Assembly: GCF_002001175.1 (NCBI RefSeq)
Contig: NZ_MUNT01000001.1
Coordinates: 310,001 to 374,000 of the forward strand
From: Rhodanobacter sp. C03
GTDB taxonomy: Bacteria > Pseudomonadota > Gammaproteobacteria > Xanthomonadales > Rhodanobacteraceae
Reading direction: 5' to 3'
Length of the DNA: 64,000 bases
Translations under genes and position numbers: made by a program
Notes under the pieces: generated by a model
The model's database searches: none
The model's input: only the letters and a program-made list of their open reading frames with translations
Told to the model about the DNA's origin: nothing
Shown: positions 1 to 64,000 of the stretch, piece by piece
Position numbering within the stretch: position 1 is the stretch's first letter
Layout: every line of letters begins with the position of its first letter

Positions 1-96
1 ATATCCGCTGGCCGGATCGACCTGCAAGCCGATGCGGGCCGGCGAGTCGGTCGCGTGGTCGGTGGTGGAGACGGTTTCTGCTTGATCGGCTGACAC
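1..96 (-). CDS. N-terminal fragment of unidentified protein (runs off left edge)
   Basis: A minus-strand reading frame opens with GTG at position 96, preceded by an AGGAAGG ribosome-binding site a few bases upstream, and stays open to the window edge. It encodes 32 residues starting MSADQAETVSTTDHATD and containing PARIGLQVDP. The segment is hydrophilic, with no signal peptide or membrane helix visible. It lies downstream of the lytic transglycosylase gene on the same strand, with about 45 bases between them, so the two could be co-transcribed. The good Shine-Dalgarno and sensible amino-acid use are the only evidence. No family can be named from so little sequence. Confidence 0.45.
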   Translation of the reverse strand, partial: MSADQAETVSTTDHATDSPARIGLQVDPASGY

Positions 97-141
97 AGAA
101 CCTTCCTGCGCAGCGCATCTTTCCGTTTGCGGGATGATTGA

Positions 142-1392
142 TCAGTGCGCTGCGCTTGGCTGCGCGCGTAGCGCCGCCAACATTTTCTGTCCCGCGCGCC
201 CATCGACCGGCATGCCCAGCCGGCCCTGTTCGGTGCGGATCGCGACGCGGGTCTTGGTACCGATCAGGCCGTCGGGCGCGCCGATGTCGTAGCCACGGGC
301 TTGCAGCAGGGTTTGCAGTTCGCGGTTTTCGGCGCGGGACAGGCCGGGGTCGTCGGTGGGCCACGGCGTGACGAAGCCGATGTGATCGTTGTCGTTGCCG
401 ACCAGGGTGGACAACTGCGCGATCGCCAGCGCGTAGTTTTCGCTGGCGTTGTAGCTGTAGATGGTGTCGAAGTTCTTGCCGGTCAGGAACGCCGGGCCCT
501 GTGTTCCGGTGGGCAGCAGCAGACCGGTGTCGGGCAGATTCGGCGGCAGCGGTTTGCCGTTGGCTTGCTTGATGCCCTGCGCGATCCAGTACGCGACGTC
601 GTGCTTGCTCTTGCGGGCGGAGCTGCCCGCGTAACCGGCCGGCAGTTTTACCTCCAGCCCCCACGGCTCGCCCGTGCGGTAACCCGCCTGATGCAGGAAG
701 TTGGCGGTGGAGGCCAGCGCATCGGGCACGCTGCCGACCACGTCGCGGTGGCCGTCGCCATCGAAATCGACGGCAGTGTGCAGGAAGGTGCTGGGCATGA
801 ACTGGGTCTGCCCGAACGCGCCGGCCCATGAACCGTTGAGCTTGTCCGGTGCGATGTCGCCGTTCTGCAGGATCTGCAGCGCCGCGGCGAACTCGCCGCG
901 GAAATACGCCTGCCGCCGCCCGAAGCACGACAGCGTGCCCAGCGACTGCACCAGCGGCCGGCCGCCGGTGATCTTGCCGAAGTTGCTCTCCACGCCCCAT
1001 ACGCCGACCACGATCGCCGGATCGACGCCGTAGCGGCTCTGGATCTGGCGCAACACGGGCAGCCATTGCTGGTAGGCGGCGCGGCCATCGGCCACGCGCT
1101 CCTGGTCCACCAGCATCGCGATGTAATCCCACGCAGGCAGGGTGAATTCAGGCTGCTTGTCGAGCAGCGGCAGGATGCTGCCGTCCGGTGCGAGGTTCGT
1201 TGTGTACTGCTTCCATGTGCCATCGCTGATGCGTGCGAAGTTGTCGCCGTGCCGCAGTCCGGCCAAGCACTGGCTGAACTCGGTCTGGCTGAGTGCCGGT
1301 GGGGTCGTGTCCTGCGCCTGCACGACCGATGTCAGGCATGGCGCGATCAACAGGCAAGCAAGCGTCAAGGTGAGGCGGTATGCGTTGGGCAT
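142..1392 (-). CDS. MltB-family lytic murein transglycosylase with peptidoglycan-binding domain
   Basis: This 416-residue periplasmic enzyme should cleave the MurNAc-GlcNAc bond of peptidoglycan to give 1,6-anhydro products. Residues 1-27 form a signal peptide ending near VVQAQ. The SLT_2/MltB catalytic core follows, with the catalytic Glu at about residue 135 in GVWGVESNFG and the family signature GAFGQTQFMPSTFLHTAVDF near 191-210. About residues 345-410 are a PG_binding_1 domain (ENRELQTLLQARGYDIGAPD). No lipobox is seen, so it is probably soluble periplasmic. The start at 1392 is chosen over 1428 because AAGGA lies six bases before it and it places the signal peptide at the N-terminus. The paralogue (MltB or another SLT_2 member) is not resolved. 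Confidence 0.9.
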   Translation of the reverse strand: MPNAYRLTLTLACLLIAPCLTSVVQAQDTTPPALSQTEFSQCLAGLRHGDNFARISDGTWKQYTTNLAPDGSILPLLDKQPEFTLPAWDYIAMLVDQERVADGRAAYQQWLPVLRQIQSRYGVDPAIVVGVWGVESNFGKITGGRPLVQSLGTLSCFGRRQAYFRGEFAAALQILQNGDIAPDKLNGSWAGAFGQTQFMPSTFLHTAVDFDGDGHRDVVGSVPDALASTANFLHQAGYRTGEPWGLEVKLPAGYAGSSARKSKHDVAYWIAQGIKQANGKPLPPNLPDTGLLLPTGTQGPAFLTGKNFDTIYSYNASENYALAIAQLSTLVGNDNDHIGFVTPWPTDDPGLSRAENRELQTLLQARGYDIGAPDGLIGTKTRVAIRTEQGRLGMPVDGRAGQKMLAALRAQPSAAH

Positions 1393-1466
1393 CGGGCATC
1401 CTTGTACAGCTGACGGTAGTGCAAGCAACGATCATAGCGGCTTGCACTGGGTAGCTTGAATGCTCG

Positions 1467-2834
1467 TCAGTACGCGAACTCGCGGAACACCGGATCGACG
1501 CTGCCGTTCCAGGCGCCGTGGAACAGTTCCAGCTTGCGTTCGGCCGGGGTCTGGTTGGCCTGCACGATCTCGATCATCGGTTCCAGGAAGATGCTCTCGT
1601 CGGCGCCGTTCTTGTTGAGGCGGGCGCGACGCTTGAGGCCGTGGCCGGCGATCTTCAGTGCTTCTTCGGCGAGGTCGCGCACGGTGCCGTTGCGGAACGG
1701 CAGCTTCAGCGCATGCTTCGGCACGCCATCGCGCAGCGCGTGGCGCTCCTCGCGGCTGAAGTCCTTGACCAGATCCCATGCCGCATCCAGCGCTTCGTCG
1801 TCATACAGCAGGCCGACCCAGAACGCGGGCAGCGCGCACAGCCTGTTCCACGGGCCGCCGTCGGCACCGCGCATTTCCAGGTACTGCTTGAGGCGAACCT
1901 CGGGGAATGCGGTGGTGAGATGGTCGGCGAAGTCCTTCATGTTCGCCTTGGCGCCTGGCAGCATCGGCAGTTCGCCGGCCATGAACTTCTTGAAATCCTG
2001 TCCTGCGAGGTCGAGGTAGTTGCCCTCCTGCAGGCTGAAATACATCGGCACGTCGAGGATGTAGTCGACGTAACGCTCGTAGCCGAAACCATCGGCGAAA
2101 ACGAAGTCGAGCATGCCGGTGCGGTCCTTGTCGGTATCGGTCCAGATGTGCGAGCGATACGACAGATAGCCGTTTGGACGTCCTTCGGTGAACGGCGAAT
2201 CGGCGAACAGCGCGGTGGCGATCGGCTGCAGCGCCAGGCTCACGCGGAACTTCTTGATCATGTCCGCTTCGCTGGAGAAATCCAGGTTCACCTGCACCGT
2301 GCAGGTGCGCGTCATCATGTCCAGGCCGAGCGAGCCAACCTTGGGCATATATTCGCGCATGATCTTGTAGCGGCCCTTCGGCATCCACGGCATCTCGTCG
2401 CGGCGCCACTTCGGCTGGAAGCCCATGCCGAGGAAGCCGAGGCCCATGCCGTCGGCGATCGAGCGCACTTCCTCCAGATGCGAGTTCACCTCGCAGCAGG
2501 TCTGGTGGATCGTCTCCAGCGGCGCGCCGGACAGCTCCAGCTGGCCGGCCGGCTCCAGCGTGATCGAGGCCTTGTCGCGCGACAGCGCTACTGGGTTCTC
2601 GCCTTCGCGGGCCACGTCCCAGCCGTAGCGGGTAGCAATGGTTTCCAGCAGCAGCTTGATGCCGCGATCACCCTCGAAGGTCGGCGGACGCAGGCTGTCG
2701 GTGAGGAAGCCGAACTTCTCGTGCTCGGTGCCGATGCGCCACGCCTCGCGCGGCTTCTCGCCGGCAGCGAGGTAATCGGTCAACTGCTGGCGGTCCCGGA
2801 TCGGGGTGCTCTTGACGGCACTGGGTATGGACAC
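1467..2834 (-). CDS. gshA: glutamate-cysteine ligase, plant/alphaproteobacterial type (GCS2)
   Basis: This ATP-dependent ligase joins glutamate and cysteine to gamma-glutamylcysteine, the first step of glutathione synthesis in the cytosol. The roughly 455-residue protein carries the hallmarks of the Xanthomonas/plant class rather than the E. coli class: [12 protein letters not shown] near the N-terminus, [20 protein letters not shown], and [20 protein letters not shown]. The frame is open back to 3011, but GTG at 2834 ([11 protein letters not shown]) has a GCGAGG ribosome-binding site about eight bases upstream and avoids overlapping the ankyrin gene, so I prefer it. It sits between a lytic transglycosylase and the ankyrin gene on the same strand. 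gshB is not in the window. Confidence 0.93.
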
Positions 2835-2982
2835 GGGCAAAGCCTCGCTGGGTGAGCGAGTCACTATGGGGGTGTTGCGTGACAACGAAAAGGGGGTGAG
2901 GGCAAATAATTGGACGGGGCGGTACAGATGGTGCGGTACGGCGATTCGTTGGAAGTGCCGATGGCGCGCCCGGGAGCAACCG

Positions 2983-3918
2983 TCAGTGGGCGTGTGCACT
3001 CGCCGTGTCAAACGCAGGGCAGATCAGTCGGGCGACCAGATCATCGGGCAGATTTTTGCGGCGACCGACCTCGGCGTCGGTGGGCAACACCCTCTTCTGC
3101 TTGTGATGCTTGGTCTGGTACGCGTCGATTCGCTGCTGGCGGCTTCGATATTCGGCACAGGGGTCGGCGCCATGATCCAGCAAGAGCGTCACCATGGCTG
3201 CGTTGCCCCCGGCGATGGCCGTAATCAGTCCGTCGGAAGAGTCGCCCAAGGCGATCGAGGGGTCGGCACCGTGATCGAGCAGACGTTTGACGATGACCGG
3301 ATCGTCAGCGATCACCGCCATGACCATGACATCGTTGCTATGTGTAGTCCGTGCTTTCAGGTTGGCGTGGTGGCTCAACGCGACATCCAATGTCGTCAGA
3401 TCGCTGCATTGCGCTGCGATGGTCGCTACGGGACCCTCGGGGCGGCCGTCGAACAGAAAATCTGCGTCCAGCAAGCGTGCTGTCTTCGGGTCTGGATCGA
3501 CGCTATCCCATTTAGGATCCTTCTTCACTTCAGCCAAGAGCTGATCGCGAAACTTGCGGTCGAGGGCAGGCAGCGTTCCCTGAGCATCGATCAAGGCGCC
3601 ATCGTCCAGCAGGCCAGCCACCATGGCAGGCTCTCTCGCGTAGGCCGCGATGATCAATGCGGTTTGCCGCCAACGCACTGCATCGCCCTTATTCATTTCG
3701 ATCAGCTGCTGACGTACTTGCGGCAACTTGCCGTCTATCACATTCAGCATCAGGGTGTTGATGGCAGGAGGCGCATCGAAAACGCCGTGCAGCGCAATCT
3801 TGCGTATGAGGGCGGTCTGATATGGGCATATCTGTGCCAGCGGAAAAGGTTTCTGATCGGCTGCGGCCGACCCTGCGAGTAACAGTCCAAGCACAAGCAA
3901 CGTAACACGCAAAAGCAT
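2983..3918 (-). CDS. secreted ankyrin-repeat protein
   Basis: The protein is 311 residues with a typical signal peptide ([20 protein letters not shown]), so it is predicted periplasmic. Several ankyrin repeats are readable, including [20 protein letters not shown] with [10 protein letters not shown], and [20 protein letters not shown] with GADPC. ATG at 3918 is favoured over 3984 because it starts the signal peptide and has a GGGGAA ribosome-binding site. The C-terminus is basic and contains a few cysteines. Ankyrin repeats mediate protein-protein contacts, and periplasmic ankyrin proteins in proteobacteria (AnkB type) have been tied to catalase or stress functions. Nothing here fixes a partner. 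Position next to gshA hints at an oxidative-stress context, but that is inference. Confidence 0.75.
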
Positions 3919-3988
3919 AAGTGTTTCCCCTTGGACTTCCGGCCGATTGCAGCCGAAGGAGGGCACTTCCGCAAGTGCGCACAAAGAG

Positions 3989-4013
3989 AAAGGCCGGCGA
4001 AGAGCCGGCCTTT
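3989..4013 (-). terminator. intrinsic terminator of rho
   Basis: A perfect 10-bp stem (AAAGGCCGGC / GCCGGCCTTT) with a 5-base loop sits 24 bases past the rho stop. Read on the minus strand it is followed by TTTCTCTTTGT, a U-rich tail. The ankyrin gene reads away from it on the same strand, so it should isolate that gene from rho. Confidence 0.8.
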
Positions 4014-4036
4014 CTGGGTGATGCGATGAAGCGGGA

Positions 4037-5923
4037 TCAGCGCTTCATCGAATTGAAGAACTCGTCATTCGACTTGGTGTTCTTCATCTTGTCGAGCATG
4101 AACTCCATTGCGGAGAGCTCGTCCATCGGGTGCAGCAGTTTGCGCAGGATCCAGATCTTGGCCAGCATGTCCGGCTCGATCAGCAGATCCTCGCGGCGGG
4201 TGCCGGAGCGGTTGATGTCGATTGCCGGGTACACGCGCTTTTCGGAGATGCGGCGGCTCAGGTGCACTTCCATGTTGCCGGTGCCCTTGAACTCCTCGTA
4301 GATCACCTCGTCCATCTTGCTGCCGGTTTCGGTCAGCGCGGTGGCGATGATGGTCAGCGAACCGCCTTCTTCGACGTTACGCGCTGCGCCGAAGAAACGC
4401 TTCGGGCGCTGCAGCGCATTCGCGTCGACACCGCCGGTGAGTACCTTGCCGGAGCTCGGCACCACGGTGTTGTAGGCGCGGGCGAGGCGGGTGATCGAGT
4501 CGAGCAGGATCACCACGTCCTTCTTGTGCTCGACCAGGCGCTTGGCGCGCTCGATCACCATCTCGGCGACCTGCACGTGGCGCACGGCCGGCTCGTCGAA
4601 CGTCGAGGAGATGACTTCGGCGCGCACGGTGCGGGCGATTTCGGTCACTTCCTCCGGACGCTCGTCGATCAACAGCATGATCAGGTGCGCGTCGGGATGG
4701 TTGTAGGTAATCGCCTGGGCGATGTTCTGCAGCATCATCGTCTTGCCGGACTTCGGCTGGGAGACGATCAGGCCACGCTGGCCGCGGCCGATCGGCGCGA
4801 TCAGGTCGAGGATGCGGCCGGTGATGTCCTCGCTCGAACCGTTGCCGCGCTCCAGCTTGAACGACTTGCGCGGGAACAGCGGGGTGAGGTTCTCGAACAG
4901 CATCTTGTTCTTCGACGCTTCCGGCGGATCGCCGTTGATGTCGTCGACACGCAGCATCGCGAAATAACGCTCGCCTTCCTTCGGATGGCGCACACGGCCG
5001 GTGATGTAGTCGCCGGTGCGCAGGTTGAAGCGGCGGATCTGGCTGGGCGACACGTAGATGTCATCGGGGCCGGCCAGGTAGGACTCGTCGGCCGAACGCA
5101 GGAAGCCGAAGCCGTCCTGCAGGATTTCCAGCACGCCTTCGGCCCAGATGCCGCCGCCTGAGCGTGCGTGCGCCTTGAGCACGTTGAAGATCACGTCCTG
5201 CTTGCGGGCGCGGGCGATGCCTTCGTGCAGGCCCAGCGACTCGGCGAATTCCAGCAGCTGGATCGCGTTCTTGCGCTTCAGTTCGGTGAGGTTGATGACG
5301 CGATCATTGCTGCCCGGATCGGCGTTGTCGTCATCCACCGGCAGGCCGTTCGGGTTGGGGCGCTGATGCTGCGGACGTGGCTGCTGCGGGTTCGGATTCG
5401 GATTGCCACCGCGCTCGTTGCGCCGGCGACGGCCACGGCCGTCGCGACCTTCGCGAGGACCATTGTTGGGGTTGTTCGGGTTCGGGCCTGGGTTCTGGCC
5501 CTGGCCGCCCTGATTCGGGTTCTGGCCCTGGTTCGGGTTTTGCGCCTGGGCCTGGTTCTGGCTCTGACCTTGGCCCTGATTCGGGTTCGACGCCGGATCC
5601 TGATTCTGGTTCTGGCCCTGGTAAGCGGCAGGCTCGCGCGGTTCCTGCGGCGCCCGCTGCGGTGATGTTTCGTTACGTGGCGCTGGCGCCTGGGTTGCCT
5701 GCGCTGGCGTCGGCCGTTCGGCTGGTGCCGGGGGCGGCGCTGACGCGGCGGCGGATGGCGTCTTGTCGCTCATTGCTGCTTTTTCTGCGTTGGCCGCTGC
5801 AATCGCCGCCGCCGTGCGGCGCGGCGCGCGGGGGCGCGGCTCGGGCTTGCCTTCGGCAGCAGGGCTGGTATCGGCGCGCTTGGCGTCGTTCGGGATGTTG
5901 TTTTCGTTATCGGACACGGGCAA
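4037..5923 (-). CDS. rho: transcription termination factor Rho with long Q/N/P-rich N-terminal extension
   Basis: Rho is a hexameric RNA-dependent ATPase that ends transcription. This copy has 628 residues, against about 419 in E. coli. The conserved body starts near residue 208 (Rho_[19 protein letters not shown]), continues through the cold-shock-like RNA-binding domain ([16 protein letters not shown]), and ends with the ATPase (Walker A in [10 protein letters not shown], Walker B-like [16 protein letters not shown]). The first 200 residues are an Ala/Pro-rich stretch, then about residues 101-155 almost purely Q, N, G and P, then a [13 protein letters not shown] patch, then another N/P/Q stretch. 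Extended Rho proteins are known in Xanthomonadales and Actinobacteria. Gene order rhlB <> trxA-rho is conserved. An intrinsic terminator follows. Confidence 0.97.
5345..5623 (-). repeat. imperfect short repeats encoding the Q/N/P-rich segment of Rho
   Basis: Within rho, residues of about 101-193 are coded by degenerate short repeats. On the plus strand, units such as GGTTCTGGCCCTG and GATTCGGGTT recur with small changes. They encode repeated NQGQ, NPNQ and QNQ units. Such tandem units are prone to length change by slippage, so the segment may vary in length between strains. Confidence 0.7.
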
Positions 5924-6049
5924 TCCTCGCGGGGCGCCGTTGAATTACAGGAGGGAGGGTGTGCGTCGCGCGGAAGGCGCAAGGGGACAGGACTGTCCCG
6001 ACGGACGCGATGAATCTAGCACCCGCTGCGTATCGGCGTAAAGCCTCGC

Positions 6050-6078
6050 AAGCCGGCCGGGCAATGCCGGGCCGGCTT
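6050..6078 (-). terminator. hairpin between trxA and rho
   Basis: A 9-bp perfect outer stem (AAGCCGGCC / GGCCGGCTT) with a short inner stem lies 27 bases after the trxA stop. The U-tract on the minus strand is poor (CTTGCGAGGCTTT), so it may be a weak terminator or attenuator that partly uncouples trxA from rho, or an RNA 3'-end stabiliser. Confidence 0.55.
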
Positions 6079-6104
6079 CATGCAGCGGATTTGGAGCAGG
6101 TGGA

Positions 6105-6431
6105 TCAGATGGCCTTGTCGATCATCTGGGTCAGCTGACCCTTGCTGACGGCGCCGATCTGGGTCGCCTCGACCTTGCCGTTCTTGAACACCATCAGGGT
6201 CGGGATGCCGCGCACGCCATAGGCTCGCGGGGTCTGCTGGTTCTGGTCGATGTTGACCTTGACGATGCGCAGCTTGCCTTCGTACTGCACGGCCAGCTCA
6301 TCCAGCATCGGCGCGATGGCCTTGCACGGACCGCACCATTCCGCCCAGAAATCCAGCAGCACCGGAGTTTCGGATTTGAGCACCTGCTCGTCGAAGGCGT
6401 CGTCATTCACATGGGTAATCAGGTCGCTCAC
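6105..6431 (-). CDS. trxA: thioredoxin 1
   Basis: A 108-residue cytosolic dithiol-disulfide oxidoreductase that reduces protein disulfides and supplies electrons to ribonucleotide reductase, among others. The active site reads [16 protein letters not shown], and [16 protein letters not shown] carries the conserved cis-proline loop. The frame is open upstream to 6557, but GTG at 6431 ([13 protein letters not shown]) has a GGAG ribosome-binding site and gives the normal thioredoxin length (E. coli 109). It precedes rho on the same strand and is divergent from rhlB, the same arrangement as in E. coli. Confidence 0.96.
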
Positions 6432-6823
6432 CGGGGATCTCCGTGGCTGGGGGCGCAAAACGTGCGGGGTGACTAAAGTGGGGTGGCAAACTCGGGAAAA
6501 CAAGGAGATAGCGACCGTGAGGCCGTCATCAGCTACACTCAGGCGCCCATGAAGCATGGGTTGAACAGGAAGAGGGCATGCCGTGACGGCAAGTCTTCAT
6601 TCCAGCGCAACTCCGGGCACGATTCAAGGGCAGCTTGCACAGCTGCCCGTCAGACCGCCGGCAAATACGGCGTCGCCAGCCGCGGCGCGACCTTGTTGAC
6701 CCTGACATTGAGCCGCTTCGCTGCGCATCGCGCACCCGTCCTGCGCCGCCCTCCGCCGACCTTCGGCGTCTGAAGCGGCTGCAGCGCATCCCGCCGCCGT
6801 CAGGCAAGGTTACCCATCCGCAT
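6432..6823. promoter_or_regulatory. divergent trxA / rhlB intergenic region
   Basis: About 390 bases without a supported gene separate the divergent trxA and rhlB. It must hold promoters for both. Only weak sigma-70-like matches are visible (a TACACT at 6534-6539 without a good -35 box). Open frames here read into rhlB and lack ribosome-binding sites. I see no riboswitch or small RNA I could defend. Confidence 0.4.
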
Positions 6824-8578
6824 ATGTCACAAACCGTACTCACCGACACTTTCTTCACCAATTTCGATCTTCAACCGTTGCTGCAGCAAGGCCTGGACGA
6901 CAGCGGCTTCACCCGCTGCACGCCGATCCAGGAAATGACCCTGCCGCTGGCACTGGCCGGCCGCGACGTCGCTGGCCAGGCACAGACCGGCACCGGCAAG
7001 ACCTGCGCCTTCCTGGTCGCGCTGATGAATCGCCTGCTGACCACGCCGGCCGTGGCCGACCGCAAGGACAGCGATCCGCGCGCACTGATCATCGCGCCGA
7101 CGCGCGAGCTGGCGATCCAGATCGAGAAGGACGCCAAGGCGATCGGCCGCCACACGGGCCTGCGCAGCGCACTGATCTACGGCGGCGTCGATTACGACAA
7201 GCAGCGCCAGCAATTGAAAGATGGCTGCGACATCATCATCGCCACCCCAGGTCGCATGCTCGACTACCACAAGCAGGGCGTGTTCAGCCTCAACAGCGTC
7301 GAAGTGATGGTGATCGACGAAGCCGATCGCATGTTCGATCTCGGCTTCATCAAGGACGTGCGCTTCATCTTCCGCCGGCTGCCGCCACGCGAGCAGCGTC
7401 AGGTGCTGCTGTTCTCCGCCACTCTGTCACACCGCGTGCTGGAGCTGGCCTACGAGCACATGCACAACGCCGAGAAGCTGGTGGTGGAGAGCGACAACGT
7501 CACCGCCGACAAGGTGCGCCAGCTGGTCTACTTCCCTGCGAAAGAAGAGAAGATGCCGCTGCTGCTGAATCTGCTCGATCGCACCAAGCCGAGCCGCAGC
7601 ATCATCTTCGTCAATACCAAGGCCGCCGCCGAGCGCATCACCGAACGGGTCAAGCGCCACGGCTGCCGCGTCGGCGCGATCTCCGGCGATGTGCCGCAGC
7701 TGAAGCGGCAGAAGCTGCTGCAGCGTTTCCAGGACGGCCAGCTGGACATCCTGGTGGCCACCGACGTGGCCGCACGCGGTCTGCACATTCCGGCGGTCAG
7801 CCATGTCTTCAATTACGACCTGCCGCACGAAGCGGAGGATTACGTGCACCGCATCGGCCGTACCGCGCGACTCGGTGCCGAGGGTGACGCGATCAGCTTC
7901 GCCTGCGATCTGTACGCAATGTCGTTGCCGGAAATCGAGACCTATATCGGTCAGAGCATTCCGGTCGCGTCGATGGATCCGGAACTGTTGATCATGCCCA
8001 AGCCGCATGCAATCGATGCCGAGTTCGCCGCGAATGCGGCGGCCGACAGCGCCGCCTTCGGCGATGTAGTGGCGCCGCGTCCGGGCGAGGCGCCGCGTCG
8101 CTCTGGTGGCTCCAGCCGCAGCGGCGAGCGCAGTGGTGCCGGCCGTACCGGATCTTCGCGTCCGCCGCGCGAGCGCAAGCCGTTCGTACCCGTCGTCGAC
8201 GGCGGTGTCGCGACCGAGCAGCCGGTGGCCGTGGCCGTGCACCAGACCGAGGCAGCTCCGGCGGCTGACGGCAGCGTCGCTGCCGAAGGTGCACGCAAGC
8301 CGCGTCGTCGTCGTGGCGGCCGCAATCGTCGTCGCGAAGGCGCGCCAACCGATGGCGTCGAGACGAACGGTCACACCACCGCCGTGGCCGAGGGCAACCG
8401 TGCGCCGCGGGGCGAGCGTCGTCCGCCGCGCGAGCGCAATGCGACGGAGTCCACCGGCAGCACCCACAACCGGCCGTCGCGGCAGGTCGCGGTGACCTCC
8501 GGCAAGACCGGCGAACACGCCCATCCGAAAAAGCCCGGCTTGTTCCGCCGGCTGACCCGGCTGTTCACCGGCCGCTGA
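6824..8578 (+). CDS. rhlB: ATP-dependent DEAD-box RNA helicase RhlB
   Basis: A 584-residue RNA helicase, in E. coli a degradosome component that unwinds mRNA for RNase E/PNPase. The two RecA-like domains occupy about residues 1-400: the Q-motif region GFTRCTPIQ, motif I AQTGTGKT, motif [12 protein letters not shown], motif III FSATLS, motif [11 protein letters not shown] and motif [12 protein letters not shown]. The remaining 180 or so residues are a disordered, Arg/Pro/Ala-rich tail with [18 protein letters not shown] and a basic C-terminus ([14 protein letters not shown]). ATG at 6824 ([16 protein letters not shown]) is the conserved start; the frame extends upstream to 6635 with unrelated sequence. 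It is divergent from trxA-rho. Confidence 0.95.
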
Positions 8579-8585
8579 GCGCATC

Positions 8586-8614
8586 GATCGCCACGGGCTG
8601 AACTCGTGGCGATC
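8586..8614 (+). terminator. hairpin downstream of rhlB
   Basis: A perfect 10-bp inverted repeat (GATCGCCACG / CGTGGCGATC) with a 9-base loop begins eight bases after the rhlB stop. There is no U-tract after it, so it is either a weak terminator or a 3'-end protective structure. Confidence 0.5.
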
Positions 8615-8699
8615 AGCGGACGCATGAAGTCCGCATCTTGATGCCGGCTTCCCTTATCCTTGGCGCTGATATGACGGCACGCAGGCTCGGGGATACTCG

Positions 8700-9377
8700 G
8701 TGATCCATTTTGATCAAGTCAGCAAGCGCTACGAAGGTGGCCATGAGGCGCTCTCGCAGCTTTCGTTCGAGGTGCCGACCGGCGAGATGGCCTTCATCAC
8801 CGGTCACTCCGGTGCCGGCAAGAGCACCCTGCTCAAGCTGCTGGGTCTGATCGAGCGGCCCTCGCACGGCACGATCAGCATGGACGGCAAGAGTCTGTCG
8901 AAGATCCGCCGCAGCGGCATTCCGAAATGGCGACGGCAGCTCGGCATGGTGTTCCAGGATCACCGCCTGCTGATGGAACGCACGGTATTTGCCAACGTCG
9001 AACTGCCGCTCGTGATCGGCGGCATCGCCAAGCCCGAGCGCGCCAGACGCGTACGCGCGGCGCTGGAGAAGGTCGGCCTGCTTGCCTACGAACGCCAGCT
9101 GCCGGACACCCTGTCTGCTGGCGAGCAGCAGCGCGTCGGCATTGCCCGCGCGATCGTCGCGCGTCCGACCTTGCTGATTGCCGACGAACCGACCGGTAAC
9201 CTCGATCCGCAACTGGCGGTGGAGATCATGGGCCTGTTCGGCGAGTTTCAGCAGGTCGGCACCACCGTACTGGTCGCCAGTCACGACCTGCCGCTGATCA
9301 AACGCATGAAGAAGCGCGTGATCGTGCTCGACCATGGCCGGCTGGTTGCTGACCTGGCAGCGCAGGAGGTGCTGTGA
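8700..9377 (+). CDS. ftsE: cell division ATP-binding protein FtsE
   Basis: A 225-residue ABC ATPase that with FtsX forms the divisome complex coupling FtsZ to septal peptidoglycan hydrolysis through EnvC-type activators. It shows Walker A GHSGAGKST, the family Q-loop VFQDHRLLMER, signature LSAGEQQRVGIARA and Walker B LLIADEPTGNLDP. The start is GTG at 8700 with GGGG upstream. The stop codon overlaps the ftsX start. An EnvC homologue, the expected downstream effector, lies at 22.8-24.1 kb. Confidence 0.96.
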   Translation: MIHFDQVSKRYEGGHEALSQLSFEVPTGEMAFITGHSGAGKSTLLKLLGLIERPSHGTISMDGKSLSKIRRSGIPKWRRQLGMVFQDHRLLMERTVFANVELPLVIGGIAKPERARRVRAALEKVGLLAYERQLPDTLSAGEQQRVGIARAIVARPTLLIADEPTGNLDPQLAVEIMGLFGEFQQVGTTVLVASHDLPLIKRMKKRVIVLDHGRLVADLAAQEVL

Positions 9378-10357
9378 ACACGCCGCCCGAAGCCAGCCAC
9401 ACAACCACGCCCGATGCGCCGCCGCGCAACGAGCACACTCGCGGGCGCCGTCTCGGCAACTGGCGGGAGCATCACGGCTGGAGCGCGGCGGCCAGCCTGC
9501 GCCGGCTCGCCTCGCGTCCGCTTGGCAGCCTGCTGACGATTGCGGTGATGGGCCTGGCGCTGGCGTTGCCGCTGGCGTTTTACCTGTTGCTGGGCAATGT
9601 GCAGAAGCTCGGCGATGCGCTGGGTCAGACCCAGGCGATCAGCGTGTTCCTGCAGCCCGGTCAGAGCGAACAGCAGGCGCAACTGCTGGCCAAGCAGCTG
9701 GGCGATCGTCCCGAGGTGGCTGCGGTCACCGTGAAAACCCCGCAACAGGGCATGGATGAACTGGCCAAGATGCAGGGTTTCTCCGGTGCCCTGCAGAGCT
9801 TGGACAGCAACCCGCTGCCGTATGTGCTGCAACTGCAACCGCGCGCGGAAGTGAGTGCCGACGCGCTCGAGCAGCTGGTGACCGATGTGCGCACGATGCG
9901 CAGCGTCGAGCTGGTGCAGGACAGCGGCAGCTGGCGGCAGCGGCTGGATGCGCTGCTTGGCGTCGGCAATCGTGTCGTGCTGGTGCTGGCTTCGTTGCTG
10001 GCGCTGGCGGCCTTGCTGGTGGTCGGCAACACGGTGCGGGTGGATATCGCCAGCCGCAGCGAGGAGATCGGCGTGCTGCTGCTGGTAGGCGCCAGCAGTG
10101 CGTTCGTGCGCCGGCCGTATCTGTATGCCGGGATCTGGTATGGCCTGTTCAGCGGCATCCTCGCTGCGCTGCTGGCGGTGCTGATCGAGTTCGCGCTGGC
10201 CGGACCGGTGGCACAGTTGAGCCGGGCCTATGATGGCAAGCTGCAAGTCGGTGGTCTGCCTTTGTGGCTGTTGCTGGCGGTGCCGGTGGCGGCGGCTGCG
10301 CTGGGCTGGCTTGGTGCGCGACTGGTGAGTGCCTGGCAATTGCGCAAGCTGGGCTGA
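9374..10357 (+). CDS. ftsX: cell division permease-like protein FtsX
   Basis: A 327-residue inner-membrane partner of FtsE. A cytoplasmic N-terminal tail (about 50 residues) leads to a first membrane helix (GSLLTIAVMGLALALPLAFY), a periplasmic loop of about 120 residues that in this family contacts EnvC-type activators, and three more helices (VLVLASLLALAALLVVGNTV; IWYGLFSGILAALLAVLIEF; WLLLAVPVAAAALGWLGARL). GTG start at 9374 overlaps the ftsE stop by four bases (GTGA), indicating translational coupling. Confidence 0.95.
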   Translation: MNTPPEASHTTTPDAPPRNEHTRGRRLGNWREHHGWSAAASLRRLASRPLGSLLTIAVMGLALALPLAFYLLLGNVQKLGDALGQTQAISVFLQPGQSEQQAQLLAKQLGDRPEVAAVTVKTPQQGMDELAKMQGFSGALQSLDSNPLPYVLQLQPRAEVSADALEQLVTDVRTMRSVELVQDSGSWRQRLDALLGVGNRVVLVLASLLALAALLVVGNTVRVDIASRSEEIGVLLLVGASSAFVRRPYLYAGIWYGLFSGILAALLAVLIEFALAGPVAQLSRAYDGKLQVGGLPLWLLLAVPVAAAALGWLGARLVSAWQLRKLG

Positions 10358-10496
10358 GGGACTCTGCCGAAGGCGATGCGAATCGCAGCATCGACGTGGC
10401 GGTCAATGCATTATCTGTAGCGGAAAGCGGGCGCAGGGGGTGCGCTCGCAGGTTCATCGGCAGGGATCGCCACGAGTCGAGTGGATTAGCCAAGGA

Positions 10497-11339
10497 ATGA
10501 GTACAAATATCAGCAGTCGCCTGCTCACCGAGGCACCACGTGTGCTGGTGGTCGACGGCTCGCGCGTGGTGCGGCAGTTGATCACCCGGGTACTGCAGGC
10601 CGAGCTGCCCGGCGTCGAAGTCGTCGGTTGCGGCAGCGGCGCCGATGCACAACAGGTACTCGGCGAAGGCGTGTTCGATTTCATCACCATCGCGCTGCGC
10701 CTGCCCGACATGGACGGGCTGGAACTGGCGCGCTTCGTGCGCGAGTCTGCGCCGCAGATCTACGTGCCGATCGTGGTGGTCTCCGGCGATGTCGAGGATC
10801 GCCTGCACCGGCGCTCGCTCGGCGAGCACGTCACCGATTATTTCGACAAGGCGCTGGGTTTCCAGGCGTTGGCCGAGTTCATCCGCGGCTATGTAAGCCC
10901 GCAGACGTCCGCGGAGGGCACCGTGCTGTACGTCGAGGACAGCCGCGTGGTGGCCCTGGCGACCCGTCGCATGCTGGAGAAGATCGGACTCACCGTGCGT
11001 CATGTGGTCAGCGTGGAGGATGCGCTGGCGCTGCTGGAGACCGATCGCGTGCTGGGCTGGGTCGGCGCCGACGTGGTGTTGACCGACGTCAGCCTGAAAG
11101 GCGAGCTGACCGGTGGCGACCTGCTCGAACACATCCGTGGCGAGTTCGGTTACGGCAAGGGTCGCTTGCCGGTGCTGGTGATGACCGGCGACGAGAACCC
11201 GGCTAACCAGGCCGCGCTGATCCGCGCCGGTGCGAACGATCTGGTCGAGAAGCCGGTCGAGGAAAAACTGCTGATCACCAAGCTGCTGTTCCAACTGCGC
11301 GTGGCACGGCACCTGCGCGAGCGCGCGAGCAAGGCATGA
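10497..11339 (+). CDS. double-receiver (REC-REC) response regulator, first receiver degenerate
   Basis: A 280-residue protein of two CheY-like receivers and no output domain. REC2 (about residues 141-275) is complete: acidic pair YVEDS, phospho-acceptor D197 in VLTDVSL, switch Thr in VMTGDE and Lys in LVEKPV. REC1 (about 14-133) keeps D20 (VVDGS), S96 and K118, but the acceptor position reads [12 protein letters not shown] with Ala66 instead of Asp, so it should not be phosphorylated. The start at 10497 has AAGGA abutting the ATG, which is tight, and the frame is open upstream; the start is therefore uncertain. Its stop overlaps the ung start (ATGA), so the two are co-translated. No cognate kinase is adjacent. 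Confidence 0.85.
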
Positions 11340-12070
11340 GCGACGAGCGGCCCATGCCCGAAAAGATCCGGTTGGAGCCGTCGTGGAAGGCGCGCATCGG
11401 CGATTATCTGCAACGCCCCGAGATGCAGGCGCTGGCGACGTTCCTGCGTGCGGAGAAGCACGCCGGCAAGCGGATCTATCCGCCCGGTCCGGAAATCTTC
11501 GCCGCGTTCGAACACACCCCGTTCGACGCGGTGCGGGTGGTGATCCTCGGCCAGGACCCGTATCACGGCGCGGGCCAGGCGCATGGCCTGTGCTTCTCGG
11601 TGCGCCCTGGCGTGCGGGTGCCCCCGTCACTGGAAAACATTTTCAAGGAGATCCAGCGTGACCTCGGCATCGCGCGACCCGACCACGGTTGCCTCACGCC
11701 ATGGGCCGATCGCGGCGTGCTGCTGCTCAACAGCGTGTTGACGGTGGAGGACGGCCGCGCCGGCGCGCATCAGGGCAAAGGCTGGGAAGGTTTCACCGAT
11801 GCCGCGATCGACGCACTCAACCGCGAGCGCGAGGGTCTGGTGTTCCTGTTGTGGGGCTCCTACGCCCAGCGCAAGGGCCAGTTGATCGATGGCAGTCGCC
11901 ATTGCGTGCTGAATTCGGTACACCCGTCGCCTTTGTCAGCCCACCGCGGCTTCATCGGTTGTGGCCACTTCTCGGCTGCCAACCGTTACCTCGAATCCCG
12001 CGGCCACGCGCTGATCGACTGGTCGCTGCCGCCGCGTTCCGCATTGCAGGGCGGTTTCACGCCCGCTTGA
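11336..12070 (+). CDS. ung: uracil-DNA glycosylase, family 1
   Basis: A 244-residue base-excision repair enzyme that removes uracil from DNA. The catalytic water-activating loop [18 protein letters not shown] and the minor-groove loop [18 protein letters not shown] with the catalytic His are both intact, as is [11 protein letters not shown]. It overlaps the upstream response regulator by four bases (ATGA). A second in-frame Met ([12 protein letters not shown]) could be the start, but the overlap favours the first. The gene before rpoH is not usually ung, so the linkage is local. Confidence 0.96.
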
Positions 12071-12110
12071 ATGCTGCTGGGCGACCCTCATGTCGAGGCC
12101 ATGGGGCCGC

Positions 12111-12139
12111 TGGACAAGAGCCGTAAATATCTGTACGAT
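12111..12139 (+). promoter_or_regulatory. predicted sigma-70 promoter of rpoH
   Basis: TGGACA (12111-12116) and TACGAT (12134-12139) are separated by exactly 17 bases, matching TTGACA/TATAAT at 5 of 6 and 4 of 6 positions. Transcription would begin near 12146, leaving a leader of about 100 nucleotides that contains the CIRCE element. Confidence 0.6.
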
Positions 12140-12187
12140 ACGGTTCATTAAGTCCCCGAGCCCATCCGGGTCGAACTAATCACCGGC

Positions 12188-12214
12188 TTAGCACTCCAAC
12201 CACCCGAGTGCTAA
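12188..12214 (+). promoter_or_regulatory. CIRCE element (HrcA operator) upstream of rpoH
   Basis: TTAGCACTC, nine bases, then GAGTGCTAA: a perfect match to the CIRCE consensus TTAGCACTC-N9-GAGTGCTAA bound by the heat-shock repressor HrcA. It ends 16 bases before the AGGAGG ribosome-binding site of rpoH and lies downstream of the predicted promoter, where HrcA would act as a roadblock or block initiation. The repeat could also form a hairpin in the mRNA leader. Confidence 0.92.
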
Positions 12215-12243
12215 ACTTTGATGTCATTCAGGAGGTTCCACCC

Positions 12244-13101
<858 letters not shown>

Positions 13102-13124
13102 GCGATGCGTACATGAGTCACTAC

Positions 13125-13150
13125 AAACGGCCTCCTTCGGGAGGCCGTTT
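13125..13150 (+). terminator. intrinsic terminator of rpoH with UUCG tetraloop
   Basis: An 11-bp perfect stem (AAACGGCCTCC / GGAGGCCGTTT) closes a TTCG tetraloop flanked by C-G, the exceptionally stable UUCG fold. It ends in TTT and lies 24 bases past the rpoH stop. Confidence 0.85.
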
Positions 13151-13197
13151 CATTCGGCACATCCATGTGCCTCACCCTATGGGCGGCTATCGCCGTG

Positions 13198-13221
13198 CAA
13201 ATCGGCGATCCTGCCGATTTG
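13198..13221. promoter_or_regulatory. inverted repeat upstream of the two-component genes
   Basis: CAAATCGGC and GCCGATTTG are perfect 9-bp arms separated by six bases, 41 bases before the response-regulator start. No U-tract follows. It may be an operator for autoregulation or a leader hairpin; neither is proven. Confidence 0.4.
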
Positions 13222-13262
13222 TCGTTATGCTCGCTCTCAGTATTGCACTTGGTAAATGATCG

Positions 13263-13943
13263 ATGCCACGCATTCTGGTCATCGAGGACGACGACGTCAC
13301 GGCGCGCGAGATCGCGGCGGAACTGGCCAGCCATGGCATCGATACCGACCGTGTGGCGGATGGACGCGAAGGCCTGCGGCGTGCGGCGGATCCCTGCTAC
13401 GACGCGATCACACTGGACCTGATGCTACCTGGCCTCGACGGGCTCAGCGTGGTGACACAACTGCGCGGGCAGGGCATTGCCACGCCGGTGCTGATGATCA
13501 GTGCGCTAAGCGACGTCGACGAACGCGTGCGTGGCCTGCGCGCCGGTGGCGATGATTACCTGACCAAGCCGTTTGCTCCCGACGAAATGGTGGCGCGGGT
13601 GGATGTGCTGCTGCGCCGGCATCGCCAGCAGGCACAGCAGACACTGTTGTGCGTCGCCGATCTGGAGCTTGATCTGGTGCGCCATGTGGTGCGCCGTGGC
13701 GATACCCAGCTGTCGCTGCTGCCTACCGAATTCAAGTTGCTGGAATTTTTGATGCGCCATGCCGGTCAGGTGCTGACTCGCACGATGATCTTCGAGACGG
13801 TGTGGGGTTTCCATTTCGATCCCGGTACCAACCTGATCGATGTGCACATCGGCCGGTTGCGCAAGAAGATTGATGCAGCGGGTTGTGCGCCGCTGATCCA
13901 TACCGTACGTGGCTCGGGGTACAGCCTTGCGCAGACTGACTGA
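13263..13943 (+). CDS. OmpR-family DNA-binding response regulator
   Basis: A 226-residue protein with an N-terminal receiver (acidic EDDD near residue 9, phospho-acceptor D52 in ITLDLMLPGLDG, switch region MISALSDVDERV, Lys in YLTKPFAP) and a C-terminal winged helix (LLPTEFKLLEFLMRHAGQVL; TNLIDVHIGRLRKKID; VRGSGYSL). It overlaps the histidine-kinase gene downstream. The pair sits directly before the RND efflux operon on the same strand, so efflux control is a reasonable inference. Resembles QseB/CzcR-like regulators, but the signal is unknown. Confidence 0.93.
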   Translation: MPRILVIEDDDVTAREIAAELASHGIDTDRVADGREGLRRAADPCYDAITLDLMLPGLDGLSVVTQLRGQGIATPVLMISALSDVDERVRGLRAGGDDYLTKPFAPDEMVARVDVLLRRHRQQAQQTLLCVADLELDLVRHVVRRGDTQLSLLPTEFKLLEFLMRHAGQVLTRTMIFETVWGFHFDPGTNLIDVHIGRLRKKIDAAGCAPLIHTVRGSGYSLAQTD

Positions 13944-15306
13944 CAACTGGCGTTCCACCACCGCGCGCCTGATCCTGATCTATGGCTCGTTCTTCGCGCT
14001 GTGGGGCATCGTGGTGATCGGCCTGATCCACTGGCAGGCAGCCAGCTATCTGACGCGCGTCTCCAACGAGCTGATCGGCCGTCAGGCGGATTACTTCTCG
14101 ATGCTGGACGAACCCACGCGACTGCGCGCGCTGGATGACTACGTCTCGCTGGAGACGCGGCAACTCAACGCCTGGGGACTGTTCGACGCCCACGGAAAAG
14201 CGCTGGCCGGAACGATTACCGTGCTGCCACCGAATGTGCTGATCAATGGCCCGGTGGCCATCGTGCCGCAAGGTCTGGCGCGCAGCGATGGCCATGCGCA
14301 TGTCAGCGTGCGCGCCGCGGCCGTGCGCCTGCGGGACGGGCGCATCCTGCTGGTCTCGCGGGATACCAGCATCGTCGACCGGATCGGCACGATCATCCTG
14401 CAGGCCTTGCTGTGGGGCATCTCGTTGACCGTGGTACCCGGCCTGCTTGGCGGCTGGCTGCTTTCCCGTGGACCATTGCGGCGCGTCCATGCGATTCGCG
14501 AAGCCACCCTGCCGATCATGCGCGGCGACTTGGCCCAACGCCTGCCGGTGAGCCGGCGCGGCGATGAGCTGGACATGCTGGCCGGCATCGTCAACGCGAT
14601 GCTCGACGAAATCGAGCGCCTGCTCGGCGAAGTGAAAGGAGTCTGCGACAACATTGCGCACGACCTGCGCACGCCGCTGACCCGCTTGCGCGCACGGATC
14701 TACCGCTTGCAGCAGCAGTTCGGTGCAGACAGCAGCGAGAATGAAACGCTGGAGGCATGCCTGGTCGACACCGATGCACTGCTCGATCGCTTCCGCGCGT
14801 TGCTGCGCATCTCGGAGCTGGAAAACCAGCAGCGTCGCGCCGGATTCGACCAGGTCGATCTGGCCGAGATCCTGCAGGAAGTGCATGCGCTGTATCTGCC
14901 GCTGGCCGAGGACCGCGGTCAGCGGCTGGAGCTGCAGCAGCCGTCGTTGCCGCCGATCCATGCGGACCGGCATCTGCTGCTGGAGGCGTTGAGCAACCTG
15001 GTCGGCAACGCGATCAAGTTCACTCCGCCCGGTGGTCGCGTCGATATCCGCGCGCGGGTTGCCGAGGATGGTCCATGGGTGGACGTGTGCGATAGCGGGC
15101 CAGGCATCCCGCCCGATCAGCGCGACGCGGTGACGCGCCGCTTCTATCGTGCCGAGAGCTGCCGCAGCACGCCGGGGTCCGGACTGGGCCTGAGCATCGT
15201 CAGCGCGATCGCACGCCTGCATGGCTACACGCTGCAGATTGCGGACAATGCTGGTGATAGCGGTGCGCGATTGAGCCTGCATTGCCGAGATGCCGCCGCC
15301 GTGTAG
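13927..15306 (+). CDS. sensor histidine kinase
   Basis: About 459 residues. The first membrane helix is near residues 15-37 (LILIYGSFFALWGIVVIGLI), followed by a periplasmic sensor of about 115 residues, a second helix (LWGISLTVVPGLLGGWLLS), HAMP (RGDLAQRLPVSRRGDELDML), HisKA with the phosphorylated His in NIAHDLRTPLTRLR, and HATPase_c with N-box LSNLVGNAIKFTPPGG, G1 DVCDSGPGIP and G2 GSGLGLSIVSAIARLH. The frame also offers GTG at 13909, but TTG at 13927 has a GGGG ribosome-binding site six bases upstream and shortens the overlap with the regulator gene to 17 bases. Cognate partner of the preceding OmpR-type regulator. Confidence 0.92.
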   Translation: MRRLTDNWRSTTARLILIYGSFFALWGIVVIGLIHWQAASYLTRVSNELIGRQADYFSMLDEPTRLRALDDYVSLETRQLNAWGLFDAHGKALAGTITVLPPNVLINGPVAIVPQGLARSDGHAHVSVRAAAVRLRDGRILLVSRDTSIVDRIGTIILQALLWGISLTVVPGLLGGWLLSRGPLRRVHAIREATLPIMRGDLAQRLPVSRRGDELDMLAGIVNAMLDEIERLLGEVKGVCDNIAHDLRTPLTRLRARIYRLQQQFGADSSENETLEACLVDTDALLDRFRALLRISELENQQRRAGFDQVDLAEILQEVHALYLPLAEDRGQRLELQQPSLPPIHADRHLLLEALSNLVGNAIKFTPPGGRVDIRARVAEDGPWVDVCDSGPGIPPDQRDAVTRRFYRAESCRSTPGSGLGLSIVSAIARLHGYTLQIADNAGDSGARLSLHCRDAAAV

Positions 15307-15374
15307 CCGCGGCGATCGTGGTGTCGGGTTTCAGCGTCACGAAACGTGCGTTCGGCGCGACACCGCGGCCGAAT

Positions 15375-15390
15375 ATGAAAATATCTTCAT
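15375..15390. promoter_or_regulatory. short palindrome upstream of the RND efflux operon
   Basis: ATGAAAATATCTTCAT is a 16-bp palindrome with one mismatched pair, in the 156-base, relatively AT-rich gap between the kinase and the efflux permease. It is a candidate operator for the neighbouring OmpR-type regulator. Such regulators often bind direct repeats, so this is tentative. Confidence 0.3.
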
Positions 15391-15462
15391 GCACCGAAAC
15401 GGTAGCGGCGCAGTGCGGCATGTCAAAATTTGCCGCTACGCAACATTCTCGCTGGATACTCC

Positions 15463-18400
15463 ATGCTGGGCATCGTGCGGATCGCCTTGTCGCGACCCTA
15501 TACCTTCGTCGTTCTCGCGCTGTTGATCCTGATCATCGGACCACTGTCCGCGCTACGGACTCCGACTGACATCTTTCCGGATATCCGCATTCCGGTGATC
15601 GCGGTGGTGTGGCAGTACACCGGCCTGCCGGCGGATCAGATGGAAGGCCGCATCACCTCGCCGTACGAGCGGGTGCTGACCACCACGGTCAATGACGTCG
15701 AGCACATCGAGGCGAAGTCGATCGCCGGCTTCGGCATCGTCAAGATCTTCTTCCAGCCGACGGTGAACATCGCCACCGCCAATGCGCAGGTGACCGCGGT
15801 ATCGCAGACCCTGCTCAAGCAGCTGCCGCCGGGGGCCAACCCGCCGTTGATCCTCAACTACAACGCGTCGACCGTGCCCATCCTCCAGCTGGCCCTGTCG
15901 GGCAAGGGACTGACCGAACAGAGCCTCGGCGACCTGGCGACCAACATCCTGCGCCCGCAACTGGTCTCGGTGGCCGGTGCCGCGGTCCCCTATCCGTATG
16001 GCGGCAAGACCCGCCAGGTGCAGATCGACATTGATCCGTCGGCACTGCAGTCGCGCGGTCTTTCCGCGGCGGACGTGGCCAATGCCTTGGCTGCACAGAA
16101 CCTGCTGACGCCGGTAGGCACGCAGAAGATCGGCCAGTTCGAATACACCCTGCAGCTCAACAACGCGCCGAGCGAGCTCGCGCAGCTGGGTGATCTGCCG
16201 GTCAAGACGGTCAACGGCACCACGATCTATGTTCGTGACGTGGCGCATGTGCTGGACGGAAATTCTCCGCAGACGAATATCGTGCATGTGGACGGCAATC
16301 GCTCGGTGCTGATGAGCGTGCTCAAGAACGGTTCGGCCTCGACGCTGGCGATCGTCGCCGGGATCCGGCAGCGTCTGGAAGAAGCCAGGGCGAGCCTGCC
16401 GGACAACCTCAAGGTGGCGCCGATCGGTGATCAGTCGATCTTCGTGCGGGCGGCGATCAGCGGCGTGGCGCGCGAAGGCATCATCGCCGCGGCGCTGACC
16501 AGCCTGATGATCCTGCTGTTCCTCGGCAGCTGGCGCTCCACCGTGATCATCGCGATCTCGATTCCGCTGGCGATCCTGTCCTCGATCGCCGCGCTGTCGG
16601 CGATCGGCGAGACGCTCAACATCATGACGCTGGGTGGCCTCGCGCTGGCGGTGGGCATCCTGGTCGACGATGCCACGGTGACCATCGAGAACATCAACTG
16701 GCATCTGGAGCAGGGCAAGCAGGTCGAGCCGGCGATCCTCGACGGTGCCGCACAGATCGTCACCCCGGCGTTCGTGTCGCTGCTGTGCATTTGCATCGTG
16801 TTCGTGCCGATGTTCTTCCTCGATGGTGTCGCGCGCTTCCTGTTCGTGCCGATGGCCGAAGCGGTGATGTTCGCGATGATCGCCTCGTTCATCCTGTCGC
16901 GCACGTTGGTGCCGACGATGGCCAAGTACATGCTGCATCCGCATGTCGACGAGCATGGCCAGCATGTCGAGGCGCCGCCGACGCGCAATCCGCTGGTGCT
17001 TTTCCAGCGCCGCTTCGAAGCTTCGTTCGAGCGGGTGCGCGCTGGCTATCACGGCTTGCTGGCGATGGCGATGGAACACCGACGGATCTTCGTGATCGGT
17101 TTTCTCGCCTTCGTAGTGCTCTCGTTTGCGCTGGTGCCGATGCTGGGACGCAACTTCTTCCCCGACGTGGATGCCGGGCAGATCCTGATGCACGTGCGGG
17201 CGCCGGTCGGTACCCGGCTTGAACAGAGCGCGGAGCTGTTCGCGCAGATCCAGCAGAGCGTCAAGCGCATCGTCCCGGCCAGCGAACTGGGTACCCTGGT
17301 CGACAACATCGGTTTGCCCGCCAGCGGCATCAACAACACCTACAACAACACCGGCACCATCGGCGAGCAGGATGGCGACATCCAGATCGCGCTGAACGAA
17401 GGGCATCATCCGACGGCCGAGTACGTGCGGAAGATGCGCGAGCAGCTGCCGCGGGAATTCCCGGGAGTGACGTTCTCGTTTCCGCCGGCCGATATCGTCA
17501 GCCAGATCCTGAACTTCGGTTCGCCCGCGCCGATCACCCTGCAGATTCGCGGCAGCAATCTCCCGGCGAATTTCAAATACGCCGACACGCTGTTGCGTGA
17601 GGTCAAACGCATTCCCGGCGTGGTGGACGCGCGTATCCAGGAGTCGCAGGGCAGCCCCGGCTTCAAGATCGACGTGGATCGCACACAGGCGCAGCTGCTG
17701 GGTATCACCGAGCGCGACGTCACCAACAGCCTGGTGGTGAATCTCGCCGGTTCCAGTCAGGTCGCACCGACCTTCTGGCTCAACCCGGCCAACGACATTT
17801 CTTATCCGATCGTGATGCAGACGCCGCAGTACAACCTCGACTCGCTGTCGTCGTTGCGCAATCTCTCGATCACCGGCAGCAACGGCAGCTCGCAGATATT
17901 GGGCGGGTTGGCGACGTTGAGCCGGCAGGCCACCAATGCGGTGGTCGACCAGTACAACATCCAGCCGGTGGTGCAGATCTTCGCCACGACCCAGGATCGT
18001 GATCTGGGTGGCGTGGCTGCGGATATCCAGAAAGTGTTGAACGATCACGCCAGTGGTCTGCCGAAGGGCTCGCATGTCGAGTTGCTCGGTCAGGTGCAGA
18101 CGATGAACAGTGCGTTTTCGGGCCTGCTGTTCGGCCTGCTCGGCGCGATGGTGCTGATCTACCTGCTGATCGTGGTGAACTTCCAGTCGTGGAGCGATCC
18201 GTTCGTGATCATCACCGCGCTGCCCGCTGCACTGGCCGGCATCGTTTGGATGCTGTTCGCCACGCATACCACGCTGTCGGTGCCGGCGCTGACCGGCGCG
18301 ATCATGTGCATGGGCGTGGCCACGGCCAACTCGATCCTGGTGGTGAGTTTCTGCCGTGAGCGCCTGTTCGAGCACGGCCGTGCGCTGGACGCCGCGCTCG

Positions 18401-18654
18401 AGGCCGGCTACGTGCGCTTCCGTCCGGTGTTGATGACGGCGCTGGCGATGATTATCGGCATGGCGCCGATGGCGCTGGGTCTCGGCGAGGGCGGCGAGCA
18501 GAATGCGCCACTCGGTCGCGCGGTGATCGGCGGCCTGATTTTCGCGACCGTGGCCACGCTTTTCTTCGTGCCGGTGGTGTTTAGCATCATCCACGCGCAC
18601 TACCGCCATGTTTCTGCACCGGCGCCCGCTACCGGAGAGCCTGCCCATGTCTGA
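15463..18654 (+). CDS. RND efflux permease (AcrB/HAE family)
   Basis: A 1063-residue inner-membrane proton-driven exporter. It starts MLGIVRIALSRPYTFVVLAL, with the first membrane helix, then the porter-domain signature TPTDIFPDIRIPVIAVVWQY. TM4 carries the paired acidic residues of the proton relay in GILVDDATVTIENI, as in AcrB D407/D408. A long loop (about residues 560-860) and the second helix bundle follow (LFGLLGAMVLIYLLIVVNFQ; AMIIGMAPMALGLGEGGEQN). ATG at 15463 is preferred to the upstream TTG at 15430. It overlaps the adaptor gene by eight bases. Permease-first gene order differs from acrAB-tolC. Substrate is unknown. Confidence 0.94.
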   Translation: MLGIVRIALSRPYTFVVLALLILIIGPLSALRTPTDIFPDIRIPVIAVVWQYTGLPADQMEGRITSPYERVLTTTVNDVEHIEAKSIAGFGIVKIFFQPTVNIATANAQVTAVSQTLLKQLPPGANPPLILNYNASTVPILQLALSGKGLTEQSLGDLATNILRPQLVSVAGAAVPYPYGGKTRQVQIDIDPSALQSRGLSAADVANALAAQNLLTPVGTQKIGQFEYTLQLNNAPSELAQLGDLPVKTVNGTTIYVRDVAHVLDGNSPQTNIVHVDGNRSVLMSVLKNGSASTLAIVAGIRQRLEEARASLPDNLKVAPIGDQSIFVRAAISGVAREGIIAAALTSLMILLFLGSWRSTVIIAISIPLAILSSIAALSAIGETLNIMTLGGLALAVGILVDDATVTIENINWHLEQGKQVEPAILDGAAQIVTPAFVSLLCICIVFVPMFFLDGVARFLFVPMAEAVMFAMIASFILSRTLVPTMAKYMLHPHVDEHGQHVEAPPTRNPLVLFQRRFEASFERVRAGYHGLLAMAMEHRRIFVIGFLAFVVLSFALVPMLGRNFFPDVDAGQILMHVRAPVGTRLEQSAELFAQIQQSVKRIVPASELGTLVDNIGLPASGINNTYNNTGTIGEQDGDIQIALNEGHHPTAEYVRKMREQLPREFPGVTFSFPPADIVSQILNFGSPAPITLQIRGSNLPANFKYADTLLREVKRIPGVVDARIQESQGSPGFKIDVDRTQAQLLGITERDVTNSLVVNLAGSSQVAPTFWLNPANDISYPIVMQTPQYNLDSLSSLRNLSITGSNGSSQILGGLATLSRQATNAVVDQYNIQPVVQIFATTQDRDLGGVAADIQKVLNDHASGLPKGSHVELLGQVQTMNSAFSGLLFGLLGAMVLIYLLIVVNFQSWSDPFVIITALPAALAGIVWMLFATHTTLSVPALTGAIMCMGVATANSILVVSFCRERLFEHGRALDAALEAGYVRFRPVLMTALAMIIGMAPMALGLGEGGEQNAPLGRAVIGGLIFATVATLFFVPVVFSIIHAHYRHVSAPAPATGEPAHV

Positions 18655-19834
18655 TTCAACCTTCCCCAAGGCAACGCTGCCATCGCATCGCGGTATCCGT
18701 CTGGCCGGTCTGATCGCCGTGGTCGTGGTCGTGGCCATCGTCATCATCGGCATTGCCACGCGCATCGTCGAGGCACGGCATCTGAAAACCTGGACCGACC
18801 AGCAGACGGTGCCGACGGTCAACGTCGCGGCGCCCGAGAAAAGCGCTGCGGGTTCGCCGCTCGAACTGCCCGGACGCATCGAGGCGTACACGCAGGCACC
18901 GATCTATGCGCGTGTTGGCGGCTATCTGAAATCATGGAAGGTCGACATCGGCGCGCCGGTCAAGGCCGGCCAGCTGATGGCAGAGATCGAGACGCCCGAT
19001 CTCGACCAGCAACTGCTGCAGGCCAAGGCGGATCTAGCCAGTGCCCAGGCGAATGCGGCTCTGGCGGCCACCACCGCGAAACGCTGGCAGGCAATGCTCA
19101 GCTCCGATTCGGTGGCGAAGCAGGAAGTGGACGAGAAGACCGGCGACTTCACCGCCAAGCAGGCACTGGCGCATGCGGCCCAAGCCAACGTGGATCGCAT
19201 CCAGGCGATGAAGGGCTATACCCGCATCGTCGCGCCGTTCGATGGCGTGGTCACCGCGCGCAATACCGACATCGGCGCGTTGATCAATCCCGGCAGCAGC
19301 AGTGGCCAGGCGCTGTTCGTGGTGTCCGATGTACGCAAGCTGCGCGTCTACGTGCAGGTGCCGCAGAGTTACGTGCCGTCGATTCCCGCCGGTGCCACCG
19401 CCATGCTCAGCGTGCCGGAATATCCGGGGCGCACGTTCGCCGCCAGGGTCGAGGCTTCCGCGCAGGCGGTCAATGCCGGCTCCGGCAGCACGCTGATCCA
19501 GCTGTCGGTCGACAACGCCGATGGCAAGCTGATGCCGGGCAGTTTCACCAGCGTACGCCTCAACCAGATCGCCAATGGGTCCGCCTTGCGCGTGCCGGCC
19601 AGCGCGCTGATCTTCAACGCCAGTGGCCTGCATCTGGCTACCGTGGATGCCGACAACCGGGTGAGCTTCAAGACGGTGACGATCCTGCACGACTACGGCA
19701 AGAACGTGGAGATCGGCTCGGGCCTGAACGCCGATGACCGCGTGATCGACAGCCCGCCCGACGGTCTCGCTGACGGTGATCGCGTGCAGATAGCCACTCC
19801 TGAAGCCACGGCCAAGCCTCATGCGAAAGCCTGA
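18647..19834 (+). CDS. RND efflux periplasmic adaptor (MFP/HlyD family)
   Basis: A 395-residue membrane-fusion protein linking the permease to the outer-membrane channel. One membrane anchor lies near residues 20-40 (LAGLIAVVVVVAIVIIGIAT). The lipoyl/barrel-sandwich half-motifs are readable (ELPGRIEAYTQAPIYARVGG; YTRIVAPFDGVVTARNTDIG), flanking an alpha-hairpin of about 90 residues. A beta-barrel and membrane-proximal domain follow. The start at 18647 has GGAG upstream and overlaps the permease stop. It overlaps the OMF gene by 14 bases, so all three are translationally coupled. Confidence 0.94.
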   Translation: MSDSTFPKATLPSHRGIRLAGLIAVVVVVAIVIIGIATRIVEARHLKTWTDQQTVPTVNVAAPEKSAAGSPLELPGRIEAYTQAPIYARVGGYLKSWKVDIGAPVKAGQLMAEIETPDLDQQLLQAKADLASAQANAALAATTAKRWQAMLSSDSVAKQEVDEKTGDFTAKQALAHAAQANVDRIQAMKGYTRIVAPFDGVVTARNTDIGALINPGSSSGQALFVVSDVRKLRVYVQVPQSYVPSIPAGATAMLSVPEYPGRTFAARVEASAQAVNAGSGSTLIQLSVDNADGKLMPGSFTSVRLNQIANGSALRVPASALIFNASGLHLATVDADNRVSFKTVTILHDYGKNVEIGSGLNADDRVIDSPPDGLADGDRVQIATPEATAKPHAKA

Positions 19835-21290
19835 ACTCATCCTGCTGCTGGTAGCCGGCGTGACGCTCGCCGGCTGTTCGCTGGCGCCGGCGTACAAAGT
19901 GCCAGCTGTGCCAGTGGCGGCCTCTTATCAGGACAACGGACCGTGGCAGCAGGCACAGCCCGCCGATCAGTTGCCGCGCGATCACTGGTGGCAGCTTTAC
20001 CACGACCCACAGCTCGACCAGCTGCAGCAGCGCCTGCTGGGCAACAACGCCGATCTTGCCGCGGCGCTGGCGCATTACCGACAGGCGCAGGCGTTCAACC
20101 TGCAGGCGCGTTCGGCGCTGTTTCCGCAGGTCAGCGCCACGGGTAACGGGCAACGCGACCGCCAGTCCGATGCTAAACCGCTGCGTGGTCCGCTGACCGG
20201 TCCCAGTGCGTCACCGGCCAATTACGATTCGTACACGGTGAGTGGCGAGGTCGATTACGAACTCGACCTGTGGGGTCGCGTGCGCAATACGGTCGAAGCC
20301 GGCAAGGACGATACGTTGGCCGCCGCCGCCGACCTGGCCTCGGCGCAGCTGAGCCTGCAGGTGCAGCTGACCGACAATTACATCCAGTTGCGCGGGCTCG
20401 ATCAGCAGATCGCCTTGCTGCAGCAGAGCATCGACGCCTATCAGAAAGCGCTGCAGCTGACCCAGACACGGCATGCCGGCGGCATCGCTTCCGGGCTGGA
20501 CGTGGCGAGTGCACAGACCCAGTTGTCCTCGGCGAAATCGCTGTGGTCGCAAGCGCTGGCGCAGCGTGCGCTGGTCAAGGACGCGATCGCGGTGCTGGTC
20601 GGTGACTCTGCCGATCAGTTCAGCATGAGGGCGAAGACGGCTGAAATCGTCCTGCCGCAGGTGCCGCCGAACGTGCCCTCGACCCTGTTGCAGCGTCGTC
20701 CGGATATCGCCGCGGCGGAGCGCCGCGTCGCTGCCGCGAATGCACGTATCGGCGTGGCGCGCGCAGCCTATTTCCCGTCGCTCACGTTGAGTGCGATGGG
20801 TGGTTTCCAGAGTGCCGAATATGCCGGCTTGCTGACCCTGCCGAATCGCCTGTGGGCAATCGGACCGACCCTGTTCGAGACCATCTTCGACGGCGGCAGG
20901 CGCAAGGCTGGTGTCGCGGCGGCGAAGGCAGCCACCGACGAAGCCGGCGCGCGTTATCGGGGGGTGGTGCTGAATGCGTTCGCGCAAGTCGAAGACAACC
21001 TGGCCCAGCTCGATCACAACGGGGTGGCGCTGACCGACCAGAAGGATGCCGCCAATGCCGCGCAGCATTCGGTGGATCTGGCGATGGACCGATACAAGCA
21101 GGGCGCGGTCAGTTATCTCGACGTGGTGCAGGCACAGACGGTGGCGCTGACAGCAAGGCGCAGCCAGCTCGATCTGGATACGCAGCAGTTGCGCACCAGT
21201 GTGCAGTTGATCCGTGCGCTGGGCGGCGGCTGGTCGGTCGACCAGCTGACCACCCGGAAAGATTCCGATACGGCGGATCGCGTTCGCTAA
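19821..21290 (+). CDS. outer-membrane efflux lipoprotein (NodT/OprM family)
   Basis: A 489-residue TolC-like channel. The N-terminus MRKPELILLLVAGVTLAGCS ends in a lipobox with acylated C19. Two OEP repeats follow, with family signatures DHWWQLYHDPQLDQLQ, VDYELDLWGRVRN, QRRPDIAAAERRVAAANARI and GVARAAYFPSLTLSAMGGFQ. It is the last gene of the permease-adaptor-channel operon and ends seven bases from the convergent ctpA gene, with no clear terminator in between. Confidence 0.94.
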   Translation: MRKPELILLLVAGVTLAGCSLAPAYKVPAVPVAASYQDNGPWQQAQPADQLPRDHWWQLYHDPQLDQLQQRLLGNNADLAAALAHYRQAQAFNLQARSALFPQVSATGNGQRDRQSDAKPLRGPLTGPSASPANYDSYTVSGEVDYELDLWGRVRNTVEAGKDDTLAAAADLASAQLSLQVQLTDNYIQLRGLDQQIALLQQSIDAYQKALQLTQTRHAGGIASGLDVASAQTQLSSAKSLWSQALAQRALVKDAIAVLVGDSADQFSMRAKTAEIVLPQVPPNVPSTLLQRRPDIAAAERRVAAANARIGVARAAYFPSLTLSAMGGFQSAEYAGLLTLPNRLWAIGPTLFETIFDGGRRKAGVAAAKAATDEAGARYRGVVLNAFAQVEDNLAQLDHNGVALTDQKDAANAAQHSVDLAMDRYKQGAVSYLDVVQAQTVALTARRSQLDLDTQQLRTSVQLIRALGGGWSVDQLTTRKDSDTADRVR

Positions 21291-21297
21291 CCATGCG

Positions 21298-22701
21298 TCA
21301 GTGGTTGGTGGCAGCAGCAGTCTTGCCCAAGGCCATGCCTTTCAGCACATTCAATGCCTGCGCCAGCGCATAGTCTCCGGTTGCCAGCTTGGCATCGGCA
21401 GCACTGCCGTCGTCATTGATATCGGTGCCGGCCTTGGCGTTCTCGTTGGCCAGATGGTTCGGCAGGTCGGCTTCGGAATTGATCAGGCTCGGCGCGCTGT
21501 CGGCCTTGTTCACGGTCAGGTCGGCCAGCGCGATGTCGGGCTTGATGCCTTCGGCCTGGATCGAGGTACCGTTCGGCGTGTAGTAGCGTGCGGTGGTGAT
21601 CTTCACCGCATGGTCGGCATCCAGCGGTATCACGGTCTGCACGACGCCCTTGCCGAACGTGCGCTGGCCCATGGTCAGCGCACGGTGGTTGTCCTTCAGC
21701 GCGCCGGAAACGATCTCCGCGGCCGAGGCGGTGCCATTGTTGGTCAGCACGATCATCGGCGCACCGTTGAGCTGGTCGCCGTGGTGGGCGCTGAAACTCA
21801 TGTTGGAGTCCTGCAGCCGGCCACGGGTGGTGACGATGACGCCGGCATTGAGGAAGTCGTCACTGACGCCCACCGCCGCGGTGAGCAGGCCGCCGGGATT
21901 GTTGCGCAGATCCAGCACGGCGCCTTTCTGCGGGCCGTTCTTCGCGATCAATTCGCCCAGCTTCTTGTTCAGATCGCTGACGGTGTCGTCCTGGAATTGG
22001 GTGATCCGGATGTAGGCATAGCCGGGCTCCAGCTCGCGCACCTTGATACTGCCGATCTCGATGTTCTCGCGCACCAGCGGCAGGTCGATCAGCTTGTCGC
22101 TGTTCGGGTGCACGATGGTCAGGGTGATCTTGCTGCCGGGCTTGCCGCGCAGCTGGTCGAACATGCTGCCGACATTCTGCGGATCGATCAGCGTACCGTT
22201 GATCTTGACGATGCTGTCGCCGGCCTTGATGCCGGCACGCGCGGCTGGGGTGTCGTCGATCGGCGAGACGATGCGCAGGCCGCCATCCTCCTGCAGTACC
22301 TCGATGCCGAGGCCGCTGTACTGGCCGGTGGTGTCCTCGTTGAGCTGGGCCAGGCCTTCCTTGTCCAGATATTCGCTGTGCGGATCGAGCCCGCTGAGCA
22401 TGCCGGTGATCGCGGCCTTCATCAGGGTCTTGTTGTCGACCTTTTCCACATAGGCCTGGCGCACCACGTCGTAAACGCGGCTGAAGTTGCGGATGTCGTC
22501 CAGATCCACCTGGTCGGCGCCGGAGCTGGTACCGGCATGCGCCGGGGCATCCGCGTGGCTGCCGCTGACCGGCAGGTCGACCGGCGGCGCAGCCAGGCTG
22601 GCGGCGCTGGCCGGCGCGGTTTGTGCGCGCGCGTACGGCACCGCCAGCAGCAGCGGCATGGCCAGCAGCAGGACAATCTGGCGATGGTTGGAAAGAGGCA
22701 T
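21298..22701 (-). CDS. ctpA: carboxy-terminal processing protease (S41, CtpA type)
   Basis: A 467-residue periplasmic serine protease. It has a signal peptide (QIVLLLAMPLLLAVPYARAQ), a PDZ domain (GIEVLQEDGGLRIVSPIDDT; AGIKAGDSIVKINGTLID) and the S41 core with catalytic Ser in NNGTASAAEIVSGALKD and Lys in TFGKGVVQTVIPL. In other proteobacteria CtpA cuts peptidoglycan cross-link hydrolases with an LbcA-type partner. The start at 22701 follows GGAG and begins the signal peptide; the upstream extension to 22794 is unlikely. It lies just after the envC-like gene on the same strand, a pairing conserved in Pseudomonas. Confidence 0.92.
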   Translation of the reverse strand: MPLSNHRQIVLLLAMPLLLAVPYARAQTAPASAASLAAPPVDLPVSGSHADAPAHAGTSSGADQVDLDDIRNFSRVYDVVRQAYVEKVDNKTLMKAAITGMLSGLDPHSEYLDKEGLAQLNEDTTGQYSGLGIEVLQEDGGLRIVSPIDDTPAARAGIKAGDSIVKINGTLIDPQNVGSMFDQLRGKPGSKITLTIVHPNSDKLIDLPLVRENIEIGSIKVRELEPGYAYIRITQFQDDTVSDLNKKLGELIAKNGPQKGAVLDLRNNPGGLLTAAVGVSDDFLNAGVIVTTRGRLQDSNMSFSAHHGDQLNGAPMIVLTNNGTASAAEIVSGALKDNHRALTMGQRTFGKGVVQTVIPLDADHAVKITTARYYTPNGTSIQAEGIKPDIALADLTVNKADSAPSLINSEADLPNHLANENAKAGTDINDDGSAADAKLATGDYALAQALNVLKGMALGKTAAATNH

Positions 22702-22834
22702 GCGGGTGACTCCGTGCAACGAGCAGACGTCGCGCGGCCACGCGACGAAAAGAGTGGACAGTATGTTCGACAACCGAACGCCAGCGTAATTCATCGAAAG
22801 TTGGAGGCTAGCCTGCGGCGCCGTGGCGCTGGCG

Positions 22835-24070
22835 TCAACGGCGCTGGCTCAGCCATGTGCGCGGGTCGACCGGCTGGCCGTCCTTGCGCAGCTCGAAGTA
22901 CATGCCGGTGTTGACGCCGGTCGGCGGGCTGGCGGTGCCGATCGTCTCGCCGGCTTCGACCTGGTCGCCGACGCCGTGCAGCAGCGTCTCGTTGTTGCCG
23001 TACATGCTCATCCAGCCATTGCCGTGGCTGACGATCAGCAGCATGCCGTAGCCGCGCAGGAAGCCGGCATAGATCACCCGGCCGCGAGCCACGGCATGGA
23101 TCTCGCTGCCGCCGCTGGCCTTGATCAGTACGCCACTGCCGTAGCTGTTGACTACGCCGCTGGCCGGCCAGGGCAGGTTGCCGCGGATGTTCGCGCTGGC
23201 GCTGCCGACCTCGAGCGGCGGTGGCGGCAGCTTGTGCCCGGGATGTTTCTTCGCGGCAGCCTCGCGTGCCGCAGCTTCGCGTGCGGCCGCTTCGCGTGCG
23301 GCCTGGTCGATCGCCTTCTGCAGCTTGTCGACCAGGTTGTTGAGCGATTGCGCATTCTGCTTGAGCGCAGCCAGCCGTTCCGCCTGATCCTTGTATTGCG
23401 CATCGGTCGCGGCGGCCAGCTTCTGTTGTGCGGCGCGTTGCTGGGCCAGCGTCTTCGCCTGCTGCTCGCGTTGTGCCTTGGTGGTCTGCAGTGCCTGTTG
23501 CTCGGTGGTGATCGTGCTTTCCAGCTCCTGCAGCTTGGTCAGGTCGGTCATCAATTGCTGCACGCGCTGCACGCGGTCCTGCTGGAAGTACTTCGAATAC
23601 ACCAAGGCCCGCGAGATCCGTGCCACGTCCTCGTCACCCAGCAGCAGGCGCAGATCGGAACCCTGGCCGAGCGCATAGGTGGCGCGCAACAGGTCGGCGA
23701 TTGCCGCGCGCTGGCTGTCCAGCGTCTGTTTCAGGGTGGCACGCTGCTGCTCCAGCTGGTCCAACTGCTGCTGCTTGGCACCCAGCTCGGTGTCGGTCTG
23801 GTGCACCGCGCGGGCCGCGACGGCCAGGGCATTGGCCTGCTTGGCCAGTTCCGCATTGGCGCTGTCGCGCCGTTCGGCGGTATCGGCCTGCTGTTTGGCG
23901 AGTGCTTCCATCTTGTTGCGCAGGTCGGCCAGCTTCTGCTTCGCCGCAGCCTGTTCCGCCTGGCTCTGGCTGTCCTGGCGCGCCAGCGCCGGTGGTGCCG
24001 TGACGGCAACGCTGACGGTGAACAGCAGACAGGGGAAGAGTGCGCGGGAGATGCGGTTGGGCTTGGGCAT
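22835..24070 (-). CDS. envC: murein hydrolase activator, EnvC family (LytM/M23 fold)
   Basis: A 411-residue periplasmic activator of N-acetylmuramoyl-L-alanine amidases at the septum, working under FtsEX. It has a signal peptide (ALFPCLLFTVSVAVTAPPAL), then a long coiled coil (about residues 30-280, rich in Q, A, K, E) and a C-terminal LytM domain (LPWPASGVVNSYGSGVLIKA; FLRGYGMLLIVSHGNGWMSM). The domain lacks the canonical HxxxD and HxH zinc ligands, as in EnvC, so it is an activator rather than a peptidase. The start at 24070 gives the signal peptide; its ribosome-binding site is weak. An AREAA-type repeat (AAREAAAREAAAREAAAKKH) marks the linker. Confidence 0.92.
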   Translation of the reverse strand: MPKPNRISRALFPCLLFTVSVAVTAPPALARQDSQSQAEQAAAKQKLADLRNKMEALAKQQADTAERRDSANAELAKQANALAVAARAVHQTDTELGAKQQQLDQLEQQRATLKQTLDSQRAAIADLLRATYALGQGSDLRLLLGDEDVARISRALVYSKYFQQDRVQRVQQLMTDLTKLQELESTITTEQQALQTTKAQREQQAKTLAQQRAAQQKLAAATDAQYKDQAERLAALKQNAQSLNNLVDKLQKAIDQAAREAAAREAAAREAAAKKHPGHKLPPPPLEVGSASANIRGNLPWPASGVVNSYGSGVLIKASGGSEIHAVARGRVIYAGFLRGYGMLLIVSHGNGWMSMYGNNETLLHGVGDQVEAGETIGTASPPTGVNTGMYFELRKDGQPVDPRTWLSQRR

Positions 24071-24254
24071 GCGGCCGATTATCGTCGAGCCGGGCGGTGG
24101 TAGCGAGCCGGACTGATCGGAAGGTCCGGACCGCATCAGGTTCGCAGCACTGGTATGGCCGGTCAGCCGCCGCCGGCCGCCATATCGGCGCACTGGTCGT
24201 GCGGACGCCCACGCGCCGGCGATGAGTCGCGACATATAGCCGTCCAAATAAATT

Positions 24255-24283
24255 TTGACGCGACGCAACAATTGTGCTTTAGT
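24255..24283 (+). promoter_or_regulatory. predicted sigma-70 promoter of gltBD
   Basis: TTGACG (24255-24260) and TTTAGT (24278-24283) with a 17-base spacer match the consensus at 5 of 6 and 4 of 6. It lies in the AT-richer part of the envC/gltB divergent gap, about 85 bases before the preferred gltB start. Confidence 0.6.
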
Positions 24284-24366
24284 CGGATCACACCTCGTGT
24301 GCAGCGACGGTGCTGATGGCACCGCCGGTTGCGCGCGCCCAGCAAGTCCACCGGCCGGGAGGCATG

Positions 24367-30248
<5,882 letters not shown>

Positions 30249-30317
30249 GTGTGGTGCTGTCCAAGCATGTGTCAGGTTGATTAAGCTCCAGCCTGATGAC
30301 GGCTGACGGCGCGCTGC

Positions 30318-31547
30318 GTGCTCAATAGACTCTGGTTCGGGTTTTTCCTCACCGCTGCGGTGGCGGCGCTGTCGCGCTGGCTGATCGGTGGCGACGAGGG
30401 CGTGTTCGCCGCGGTCGTCGGTTCGCTGTTCGACATGGCCGATCTGTCGGTCAAGGTGATGCTGTTGCTGTTCGGCACGCTCACGTTGTGGCTCGGCTTC
30501 CTGCGCATCGCCGAACAGGCCGGGTTGGTCGATCGCCTCGCCCGCATGCTCGGACCGTTGTTCGCGCGGCTGATGCCGGGCGTGCCGCGCGGGCATCCGG
30601 CGATCGGCCTGATCACGCTGAACTTCGCCGCCAACGCGCTGCAGCTGGACAATGCCGCCACACCAATCGGCTTGCGTGCGATGCGCGAGCTGCAGACGCT
30701 GAACCCTTCGGCAGATACCGCGAGCAATGCGCAGATCCTGTTCCTGGTACTCAACGCGTCGTCGCTGACGCTGCTGCCGGTGAACGTGTTCATGTATCGC
30801 GCGCAGGCCGGTGCGCATGATCCGACGCTGGTGTTCCTGCCGATCCTGCTGGCGCACTTTGCCGCCAACCTCACCGGCCTGCTGTCGGTGGCGTACATGC
30901 AGCGCCTGAAGCTATGGGATCCGGTGGTACTGGCGTGGCTGGGCGGCGGCGCGCTGCTGCTCGGCGGCTTCATCGCGCTGCTGGCTTCGCTGACGGCGGT
31001 GGCGCTGGCCTCGTTGTCGGCATTGCTGGGCAACCTGTTGCTGTTCGGCGTGATCATCGCGTTCCTGTGCGCCGGCGCGTACAAGAAGGTGCCGCTGTTC
31101 GAGAGCTTCCTCGATGGTGCGAAGCAGGGCTTCGAGGTGGCGAAGGATCTGCTGCCCTACCTGATCGCGATGTTGTGCGCAGTCGGCGTGTTGCGCGCGT
31201 CCGGCGCGCTGGATTTCGCGCTCGACGGTATCCGCTGGCTGGTGCTGCACGCGGGCCTGGATGATCGCTTCGTCGATGCGCTGCCCACCGCGCTGGTCAA
31301 GCCGTTCTCCGGCAGCGCCGCCCGCGCGATGCTGATCGAGACCATGCATCACTCCGGCGTGGACAGCTTTCCGGCGCTGCTCGCCGCCACCATCCAGGGC
31401 AGCACCGAGACCACGTTCTACGTGGTCGCCGTGTACTTTGGAGCGGTCGGCATCAAGCGCATACGCCACACCGTGGGCTGCGCGCTGTTGGCAGATCTGG
31501 CCGGCGTGCTCGGCTCCATCGCTGTCTGTTACTGGTTCTTCGGCTGA
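30318..31547 (+). CDS. nucleoside-recognition membrane protein (SpmA-SpmB fusion)
   Basis: A 409-residue protein with eight to ten hydrophobic segments. The N-terminal half resembles spore-maturation protein SpmA (LTLWLGFLRIAEQAGLVDRL; GHPAIGLITLNFAANALQLD) and the C-terminal half SpmB (LLPYLIAMLCAVGVLRASGA; TALVKPFSGSAARAMLIETM; STETTFYVVAVYFGAVGIKR). In Bacillus these are separate spore-envelope proteins; in Gram-negatives the fused form has an unclear role, possibly transport. GTG start. The stop overlaps the next gene by one base (TGATG). Confidence 0.85.
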   Translation: MLNRLWFGFFLTAAVAALSRWLIGGDEGVFAAVVGSLFDMADLSVKVMLLLFGTLTLWLGFLRIAEQAGLVDRLARMLGPLFARLMPGVPRGHPAIGLITLNFAANALQLDNAATPIGLRAMRELQTLNPSADTASNAQILFLVLNASSLTLLPVNVFMYRAQAGAHDPTLVFLPILLAHFAANLTGLLSVAYMQRLKLWDPVVLAWLGGGALLLGGFIALLASLTAVALASLSALLGNLLLFGVIIAFLCAGAYKKVPLFESFLDGAKQGFEVAKDLLPYLIAMLCAVGVLRASGALDFALDGIRWLVLHAGLDDRFVDALPTALVKPFSGSAARAMLIETMHHSGVDSFPALLAATIQGSTETTFYVVAVYFGAVGIKRIRHTVGCALLADLAGVLGSIAVCYWFFG

Positions 31548-32323
31548 TGTGCCTGATTGCCTTTGCCTGGAACGTGCATCCGCGCTGGCGCCTGCTGCTG
31601 GCCGGCAATCGCGACGAGTTTCATGCGCGTCCCAGCACGCCGCTGTCGCGCTGGGAGGATGCGCCGATCATCGGTGGCCGTGATCTGCAGGCTGGTGGTA
31701 CCTGGCTGGGCGTGACCGATGCAGGGCGCTGCTGCGTGGTGACGAACGTGCGTGATCCACGTGATCCGCAATTGGGCGTTTCACGCGGCATGCTGGCGAC
31801 CGATTATCTCGGCGAAAGTGCGGATGCCAAGGCGCACGCCCAGCAATTGCTGCGTTCAGCGGCGGACTATCGGCCATTCAACCTGCTCACCTTCGATGCG
31901 CACGACGCGTTCTATCTGGGCAATCGTCCCGAGCCGCGCGCGCAGACGGTGATGCCCGGCGTGCACGGCTTGTCGAATGCCGACTTCAACACGCCGTGGC
32001 CGAAGACGCGTGCGCTGATACGGCACCTGCAGGCCTGGATCGAGAGCGCTGGCAAAAACGATTTCGCACCGTTGTTCGCAGCGCTGGCCGATGAGCACGT
32101 CGCGCCCGATGCGCAGTTGCCGGACACCGGCGTCGGGCTGGAACGCGAACGCTGGCTGTCATCCGCGTTCATCCGTGGCGAACACTACGGCACCCGCGCC
32201 AGCACGGTGGTGGCGATCGGTCATGACGGCAGCGGCGTGATCGTGGAGCGCCGCTTCGGGCCGAATGGCCACTTCGATGGCGAGACCACACTGCGCATGA
32301 CAGGTTCGTCGCCGATCCGTTGA
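31547..32323 (+). CDS. NRDE-family (TANGO2-like) protein
   Basis: A 258-residue cytosolic protein. The N-terminus MCLIAFAWNVHPRWRLLLAG is followed by the name-giving NRDE motif (GNRDEFHARPSTPLSRWED) and GGRDLQAGGTWLGVTDAGRC, all typical of the family. The initiating Met is followed by Cys, as in Ntn-hydrolase-like folds. TANGO2 homologues have been linked to heme handling, but function in bacteria is not settled. One-base overlap with the preceding membrane protein suggests co-expression. Confidence 0.88.
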   Translation: MCLIAFAWNVHPRWRLLLAGNRDEFHARPSTPLSRWEDAPIIGGRDLQAGGTWLGVTDAGRCCVVTNVRDPRDPQLGVSRGMLATDYLGESADAKAHAQQLLRSAADYRPFNLLTFDAHDAFYLGNRPEPRAQTVMPGVHGLSNADFNTPWPKTRALIRHLQAWIESAGKNDFAPLFAALADEHVAPDAQLPDTGVGLERERWLSSAFIRGEHYGTRASTVVAIGHDGSGVIVERRFGPNGHFDGETTLRMTGSSPIR

Positions 32324-32387
32324 GAGGCCGGCGCCTACGCGCGTTGTCGACGCTGGTCGCCTGCCAGCATCGCCGACCGTTGGCTAG

Positions 32388-34118
<1,731 letters not shown>

Positions 34119-34142
34119 GCGGTCCTCTGCCGGTACTTGTGT

Positions 34143-34202
34143 GAGCGACTTCAGTCGCGATGCTCTTGTGGAACAGGACAAGCATCGCGACTGAAGTCGC
34201 TC
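34143..34202. repeat. paired REP element (BIME-like), copy 1
   Basis: Two 22-bp arms (34143-34164 and 34181-34202) are perfect inverted copies. Each arm contains its own small hairpin (GCGACTTCAGTCGC). The layout, two inverted REPs separated by a short spacer in the gap between ligB and the convergent ychJ, is typical of REPINs/BIMEs mobilised by RAYT transposases. It may also end transcription from both sides. Confidence 0.8.
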
Positions 34203-34217
34203 CAACGGTTGCTTCGT

Positions 34218-34622
34218 TCAGCCCTTGAGCTCACCGTCGACGTAATACCAGCGACCGTGTTCGTGCACGAAGCGGCTGGTCTCATGCTGTCGCTGCGCGC
34301 GACCGCCGCCCAGGCGGTAGCGAGCGACGAACTCCACGGTTGCATGTTCTCCATCGATGTTCTGCTGCTGGCGGATCTCCAGACCCAACCAGGTGGGCGG
34401 TGGCTGCTGGGCAGCCAGCCGCAGCGATGCCGGGCGTGTGTCGGCATGCCAGCTCGCCAGCAGGTAATCCTCGCGTTTGAGTACATAAGCGCTGTAGCGC
34501 GAACGCATCAGTTGCTCGGCGCTGGCAGCGGATGCCACGCCGTCGTGCAGAGGGCCGCAGCATGCGGTGTAACCGGCCGGATTGCCGCAAGGACAGGGGG
34601 TCAGCGTGTCGATCGACTTCAT
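34218..34622 (-). CDS. ychJ: YchJ-family SEC-C motif protein
   Basis: A 134-residue protein with an N-terminal SEC-C zinc motif (CPCGNPAGYTACCGPLHDG) and the YchJ/UPF0225 body (SAEQLMRSRYSAYVLKREDY; EFVARYRLGG; HETSRFVHEHGRWYYVDGEL). The start at 34622 follows AAAGGCGG. Function is unknown; SEC-C is a zinc-binding motif first seen in SecA. E. coli YchJ is slightly longer (about 152). Confidence 0.88.
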   Translation of the reverse strand: MKSIDTLTPCPCGNPAGYTACCGPLHDGVASAASAEQLMRSRYSAYVLKREDYLLASWHADTRPASLRLAAQQPPPTWLGLEIRQQQNIDGEHATVEFVARYRLGGGRAQRQHETSRFVHEHGRWYYVDGELKG

Positions 34623-34669
34623 GCCGCCTTTGTACCCGGTTCGGCGGGTTTGTGCAGGCGTTTTCAGCC

Positions 34670-35260
34670 CTAGGTGCGTCGCCAGACGCGGCAACGGTTG
34701 TTGGCCGGCATCGCGATATCGTCGATCAGGTCAAAGCCTGCCTTGCCTGCCAGCAAATCGACAGCTTCGGCATCGCGGATTGCCATATGCGTGCCGCGTG
34801 CCTTGAGCCACTGGTCGAACGCGGCATTGCTGTCACTGCTGTAACGGCCTTCATAGTTGAACGGGCCGTAGATGATCAACGTGGCATCGGGTGTGGTGAC
34901 GGCGGGCAACTGCGCGAACAGGCGTTCCACCTCGGGCCACGCCATGATGTGCAACGTATTGGCACTGAATATCGCATCGTAGCGCGCAGTGGGCCACGCG
35001 CCGGTGACATCGAATTCCAACGGGGGTGGCGTGTTCGGCAACTCTGCCTCGTCGAGCCACGCGCGGATGCCTGGCAGGCTCTCCGCGCGGTCCGAGCTTT
35101 GCCAGGTCAGCTGTGGCAGGGCTGCGGCGAAATGCACCGCATGCTGGCCGGTGCCGCTGCCGATTTCCAGGACATGTCTGTGGTCGGCCAAATGCCGGCG
35201 CAGCACATCGAGGATCGGCTCGCGGTTGCGTTTGCACGAGGACGAATGCGGTTTCTCCAT
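34670..35260 (-). CDS. DUF938 family SAM-dependent methyltransferase-like protein
   Basis: A 196-residue protein with the SAM-binding motif I HVLEIGSGTGQHAVHFA, followed by LTWQSSDRAESLPGIRAWL and FSANTLHIMAWPEVERLFAQ, diagnostic of DUF938. The N-terminus KRNREPILDVLRRHL is also conserved in this family. Substrate is unknown. It lies between ychJ and a small membrane protein on the minus strand. The ribosome-binding site is weak. Confidence 0.88.
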   Translation of the reverse strand: MEKPHSSSCKRNREPILDVLRRHLADHRHVLEIGSGTGQHAVHFAAALPQLTWQSSDRAESLPGIRAWLDEAELPNTPPPLEFDVTGAWPTARYDAIFSANTLHIMAWPEVERLFAQLPAVTTPDATLIIYGPFNYEGRYSSDSNAAFDQWLKARGTHMAIRDAEAVDLLAGKAGFDLIDDIAMPANNRCRVWRRT

Positions 35261-35288
35261 CAGGCCAGCGTCGATCGAGCCGGTGCGC

Positions 35289-35486
35289 TCAGACCGGTCG
35301 GCCGCGCAACACGCGTGCCGGCAGCATCAGCAAGGCACCGAGGAAGGCAAATATCGCGCCGACGGTGAAGCCGACTAGCCGGAATGGCAACAGCAACAGC
35401 CACACGATCGGGTACAGCACCAGCGCCAGCAGGGCGAGCGGCCAGCAGAACACCAGGAGAAGCAACCAGAGCAGGAAACCGGCCAT
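35289..35486 (-). CDS. small two-helix membrane protein
   Basis: A 65-residue, very hydrophobic protein. Two membrane spans are seen (GFLLWLLLLVFCWPLALLAL; VGFTVGAIFAFLGALLMLPA), ending in a short basic tail (RVLRGRPV). ATG at 35486 has GAGG eight bases upstream; the longer frame up to 35567 has no such signal and a non-membrane N-terminus. The gene lies 28 bases before the DUF938 gene on the same strand. No function can be named. Confidence 0.7.
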   Translation of the reverse strand: MAGFLLWLLLLVFCWPLALLALVLYPIVWLLLLPFRLVGFTVGAIFAFLGALLMLPARVLRGRPV

Positions 35487-35572
35487 GAGGATGACCTCGG
35501 GATGGGTGGAGTGGGCAGACTCTAGCGCAGGCGGATGCGCCTGCGTAGATGACTGATGCCACCCCATTCAGG

Positions 35573-36151
35573 TCAGCCCATCGGATTCACGCCGATCAAC
35601 CACAGGTGCAGCCAGCACGCGAAGATGGCCCAAACCACCACGCCGATCACTATGGTCACTACGTCGCCCTTGAGCGTACCCGCCGGATAGGTGGTGCCGG
35701 CCCGCCGGTCGAGTCGGCGCGATACGGCGAACAGCACGATCGCCCACAGCAGGAACGCACCGAACAGCACCACGTCGTGCAGCATGCCGGTGGCCAGCAG
35801 ATGGCCGAATGCCCACACTTTCACCGCCAGTACTTGTGGGTGGTGCAGTTTCGCCTTGATGCGGTTGTGCGGCACACGCGCCGCGAAAAACAGCACGAAC
35901 GCGATCAGCGTGAACAGCGCATTGAGATGACGCAGCGCCAGCGGCGGCGCATACAGCAGCACGGGTTGCTGGCGGGCCAGTCCGAAGCCCCAGCAGATCA
36001 GCACGAAGCCGATGATCGACGTCAGCGCGAACAGACTTTTCCAGCGCTTCTCGCCGAGCCGTGCAATTTGCCGGCTGCGCCAGTCGTTGGCGAAGATGCG
36101 CAGAGAGTGTGCTCCGAGAAAGATCAGCAGACCAAGGATCAGCACGGACAT
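35573..36151 (-). CDS. NnrU-family membrane protein
   Basis: A 192-residue inner-membrane protein with about five to six helices. Family features are the N-terminal MSVLILGLLIFLGAHSLRI, WGFGLARQQPVLLYAPP, and HPQVLAVKVWAFGHLLATG. NnrU was first described next to nitrite/nitric-oxide reductase genes, and some members (isoprenoid hydroxylase relatives such as ZDS/15-cis-zeta-carotene isomerase) act elsewhere. No denitrification genes are nearby. The start follows GGAGACC. Confidence 0.85.
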   Translation of the reverse strand: MSVLILGLLIFLGAHSLRIFANDWRSRQIARLGEKRWKSLFALTSIIGFVLICWGFGLARQQPVLLYAPPLALRHLNALFTLIAFVLFFAARVPHNRIKAKLHHPQVLAVKVWAFGHLLATGMLHDVVLFGAFLLWAIVLFAVSRRLDRRAGTTYPAGTLKGDVVTIVIGVVVWAIFACWLHLWLIGVNPMG

Positions 36152-36405
36152 GCCAGGTCTCCATCATGGTTGGGTGGTGCGACTAGTCAGACTTCGTGAG
36201 AACGCCGAGGCGATTTGCCAATGGACAAGCCGCATGAACCTCAGTGAGAGATGATACCGACTGCTTCAAATGCGCGGCAGTTCACCGCGGGTGCTGCAGA
36301 CCGCGATCGGATAGCAAGGGCGGCATGATGTTTGCTGCATTGCTCGTTTTCGTGGTGTTGCTGATTGCCTCCACGACGATTTCTAAGCATCAAAATCAGC
36401 TTTCA

Positions 36406-37209
36406 TCACCACTTCGGCTCCATCACGATGCTGCGCACCTTTGTCCGCAACTCGATTTCGACGTGCAAATTGGGACGCAGGATGGGGACTCGATCCAGTA
36501 CACGCTGCACCGTGCGTTTCCAGCGCACACTGGATCGCGCATAGCTAGGTAAGATGCGTGACTTGACCGGGATGAAATCTGGCGATAGAAGCTCGAAATA
36601 TCGCAGGATCTCCGCTTTGCTGTATTCGCGCCAATGATGCCCGTAAGTATACGTTCCAAGCACATTGTCGACGCTGATTCCGCCGCCTTTCCCGCTCAGA
36701 AACCGCGCCACGTTCCAGGCGCGCCCTTTCCACGAGTAGTAATTTGGCGTGGTGACGACGATGCGTCCACCCGGTGCCAAGACGCGATAAATCTGGCGCC
36801 AGAACGTCACTGGGTTGAAGGTAATATGTTCAAGAATTTCGGTGAACAAAACGATATCAACCGAATCATCCGCCAGCGCTTCCAACTCGCGAGCCTGCTC
36901 CAGATTCGGGCATTTCAACAGCGGTATACCAAATGTCTTGGCGATGCCTTTTACGCTTTCCACTTCGAAAGTGCCTGGGAGATCGAGGGCGGTGACTTCA
37001 AACCCCGCCTGACGCCACAGCACAGCCTGATGCAGCCAGTGAGCGCCGACGTCAAGCACGCGGCGACCACGTTCCTCACCCCAGGATGAGCTGAATTCCT
37101 CAAGCGTCACAATGAATCGCTGATAATGCTGCGATAAATACAACTCAGGTGTGCCGCCATAATTCCTGAACAGCTCGACCAGTTCATCAAAGGACGATAA
37201 TCCCTGCAT
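36406..37209 (-). CDS. class I SAM-dependent methyltransferase (lower GC, likely acquired)
   Basis: A 267-residue methyltransferase. Motif I is VLDVGAHWLHQAVLWRQAG, followed by VTALDLPGTFEV, an acidic motif DSVDIVLFTEILEHITFNP and APGGRIVVTTPNYYSWKGRA, all of the Methyltransf_11/23 type. The C-terminus is basic. Such enzymes often act on glycans or lipids, but no glycosyltransferase is adjacent. The frame runs up to a TTG at 37239 that overlaps hutD, but ATG at 37209 has GGAGG at ideal spacing and is preferred. Base composition is visibly more AT-rich than its neighbours. The 250 bases downstream are also lower in GC and hold no gene I can support. Confidence 0.85.
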   Translation of the reverse strand: MQGLSSFDELVELFRNYGGTPELYLSQHYQRFIVTLEEFSSSWGEERGRRVLDVGAHWLHQAVLWRQAGFEVTALDLPGTFEVESVKGIAKTFGIPLLKCPNLEQARELEALADDSVDIVLFTEILEHITFNPVTFWRQIYRVLAPGGRIVVTTPNYYSWKGRAWNVARFLSGKGGGISVDNVLGTYTYGHHWREYSKAEILRYFELLSPDFIPVKSRILPSYARSSVRWKRTVQRVLDRVPILRPNLHVEIELRTKVRSIVMEPKW

Positions 37210-37235
37210 TACAGCCTCCACAGCTTGCTCATGCG

Positions 37236-37859
37236 TCAACTGCGAATCGTAGCTGAAGGGGTGCCGCAGAAGAGCGTCCGTGCCATCGATGCCGACTCCC
37301 TTTGTATCAAAGGTTCGACGTGAATCGCGAAGGCCATGGCATCCTGATGCAGGCTGATCGGACTTGGGTTGTCCATGGAGTTGATCCAGCTATCGCCGGC
37401 CTGCAAGGCCTCGCTACCCACGTCAATCTGACCTTTTGCGCAGTAAAGCAGTACCACATTACGGTCGAGTCGGTAGGCCCCCGCTTCTCGCCATATCCGG
37501 ATGTTGCTACGCGCCTTGGCACGGCGCACCATCAGGTTGAAGTCGCGTGTCGCGCCGCCAACCAGCGCCACCGTCACTCCAGCTTCGCCGGCAAACGCGA
37601 ATGGTACAAACGGTGTGGTCAACGCGTGCACGCGATCGCCGTCCAGCGTCATCGTGAAGCCGTTGCCGTCGAGCAAGGCGATCTGCCGGTCGATGCCGGG
37701 GAAACTGGAGAACGGTGCGGCGCTGTCGACCTCGGCGATGCTCACGCGCCACAGGAAATCGGCGCTGCCGGCGCCATCCGGATGGATGGCTATTTCGCGG
37801 GTGCTGCCCAGGCCGTTCTTCCAAGGCTGCGGGGGGCAATCGGACAGACGGATGATCAT
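37236..37859 (-). CDS. hutD: HutD/Ves family cupin protein
   Basis: A 207-residue cupin-fold protein. Family motifs are visible: PPQPWKNGLGSTREIAIHPD, FLWRVSIAEVDSAAPFSSFP, GIDRQIALLDGNGFTM and GATRDFNLMVRRAKAR. HutD is often in histidine-utilisation loci, while E. coli Ves is a related stress protein. Neither hutH nor hutU is present here. It overlaps the DinG-like gene by four bases, so expression is probably coupled to it. The start at 37859 is the conserved one; the open frame beyond is the dinG gene in another phase. Confidence 0.9.
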   Translation of the reverse strand: MIIRLSDCPPQPWKNGLGSTREIAIHPDGAGSADFLWRVSIAEVDSAAPFSSFPGIDRQIALLDGNGFTMTLDGDRVHALTTPFVPFAFAGEAGVTVALVGGATRDFNLMVRRAKARSNIRIWREAGAYRLDRNVVLLYCAKGQIDVGSEALQAGDSWINSMDNPSPISLHQDAMAFAIHVEPLIQRESASMARTLFCGTPSATIRS

Positions 37860-39961
37860 GGGGTTCTCTCGATGATACGTTCGAACGGCGGCAGCGCCTT
37901 CAGCATGCCGCTGCCGTAGCGTTTGGTCACCACGCGACGGTCCAGCAGCACGATGCGGCCGCGGTCGGTCTCGTTGCGGATCAGGCGGCCGCAGTATTGC
38001 GTCAGCAGACGGGTCGCCTCGGGGATGCTGACTTCGATGAACGGGTTGCGTCCGCGCGATTCCAGCCACTCGGCATAGGTGGCGCCGACCGGATCGGTCG
38101 GCACCGCGAACGGCAGCTGGGTGATCACCACCGTCTCGCACAGCTTGCCTGGAAGATCGAGGCCTTCGCCGAACGAGGCCAGGCCGAACAAGGTGCTGCC
38201 GCGGCCCGCTTCAATATCCGCGATGTGTTCGGCGATCAGTTGCGACTTGCCCAGCGAGCCCTGCGCGCGCACCTTGCGCACCTGGGCGATCGGTAGTTTC
38301 TGCAGCACCCGATCGAGTTTCACGCGCGAGGTGAACAGCACCAGGTTGCCGGCATCCCAGTCGAGGTTTTCCGCCAGCCACTCGCTGATTTCCTCGGCGT
38401 GGGCTTCGCGCGCATCGGGCAACGTACGCATCGCCGGCACTTCCAGTCGAGCCTGCGCGGCGAGGTCGAATGGCGAAGGCAGGCTCAGCGTCACCGCATC
38501 GTCGGGCAGGCCCACCGCATCGGCGAAACCGCGGAAGTTGCCACCTGCGCTCAGCGTAGCCGAGGTCATCAACACGCCACTGGCGTTGCCCCACAGCACG
38601 CTGCGCAGCAAGCCACCGGCAGACACGGCCGAGGCATGGCAGACCAGTTGCTGATCGCCGCCAAGGGTGACCCAGCGCGCCAGCGGCGGCATGCCATCGG
38701 GATCGTCGCTGGCCCACGCGCGCCAGCAACTGGCCTGCTTGCCGATCCGCTCCAGCGCGATGCCGAGTTCGCGCGACAGCGCTTCCTGGGTCGGGCCGCC
38801 GTCGGTCATCTCGACCACGGCGCGACGTACTGCGCTGAGCCAGCGCTGCACCTCGCTGGTGTACAGGCTGAGCACACGCGCATGTTCCACCCATGCTTCC
38901 GGCAGCTGGCCCAGCGAGCCGCGATACATCGGCTCGGTTTCGGCCGGGTCGGGCAGCCAGTCGAGGCGGATTTCCTTCTCCAGTTCCTCCAGCGTGTTGC
39001 TCAGTTCCTGCAGCTTGGCGTCGCCGGCATCCAGCGACAGCTTGCCCAAGGTCTGCTTGTCGGTGAGCGAATAGGCCGCATGCACCTGCCGGCCGAGTCG
39101 GCTCAGCTGGCGCACCGTGACATTCATGTAGACCTCGCTGGCACCGCGGTCGATCGCCTTGCCCGGCACGTGGTGGCCTTCGTCGAAGATGTATAGCGTC
39201 TCGTCCGGTCGCGGCAGGATCACCCCACCCCAGCCCTCGTCCTCGCCCGGCATGGTGAGGTCGGCCAGCACCAGGTCCTGGTTCGCCACGATGATCTCGG
39301 CATCGTCCACCGCGCGGCGTGCGGCGAAGAACGGGCAGATCATGAACTGGCCACATTTGCGCCCGGTGCAGCCGCCGGCGCTGGTAGTCACCATCGGACG
39401 CAACAGGTCGCTGACGGCTTCTGGAGCGCTGTCCATGTCACCGTTCCACTCGTTGCGGTCGAACGTGGCGCGCAGTTTTGCCAGCGCCTGCTTGTCGCGT
39501 GCCTGCGGTGGCTTGGTCCACAGCACCAGGTCGGCGTCGAAACCGGCCAGGCCCATCTGCGCGGTGTCATTGAGGCTGTTTGCCGCCATCGTCAGGTTGC
39601 GCGGGCACAGGTAGCGGCCGCGGCCCTTGGCCAGCGCCACCTTGGCCTCGATGCCGTTCAGTTGCAGGTATAGCGGGATATCGCGCTGCACCAGCTGCTC
39701 CTGCAGCGCCACCGTGGCGGTGGCGATCAGCAGCTTCTTCTTCTGGAAACGTGCCACGGCCACGCCGGCGATCAGGTAAGCCATCGACTTGCCGGTGCCG
39801 GTCGGCGCCTCGATCACCGCCACCCCGCCGGTGCGGCCGAACGCCTTGGCCACCTCGGCGATCATCCTGCCCTGCGAGGCGCGGGCGCGAAAGCCCGGCA
39901 GGCCGTCCTTCAGGCGTGCATAGGCGGCGCGGATGGCGTCTTTGGTGGTGTCGGCGAGCAT
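37856..39961 (-). CDS. dinG: DinG-family ATP-dependent DNA helicase
   Basis: About 701 residues, XPD-like superfamily 2 helicase with an Fe-S cluster. It has Walker A VIEAPTGTGKSMAYL, motif Ia IATATVALQEQLVQRD, Fe-S cysteines spread over GRGRYLCPRNL and GGCTGRKCGQFMICPFFAAR, the DEAH-type motif YIFDEGHHVPGKA, motif V GLASFGEGLDLPG and motif VI TRLLTQYCGRLIRNETDRGR. DinG resolves R-loops and G-quadruplexes and is SOS-linked in E. coli. No LexA-like box was recognised upstream. ATG at 39961 is preferred over GTG at 39973. It leads an apparent operon with hutD. Confidence 0.93.
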   Translation of the reverse strand: MLADTTKDAIRAAYARLKDGLPGFRARASQGRMIAEVAKAFGRTGGVAVIEAPTGTGKSMAYLIAGVAVARFQKKKLLIATATVALQEQLVQRDIPLYLQLNGIEAKVALAKGRGRYLCPRNLTMAANSLNDTAQMGLAGFDADLVLWTKPPQARDKQALAKLRATFDRNEWNGDMDSAPEAVSDLLRPMVTTSAGGCTGRKCGQFMICPFFAARRAVDDAEIIVANQDLVLADLTMPGEDEGWGGVILPRPDETLYIFDEGHHVPGKAIDRGASEVYMNVTVRQLSRLGRQVHAAYSLTDKQTLGKLSLDAGDAKLQELSNTLEELEKEIRLDWLPDPAETEPMYRGSLGQLPEAWVEHARVLSLYTSEVQRWLSAVRRAVVEMTDGGPTQEALSRELGIALERIGKQASCWRAWASDDPDGMPPLARWVTLGGDQQLVCHASAVSAGGLLRSVLWGNASGVLMTSATLSAGGNFRGFADAVGLPDDAVTLSLPSPFDLAAQARLEVPAMRTLPDAREAHAEEISEWLAENLDWDAGNLVLFTSRVKLDRVLQKLPIAQVRKVRAQGSLGKSQLIAEHIADIEAGRGSTLFGLASFGEGLDLPGKLCETVVITQLPFAVPTDPVGATYAEWLESRGRNPFIEVSIPEATRLLTQYCGRLIRNETDRGRIVLLDRRVVTKRYGSGMLKALPPFERIIERTP

Positions 39962-40227
39962 GTTGGATGGCACCTATGGCGCAAGTTATGCATGGAATAC
40001 GGGCGGTGCTGTCGGTAAACCGTCGCTCGAAGGGTTCCGGTGTCGGGGTCGACGTGCGCGTCGTTTCGAAGGAAGAGGGGGGATGTAATGAGGCAGTTTA
40101 TCGGTATTGCGTGCCTGCTTACCCGGAGAAGGGGCGATGCCGGCTTCGGGGTAGGGCGGATTACGCCCCGTGAAAGGGTATGCTGACGCCGGATGCTGGT
40201 GCGCTTGGGCTGTGGGGAGCTCTTTCG

Positions 40228-43185
40228 ATGAAGCACGCGGATGCTGCGGGAGCGACGTCCTGCGACGACTCATTGCAGTTGGCATGGCTGGCCAGCCTCG
40301 CGACGGCGCATACGCCTGACGAGGTGGCCGAGGTGATTGCGGACCTGACGCAGGCCGAACTGGGCTGCAAGGCCGCCTGCGTGCTGTGGGATCTGGGGCA
40401 GCCGACCAGTCATCACAGCGTGCCACCGACCCGGATGGACGTTGCCGATGAGCCGTGGCTGCGCACTGCCAGCGAATCAGACCAACCCTGCCGACATCCA
40501 GCGGATCGACGCCGCATTGCGCTGCGTCTGTGCCGGCAGCCGGAACCTGTACTGCTGCTGCTGACCTTGCAGGCGGAGCACGACGGCATCGGCTTTCCGG
40601 GGAAATTGGCGGTGCCGCTGCTGCTCGCCGGTCAGCATCTGCAGCGGACGCTGGAATGGATCGAGCTGCAGCGCGCGCATCAGCAGCTGGCGCGCTCCGA
40701 GGCCCTGCAGTGTGCATTGTTCGCGATCTCCGATCTGGCCGGTTCCGAGCGCGACATGCCGGACATGCTGCGTGGCATCCATGCCATCGTCAGCACGCTG
40801 ATGTATGCGGAAAACTTTTTCATCGTGCTGCACAACGCGGAACAGGACACGATCCGCTTCCTGTATTTCGTCGATGTCGAGTCCCCAGCCGTGTTCGAAG
40901 TGGGTCAGGATCTGCCACTGAGCACGATCGAGCACACGCTGACCTGGTACGTGATCCGTGATGGCAAGGCGCGCATGGGCGACACCGAAGAACTGCTCGC
41001 CCAGGTATCCGGGCCGGTTGCGCTGATCGGATCGGACAGCTACGACTGGCTGGGTGTGCCGATGTTGCGTGACGGTCGGCCATGCGGCGCGCTGGTGGTG
41101 CAAAGCTATCGGCATGACATCGGCTTTTCGGATGAGGATCTGACCCTGCTGCAGTTTGTCGGCAGCCATATCCTCACCGCAGTGGAACGCAAGCAGAGCA
41201 AGGCGGATCTGGAACAGCGGGTGCATTTGCGCACCCTGGAACTGGCCGAAGCCAATCGTGGACTGCAACTGGAAATCATCGAGCGGCAGCGCGCCGAGCA
41301 TCTGCAGGTGGCCTTGTTCCAGATCGCCGAGCTGGCCACGGCGGATATCGATCAGGGCGAGTTTTATCGGCGCGTACATGCTGTGGTCGGCGAGCTGCTG
41401 AATGCGGAAAATTTCTTCATTGCCCTGCTTTCCGACGACCGCCAGCGGTTGACCTTTCCCTACTCGGTGGATGCGGTCATGGCACCACCCCAAGAGCGTC
41501 CGCTGGGCCGTGGCCTGAGCGAATACGTACTGCGCTGTGGCAACGCCCTGTGGGCCAACAACGCGGACATCGAGGAACTCGTGCGTCAGGGCGAGGTGGC
41601 GTCGGGGCGCTCGGGCGCGCCGGCGATGTCCTGGCTGGGCGTGCCGCTGATCGTCGGCGACGAGGTGATCGGGCTGGTGACGGTGCAGAGCTACAGTCCC
41701 TCGATCGTCTACGGGCCAGCGGACCAGGAACTGCTCAGCTTCGTGGCGTCGCAGGTCGCCAACAGTCTGGTCCGCCGCCGCTCCGCCGAGTCGCTGCGGC
41801 GCGCGTATGAGCAGCTTGAGCATCGGGTGGAAGAGCGCACGCTGGCATTGCGCAAGGAAATCAGCGAGCGCGAACGCGTACAGGATCAGCTCAGGCATCA
41901 GGTGATGCACGATTCGCTGACCGGGCTACCCAATCGCGGTTACCTGCGCGATCGCATCGACCGCGTGCTGGCCACCATCAAGCATGAGCCGTGGCGTCGT
42001 TGCGCCCTGCTGTATCTGGATGTCGACCGCTTCAAGATCATCAACGACAGTCTCGGGCATCTGGCCGGTGACGAGGTGCTGAAGGAGGTCGCGGCGCGCC
42101 TGGCAAGTTGCGTGCGTCATCCCGATCTGGTGGCGCGTCTGGCCGGCGACGAGTTTGCCATCCTGCTGGAGGATGCGGAGATTCCGTTGGGTGCCATGAC
42201 GGTGGCGCAGCGTGTGCTGGATGCACTCGGAGTACCCATGCTGGTTGCCGGCAAGGAGTTGCAACCTACCGCCAGCGTGGGCATCGCCATCGGCGACGAT
42301 CATTACCAGACGGCCGACGAGTTGTTGCGCGATGCCGACATTGCGCTGTATCGAGCCAAGGAGCTGGGCCGCAAGCGTTTCGAGTTGTTCGACGAGACGC
42401 TGGCCAAGAACGTGGTCGATGTGCTGGCGCTGGAAGTCGAGCTGCGTCAGGCACTGCAGCATGACCAGTTCGAGCCGTATTTCCAGCCGATCTGCCGGCT
42501 CGACGGCGGCGAGACGGTGGGCTACGAAGCGTTAATCCGCTGGAACCATCCACGGCAAGGTCTGCTCAGGCCGGCGGATTTCATGAAGATTGCCGAGGAC
42601 TGCGGACTGATCGAAACGATCGACTGGCGCATGTTCGAACTCAGCTGTCGGCAGCTGGTGCAGCATGGTCGGGGCGACACATTCATGACGGTGAATGTCT
42701 CGGCTCTGCATCTGCGCCACGCGGATTTCGATGCGCGGCTGATCCAGCTGCTTGAACGCACTGGCCTGCCCCCCACGCGGCTGATCTTCGAAGTCACCGA
42801 AGGTGCGTTACTGGACAACCCCGAGCGAGTGCGCGCCACGCTCGATCGCCTGCGGATGGCCGGCGTAGGTGCTGCACTGGACGATTTCGGCACCGGTTAC
42901 TCGTCACTGAGCTACCTGCACTCACTGCCGTTGCGCATGCTCAAGATTGACCGCGCGTTCGTGCAGGAGCTGGACAAGGACCACAACAGCAGCAGCACCA
43001 CGGTGGTGGCTGCGATCCTGGCGCTGGCGCGGGCCCTGAACATCCAGGTGATCGCCGAAGGCATCGAGACCGAGACCCAGCGCGATGTCCTGCTGGCGAT
43101 GGGCTGCGAGATGGGCCAGGGCTACCTGCTCGGCCATCCAGCGCCGATCAGCCACTGGCTGGAATTCTGTGCCGCCGATGCGTGA
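40228..43185 (+). CDS. GAF-GGDEF-EAL cyclic-di-GMP protein
   Basis: About 985 residues, soluble. An N-terminal region (about 1-160) looks like a divergent GAF. Two clear GAF domains follow (YAENFFIVLHNAEQDTIRFL; NAENFFIALLSDDRQRLTFP) separated by coiled coils (ADLEQRVHLRTLELAEANRG; EQLEHRVEERTLALRKEISE). The GGDEF domain has AGDEF in place of GGDEF (VARLAGDEFAILLED), which can still be active in some proteins. The EAL domain is complete (VGYEALIRWNHP; DDFGTGYSSLSYLHSLPL; IAEGIETETQ). ATG at 40228 has GGGGAG eight bases upstream, better than 40180. It probably senses a small ligand and turns over c-di-GMP. Confidence 0.93.
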   Translation: MKHADAAGATSCDDSLQLAWLASLATAHTPDEVAEVIADLTQAELGCKAACVLWDLGQPTSHHSVPPTRMDVADEPWLRTASESDQPCRHPADRRRIALRLCRQPEPVLLLLTLQAEHDGIGFPGKLAVPLLLAGQHLQRTLEWIELQRAHQQLARSEALQCALFAISDLAGSERDMPDMLRGIHAIVSTLMYAENFFIVLHNAEQDTIRFLYFVDVESPAVFEVGQDLPLSTIEHTLTWYVIRDGKARMGDTEELLAQVSGPVALIGSDSYDWLGVPMLRDGRPCGALVVQSYRHDIGFSDEDLTLLQFVGSHILTAVERKQSKADLEQRVHLRTLELAEANRGLQLEIIERQRAEHLQVALFQIAELATADIDQGEFYRRVHAVVGELLNAENFFIALLSDDRQRLTFPYSVDAVMAPPQERPLGRGLSEYVLRCGNALWANNADIEELVRQGEVASGRSGAPAMSWLGVPLIVGDEVIGLVTVQSYSPSIVYGPADQELLSFVASQVANSLVRRRSAESLRRAYEQLEHRVEERTLALRKEISERERVQDQLRHQVMHDSLTGLPNRGYLRDRIDRVLATIKHEPWRRCALLYLDVDRFKIINDSLGHLAGDEVLKEVAARLASCVRHPDLVARLAGDEFAILLEDAEIPLGAMTVAQRVLDALGVPMLVAGKELQPTASVGIAIGDDHYQTADELLRDADIALYRAKELGRKRFELFDETLAKNVVDVLALEVELRQALQHDQFEPYFQPICRLDGGETVGYEALIRWNHPRQGLLRPADFMKIAEDCGLIETIDWRMFELSCRQLVQHGRGDTFMTVNVSALHLRHADFDARLIQLLERTGLPPTRLIFEVTEGALLDNPERVRATLDRLRMAGVGAALDDFGTGYSSLSYLHSLPLRMLKIDRAFVQELDKDHNSSSTTVVAAILALARALNIQVIAEGIETETQRDVLLAMGCEMGQGYLLGHPAPISHWLEFCAADA

Positions 43186-43200
43186 ACCCGTGGCTTTCGC

Positions 43201-43860
43201 TTACCCCGCCGTGATCTGCCGCAACGCCTGCTCGAACGCCTCCGGCGGTTGTCCGCCGGAAATCAGATGCTTGCCATTGATGATGGTGGCGGGCACCGAG
43301 TGGATGCCGCGACTCTGGAAGAACTGCTCCTGCGTACGTACCTCGTCGGCATAGGTATCGCTGGCAAGAATCTGCCGCGCACGCTCGGTATCCAGCCCCG
43401 CCTCGCCGGCCAGTCGCACAAGCGTGGCATGCGCGCTGACGTCCTCGCCATCGGTGAAATAGGCGCGCAGAAGTACCTGTTTCAGCGCCAGGTGGCGACC
43501 TTTCAGTTCGGCCCAGTGCAGCAGGCGGTGCGCATCGAAGGTGTTGTAGACGCGGCTGCGCCGATCCATGTTGAAAGTGAAACCCAGTGCGGCGCCGCGG
43601 TCACGGATCGCCGCGCGATTGGCATCGATCTGATCGGCCGTGCTGCCGTACTTGTGCACCAGATGCTCGGTGGAATCCTCGCCTTCCGGCACCATCTGCG
43701 GATTCAGTTCGAACGGCTGGAAATGAATTTCCGCGGCGACCTCGCCATCCAGTTTCGCCAGCGCCTGCTGCAGCGAGGCGAGTCCGATCGCGCACCACGG
43801 GCAGGAAACATCCGAGACGAAATCGATGCGGACCGGGACGGGAGTGGCTTGCGTGGACAT
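43201..43860 (-). CDS. DsbA-family oxidoreductase (FrnE-like)
   Basis: A 219-residue thioredoxin-fold protein with the active site SCPWCAIGLASLQQAL near residue 20 and the helical insertion typical of FrnE/2-hydroxychromene isomerase relatives. The C-terminus carries the cis-Pro region (IHSVPATIINGKHLISGGQP). No signal peptide is visible, so it is cytosolic. The start at 43860 follows AAGGTG. It faces the GGDEF-EAL gene tail to tail with 15 bases between them. Confidence 0.9.
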   Translation of the reverse strand: MSTQATPVPVRIDFVSDVSCPWCAIGLASLQQALAKLDGEVAAEIHFQPFELNPQMVPEGEDSTEHLVHKYGSTADQIDANRAAIRDRGAALGFTFNMDRRSRVYNTFDAHRLLHWAELKGRHLALKQVLLRAYFTDGEDVSAHATLVRLAGEAGLDTERARQILASDTYADEVRTQEQFFQSRGIHSVPATIINGKHLISGGQPPEAFEQALRQITAG

Positions 43861-43982
43861 GGGAGCACCTTCGGTAAACGTGAGCACCGCAGGCGGCGGT
43901 GACTGGAGATCCGCCCTAGATATGGTCACAAGGTGGTGCAATCAATCGTCGCTGGACATCGTCTTGCGAATGCGCAACAACG

Positions 43983-45638
43983 TCAGGGTTTCGATATGCC
44001 TGTGATGCTCAGCGCTACTGCCTCGGCGATCTTGATTCCATCGACGGCGGCGGAAAGGATGCCGCCGGCGTAGCCAGCGCCTTCGCCAGCGGGGTAGAGA
44101 CCACGGGTATTGAGGCTCTGCAGGCTGTCGTCGCGCTTGATCCGCACCGGCGAGGAAGTGCGCGTCTCGACGCCGGTGAGGATCGCGTCATGCATCGCGT
44201 AGCCGCGGATCTGGCGCTCGAATGCAGGCAATGCCTCGCGGATTGCCGCGATCGCATAAGCGGGCAGCGCGCTGGCAAGGTCGCCCAGAGTCACGCCCGG
44301 CTTGTAGGACGGTTGCACGTCGCCGAAGTCATGCGAGGCACGGCCGGCGAGGAAATCGCCGACCAGTTGGCCCGGCGCACTGTAGTTTTCGCCGCCCAGG
44401 GTGTAGGCATGGCTTTCCAGTGCACGCTGCAAGGCGATGCCGGCGAGCGGGCTGCCACTGCTGTCGAATGGCGCAAAGTCGGACGGCTCGATGCCGACCA
44501 CCACCGCCGCGTTCGCGTTGCGCTCGTTGCGCGAATACTGGCTCATGCCGTTGGTGACCACGCGGCCCGGCTCGGAGGCGGCCGCGACCACGGTGCCGCC
44601 GGGGCACATGCAGAAGCTGTAGACCGATCGACCGTTGCCCTCATGACTGCCCTTGCAGTGATGCACCAGCTTGTAGTCGGCTGCGCCGAGGATCGGATGG
44701 CCGGCCTGCGGGCCGAAGCGGGCGCTGTCGATGACCGACTGCGGATGCTCGATACGGAAGCCGATCGAGAAGGGCTTGGCTTCAAGATAGACGCCGCGTG
44801 CGTGCAGCATCTCGAAGGTATCGCGCGCGCTGTGGCCGACCGCCAGCACCACGTGGTCGGTGCGGATCTGCTCGCCGCTGGCCAGGGTCACGCCGCGGAT
44901 CTGCTGCTGGCCGTCCGCGCCGGGCTCGATCAGCAAGTCGTCGACGCGCTGGCTGAAGCGGATCTCGCCACCCAGCGACTCGATCGTGGCGCGCATGTTC
45001 TCCACCATCGTCACCAGCCGGAACGTGCCGATGTGCGGCTTGCTGACGTAGAGAATTTCCTCCGGCGCACCGGCCTTGACGAACTCGGTGAGCACCTTGC
45101 GGCCGTGGTGCAGCGGGTCGCGGATCTGGCTGTACAGCTTGCCGTCGGAGAACGTGCCGGCGCCGCCCTCGCCGAACTGCACGTTGGATTCCGGATGCAG
45201 ATTGCGCTTGCGCCACAGATCCCAGGTGTCCTTGGTGCGCTCGCGCACTTCCTTGCCGCGATCGAGGATGATCGGACGGAAACCCATCTGCGCCAGGATC
45301 AGCCCAGCGAACAGGCCGCACGGGCCAAAACCGATCACCAGCGGCTGATGTTCCAGTTGGATCGGTGCCCGGGCGACGAAGTGGTAATCGGTGTCCGGCG
45401 TGGGCTGGACGTGCTGATCGTCGGCGTGGCGCCGCAGCAGTTCCGCTTCCTGCGTGGTCTCGATATCCAGCGCATAGATCAGCGCAATCGCACCGCGCTT
45501 GCGCGCGTCATGGCTGCGTTTGGCGACGGTGTAGCTGGTGAGTGCGGCGGCCTCGATATCCAGCCGCTTGAGGATCGCGGCGGTCAGTGCGGCCTCGCTG
45601 TGATCCAGCGGCAGCTTGAGGTCGGTCAGTCGCAACAT
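43983..45638 (-). CDS. FAD-dependent oxidoreductase (COG2509 type)
   Basis: A 551-residue flavoprotein. A short N-terminal domain (LRLTDLKLPLDHSEAALTAA, about 90 residues) precedes the Rossmann FAD motif (LVIGFGPCGLFAGLILAQMG). Other features are DRGKEVRERTKDTWDLWRKR, SNVQFGEGGAGTFSDGKLYS, AVGHSARDTFEMLHARGVYL and CMCPGGTVVAAASEPGRVVT, all characteristic of this uncharacterised dehydrogenase family. The C-terminal GYAGGILSAAVDGIKIAEAV closes the FAD site. Substrate is unknown. Confidence 0.9.
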   Translation of the reverse strand: MLRLTDLKLPLDHSEAALTAAILKRLDIEAAALTSYTVAKRSHDARKRGAIALIYALDIETTQEAELLRRHADDQHVQPTPDTDYHFVARAPIQLEHQPLVIGFGPCGLFAGLILAQMGFRPIILDRGKEVRERTKDTWDLWRKRNLHPESNVQFGEGGAGTFSDGKLYSQIRDPLHHGRKVLTEFVKAGAPEEILYVSKPHIGTFRLVTMVENMRATIESLGGEIRFSQRVDDLLIEPGADGQQQIRGVTLASGEQIRTDHVVLAVGHSARDTFEMLHARGVYLEAKPFSIGFRIEHPQSVIDSARFGPQAGHPILGAADYKLVHHCKGSHEGNGRSVYSFCMCPGGTVVAAASEPGRVVTNGMSQYSRNERNANAAVVVGIEPSDFAPFDSSGSPLAGIALQRALESHAYTLGGENYSAPGQLVGDFLAGRASHDFGDVQPSYKPGVTLGDLASALPAYAIAAIREALPAFERQIRGYAMHDAILTGVETRTSSPVRIKRDDSLQSLNTRGLYPAGEGAGYAGGILSAAVDGIKIAEAVALSITGISKP

Positions 45639-45702
45639 GGGCCTGGGAATCCGGAAACTGAAATCAGCTGCGGGATTTTCGCAGATATCGTGCCGGCGTG
45701 AT

Positions 45703-45763
45703 CTGTGGGAGCGGCTTTAGCCGCGATTGATGCAGAGCATCGCGGCTGAAGCCGCTCCCACAG
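45703..45763. repeat. paired REP element (BIME-like), copy 2
   Basis: Two 25-base arms (45703-45727 and 45739-45763) are inverted copies with one mismatch, each starting CTGTGGGAGCGGC and containing an internal mini-hairpin GCGGCTNNAGCCGC. The GTGGGAGC head is the same type as in many Pseudomonas/Xanthomonadales REPs. It sits between the FAD oxidoreductase and DUF1993 genes, both on the minus strand. Confidence 0.82.
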
Positions 45764-45783
45764 TGAAGCAGTTTGTCCGCCGA

Positions 45784-46290
45784 TCACGCCTGGCCGATGA
45801 AATCCATCTTGCCGATCTCGGTGCCGGCCTCGCGCAGGATGTTGTACGCGGTAGTGCAGTGGAAGAACACGTTCGGAAGAACGAAGCCCAGCAGATAGGC
45901 CTGGCCTTCGAACGTCATCTCGCCGCTGCGCATCTTGAGGACGATCGTGCGGCCCTCGCTGCCGTCGATCTGCTCGGGCTTGAATGTCTTGATGTACTCG
46001 ATCGCGTTGTCGATGCGCGAGTAGACCTGCTCAAGCGTGGTCTCGTTGTCCTCGAACGATTTCGGCTCGACTCCGGCCAGGCGGGCGGTGCCGCGGGTGG
46101 CCATGTCGGCGGCGATCTGCACCTGCTTGACCAGCGGCAGCATGTCGGGGACCAGCCGGGTCTGCAGCAGCACTTCGTCGGTAACGCTCTTCGCCTTCGC
46201 GTGTTCCGCGCCTTTCTGCAGCACGTGCTTGAGATTGCCGAGTGCGCGGACGAAAACGGGGACGGCAGCCTGATACATGGACAGTGTCAT
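45784..46290 (-). CDS. DUF1993 domain-containing protein
   Basis: A 168-residue, largely helical cytosolic protein. It matches the DUF1993 pattern: MYQAAVPVFVRALGNLKHVL at the N-terminus, TRLVPDMLPLVKQVQIAADM in the middle, and LPNVFFHCTTAYNILREAG at the end. The fold is related to DinB-like four-helix bundles and the function is unknown. It overlaps the MFS gene by four bases (ATGA), so the two are coupled. Confidence 0.88.
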   Translation of the reverse strand: MTLSMYQAAVPVFVRALGNLKHVLQKGAEHAKAKSVTDEVLLQTRLVPDMLPLVKQVQIAADMATRGTARLAGVEPKSFEDNETTLEQVYSRIDNAIEYIKTFKPEQIDGSEGRTIVLKMRSGEMTFEGQAYLLGFVLPNVFFHCTTAYNILREAGTEIGKMDFIGQA

Positions 46291-47624
46291 GGGGATTGCT
46301 CCGGTGGGACGTGGGGAATCGATTCGGATGAAAACTCGTTGAAGGGCAGGGTGGGGACGATATCGGCGGATGCCAATGGCAGCTCGGCCGGTGTATGACG
46401 CATTACGCGCACCGCGATCAGTGCGGCGGCAAACAGCAGCAACGCGGCCAGCACGAATGCCGCGCCAGGCAGATGCTGCACCGGCGCGTGATCGCTGATG
46501 AACAGCGCGAAGATGTTGGCGAACAGCGCAGGCCCGAAGATGCCGGCGAGGCTGGCCAGGCTGGTCAGCGCGCCCTGCAGGCGGCCCTGCTCATGCGGAT
46601 CGACCTGGTGCGTCATCATCGATTGCGCCGGCGGCCCGGCCAGACCGCCGAGACTGAGGAACGGAATGCCGAGCAGGAACAGCCACGGCAGCGAGGCAAA
46701 GCCGAAGAACACGTAGCCGACGATGCACAGCACGAGCCCGGCCAGGATCATCCGCCGCTCGCCCAGCTTTGGCATCAGCCGGCGCACCAGCACGGCCTGC
46801 ACCAGCCCGCTGCACAGGCCGACCAGGCCCAGCGTAAGGCCGACCGCCTGCGGTCCCCAGCCGTAGCGGTAATCGGCATACAGCACGTAGGTGGAGTTCA
46901 GCGAGAACTGCGCCAGGTTGATCAGGAAGAACACTACGGCCAGCCCGAATACCTGCGGATAGCGGCGCAACAACACCACCGCACCGAACGGATTGGCATG
47001 ACGCCAGTCGAAACGCACGCTGCGCTTTTCCTTCGGCAGCGACTCGGGCAGCACGAAGTAGCCGTAGCAGAAGTTGATCAGCGACAACACCGCCGCGACC
47101 CAGAACGGCAGCCGGATATGCAGATGGCCGAGAAAGCCGCCCAGTGCCGGGCCGATGATGAAGCCGATGCCGAACGCGGCGCCCAGCGTACCGAATGCGG
47201 CTGCGCGTTTTTCCTTCGGCGTGATGTCGGCGATATAGGCGTTCGCGGTGGAGAAACTTGCTGCGCAGATGCCGGACACCGCACGGCCGACGAACAGCAG
47301 CCACAGCACCGGCGCCAGCGCCATCACGATGAAGTCGATGCCGAGGCCGAAGCTGGAGATCAGGATCACCGTGCGTCTGCCGAAACGGTCCGACAGCGCG
47401 CCCTGCACCGGCGAGAACACGAACTGCATCAGCATGAACAGTGCGCCGAATCCGCCCGACCAGACCGCGGCCTTGGCGATGCTGCCGCCGATCAGCTGCA
47501 CGATCAGGTGCGGCAGCACCGGGATGATGATGCCGAACGCCAGCATGTCCAGCATCACGGTGACGAAGATGAAGTTGAGGGCGGCGCGGTGGCGCGGCGC
47601 GGCGAGGGTGGGTGGCTGATCCAT
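46287..47624 (-). CDS. MFS transporter, TetA-like
   Basis: A 445-residue, 12-helix exporter of the major facilitator superfamily. The first helix is LNFIFVTVMLDMLAFGIIIP, and the loop 2-3 signature is GALSDRFGRRTVILIS, with the motif C-like glycine-rich helix LGAAFGIGFIIGPALGGFLG typical of antiporters. It resembles tetracycline/drug exporters, but substrate cannot be read from sequence. The C-terminal tail is about 45 residues. The start at 47624 is the family start; the longer frame upstream is non-conserved. Confidence 0.9.
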   Translation of the reverse strand: MDQPPTLAAPRHRAALNFIFVTVMLDMLAFGIIIPVLPHLIVQLIGGSIAKAAVWSGGFGALFMLMQFVFSPVQGALSDRFGRRTVILISSFGLGIDFIVMALAPVLWLLFVGRAVSGICAASFSTANAYIADITPKEKRAAAFGTLGAAFGIGFIIGPALGGFLGHLHIRLPFWVAAVLSLINFCYGYFVLPESLPKEKRSVRFDWRHANPFGAVVLLRRYPQVFGLAVVFFLINLAQFSLNSTYVLYADYRYGWGPQAVGLTLGLVGLCSGLVQAVLVRRLMPKLGERRMILAGLVLCIVGYVFFGFASLPWLFLLGIPFLSLGGLAGPPAQSMMTHQVDPHEQGRLQGALTSLASLAGIFGPALFANIFALFISDHAPVQHLPGAAFVLAALLLFAAALIAVRVMRHTPAELPLASADIVPTLPFNEFSSESIPHVPPEQSP

Positions 47625-47694
47625 GGGGCGAAGCGAGGCGATGGGATGTGCACGATAGCCGAACGGCGTTGTCGCTACATGTGCGGGTGCCGCG

Positions 47695-48540
47695 TCAGGT
47701 TGCCGTGCCGATCCAGGCAGCGACTGCTGCAGGGTGTTCGAGATGCAGGTGATGACCACCATCCATGTGGCTGATTGTGATGCTCGGCACACATGCCGCA
47801 CGCGTCTGCATCGGTGCACTGGGCAGGTATGAGGCGGCCGGCCGCGCCAGCAGCAGTGCGGTGGGCGCCTCGATGCCGCGGAGCAGGGCGTGGATCTGCG
47901 ATTCGGCCAGTCGCACGGGGCTGGGCCGGGTCAGCCGGGGATCGCTGCGCCAGCGCCAGCCGCCGTCGGCTTCGATCAGCCCGCGTCCGACGATCGGTTG
48001 TGCCAGCTCGGCCGGCAGACCGCTGACCATGCTGCGTGCGCTGGCCGCCTGCGCGATGCTGTGGAAGACGCGCAACGGCTTGGCATTGCCGCCCCGCGGT
48101 ACAAACGCGTCACGAAAACGCTGCAGGGTATGCAAGCCGTCGTCACCGAGCGGGCCCAGACCCTCGATCAACCACAGGCGCTCGATCCGTTGCGGCGATG
48201 CGGTGGCCACCAGCGAGGCAATCCCGGCACCGAGCGAATGACCGAGCAGGCTGTAGCGATCCAGCTGCAAGGCATCGGCGGCGGCGAGTACCGTCTGCAC
48301 GTAGTCGAGATAGCGATAGCTGGCGCCGGCAGCCAGGTGATCGGAATGACCGTGGCCGGGCAGCTCCAGCGCGATCACCCGGAACCGTGTCGCCAGCATG
48401 GGTGCCAGCAGCGCAAAGCTGCCGGCATTGTCCAGCCAGCCGTGCAGAGCAAGCAGTGGCGGCAGTGCTTCATCACCCCAGACCTGTGCGCTCAGGCTCA
48501 GGTGCGGCAGCGCGATGCGGCGCTCGATCGGTGCGATCAC
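47695..48540 (-). CDS. alpha/beta-hydrolase
   Basis: A 281-residue alpha/beta-hydrolase. It has the oxyanion segment ALHGWLDNAGSFALL, the HG-type GHGHSDHL, the nucleophile elbow LLGHSLGAGIASLVA with catalytic Ser, and a C-terminal His in ISHMDGGHHLHLEHP. GTG start at 48540 overlaps the hemH stop (GTGA), so it follows hemH in an operon. Related to haloalkane dehalogenase/esterase-type proteins; substrate is unknown. Confidence 0.9.
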   Translation of the reverse strand: MIAPIERRIALPHLSLSAQVWGDEALPPLLALHGWLDNAGSFALLAPMLATRFRVIALELPGHGHSDHLAAGASYRYLDYVQTVLAAADALQLDRYSLLGHSLGAGIASLVATASPQRIERLWLIEGLGPLGDDGLHTLQRFRDAFVPRGGNAKPLRVFHSIAQAASARSMVSGLPAELAQPIVGRGLIEADGGWRWRSDPRLTRPSPVRLAESQIHALLRGIEAPTALLLARPAASYLPSAPMQTRAACVPSITISHMDGGHHLHLEHPAAVAAWIGTAT

Positions 48541-49604
48541 GCGATGGATTCCGGCCAGCCTCGAACATGCCGTCGCACCAGTGCGGCGAGGCTGCGTACC
48601 TGTTCGGCACTGTCGTTGAGCGCAGGGATATAGCGCAGCGTTTCGCCGCCGGCAGCGAGGAAGAACTCGCGGTTCTGCATGGCGATTTCCTCCAGCGTTT
48701 CCAGGCAATCCACCGCAAAGCCGGGGCAGGCCACGTCGAGTTTCTTCACACCCTCGGCGGCAAGCTGGCGCACGCTGGTATCGGTGTAGGGCTGCAGCCA
48801 TGGCTCGCGGCCCACGCGCGACTGGAAGCTGACGAACATGTCGTCTGCGTTGATGTGCAGGCGCTCGCGCAGCAAGCGTGCCGTGGTCTGGCACTGGTCG
48901 AAATACGGATCACCCAGCTGCACGTATCGCTCGGGAATACCGTGGAACGACAGCAGCAACTTGTCGCCACGGCCGTTCGTCGCCCACCAGCGTTCGATAC
49001 TGGTCGCCAGCGCATCGATATGCCTGGGATCGTCGTGATAGTCATTGACCAGGCGCAACTCGGGTGGCCAGCGCAGCCTCTTGAACGTGTCGGCGACGGC
49101 ATCGATCACCGAGCCGGTGGAGGTGGCCGAATACTGCGGATAGAGCGGCAGCACCAGCAGCCGGCGCACGCCTTCGCGCTGCAACTGTTCGATCGTATGT
49201 GCCACGGACGGTTCGCCGTAACGCATCGCCAGCGCCACGCGTAGCGTGCCCGGTTGCTGCCGATCCAGCTCGGCCTGCAGGCCGGCGGCGAGTGCCTCGC
49301 TGCCGAAGCGCAGCGGTGAACCCTGCTCGGTCCAGATCCGTGCATAGGCGTGCGCCGATCGTGCGGGACGGATCCGCAGGATCACGCCATGCAGGATCAG
49401 CCACCACAGCCAGCGCGGGTAGTCGATCACGCGCGAATCGCCGAGGAATTCGGCCAGATAAGGACGCACTGCTTTCGCGGTGGGCGCAGTCGGCGTGCCC
49501 AGATTGACCAGCAGCACGCCAGCCTGAACGGACTGAACGCCCGACGCGTCGGAATGGCCGGCAACGCCGGTATAGTGATTGCTGCGTGGCATCGTGGCAG
49601 TCAT
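48537..49604 (-). CDS. hemH: ferrochelatase
   Basis: The last enzyme of heme synthesis, inserting Fe2+ into protoporphyrin IX. About 355 residues. Signature pieces are GVLLVNLGTPTAPTAKAVRP, the metal-site His in LLSFHGIPERYVQLGDPY and the Glu helix in CPGFAVDCLETLEEIAMQ. The N-terminal 20 residues before the conserved domain are extra and the start is uncertain (49604 or 49592, no strong ribosome-binding site). It is divergent from the SYLF gene and followed by the alpha/beta-hydrolase. Confidence 0.94.
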   Translation of the reverse strand: MTATMPRSNHYTGVAGHSDASGVQSVQAGVLLVNLGTPTAPTAKAVRPYLAEFLGDSRVIDYPRWLWWLILHGVILRIRPARSAHAYARIWTEQGSPLRFGSEALAAGLQAELDRQQPGTLRVALAMRYGEPSVAHTIEQLQREGVRRLLVLPLYPQYSATSTGSVIDAVADTFKRLRWPPELRLVNDYHDDPRHIDALATSIERWWATNGRGDKLLLSFHGIPERYVQLGDPYFDQCQTTARLLRERLHINADDMFVSFQSRVGREPWLQPYTDTSVRQLAAEGVKKLDVACPGFAVDCLETLEEIAMQNREFFLAAGGETLRYIPALNDSAEQVRSLAALVRRHVRGWPESIA

Positions 49605-49687
49605 GGCTGGATTAGCCGTGGAGTCTGCCACAAGCCTTGGTGCACCGCGGTGCACCGCCCCATCCCCGAAATCAAGTGGAGCTGTCC

Positions 49688-50377
49688 ATGTTCAAGACAC
49701 CACTGCATCGTCTGCTGTTGATTGGTCTCGCCCTGTTGCTGCCGGCGATGGCCGCGCATGCCGAAGATCCGCCGCTGGTGCGTGCACAGAACGCCGTGCG
49801 CGTGCTCAACGACATCATGCAGGCACCGGACAAGGCGATTCCGCAGGACCTGTTGCGCGATGCGCGGGCGATCGCGGTGATTCCCGACATGCTCAAGGTC
49901 GGCTTCGTTTTCGGTGGCCGCCGCGGCGAGGGCCTGATCTCGGTAAAGGGGCCGGACGGTACCTGGTCCAACCCCAGCTTCATCAGCATGACCGGTGGCA
50001 GCGTGGGCTTTCAGGTCGGCGTGTCCTCGACCGATGTGATCCTGGTGTTCCGTACCCAGCGCGGGGTGGACTCGATCGTGCGCGGCAAGTTCACCCTCGG
50101 CGCCGATGCATCGGCCGCGGCCGGTCCGGTCGGGCGCACCACCAGCGCCTCCACCGACGAGCAGATGAAGGCCGAGATCTATTCCTATTCACGCGCCCGT
50201 GGCCTGTTTGCCGGCGTGGCGATCGACGGCGCGGCATTGCGCATCGATTACGATGCGAATGAAGCGGTGTATGGCGCCGGCATCACGCCGCGGCGCATCT
50301 TCGAAGGTGGTGTCAGCAACGTGCCGGGGCCGGTGGTCGATTTCCGCGACCGGCTTGAGGAGTACACTTCGCGATAA
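49688..50377 (+). CDS. SYLF/Ysc84 lipid-binding-domain protein
   Basis: A 229-residue exported protein with a signal peptide (LHRLLLIGLALLLPAMAAHA). The Ysc84 actin-binding/SYLF domain follows: AIPQDLLRDARAIAVIPDML, VGFVFGGRRGEGLISVKGPD, GGSVGFQVGVSSTDVILVFR and KFTLGADASAAAGPVGRTTS, then YSYSRARGLFAGVAIDGAAL. Bacterial members are predicted periplasmic and may bind phospholipid. The start follows GGAG. The stop lies inside a 28-bp palindrome. Confidence 0.9.
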   Translation: MFKTPLHRLLLIGLALLLPAMAAHAEDPPLVRAQNAVRVLNDIMQAPDKAIPQDLLRDARAIAVIPDMLKVGFVFGGRRGEGLISVKGPDGTWSNPSFISMTGGSVGFQVGVSSTDVILVFRTQRGVDSIVRGKFTLGADASAAAGPVGRTTSASTDEQMKAEIYSYSRARGLFAGVAIDGAALRIDYDANEAVYGAGITPRRIFEGGVSNVPGPVVDFRDRLEEYTSR

Positions 50378-50391
50378 TTATTGCGAAGTGT
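50364..50391. promoter_or_regulatory. 28-bp near-perfect palindrome at the end of the SYLF gene
   Basis: ACACTTCGC and GCGAAGTGT flank GATAATTATT. Thirteen of fourteen base pairs match across the dyad. It spans the SYLF stop codon and begins about 53 bases before tatA. It lacks a U-tract, so a terminator is possible but not compelling; an operator upstream of tatABC fits as well. Confidence 0.55.
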
Positions 50392-50443
50392 CGGCGCGTT
50401 CTGCGCCAGCACGACTTGGCTGGAATCCGCCTCGAGGTTGATT

Positions 50444-50707
50444 ATGGGTTTTGACAGTATCTGGCATTGGGCGATCCTGTTGGTGATCGTGTTGCTGGTG
50501 TTCGGCACCAAGAAGATCCGCAATCTCGGGCCGGATCTCGGCGCGGCGATCCGCGACTTCAAGAAAGGCCTCAGCGGTGACGACGAGGCGAAGCAGAAGG
50601 AAGAGGAAGCCGCGCGCAAGGCCGCCGAACAGCTGCGTGCCGACCCGCCTCCGACCGATAGCGCCAACACCACGCAGAGTCAGCGCGACTCCAGCGAAAC
50701 CAAGTAA
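50444..50707 (+). CDS. tatA: Sec-independent protein translocase TatA
   Basis: An 87-residue single-span membrane protein that forms the Tat pore. The N-terminal helix [19 protein letters not shown] is followed by the conserved hinge and amphipathic helix ([20 protein letters not shown]) and a charged tail ([17 protein letters not shown]). ATG at 50444 is the conserved [10 protein letters not shown] start; the frame opens earlier without support. First gene of tatABC. Confidence 0.95.
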
Positions 50708-50731
50708 GCACGCGGCGGGCGGAGCGCGGCA

Positions 50732-51187
50732 ATGATCGAGATCAGTCTCGGCAAAATGGTGCTGCTCGCCCTGATCGCGCTGATCGTGCTCGGTCCCGAG
50801 AAGTTGCCCGGCGCCGCGCGTACCGCCGGTGCGCTGCTGCGACGCGTGCGCAGCGGCTGGGACAACGTGCGCGCCGAGGTCGAGCGGGAGCTGGAGATCG
50901 AGGAGATCCGGCGCACCGCGCGTGAAGCGGCCGCCCAGGCAGAGGCCGCGCAGAACGCGGCGAAAGATACGGTGCAGCAGGCGCATGAGCCGCTCGCCGA
51001 TGCCGCCGCGATGATCAGGGATGCATCGGTCAAAGACGCGACGAGCCATGCTGCGTCGATCACGGAGGAGCCTGCGGCCGCACTAACCGAGGCAGCTCGC
51101 GACGAGCCGGCCAGCCAGATGCAGGCTGAGTTGCCACTGGGCGAGCCACCGGTCACCACCAGAGAGGCCGCGCATGGCGGCGCCTGA
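50732..51187 (+). CDS. tatB: Sec-independent protein translocase TatB
   Basis: A 151-residue receptor component with TatC. The N-terminal helix has the TatB Glu (MIEISLGKMVLLALIALIVL), then GPEKLPGAARTAGALLRRVR and a long acidic/Ala-rich tail. A GGAG ribosome-binding site precedes the ATG. It overlaps tatC by 14 bases. Confidence 0.95.
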   Translation: MIEISLGKMVLLALIALIVLGPEKLPGAARTAGALLRRVRSGWDNVRAEVERELEIEEIRRTAREAAAQAEAAQNAAKDTVQQAHEPLADAAAMIRDASVKDATSHAASITEEPAAALTEAARDEPASQMQAELPLGEPPVTTREAAHGGA

Positions 51188-51944
51188 ATCCGATACGCCG
51201 GTCGCTGAGGACCTGCAGCAGGGGCTGTTCTCGCACCTGCTGGAACTGCGCACGCGCCTGCTCAAGTCGGTCGCGGCGGTCGTGCTGGTGCTGCTGGTGC
51301 TGGTGCCGTTCGCGAACCGACTGTATGCCGAGCTGGCCGCGCCGCTGGTCGCACGGTTGCCGCAGGGTGCGCACCTGATCGCCACCGAGGTGACCAGCCC
51401 GTTCATCACGCCGTTGAAGCTGGCTTTCTATACGGCTCTGTTCATCAGCATGCCGGTGATCCTGTACCAGCTGTGGGCGTTCGTCAGTCCGGGCCTGTAC
51501 AAGCATGAGAAGCGACTGGCGCGACCGCTGCTGATCGCGGCCATGGGGCTGTTCTATCTCGGCTGCGCGTTCGCGTATTTCCTGGTGTTGCCGGCGGCGT
51601 TTCGCTTCCTTACCGCAGTGACGCCGCAGGGCGTGGAGATGATGACCGACATCACCCACTACCTCGATTTCGTGATGCTGATGTTCTTCGCGTTCGGGCT
51701 GTGTTTCGAGGTGCCGGTGGCGGTGGTGATCCTCGCCGCGATCGGTGTGGTCGATCTGGAAAAGTTGCGCAGTGGCCGGCGTTACGCGATCGTCGGTGCG
51801 TTCGCAATCGCCGCGCTGATCACGCCGCCGGACATCACCTCGATGATGATGCTCGGCATTCCGATGTGCCTGCTGTACGAGCTGGGCGTGCTGGCGGTGC
51901 GCTGGCTGGTGAAGCCGGGGTCGTTGCGGCCTGACCCGGGCTGA
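51174..51944 (+). CDS. tatC: Sec-independent protein translocase TatC
   Basis: A 256-residue, six-helix core of the Tat twin-arginine receptor. The N-terminal HLLELRTRLLKSVAAVVLVL carries the signal-peptide contact site, and VTSPFITPLKLAFYTALFIS, PVILYQLWAFVSPGLYKHEK and FAFGLCFEVPVAVVILAAIG are characteristic. It ends tail to tail with priA, only 11 bases away. No terminator hairpin is visible between them. Confidence 0.96.
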   Translation: MAAPESDTPVAEDLQQGLFSHLLELRTRLLKSVAAVVLVLLVLVPFANRLYAELAAPLVARLPQGAHLIATEVTSPFITPLKLAFYTALFISMPVILYQLWAFVSPGLYKHEKRLARPLLIAAMGLFYLGCAFAYFLVLPAAFRFLTAVTPQGVEMMTDITHYLDFVMLMFFAFGLCFEVPVAVVILAAIGVVDLEKLRSGRRYAIVGAFAIAALITPPDITSMMMLGIPMCLLYELGVLAVRWLVKPGSLRPDPG

Positions 51945-51955
51945 TCCTGCACAAG

Positions 51956-54130
51956 TCAGTACAGGTCGATCGGATCGACATCCAGCGACCAGCGAACCCG
52001 CCGTGCCGAGGGCAGCGCGATCAAGGCCAGCTGCCATGAGCGCAACATGCCATGCAGCGTGCTGCGGCTGGCAGCTTCGAGCAGCAGCTGACCGCGATGG
52101 CGACCCGCACGCAGCGGCATCGGCGCCGGCATCGGGCCGGCGATCTGCAGCTGATCGTTGACCGGCAACGTGGCATGCGCGGCGGCGAGAAACGCATCGA
52201 CATGCTCGCGTTGCGGCGCATCGGCGCGCAGCAGCACCTGATGACTGTACGGCGGCAGCAGGATCTGCCGCCGTTCGGCCAGCAGCTCACGTGCGGCGGC
52301 GGCATAGCCATGCGCCAGCAGCGTACGCAGCAGGAGATGTTCCGGTTGATGCGTCTGCAGCAATACGCGTCCGGGTTTGCGTGCGCGGCCGGCGCGACCG
52401 GCGACCTGCACCACCAGCTGGGCCAGCCGTTCGCCGGCGCGGAAATCCACGCTGTGCAATCCCTCGTCCACGCCGACGATCGCGACCAGGGTGAGGTTGG
52501 GCAGATCGTGGCCCTTGGCCAGCATCTGGGTGCCGACCAGGATTGCGGGTTTGTCGTCCTGCAGCGTGGCCAGCAACTGCTCGAACGCGTCGCGACGGCG
52601 GGTGGTTTCACGGTCGACGCGCAGCACCGGCACCTGCGGGAACTGCGCAATCAACGCCTCTTCCAGTCGCTCGGTACCTTGGCCTTGCGGCTTCAGCTCG
52701 CCGGCGCCGCAAGTCGGGCAAGCGACCGGCATCCGCTGGCGGTAATCGCAGTGATGGCAGATCAACTGGCGCCGGCCGGCATGCAGGGTCAACGGACGGT
52801 CGCAGCGCGGGCACTCGGCATGCCAGCCGCAGCTGTGGCATAGCAGCACCGGGGCGTAACCGCGGCGATTGCGGAACACCAGCGCCTGCTCGCCCCGTGC
52901 GACAGTCTCGGCAATCGCCGTCAACAGCGCCGGCGACATGCCGTGCTCCAGCCGCTGTGCGCGCATGTCGATGATCTGCACCTGCGGCGGCCGGATCGCG
53001 CCAGGGCGCGCACGCAGATGCAGTGTGCGATAACGGCCGGCCTCGGCATTCGCCAGCGATTCCAGCGACGGCGTACCCGAACCCAGCAGCACCGGCACAC
53101 CCAGCGCACGCGCACGCAGCAGGGCCAGGTCGCGCGCGTGATAGCGGAAACCTTCCTGCTGCTTGTAGGCGCTGTCGTGTTCCTCGTCGACGATGATCAG
53201 GCCGGCTTGCGGTAGCGGCGTGAACACCGCCGAGCGAGTGCCCAGGATTACCCGCGCGCTGCCGTTGCGGGCGCGCAGCCACGCGCGCGCGCGATCGCCT
53301 TCGGACAGGTTGGAGTGCAGCACCTCGACGATCACCCCGAGCCGTTCGCGCAGGCGTCGCACGGTCTGCGGCGCCAGGCCGATTTCCGGCACCAGCAGCA
53401 GCGCCTGTTTGCCTTGCGCCAGCACCTGCTCGATCAGCGCCAGATACACCTCGGTCTTGCCGCTGCCGGTGACGCCGTCGAGCAGGAACGGCTGGTACTG
53501 GCCGAGGCTGGCGGCGACCGCAGCAACCGCCTGCTGCTGTTCGTCGCTGAGTTGCGGAGCGAAGGATGCAGGCAACGGGCGATCGAGCGGCGGCCGTTCG
53601 CTGCGTTCGAGCAGCTCGGCACTGGCCAGTCGACGCGCCGCGTCGCGCCAGCCGGGCAGGCGTTCATTCAACTCCTGCGCGCTCAGCGCGCCGTCGGCCA
53701 GCAGCGCCAGCAGCCTCTGGCTGCCGCCGCGCCGGCTGCCGGCGTCGTGGGCGCTGCGGCCGGCCCCGCTGAGCGACCAGTATTCGTCGCCGAGTACCGG
53801 CGGCGGTTTCGCCTCGCGCAACGCCAGCGGCAATGCATTCGCGTAGGCCTCGCCCGGTGCACCGAGCCAGTAGTCGGCGGCCCAGCCCAGCGTCTGCATC
53901 AGTTCGGTGTCGAGCAGTGGCACCTCATCAAGCAGCCGGATCACCTGCTTCAGGCGGCTGCCACCAACCGCGGTTTCGGCATCGACGGCCACCACCACGC
54001 CGACCTGTTTGCCGCGGCCGAACGGCACCAGCACCCGGCTGCCCACATACGCCTCACCGGCTGCGGGCGGCAGGTAGTCGAACAGGGTCGGCAGGGGTAC
54101 CGGCAGGGCAACGCGAAGGACGGCGGGCAT
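51956..54130 (-). CDS. priA: primosomal replication restart helicase PriA
   Basis: A 724-residue 3'-5' DNA helicase that reloads the replisome at stalled forks. The N-terminal 3'-DNA-end binding domain (LRVALPVPLPTLFDYLPP) is followed by Walker A (LLDGVTGSGKTEVYLALIEQ), the DEEH box (LIIVDEEHDSAYKQQEGFRY) and the zinc region with eight cysteines (CHSCGWHAECPRCDRP; ICHHCDYRQRMPVACPTC). Motifs V and VI (GTQMLAKGHDLPNLTLVAIV; VAGRAGRARKPGRVLLQTHQ) are present. The start at 54130 follows GAGGTAG. Its upstream region holds DnaA boxes. Confidence 0.96.
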   Translation of the reverse strand: MPAVLRVALPVPLPTLFDYLPPAAGEAYVGSRVLVPFGRGKQVGVVVAVDAETAVGGSRLKQVIRLLDEVPLLDTELMQTLGWAADYWLGAPGEAYANALPLALREAKPPPVLGDEYWSLSGAGRSAHDAGSRRGGSQRLLALLADGALSAQELNERLPGWRDAARRLASAELLERSERPPLDRPLPASFAPQLSDEQQQAVAAVAASLGQYQPFLLDGVTGSGKTEVYLALIEQVLAQGKQALLLVPEIGLAPQTVRRLRERLGVIVEVLHSNLSEGDRARAWLRARNGSARVILGTRSAVFTPLPQAGLIIVDEEHDSAYKQQEGFRYHARDLALLRARALGVPVLLGSGTPSLESLANAEAGRYRTLHLRARPGAIRPPQVQIIDMRAQRLEHGMSPALLTAIAETVARGEQALVFRNRRGYAPVLLCHSCGWHAECPRCDRPLTLHAGRRQLICHHCDYRQRMPVACPTCGAGELKPQGQGTERLEEALIAQFPQVPVLRVDRETTRRRDAFEQLLATLQDDKPAILVGTQMLAKGHDLPNLTLVAIVGVDEGLHSVDFRAGERLAQLVVQVAGRAGRARKPGRVLLQTHQPEHLLLRTLLAHGYAAAARELLAERRQILLPPYSHQVLLRADAPQREHVDAFLAAAHATLPVNDQLQIAGPMPAPMPLRAGRHRGQLLLEAASRSTLHGMLRSWQLALIALPSARRVRWSLDVDPIDLY

Positions 54131-54287
54131 GGCTACCTCGTGGACGGGCCAGTGTAACCGCGCCGCCTGCGCTAGCCGCACGCCGTAGGGGCGCCGTGAG
54201 GCAAACCTTGCGCGCGAGTTGCGCGCACTTTCTGTCCAGTCATCGAGAAACCGGGGGTAAGTGGCTCAGCTCGTGAGATTTTTGTGC

Positions 54288-54321
54288 TTATCCACAAGCA
54301 CTGTGGATAAGTCTGTGGATG
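54288..54321. promoter_or_regulatory. cluster of DnaA boxes upstream of priA
   Basis: TTATCCACA at 54288-54296 on the plus strand and the same box inverted (TGTGGATAA) at 54302-54310 both match the perfect DnaA box. A third, weaker inverted copy (TGTGGATGC) is at 54313-54321 region. The two perfect boxes face each other five bases apart. Confidence 0.75.
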
Positions 54322-54369
54322 CAACGGGGAGGGGGTGCCCCAAAGGGCGTCGTGGCGCCTTTCACGACA

Positions 54370-54392
54370 ACTTGACCAAGTTTTGGTCAAGT
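54370..54392. promoter_or_regulatory. 23-bp palindrome in the priA-DUF3667 gap
   Basis: ACTTGACCAA and TTGGTCAAGT are perfect 10-bp arms around GTT. Read in RNA it would be a strong hairpin; read in DNA it looks like a dimeric-repressor operator. On the minus strand it lies downstream of the DUF3667 stop and could end that transcript, as the sequence after it contains TTGTCGTG but no long U-run. Confidence 0.6.
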
Positions 54393-54517
54393 GAAAAACA
54401 ATTTCAATTTCAATAACTTGCAAATGTCGATCGGCAGACGTTCACACAATTGACAAATGCCCCCCGGTTGCCTTGACAGGCTGATGACGCTGTGCAAAAC
54501 CCGCCTCGGCAGCCGCT

Positions 54518-55738
54518 TCAGGACGCCAGTCCGACCGCGAAAGCAGCCAGCAGAGCCAATCCCAGCAGCCAGCAGTAGCACCAGCCTACAAACAGATATT
54601 TCAGCCCGGTCAGGAACCAGCCTTGCCGGTACACCCGCTTCTGCATGATCAGCAGATAGACGGGTGCCCAGGTCCACAGGGCGGCAAGCAGCAGGCCGAC
54701 CGGGACATTGATCCAGCCCATGTGCGGTGCAAGGGCACCTTTGAGCAGATAAAGCAGTGTGCCGAGCAGCAGGCTGAGGAACAGGAACGCGTGGCTGTGC
54801 AGGGCCACGATGAGGTGCTCCATATAGAGTCGTCGGCGGAACAGGTAGACCATCTTCAACAGCAGTGCGAAGAGCGGCAGCATCAGGACCATCGTCATCG
54901 GCAGGATCGAGAAGAGCTGCCCGACAAGCCGTTCCCATGCCGTTGCAGAGTTGCCGCCATCCTCATCCAGCGCGTCGAGATTCTCGTGGACATGCTGGAC
55001 CGTTCGGTTGAGTCGCTGATTGAGAAACCCCGGCAGCCAGCCCACATGGATCGGGTATTTCTGCATGTTCCAGTAGCTGTCAAATGGATCCCGTTGTTGA
55101 AGCTCAGTGGGCGGGGGCGGATTGGACGCGGGCTTCGGCAGTAACGCGGGCAGGTCTTCGACCTTGGCGGGGACTACGGCCGTCTTGTCACCCAGCTCGA
55201 CGCGCCGCTGCATGGCTTCGCGGACCAGCTGCAGCCGCTCCTCGTCCAGCTGATGACCGACCAGCGAACCTAGCATCGGGATCTGGCCGGTGGGCGCGAG
55301 TTGGGCGAGTTGCTTCTGCAGCAGACGATCCACGTCGGCCGGTGTCTTCGCCCGTTTGAAGCCCGAGTTATGCACCGTCACGGTGGGGTTGAACCTCAGC
55401 GCTCCGCTGTCCATCGCCAGCTGCAGCACAAACAGGGACAGCAGGCACAGCACGAACATCAGGCGAAACGGTGCCAAGTAGCGCATGCGGCGCCCGGCGA
55501 AATATTCCAGGGTCAGCAGGCCCGGTCGCATGAACAGTGGCGGCAGCGTATGCACCACCCGGCCGTCCACGTTGAGTACGAGGTCGAGGGCATCTTCCAT
55601 CATGCCGTGCACAGGCTTGAGCACGCTGTGGATGGACTGGCCGCATGCATGACAGAACACCCCCTGCAGCGGCGTGCCGCAGTTGGTGCAGTGGATGCAG
55701 TGGAGTTCTGTCGTCGGGTCGGTCAATTGCTGGTTCAT
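54518..55738 (-). CDS. DUF3667 membrane protein with N-terminal zinc ribbon
   Basis: A 406-residue protein. Residues of about 14-34 form a zinc ribbon (CTNCGTPLQGVFCHACGQ), with IHSVLKPVHGMMEDALDLVL and LNVDGRVVHTLPPLFMRPGL following; both are DUF3667 hallmarks. A first helix (LMFVLCLLSLFVLQLAM), a soluble loop of about 150 residues and three or four C-terminal helices (FSILPMTMVLMLPLFALLLK; VPVGLLLAALWTWAPVYLLI) come after. Function is unknown. Start at 55738 or 55750. It is divergent from the MATE gene. Confidence 0.85.
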   Translation of the reverse strand: MNQQLTDPTTELHCIHCTNCGTPLQGVFCHACGQSIHSVLKPVHGMMEDALDLVLNVDGRVVHTLPPLFMRPGLLTLEYFAGRRMRYLAPFRLMFVLCLLSLFVLQLAMDSGALRFNPTVTVHNSGFKRAKTPADVDRLLQKQLAQLAPTGQIPMLGSLVGHQLDEERLQLVREAMQRRVELGDKTAVVPAKVEDLPALLPKPASNPPPPTELQQRDPFDSYWNMQKYPIHVGWLPGFLNQRLNRTVQHVHENLDALDEDGGNSATAWERLVGQLFSILPMTMVLMLPLFALLLKMVYLFRRRLYMEHLIVALHSHAFLFLSLLLGTLLYLLKGALAPHMGWINVPVGLLLAALWTWAPVYLLIMQKRVYRQGWFLTGLKYLFVGWCYCWLLGLALLAAFAVGLAS

Positions 55739-55839
55739 CGGGAGATCCATGCGATGCCGCCGGCGATCTTCGCATACCGCGGTGGCACGCAGGTCGTGAC
55801 GAAGGGGCTCAGGTAGAATGACCGGCCCTGGAGTCTGCT

Positions 55840-57234
55840 GTGTCGATGAAACCGTTCCGCCCCGAGCGCACCCGTCTGCTGCATGAAATGCGTGCCACTG
55901 TGCGCCTTGCTTTGCCACTCATCTGCGCCCAGTTGGCGGCGATCGGCAGCAACGTGATCGATGCGGTGCTGGCCGGGCATGTCAGTGCGCACGTGCTTGG
56001 TGCGGTGGCCGTGGGCGCCAGTATCTGGTCGCTGGCGATCGTCAGCGGCATCGGCATGATGATGGCGGTGCCGCCGTCGGTGGCGCAGCTCGACGGCGCC
56101 GGTCGCCGGCTCGAGATCGGTGCCGTGTTCCGTCAGGCGCTGTGGCTGGCGCTGGGCATGGGCGTGCTGCTGTGGTTCGCGGTGCGGCATGCGGCACCGC
56201 TGATCGACCTGATCGGCGTGACCCCGAGCCTGCGCGACGACGTACAGCGTTTCCTGCTGGCGATCAGCTGGGGCGCGCCGGCGCTGACCTGTTATTTCGC
56301 GTTGCGTGGCTTGTCCGAAGGGCTGTCGCTGACCCGGCCGTCGATGTACTTCAGTCTCGGTGGACTGGCTGTGCTGGTGCCGCTGGGTTATGTGCTGATG
56401 TTCGGCAAGCTGGGCATTCCGCCGCAGGGTGCGCATGGTTGCGGCGTCGCTACCGCGATCGTGCTGTGGCTGGAGTTGCTGGCGTTCGGCATCTATGTGA
56501 TCTGCCGGCGCAACTATCGCGGACTGGGCCTGTTCGATCATTTCGAATGGCCGAGCCTGCGCCGGATCGGCGCGCTGGTGCATATCGGCCTGCCGATGGC
56601 AGTGACCCTGCTGGCTGAGGCCGGTCTGTTCGTGGCGACGGCGTTAATCATCGCCACGCTGGGCGAGGACGTGATCGCCAGCCATCAGGTGGCGATCAAC
56701 ATCGCCTCGCTGTTCTTCATGATTCCGCTCGGGCTGGCGATGGCGATCACCGTGCGCGTCGGCAACGCGGTGGGACGCGGTGACGAGCGTGGCGTGCGTT
56801 ATGCCGGTTTCTGCGGGATCGGCCTGACCCTGGTGACCCAGGTGCTGTCGGCTGCGCTGATGCTTGGCATGCCGTATTTCATCGCCACGCTGTATACGCA
56901 TGATCCCAAGGTGATCGTGTTGGCCGCTCAGCTGATCATGTTGGCGGGGCTGTTCCAGTTTTCCGATGGCATCCAGGTCGCCGCCAACGGCGCACTGCGA
57001 GGTCTCAAGGATACCCGCGTGCCGATGGCGATCACCTTGTTCGCGTACTGGATGGTCGGCATGCCGGTGGGCTGGTGGCTGGCGTTCCATCGCGGCATGG
57101 GCGCGCGCGGCATGTGGGTGGGGCTGATCGCCGGCCTGTCGGTCGCCGCGGTCATGTTGTTCACCCGTTTCTGGCGCAGCGCATGGAAGCAGCGCTGGCG
57201 CCGTACTCCCGTCACCATGTCAGCGCCGGCCTGA
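55840..57234 (+). CDS. MATE-family multidrug efflux transporter
   Basis: A 464-residue, 12-helix Na+/H+-coupled exporter of the NorM subfamily. Signature segments are LALPLICAQLAAIGSNVIDA, VLAGHVSAHVLGAVAVGASI, and in the second half GLPMAVTLLAEAGLFVATAL, SHQVAINIASLFFMIPLGLA and GLFQFSDGIQVAANGALRGL. GTG at 55840 has GGAG seven bases upstream; ATG at 55846 is less well placed. It ends 38 bases before sppA. Substrate is unknown. Confidence 0.92.
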   Translation: MSMKPFRPERTRLLHEMRATVRLALPLICAQLAAIGSNVIDAVLAGHVSAHVLGAVAVGASIWSLAIVSGIGMMMAVPPSVAQLDGAGRRLEIGAVFRQALWLALGMGVLLWFAVRHAAPLIDLIGVTPSLRDDVQRFLLAISWGAPALTCYFALRGLSEGLSLTRPSMYFSLGGLAVLVPLGYVLMFGKLGIPPQGAHGCGVATAIVLWLELLAFGIYVICRRNYRGLGLFDHFEWPSLRRIGALVHIGLPMAVTLLAEAGLFVATALIIATLGEDVIASHQVAINIASLFFMIPLGLAMAITVRVGNAVGRGDERGVRYAGFCGIGLTLVTQVLSAALMLGMPYFIATLYTHDPKVIVLAAQLIMLAGLFQFSDGIQVAANGALRGLKDTRVPMAITLFAYWMVGMPVGWWLAFHRGMGARGMWVGLIAGLSVAAVMLFTRFWRSAWKQRWRRTPVTMSAPA

Positions 57235-57272
57235 CCGGTTACGCTAGCTGCCATCACCCTGGAAGATCACGC

Positions 57273-59147
57273 ATGACACCACCGCTTCCGCCCCGTCGCA
57301 ACGGCTTCTGGGCTTTCCTGTGCACGCTCGGACGTGGCATCAACGTGGTCCGGCTGGTGATCATCAACCTGGTGTTTTTCACCGTGCTGTTCGTCCTGCT
57401 GTTGCTGCTGACCGCAGGCGTGGCCGGCAGCCGGATGGATCGCACGCTGCAGGACGGCACGGTGCTGGTGATCAGGCCGCAGGGACAACTGGTCGAGCAG
57501 TACAGCATCGACCCGCTGCAGCGCGCACTGGCCGGTCTGTCCGGCGACGAACCGAAGCAGGTGCAACTGCGCGATCTGGTGGGTGCGATCGACGCGGCGG
57601 CGAAAGACAAGCGGATCAGCCGCATCCTGCTGCTGCCGGATCAGTTGCAGGGCGGCGGCTTTGCTGCCTTGCGCGAGGTCGGCGCGGCGCTGGATCGTTT
57701 TCGCGCGGCCGGCAAGCCGGTGATCGCCTGGGCGGTCAACCTGGATCAGGGCCAGTATTACCTGGCCGCGCATGCCGACCGCCTGCTGGTCGACCCGCAG
57801 GGCGGCGTGATGATCACTGGGCTGGCGAACTACCGCCTGTTCTACAAGGACCTGCTCGACAAGCTCGGCGTCGACGTGCACCTGTTCCGCGTCGGCGAAT
57901 TCAAGAGTGCGGCCGAGCCGTACATCCTCGATCACGCCTCGCCGGAGTCCAAGGAAGCCGACAGCTACTGGATGGGCGGACTGTGGGACAGCTACCTCGC
58001 CGAGACCGCAAAGTTGCGGAAACTCGATCCGGCAGCGCTGCGCGCCGACATCGACAATCTGCCGCAGACCATCGCCAGTACCCAGGGTGACCTGGCCCAG
58101 CTGGCTTTGAACGAACATCTGGTCGATGGTCTTGCCACCCGCGCCGATCTCATCGCGATGCTGCGCAAGGAGGGCGTGGCCGCCGACGAGAAGGGTCACA
58201 GCTTCCGTCAGGTGGATCTGGCGCGCTATGTCGCCGGCATGCCGAGCGACGGCAAGCTGTTTACGCCGGGTGTGGCGATCGTGGTGGCCGAAGGCGAGAT
58301 CGCCGGTGGCAAGCAGTCGCCCGGTTCGATCGGCGGTGAATCCACCGCGGCCTTGATCCGCACGGCGCGCGAAGACCGCAAGACCAAGGCGCTGGTGCTG
58401 CGGGTCAATTCCCCCGGCGGCGAGGTGTATGCGGCCGAGCAGATCCGCCGCGAAGTGCAGCTGACCCGCGAAGCCGGCATTCCGGTGGTGGTGTCGATGG
58501 GCGATGTGACGGCCAGCGGCGGCTACTGGATCTCGATGAATGCGGACCGCATCTTCGCCGAGCCGAACACCATCACCGGCTCGATCGGCATCTTCGGCAT
58601 GTACTACTCGGTGCCCAGCACGCTGGCCAAGCTCGGCATCCAGAGTGACGGTGTCGGCACCGGACCGATGGCAGGTGCGTTCGACATCACCCGCCCGCTG
58701 GATCCGAAAGTCGGCGCGGTGATCCAGGCGATCATCAACAAGGGTTACCGCGATTTCGTCGGCAACGTGGCCAAGGCGCGTGGCAAGACCTATGACGCGA
58801 TCGACACGATCGCGCAGGGCCGCGTATGGACTGGCCAGCAGGCGCTCGATCGCGGCCTGGTCGACCAGCTCGGTGGCCTGGGCGATGCGGTCGCCGATGC
58901 GGCCAGTCTGGCCAAGCTGGGCAACGACTATCCGGTGCGTTATCAGGAGGCCCCGCTGGGTGGCTTCGGGCGCTTCCTGATCGGCCTCAACCAGAATGCC
59001 AGCGTGCGTGTGATGCAGTCCTGGGGCCTCCGCCTGCCAAGCTGGGTGGCCCAGCTACCCGCGCTGGCGCCCGAACTGCAGCTGCTGCGCAACGCGAAGG
59101 CCGGTACGCCCAATATCTATGCGGACTGCCTGTGCAGCCCGCACTGA
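57273..59147 (+). CDS. sppA: signal peptide peptidase SppA, 67K type
   Basis: A 624-residue inner-membrane serine protease that degrades remnant signal peptides. One N-terminal membrane helix (VVRLVIINLVFFTVLFVLLL) is followed by tandem S49 domains. The general-base Lys is in RVGEFKSAAEPYILDH in the first domain, and the nucleophile Ser in GDVTASGGYWISMNADRIFA in the second, as in E. coli SppA. The second domain also has VLRVNSPGGEVYAAEQIRRE. ATG at 57273 follows GGAAG and starts the conserved N-terminus; the frame extends upstream over the MATE gene without support. Confidence 0.95.
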   Translation: MTPPLPPRRNGFWAFLCTLGRGINVVRLVIINLVFFTVLFVLLLLLTAGVAGSRMDRTLQDGTVLVIRPQGQLVEQYSIDPLQRALAGLSGDEPKQVQLRDLVGAIDAAAKDKRISRILLLPDQLQGGGFAALREVGAALDRFRAAGKPVIAWAVNLDQGQYYLAAHADRLLVDPQGGVMITGLANYRLFYKDLLDKLGVDVHLFRVGEFKSAAEPYILDHASPESKEADSYWMGGLWDSYLAETAKLRKLDPAALRADIDNLPQTIASTQGDLAQLALNEHLVDGLATRADLIAMLRKEGVAADEKGHSFRQVDLARYVAGMPSDGKLFTPGVAIVVAEGEIAGGKQSPGSIGGESTAALIRTAREDRKTKALVLRVNSPGGEVYAAEQIRREVQLTREAGIPVVVSMGDVTASGGYWISMNADRIFAEPNTITGSIGIFGMYYSVPSTLAKLGIQSDGVGTGPMAGAFDITRPLDPKVGAVIQAIINKGYRDFVGNVAKARGKTYDAIDTIAQGRVWTGQQALDRGLVDQLGGLGDAVADAASLAKLGNDYPVRYQEAPLGGFGRFLIGLNQNASVRVMQSWGLRLPSWVAQLPALAPELQLLRNAKAGTPNIYADCLCSPH

Positions 59148-59166
59148 GCGGTCATCAGCGAACTGG

Positions 59167-59240
59167 GTAGGAGCCCACCTTGTGGGCGATGCTTTCCGGT
59201 GACGTGCCTAAGAGCCATCGCACGCAAGGTGGGCTCCTAC
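59167..59240. repeat. paired REP element (GTAG-type), copy 3
   Basis: Two 25-base arms (59167-59191 and 59216-59240) are inverted copies with two mismatches, each bearing the GTAGGAGCCCACCTTG head. The layout matches the other two pairs, but the stem core differs (CCCACCTTGTGGG versus GCGACTTCAGTCGC). The right arm overlaps the end of the small lipoprotein gene. Confidence 0.82.
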
Positions 59241-59434
59241 TGCGCCTCGATCTGCTTGCGTTGTTCCTCGGCCTGCTTGTCGACGACTTTCTGCACATCC
59301 CGGGCGCGCTGTTCGTCCGCCTTCAGGGCATCGAACGGGGTGGCGACATCGGCCGGCTTGGCTTGCGGTTCCGGCGGCTTGCCGGAGCAGGCGCCGAGAG
59401 CCAGTACGCAGAGCAGGAGCGGCAGCGTCTTCAT
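59237..59434 (-). CDS. small lipoprotein
   Basis: A 65-residue lipoprotein. The signal MKTLPLLLCVLALGACSGK has a lipobox LGAC with acylated C16, then Pro-rich KPPEPQAKPADVATP and a charged, probably coiled-coil stretch (DEQRARDVQKVVDKQAEEQR). No family recognised. The start at 59434 is chosen because it begins the signal; the ribosome-binding site is weak. It reads toward sppA on the opposite strand. Confidence 0.65.
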   Translation of the reverse strand: MKTLPLLLCVLALGACSGKPPEPQAKPADVATPFDALKADEQRARDVQKVVDKQAEEQRKQIEAQ

Positions 59435-59560
59435 GAGGGTTCTCGCACTAGGCTGAGTGCATGAGTGTCCTGCCATGCGCGGGCGCCGGCAAGGATCATG
59501 TCGGCGTGCCGTCGTGTCTCCGAGCTAGGCGCGCCGGGGGCGACGCTTTAAGCTGCATCG

Positions 59561-60343
59561 ATGAACAGCCGCATCGACACCTGGCAGCTGCAAGGCCATA
59601 CCGCCCTGATCACCGGCGCCAGCAAGGGCATCGGCTACGCAACGGCGCGCGAGCTGGCCGGGCTCGGTGCCGATCTGCTGCTGGTGGCGCGTGACGAGGA
59701 TTATCTCGAACAGGTGCGGGTGGAGCTTGCCGACGAATTTGCCGATGTCGAAGTACTGGCGTTCGGCGCGGATCTGACCGAGGCGGAAGAACGCCTGGCG
59801 GTGTTCGACTGGATCGCCGATCTGGGCGCGCCGCTTTCGCTGCTGGTCAACAACGCCGGCGGCAACCAGCCGAAGGCCACGCTGGACTATCGCGACGACG
59901 AAGTCCGCATGGTGTTCGAGCAGAATCTGTTCTCGGCGTTCGAGATGTGCCGACTGGCGCACCCGCAACTGGTGCAGCATGCGAACGCGGCGATCGTGAA
60001 CGTGGGTTCGGTGTCCGGCATCACGCATGTGCGCACCGGTTCGCCGTACGGCATGAGCAAGGCGGCCTTGCACCAGCTCACCCGCAACCTCGCGGTCGAG
60101 TGGGCAGTGGACGGCATCCGTGTCAATGCGGTGGCACCGTGGTACATCCGCACCCAGCGTTCGGAACCGGCGCTGGCCGATGTCGATTACCTGGACGAGG
60201 TGCTCGATCACACGCCGCTGCGGCGGATCGGCGAGCCGGAAGAGGTCGCTGCGGCGATCGCGTTCCTGTGTCTGCCGGCAGCCAGCTACATCACCGGACA
60301 GGTGCTGGCGGTCGATGGTGGTTTCCTCAACGACGGTTTCTGA
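59561..60343 (+). CDS. short-chain dehydrogenase/reductase (tropinone-reductase-like)
   Basis: A 260-residue NAD(P)-dependent oxidoreductase. The cofactor motif is ALITGASKGIGYATARELAG, the structural NNAG is in LLVNNAGGNQPKATLDY, and the catalytic Ser/Tyr/Lys are in NVGSVSGITHVRTGSPYGMS with KAALHQLTRNLAVEW. The C-terminal ITGQVLAVDGGFLNDGF is typical of the classical SDR fold. Closest to plant tropinone-reductase-type enzymes with broad ketone substrates. Convergent with degV, with a small hairpin between. Confidence 0.92.
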   Translation: MNSRIDTWQLQGHTALITGASKGIGYATARELAGLGADLLLVARDEDYLEQVRVELADEFADVEVLAFGADLTEAEERLAVFDWIADLGAPLSLLVNNAGGNQPKATLDYRDDEVRMVFEQNLFSAFEMCRLAHPQLVQHANAAIVNVGSVSGITHVRTGSPYGMSKAALHQLTRNLAVEWAVDGIRVNAVAPWYIRTQRSEPALADVDYLDEVLDHTPLRRIGEPEEVAAAIAFLCLPAASYITGQVLAVDGGFLNDGF

Positions 60344-60349
60344 TCGCGA

Positions 60350-60370
60350 TGGCTGGCCGGATGCCAGCCA
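60350..60370. terminator. hairpin between the convergent SDR and degV genes
   Basis: TGGCTGGC and GCCAGCCA are perfect 8-bp arms around a 5-base loop. It lies seven bases past the SDR stop. No U-tract is seen on either side, so terminator function is tentative. Confidence 0.45.
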
Positions 60371-60390
60371 GCCGCAAGGCAGCGAGAACA

Positions 60391-61335
60391 TCAGAACTCG
60401 GCGACGTGTTCCTCGGCGGCAAAGCCCAGCGTCACCGCGCCTTCGCCCACGTTGACCATGCCGGTGATGCTCATCGGCGCCTCCATCAACTCGACGCCGG
60501 TTTCCTCGCAGGCCGCACGCAGGCCTGCGTAGCCGGGCAGCTTCGCCAGCACGGCCAGGTCGCCGCCGTAGCTGACACAGACCACCGGTACCAACAGACC
60601 GGCGCGTACCCGCTGCGTCGCGTAGTCAAACAACACTTCGGCGCCATGATCGAAACCGCGTACCTTGCCGACCGGGCCGGTCTCGCCGCGGAAGCAGCGC
60701 AACAGTGGCTTGATGTCCAGCGCGGTACCGACCATAGCGCTGAACAGGCTCACGCTGCGATCGCCCCGCTTCTTGATGCGGTTGCGCAGATGGATGAGGT
60801 CGCGCGGCAACATGTAGCCGTAACTGTTGTTGGCGATATGCGTGAGGCGCTCACGGATCGCGGCTGGCGGCTCATCGGCGGCGATCAGGCGTGCCGCTTC
60901 GTAAATGGCCGGCACGGTTCCGGCAAAGACATTGCGGGTATCGACGACGCGCATCATGAACGGGCCGGGGACGCCAGCCTGTTCGCGCACCTGCCGGTAG
61001 TTCTTGAGTATCGCGAAACTGGCGCGGTTCACATGCTCGTTGATCGGGCTGCGCGTGGCGGTGATGGTCAGGCAGAACACGCAGTCGTAGTCCAGCACCA
61101 GCTTGTCGAGGAACAGCTTCTGCACCTCGTCCACCGGGCATGGCTCGGTTTCCGCCGAATGGCTGCGGCTGCCGAGTCGGCGGTCGATGAAGCGCTGCAG
61201 CTCTTCGGGCCGGCGGTCATCCATGAATGTTTCGCGATCCACCTTCACGGTGATCGGCATGATCGCGACGTTGTGTTTTTGCAGGAACTCCTGCGACAGG
61301 TCGCAGGAAGCATCAATGGCCAAGCCCATCCGCAT
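60391..61335 (-). CDS. DegV-family fatty-acid-binding protein
   Basis: A 314-residue DegV/EDD-fold protein. The family opening is GLAIDASCDLSQEFLQKHNV, and DCVFCLTITATRSPINEHVN, MRVVDTRNVFAGTVPAIYEA and VLFDYATQRVRAGLLVPVVC are typical. In Firmicutes, related FakB proteins bind fatty acids for FakA; no fakA is nearby. ATG at 61335 follows a GGGGGG ribosome-binding site. It is divergent from the AMP-nucleosidase gene. Confidence 0.88.
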   Translation of the reverse strand: MRMGLAIDASCDLSQEFLQKHNVAIMPITVKVDRETFMDDRRPEELQRFIDRRLGSRSHSAETEPCPVDEVQKLFLDKLVLDYDCVFCLTITATRSPINEHVNRASFAILKNYRQVREQAGVPGPFMMRVVDTRNVFAGTVPAIYEAARLIAADEPPAAIRERLTHIANNSYGYMLPRDLIHLRNRIKKRGDRSVSLFSAMVGTALDIKPLLRCFRGETGPVGKVRGFDHGAEVLFDYATQRVRAGLLVPVVCVSYGGDLAVLAKLPGYAGLRAACEETGVELMEAPMSITGMVNVGEGAVTLGFAAEEHVAEF

Positions 61336-61539
61336 CACGTATCCCCCCGTCATGAATGGCAAATCGAACATAACACGCAATATGGGACTGCAGCTTCAAT
61401 CGAAAGTTGCCCGGATCGGGCGGCTCGGCCGGGCAATCGAGCCGCCCCCGATCTCGTGAACAGCCTTTAATATGGATCGACTGTCTCTGGCATCCTGCCG
61501 GCGTGGCGTCGCCGGTAACGCATTACGAGTACCACTCAC

Positions 61540-62331
61540 ATGAAGAGCAAGCAGGAAATCGTCTCCAACTGGCTGCCGCGCTATACCGGCACGTCGCTGG
61601 AGCAGTTTGGTGAGCACATCCTTCTGACCAACTTCGGTCATTACGTGGATCTGTTCGCACAATGGCACGGGGTGGAGGTGCAGGGCCGCGACCGGCCGAT
61701 GCCGAATGCCACGGCCGATGGCATCACCTTGATCAATTTCGGCATGGGCAGCCCCAATGCGGCTACGGTGATGGATCTGCTCAGCGCGATCGAACCGAAG
61801 GCGGCGTTGTTCCTGGGCAAGTGCGGCGGCCTCAAGAAGAAAAACCAGCTCGGCGATCTGGTGCTGCCGATCGCGGCGATCCGTGGTGAAGGCACCAGCA
61901 ACGACTACCTGCCGCCGGAAGTGCCGGCGTTGCCGGCGTTCCAGCTGCAACGTGCGGTGTCCACCATGATCCGCGACCTCGGCCATGACTACTGGACCGG
62001 CACGGTGTACACCACCAACCGGCGGGTGTGGGAGCACGACGACACCTTCAAGGACTATCTGCGTCGCACCCGCTGCATGGCGGTGGACATGGAGACCGCC
62101 ACCATTTTCGCCGCCGGCTTCGCCAACAAGATTCCCTGCGGCGCGCTATTGCTGGTGTCCGACCAGCCGATGATCCCGGAAGGGGTGAAAACCGAAGCCA
62201 GCGACCGCAGCGTCACCTCGCAGTACGTCGAGGCGCATATCAAGATCGGCATCGAGGCACTCAAATTGGTGCGCCGCAACGGTCGCAGCGTGAAACATCT
62301 GCGCTTCGAGGAAGATACTGAAACGGAATGA
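61540..62331 (+). CDS. amn: AMP nucleosidase
   Basis: A 263-residue short-form AMP nucleosidase of the purine nucleoside phosphorylase/MTAN superfamily, hydrolysing AMP to adenine and ribose-5-phosphate. Signature segments are SLEQFGEHILLTNFGHYVDL, GMGSPNAATVMDLLSAI, FLGKCGGLKKKNQLGDLVLP, MAVDMETATIFAAGFANKIP and GALLLVSDQPMIPEGVKTEA. E. coli Amn (484 residues) has an extra N-terminal domain that is absent here. Upstream is a 200-base gap to degV. Confidence 0.9.
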   Translation: MKSKQEIVSNWLPRYTGTSLEQFGEHILLTNFGHYVDLFAQWHGVEVQGRDRPMPNATADGITLINFGMGSPNAATVMDLLSAIEPKAALFLGKCGGLKKKNQLGDLVLPIAAIRGEGTSNDYLPPEVPALPAFQLQRAVSTMIRDLGHDYWTGTVYTTNRRVWEHDDTFKDYLRRTRCMAVDMETATIFAAGFANKIPCGALLLVSDQPMIPEGVKTEASDRSVTSQYVEAHIKIGIEALKLVRRNGRSVKHLRFEEDTETE

Positions 62332-62832
62332 GTCGATTTGGGGTGGACCCTGAATCACGGATAAGCAGGGATGCGTCCAGGACCGGCTCGGCCGCAACAT
62401 CATTCGGGGCCAGCGGAGCGCGGTTGGGGTGCTCCCACCTCTGTTCAAGGGGTGCTGGGGCATCAATCAGGCGGTTCATCGGCCTTAGTTGTGGGCTGGA
62501 AATCGAACCCGTCTTCACAATATTCCGTAAGTTCTTGCTTGTACAAATTTTGTTGACAATCCGTAAAGCAGGCATGATAAAGGCCCACGGTAGCTGGCTG
62601 GGTTGCGTGGGCTGATGGCCGACATGGCGCCATGACGCCGTCTTGGGTCGCAAGTTATGACCAGCCCGAGAGGTGTGTTACGTGTTCACGTAGCGTTATT
62701 TGCCTGTTAGTATCGGCAAAGATCGGGAGTCGTGGGTCTGAAGTTCATCGGCCTGGGAGATCGGGCTAAGTCGCAGTTTTTGGGCAGAACGTTTTCTGAC
62801 CCATGGTAATAATTAATCGGAGGGTGTCTTTT
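62332..62832. promoter_or_regulatory. 500-base leader region before the TonB receptor gene
   Basis: About 500 bases without a supported gene. It contains the predicted promoter at 62553-62581 and then a leader of about 245 nucleotides. Several inverted repeats are visible in it (62583-62589 with 62606-62612; a perfect 14-bp palindrome TACGTG-TT-CACGTA at 62679-62692; CAGAA-CGTT-TTCTG at 62785-62798). I recognise no B12 box or other known riboswitch core. Confidence 0.5.
62553..62581 (+). promoter_or_regulatory. predicted sigma-70 promoter of the TonB-receptor gene
   Basis: A perfect TTGACA at 62553-62558 is followed, after 16-17 bases, by TGATAA/GATAAA at 62575-62581, an imperfect -10 box. 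The surrounding stretch is AT-rich relative to the genome. It would give a leader of about 245 nucleotides. Confidence 0.55.
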
Positions 62833-64000
62833 ATGAAACTTGGGGTCACAAAACTTTCTTCGTCGGTTCGCCTGGCGCTTTCGCTGGGTGCCGTCATCGC
62901 GGTTGGCGCATCGGGTACGGCATTTGCCCAGGACACCAGCAACCAGTCCACAACCAGTAGCAGTCAGCCTGACCAGCAGAAAGCGAAGTCGCTGCAGACC
63001 GTTGTGGTTACCGGCTCGCTGATCCGACGCGTTGATCTGGAAACGGCCAGCCCGGTCGTCACCATCGACCGCGCACAGATTCAGGCTACCGGCAAGATGA
63101 CGCTGGGCGACCTGGTTCAGCAGCTCCCGGCGATGACCGGCGGCGCCGTCAATCCGCAGGTCAACAACGGCGGCGGTACGGGTGGATCGAGCATCAACCT
63201 GCGCGGCCTGGGTTCGAAGCGCACGCTGATCCTGGTCGACGGCCAGCGTCTGCTGAGCAAGGATCCGAACGCCATTCCGGCGGACGCGGTCGAGCGTATC
63301 GAAGTGCTGCCCACCGGCGCATCGGCTACCTACGGTTCGGACGCCATCGGCGGCGTGGTGAACTTCATTCTGCGCAAGGACTACCAGGGCGCGCAGTTCA
63401 CCGCCAACGTTGGTGAATCCGATCACAATGATGGCGATCAAGCCGGCTACACCTTCACTTTCGGACAGTCGTCCGACAAGGGAAGCATCATGGCTGGCCT
63501 CTCCTACAACAAGCAGGATGGCGTCCTGGCGGGCAACCGCAGCTTCTCCAAGAATGCGCTGACCCTTGCCGGCAGCCAGGTTATCATCGGCGGTTCTTCG
63601 TCCACGCCAGTGGGCCGCATCCAGGTACCGGCAGGCAGCACTGCAGCAGCAGCGTTCGCGAATTGCCCCAGCGACTTCGTGTCGCTGAATCCGGGTGGCA
63701 ACAGCACCCAGATGACGCCGGCCAATTACCATTGCTATACGGCGGCCGACAAGTACAACTATTCGGCGGTCAACCTCGACATGACCCCGCAGGAGCGTAC
63801 CGGCGGTTTCATCAACGGTGAGTACCACCTCGGCGACCATGTATCGGCTTATGTGGATGCCATCTACGAGAAGACCTCGGCCAGCTTCCAGTTGGCACCG
63901 GCGGTATACGGCACCGATACCACAGGCGCCTCGCTCGATCCATTCAATGCGTTCAACCCGAATCAGGGCGATGCATACAACGGCAGCGCCTTGGGCTTCC
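62833..64000 (+). CDS. TonB-dependent receptor, N-terminal part (runs off right edge)
   Basis: An outer-membrane beta-barrel transporter, complete at its start and cut by the window edge after about 389 residues. A long signal peptide (LALSLGAVIAVGASGTAFAQ) is followed by a short Q/S/T linker, the TonB box-like LQTVVVTGSLIRRVDLETAS, and the plug domain (GKMTLGDLVQQLPAMTGGAV; SSINLRGLGSKRTLILVDGQ; ATYGSDAIGGVVNFILRKDY). Barrel strands begin after that. The GSLIRR form and Ser/Gly-rich plug are common in the large Xanthomonadales receptors (Oar/CarO-like) that take up glycans or peptides; substrate cannot be read. The start has GGAGGGTG seven bases upstream. Confidence 0.93.
   Translation, partial: MKLGVTKLSSSVRLALSLGAVIAVGASGTAFAQDTSNQSTTSSSQPDQQKAKSLQTVVVTGSLIRRVDLETASPVVTIDRAQIQATGKMTLGDLVQQLPAMTGGAVNPQVNNGGGTGGSSINLRGLGSKRTLILVDGQRLLSKDPNAIPADAVERIEVLPTGASATYGSDAIGGVVNFILRKDYQGAQFTANVGESDHNDGDQAGYTFTFGQSSDKGSIMAGLSYNKQDGVLAGNRSFSKNALTLAGSQVIIGGSSSTPVGRIQVPAGSTAAAAFANCPSDFVSLNPGGNSTQMTPANYHCYTAADKYNYSAVNLDMTPQERTGGFINGEYHLGDHVSAYVDAIYEKTSASFQLAPAVYGTDTTGASLDPFNAFNPNQGDAYNGSALGF

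Follow-up and report, generated by a model that had tools for sequence, protein, structure and literature searches.

The leader of rpoH, the gene for sigma-32, in Rhodanobacter sp. C03 contains a perfect copy of CIRCE, the operator of the repressor HrcA, and it is likely that these 27 bp function as an HrcA operator in rpoH transcription and are interleaved with a sigma-E-type and an extended -10 promoter. Judging from this arrangement of sequence elements, HrcA probably gates both sigma-E- and sigma-70-driven synthesis of sigma-32. Its recurrence in many gamma- and beta-proteobacteria points to a connection in series between the HrcA and sigma-32 systems of these bacteria. The elements themselves, their fixed spacing, their conservation and the association of the operator with hrcA were observed directly, as documented below.

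The operator, the rpoH leader and hrcA in the genome

The window, i.e., the whole stretch of 64,000 nucleotides that was analysed, carries CIRCE on its + strand at 12188-12214 as TTAGCACTC-CAACCACCC-GAGTGCTAA, with 0/18 mismatches to the HrcA operator TTAGCACTC-N9-GAGTGCTAA; besides the perfect match, its assignment is based on the conservation of the arms and the association with hrcA. The operator ends 29 bases upstream of rpoH (12244-13101, + strand), the 285-aa product of which was identified as sigma-32 by its TIGR02392 score (404.7 bits, cut-off 323.1). The ribosome-binding site AGGAGG lies between the two (12230-12235, + strand), and its GGAGG core is kept in 11/11 congeners. A distal sigma-70-like promoter, P1 (TGGACA-N17-TACGAT, 12111-12139, + strand), was the sole match in a consensus scan of 12000-12300. 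The initial annotation had placed a genuine CIRCE among just such neighbours, namely sigma-70-type hexamers, a ribosome-binding site and an RpoH frame, and all of these were indeed present. At up to 3 mismatches, the window contained no second CIRCE, and 100 dinucleotide-preserving shuffles of it contained none at all, which rules out a chance occurrence; an assembly artefact is likewise ruled out by finding the same site in genomes of the family and the class.

Two further observations were made in this area. P1 overlaps an imperfect dyad, TGTAC-N6-GTACA (12132-12147; TGTACGATACGGTTCA here), which may be the operator for a second regulator of rpoH; of the 51 family leaders read, 24 carry TGTACNWT, and 7 of these have the dyad in perfect form. 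In the stretch upstream of rpoH (window 8700-12070) are found ftsE-ftsX-like genes, as in E. coli, and between these and rpoH there are a response-regulator frame (10329-11339) and ung (11336-12070).

The searches for hrcA and for other CIRCE copies that the initial annotation had proposed were carried out on the entire genome (3.86 Mb, 21 contigs), and they returned one hrcA (equivalog score 308.2 bits, cut-off 197.2), which by visual inspection stands in the order hrcA-grpE-dnaK-dnaJ, and a single further CIRCE, at groESL. The latter (C15:282094-282120) has 1 mismatch and ends 62 bases before groES; it and the rpoH site are the two copies in the whole genome at up to 3 mismatches. No CIRCE was found in the sequence read ahead of hrcA, grpE and dnaK of this genome (best 9-10 mismatches). 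The genome also encodes RpoE (TIGR02939, 321.6 bits, cut-off 236.15).

Conservation of the operator and its association with hrcA

The rpoH leaders of 11 species of the genus, i.e., the window and 10 others, were aligned, and the mean share of the commonest base was 99.5% over the 18 positions of the arms; for the loop it was 83%, for the 60 bp upstream of CIRCE 78% and for the 29 bp downstream 90%. Thus, the arms are kept while the upstream flank drifts, which is the pattern that the initial annotation had proposed to look for. At the family level, a strict pattern, in which CIRCE is tied to an RpoH coding motif, was recovered in 124/147 genomes and 23/26 genera. The leaders of 20 of the remaining 23 genomes were readable, and 18 of these had CIRCE at up to 3 mismatches, the two without it being L185 (genome G006) and L198 (G055); in the other three genomes, the rpoH frame was broken (G099) or a full rpoH was lacking (G037 and G142). 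Among the matches listed, those closest at rpoH were an unclassified proteobacterial MAG (L122, 86%) and Dyella ginsengisoli (85%). Fifty-one of the 124 strict family leaders were read individually, comprising 30 from the matches listed, 20 hand-picked ones and the window itself.

For genus g11, we considered whether the specificity of HrcA had changed concertedly at its two targets. Its rpoH sites (L186-L189 and L191-L197) have the right arm GACTGCTAA in 10/11 cases, while its groES loci (L267, L270, L272-L276 and L278-L281) read CTGGCACTC-N9-AAGTGCTAA in 11/11. Since the operators at rpoH and groES differ in their changes, a coordinated change was dropped in favor of what looks like drift in two directions.

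Sampling of the wider class, in which hrcA was detected in 277/370 genomes, yielded the strict pattern in 74/370 genomes and 60/273 genera, spanning 49 families as counted from the table; it is to be noted that the sequences behind the class and family counts are mutually related. Carriers among the matches listed include Dyella, Pseudoalteromonas, Rheinheimera, Methylocaldum, Nitrosomonas, Thiobacillus, Polynucleobacter and Aromatoleum. By matching the two tables by hand, hrcA was found in 72/74 strict matches as against 205/296 of the others (p 2e-8), and the two strict-pattern genomes without a detected hrcA were G227 and G264. The strict pattern undercounts CIRCE at rpoH, as became evident when non-strict genomes were hand-picked, one per family where possible (60/205 hrcA-positive and 30/91 hrcA-negative), and their rpoH genes located (in 55/60 and 28/30, respectively). 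CIRCE at up to 3/18 mismatches was present in 50/55 of the hrcA-positive but only 3/28 of the hrcA-negative genomes (p 3e-13), the latter count being 2/28 when a narrower search window was used on these leaders. As a control, the best site within 270 bp of rpoH coding sequence of the 55 loci had 6 mismatches. The scan found no CIRCE in 5/55 of the hrcA-positive non-strict genomes; one of these five, L351, has a CIRCE-like site, CTGGCGCTC-N8-GAGTGCTAA, near the rpoH start, with a spacer of 8 bp rather than 9, followed by AAT. Overall, the presence of CIRCE at rpoH tracks that of hrcA in the class sample. The proposal of the initial annotation that HrcA and sigma-32 would act in series is therefore supported at the sequence level by the presence of hrcA, by the preservation of the arms (99.5% versus 78% upstream) and by this association.

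Promoter signatures interleaved with the operator

For comparison of the sequences around the operator, the first base of the left arm was designated position 1, the arms and loop together making up 27 bp. Column counts were made on 139 leaders, which consisted of 110 named stretches (those with 150 bases upstream, among at least 118) and 30 of the 74 strict class loci, less one duplicate; the addition of 50 sites with up to 3 mismatches from hrcA-positive genomes gave 189 rpoH sites. The 43 groES sites consisted of 20 from the class (exact-core CIRCE, from 29 loci), 22 from the family (best matches with up to 3 mismatches) and the one of the window's own genome. In the 139 leaders, fixed bases were found outside the arms, namely GGAACTTT at -15 to -8, T-A-A at loop positions 10-12, and A29-T30 directly after the right arm. 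When viewed against the general sigma-E promoter consensus, these bases make up a sigma-E-like promoter, GGAACTT-N16-TCTAA, that overlaps CIRCE, its -10 element consisting of the end of the left arm and the loop, and the right arm forms a putative extended -10 element of the sigma-70 type, TGCTAAAAT (TGn-TAAAAT).

The counts distinguish the rpoH sites from the groES sites. GAAC starting at -16 to -12 was found in 133/189 rpoH sites and 1/43 groES sites, and when the same window was slid upstream as a control, the mean was 4.0 and the maximum 10 of 189; GAACT is concentrated at two positions, -14 with 66 sites and -15 with 21, and in the family, GAAC starting at -16 to -11 is present in 51/51 leaders read. 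[AC]29T30 occurs in 175/189 rpoH sites versus 0/43 groES sites, and T30 alone in 179/189 versus 4/20 class groES sites (4/43 groES sites overall). Within the loop, T10 was counted in 122/189 rpoH sites versus 0/20 class groES sites, and A12 in 50/51 family leaders and 142/189 sites class-wide versus 3/20 class groES sites. A12 is moreover coupled to GAAC, being present in 115/133 sites with GAAC and 27/56 without it (p 1e-7). In a set of 50 leaders, roughly one per family, T30 was found in 46, GAAC in 37, A12 in 40, and either GAAC or [AC]29T30 in 48. An extension of the operator palindrome was considered as the origin of T30 and rejected, since the mirror base is present in just 26/189 sites and operator symmetry leaves T30 unexplained.

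The window itself conforms to this layout. The candidate sigma-E-like -35 element, CGAACTA (12172-12178, + strand), assigned on the strength of GAAC in all family leaders read, has 5/7 bases of GGAACTT, the consensus and the commonest form elsewhere. About 16 bp downstream, TCCAA (12195-12199, + strand) fits TCNAA and comprises the last two left-arm bases plus loop bases; it was assigned as the -10 element from the conservation of A12 and its coupling to the -35. The likely extended -10, TGCTAAACT (TGn followed by TAAACT, thus fitting TGn-TANNNT; 12209-12217, + strand), overlaps the right arm and is backed by the [AC]29T30 counts. Several congeners read GGAACC at the -35 position, and given these and the weak -35 in the window, the general layout is surer than the use of sigma-E in Rhodanobacter sp. 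C03.

Natural variants offered a view of the individual modules. Genus g28 contains both an hrcA-positive genome (G389; L342), in which GGAACTT-N16-TCCAA surrounds a full dyad with 2 mismatches to CIRCE, and an hrcA-less one (G293; L314), in which GGAACTT-N16-TCCAA and the right arm GACTGCTAAGAT are kept and the outer left arm has decayed. TGYTANNAT was present in 15/28 hrcA-less leaders, 2 of which still have CIRCE (shuffles: mean 1.2, maximum 5), as against 4/28 for GGAACTT or GAACTTT (shuffles: mean 0.56, maximum 3); thus, persistence after loss of the operator is clearer for the extended -10 than for the sigma-E element. RpoE was compared in 19 of 24 genomes, and GAAC was found in 0/3 genomes without RpoE over the family cut-off versus 12/16 with it, which are small numbers; GAAC is absent from the leaders of 4/16 RpoE-bearing genomes, and from 56/189 rpoH sites overall. 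T30 is absent in 9/51 family leaders, eight of which belong to one genus, g24 (L006-L013, n=8). These eight have kept GAAC and CIRCE (with GAGTGCCAA) without T30, showing that the modules can part, and of the promoters running through the operator, g24 may use just the sigma-E-like one for rpoH.

Other explanations for the site were weighed against these data. HrcA might act on rpoH solely through P1; CIRCE would then be an operator within transcribed leader sequence, and the bases on either side of it would have no promoter function. P1 is the only consensus match in the region scanned, TACNAT occurs 35-110 bp before CIRCE in 35/51 family leaders (a bare count, given without a chance level), and 16/20 class groES sites do have a -35, TTGA[CT], upstream of CIRCE; however, this upstream TTGA[CT] is found in just 7/189 rpoH sites, and the fixed T30, A12 and GAAC, which are rare at groES sites, would be left without a role. 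We therefore regard this explanation as unlikely. The distal promoter named in the initial annotation is indeed present at 12111-12139, but it is not the whole story, as CIRCE also overlaps the sigma-E-like promoter and the extended -10.

Much less probable still is that the inverted repeat functions at the RNA level, as a hairpin of the rpoH mRNA that affects stability or senses temperature, and not as an operator in the DNA. The rpoH gene of E. coli is regulated by mRNA structure, which sets a precedent, and in the transcript from P1 the 9-bp stem of CIRCE is able to form. Nonetheless, this stem itself excludes the ribosome-binding site, transcripts starting at the inner promoters would lose part or all of it, and the occurrence of the site goes with that of hrcA in the class sample; folding was, moreover, only mildly stronger than in shuffles (z -1.70 for the P1 leader, with 11/200 shuffles as good, and z -1.07 for the short leader), and an RNA role was rejected. 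It is similarly improbable that the site is vestigial, or that binding to it has no consequence for regulation. CIRCE-like sites do exist without a detected hrcA (the 3/28 above, plus G227 and G264), yet CIRCE is usually absent where hrcA is absent, strict matches extend over 49 families, and the arms are far better conserved in the 11 species than the sequence upstream. A working operator interleaved with the two inner promoters is thus the reading that we prefer.

Proposed circuit and relation to known systems

As inferred from the sequence, the repressor, the promoters and the feedback loop would operate as follows. Because the operator shares bases with both inner promoters, HrcA on the site would directly block the sigma-E-type and the extended -10 promoter, and the bound repressor would be a roadblock for transcription from P1. 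In other bacteria, HrcA folding needs free GroEL, and so the occupation of GroEL by misfolded protein would free the operators of HrcA. Upon such release, groESL would be made directly, and sigma-32 would be made by housekeeping and envelope-stress polymerase. Sigma-32 would in turn drive groESL, raising GroEL, restoring HrcA and shutting rpoH. A CTTGAAA-N14-CCCAAT stretch found upstream of groES in this genome, taken together with general knowledge, points to sigma-32 as a driver of groESL here. GroE is reported to enhance HrcA binding in Campylobacter (PMC8533110), and HrcA to be kept folded by GroESL in Caulobacter (PMC8119881). For Xylella under nitrogen starvation, a four-fold rise of hrcA at 2 h with groESL down, and a two-fold rise of rpoH at 8 and 12 h, have been reported (PMC3224663; PMC11764788). 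This pattern does not fit control by HrcA alone, though it might be accounted for by further promoters.

The usual teaching presents heat-shock control as the work of one system or the other, HrcA or sigma-32, and takes E. coli as the proteobacterial model. Should HrcA control rpoH in most HrcA-bearing members of the class, the HrcA-less design of E. coli may be derived, and in the common design the supply of sigma-32 would be governed by how much GroEL is available. Such a design would also account for the way in which a sigma-E to sigma-32 cascade could be restrained when folding capacity is adequate, and the fixed overlap of the operator with two promoter signatures leads to clear single-base predictions. 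A broader proposition, on which we are evenly divided, is that in most HrcA-bearing gamma- and beta-proteobacteria about 45 bp combine a sigma-E promoter, an HrcA operator and a sigma-70 promoter, through which HrcA gates sigma-32 by chaperonin load, and that P3 of E. coli is a remnant left after the loss of hrcA and CIRCE.

A CIRCE operator at rpoH has probably been predicted before. The main comparative survey, that of Permina and Gelfand (2003), is the likeliest to list gamma- and beta-proteobacterial cases at rpoH. The initial annotation was correct in placing the operator at rpoH; far from being unusual, the arrangement is widespread and has been published for one other bacterium. The interleaved layout of CIRCE and promoters was not found in print among open-licence papers, and within that literature we rate two points as new, namely the class-wide association with hrcA and the fact that sigma-E and extended -10 elements are interleaved with the operator.

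In E. coli K-12, rpoH is preceded, 120 bp from the start codon, by GAACTT-N16-TCTGA, which we take to be P3 and the N16 spacing of which equals that of the element at CIRCE; E. coli differs in having no CIRCE in the 200 bases read, and it was not among the HrcA-positive control genomes. P3 is reported to be read by RpoE (PMC8103513). The bacterium with CIRCE upstream of rpoH in print is Geobacter sulfurreducens, in which, as in the window, the copy at rpoH is perfect, located at -51 from the translation start; it is, however, a delta-proteobacterium, and the part of that report consulted describes the operator alone (PMC545781). With the classical HrcA/CIRCE regulon (groESL and hrcA-grpE-dnaK), the present genome shares the operator, the repressor gene and groESL as a co-target. 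It departs from this regulon in that no CIRCE was found before hrcA, grpE or dnaK, that rpoH is a target, and that the operator overlaps the promoter signatures, where those of the classical regulon stand upstream of it.
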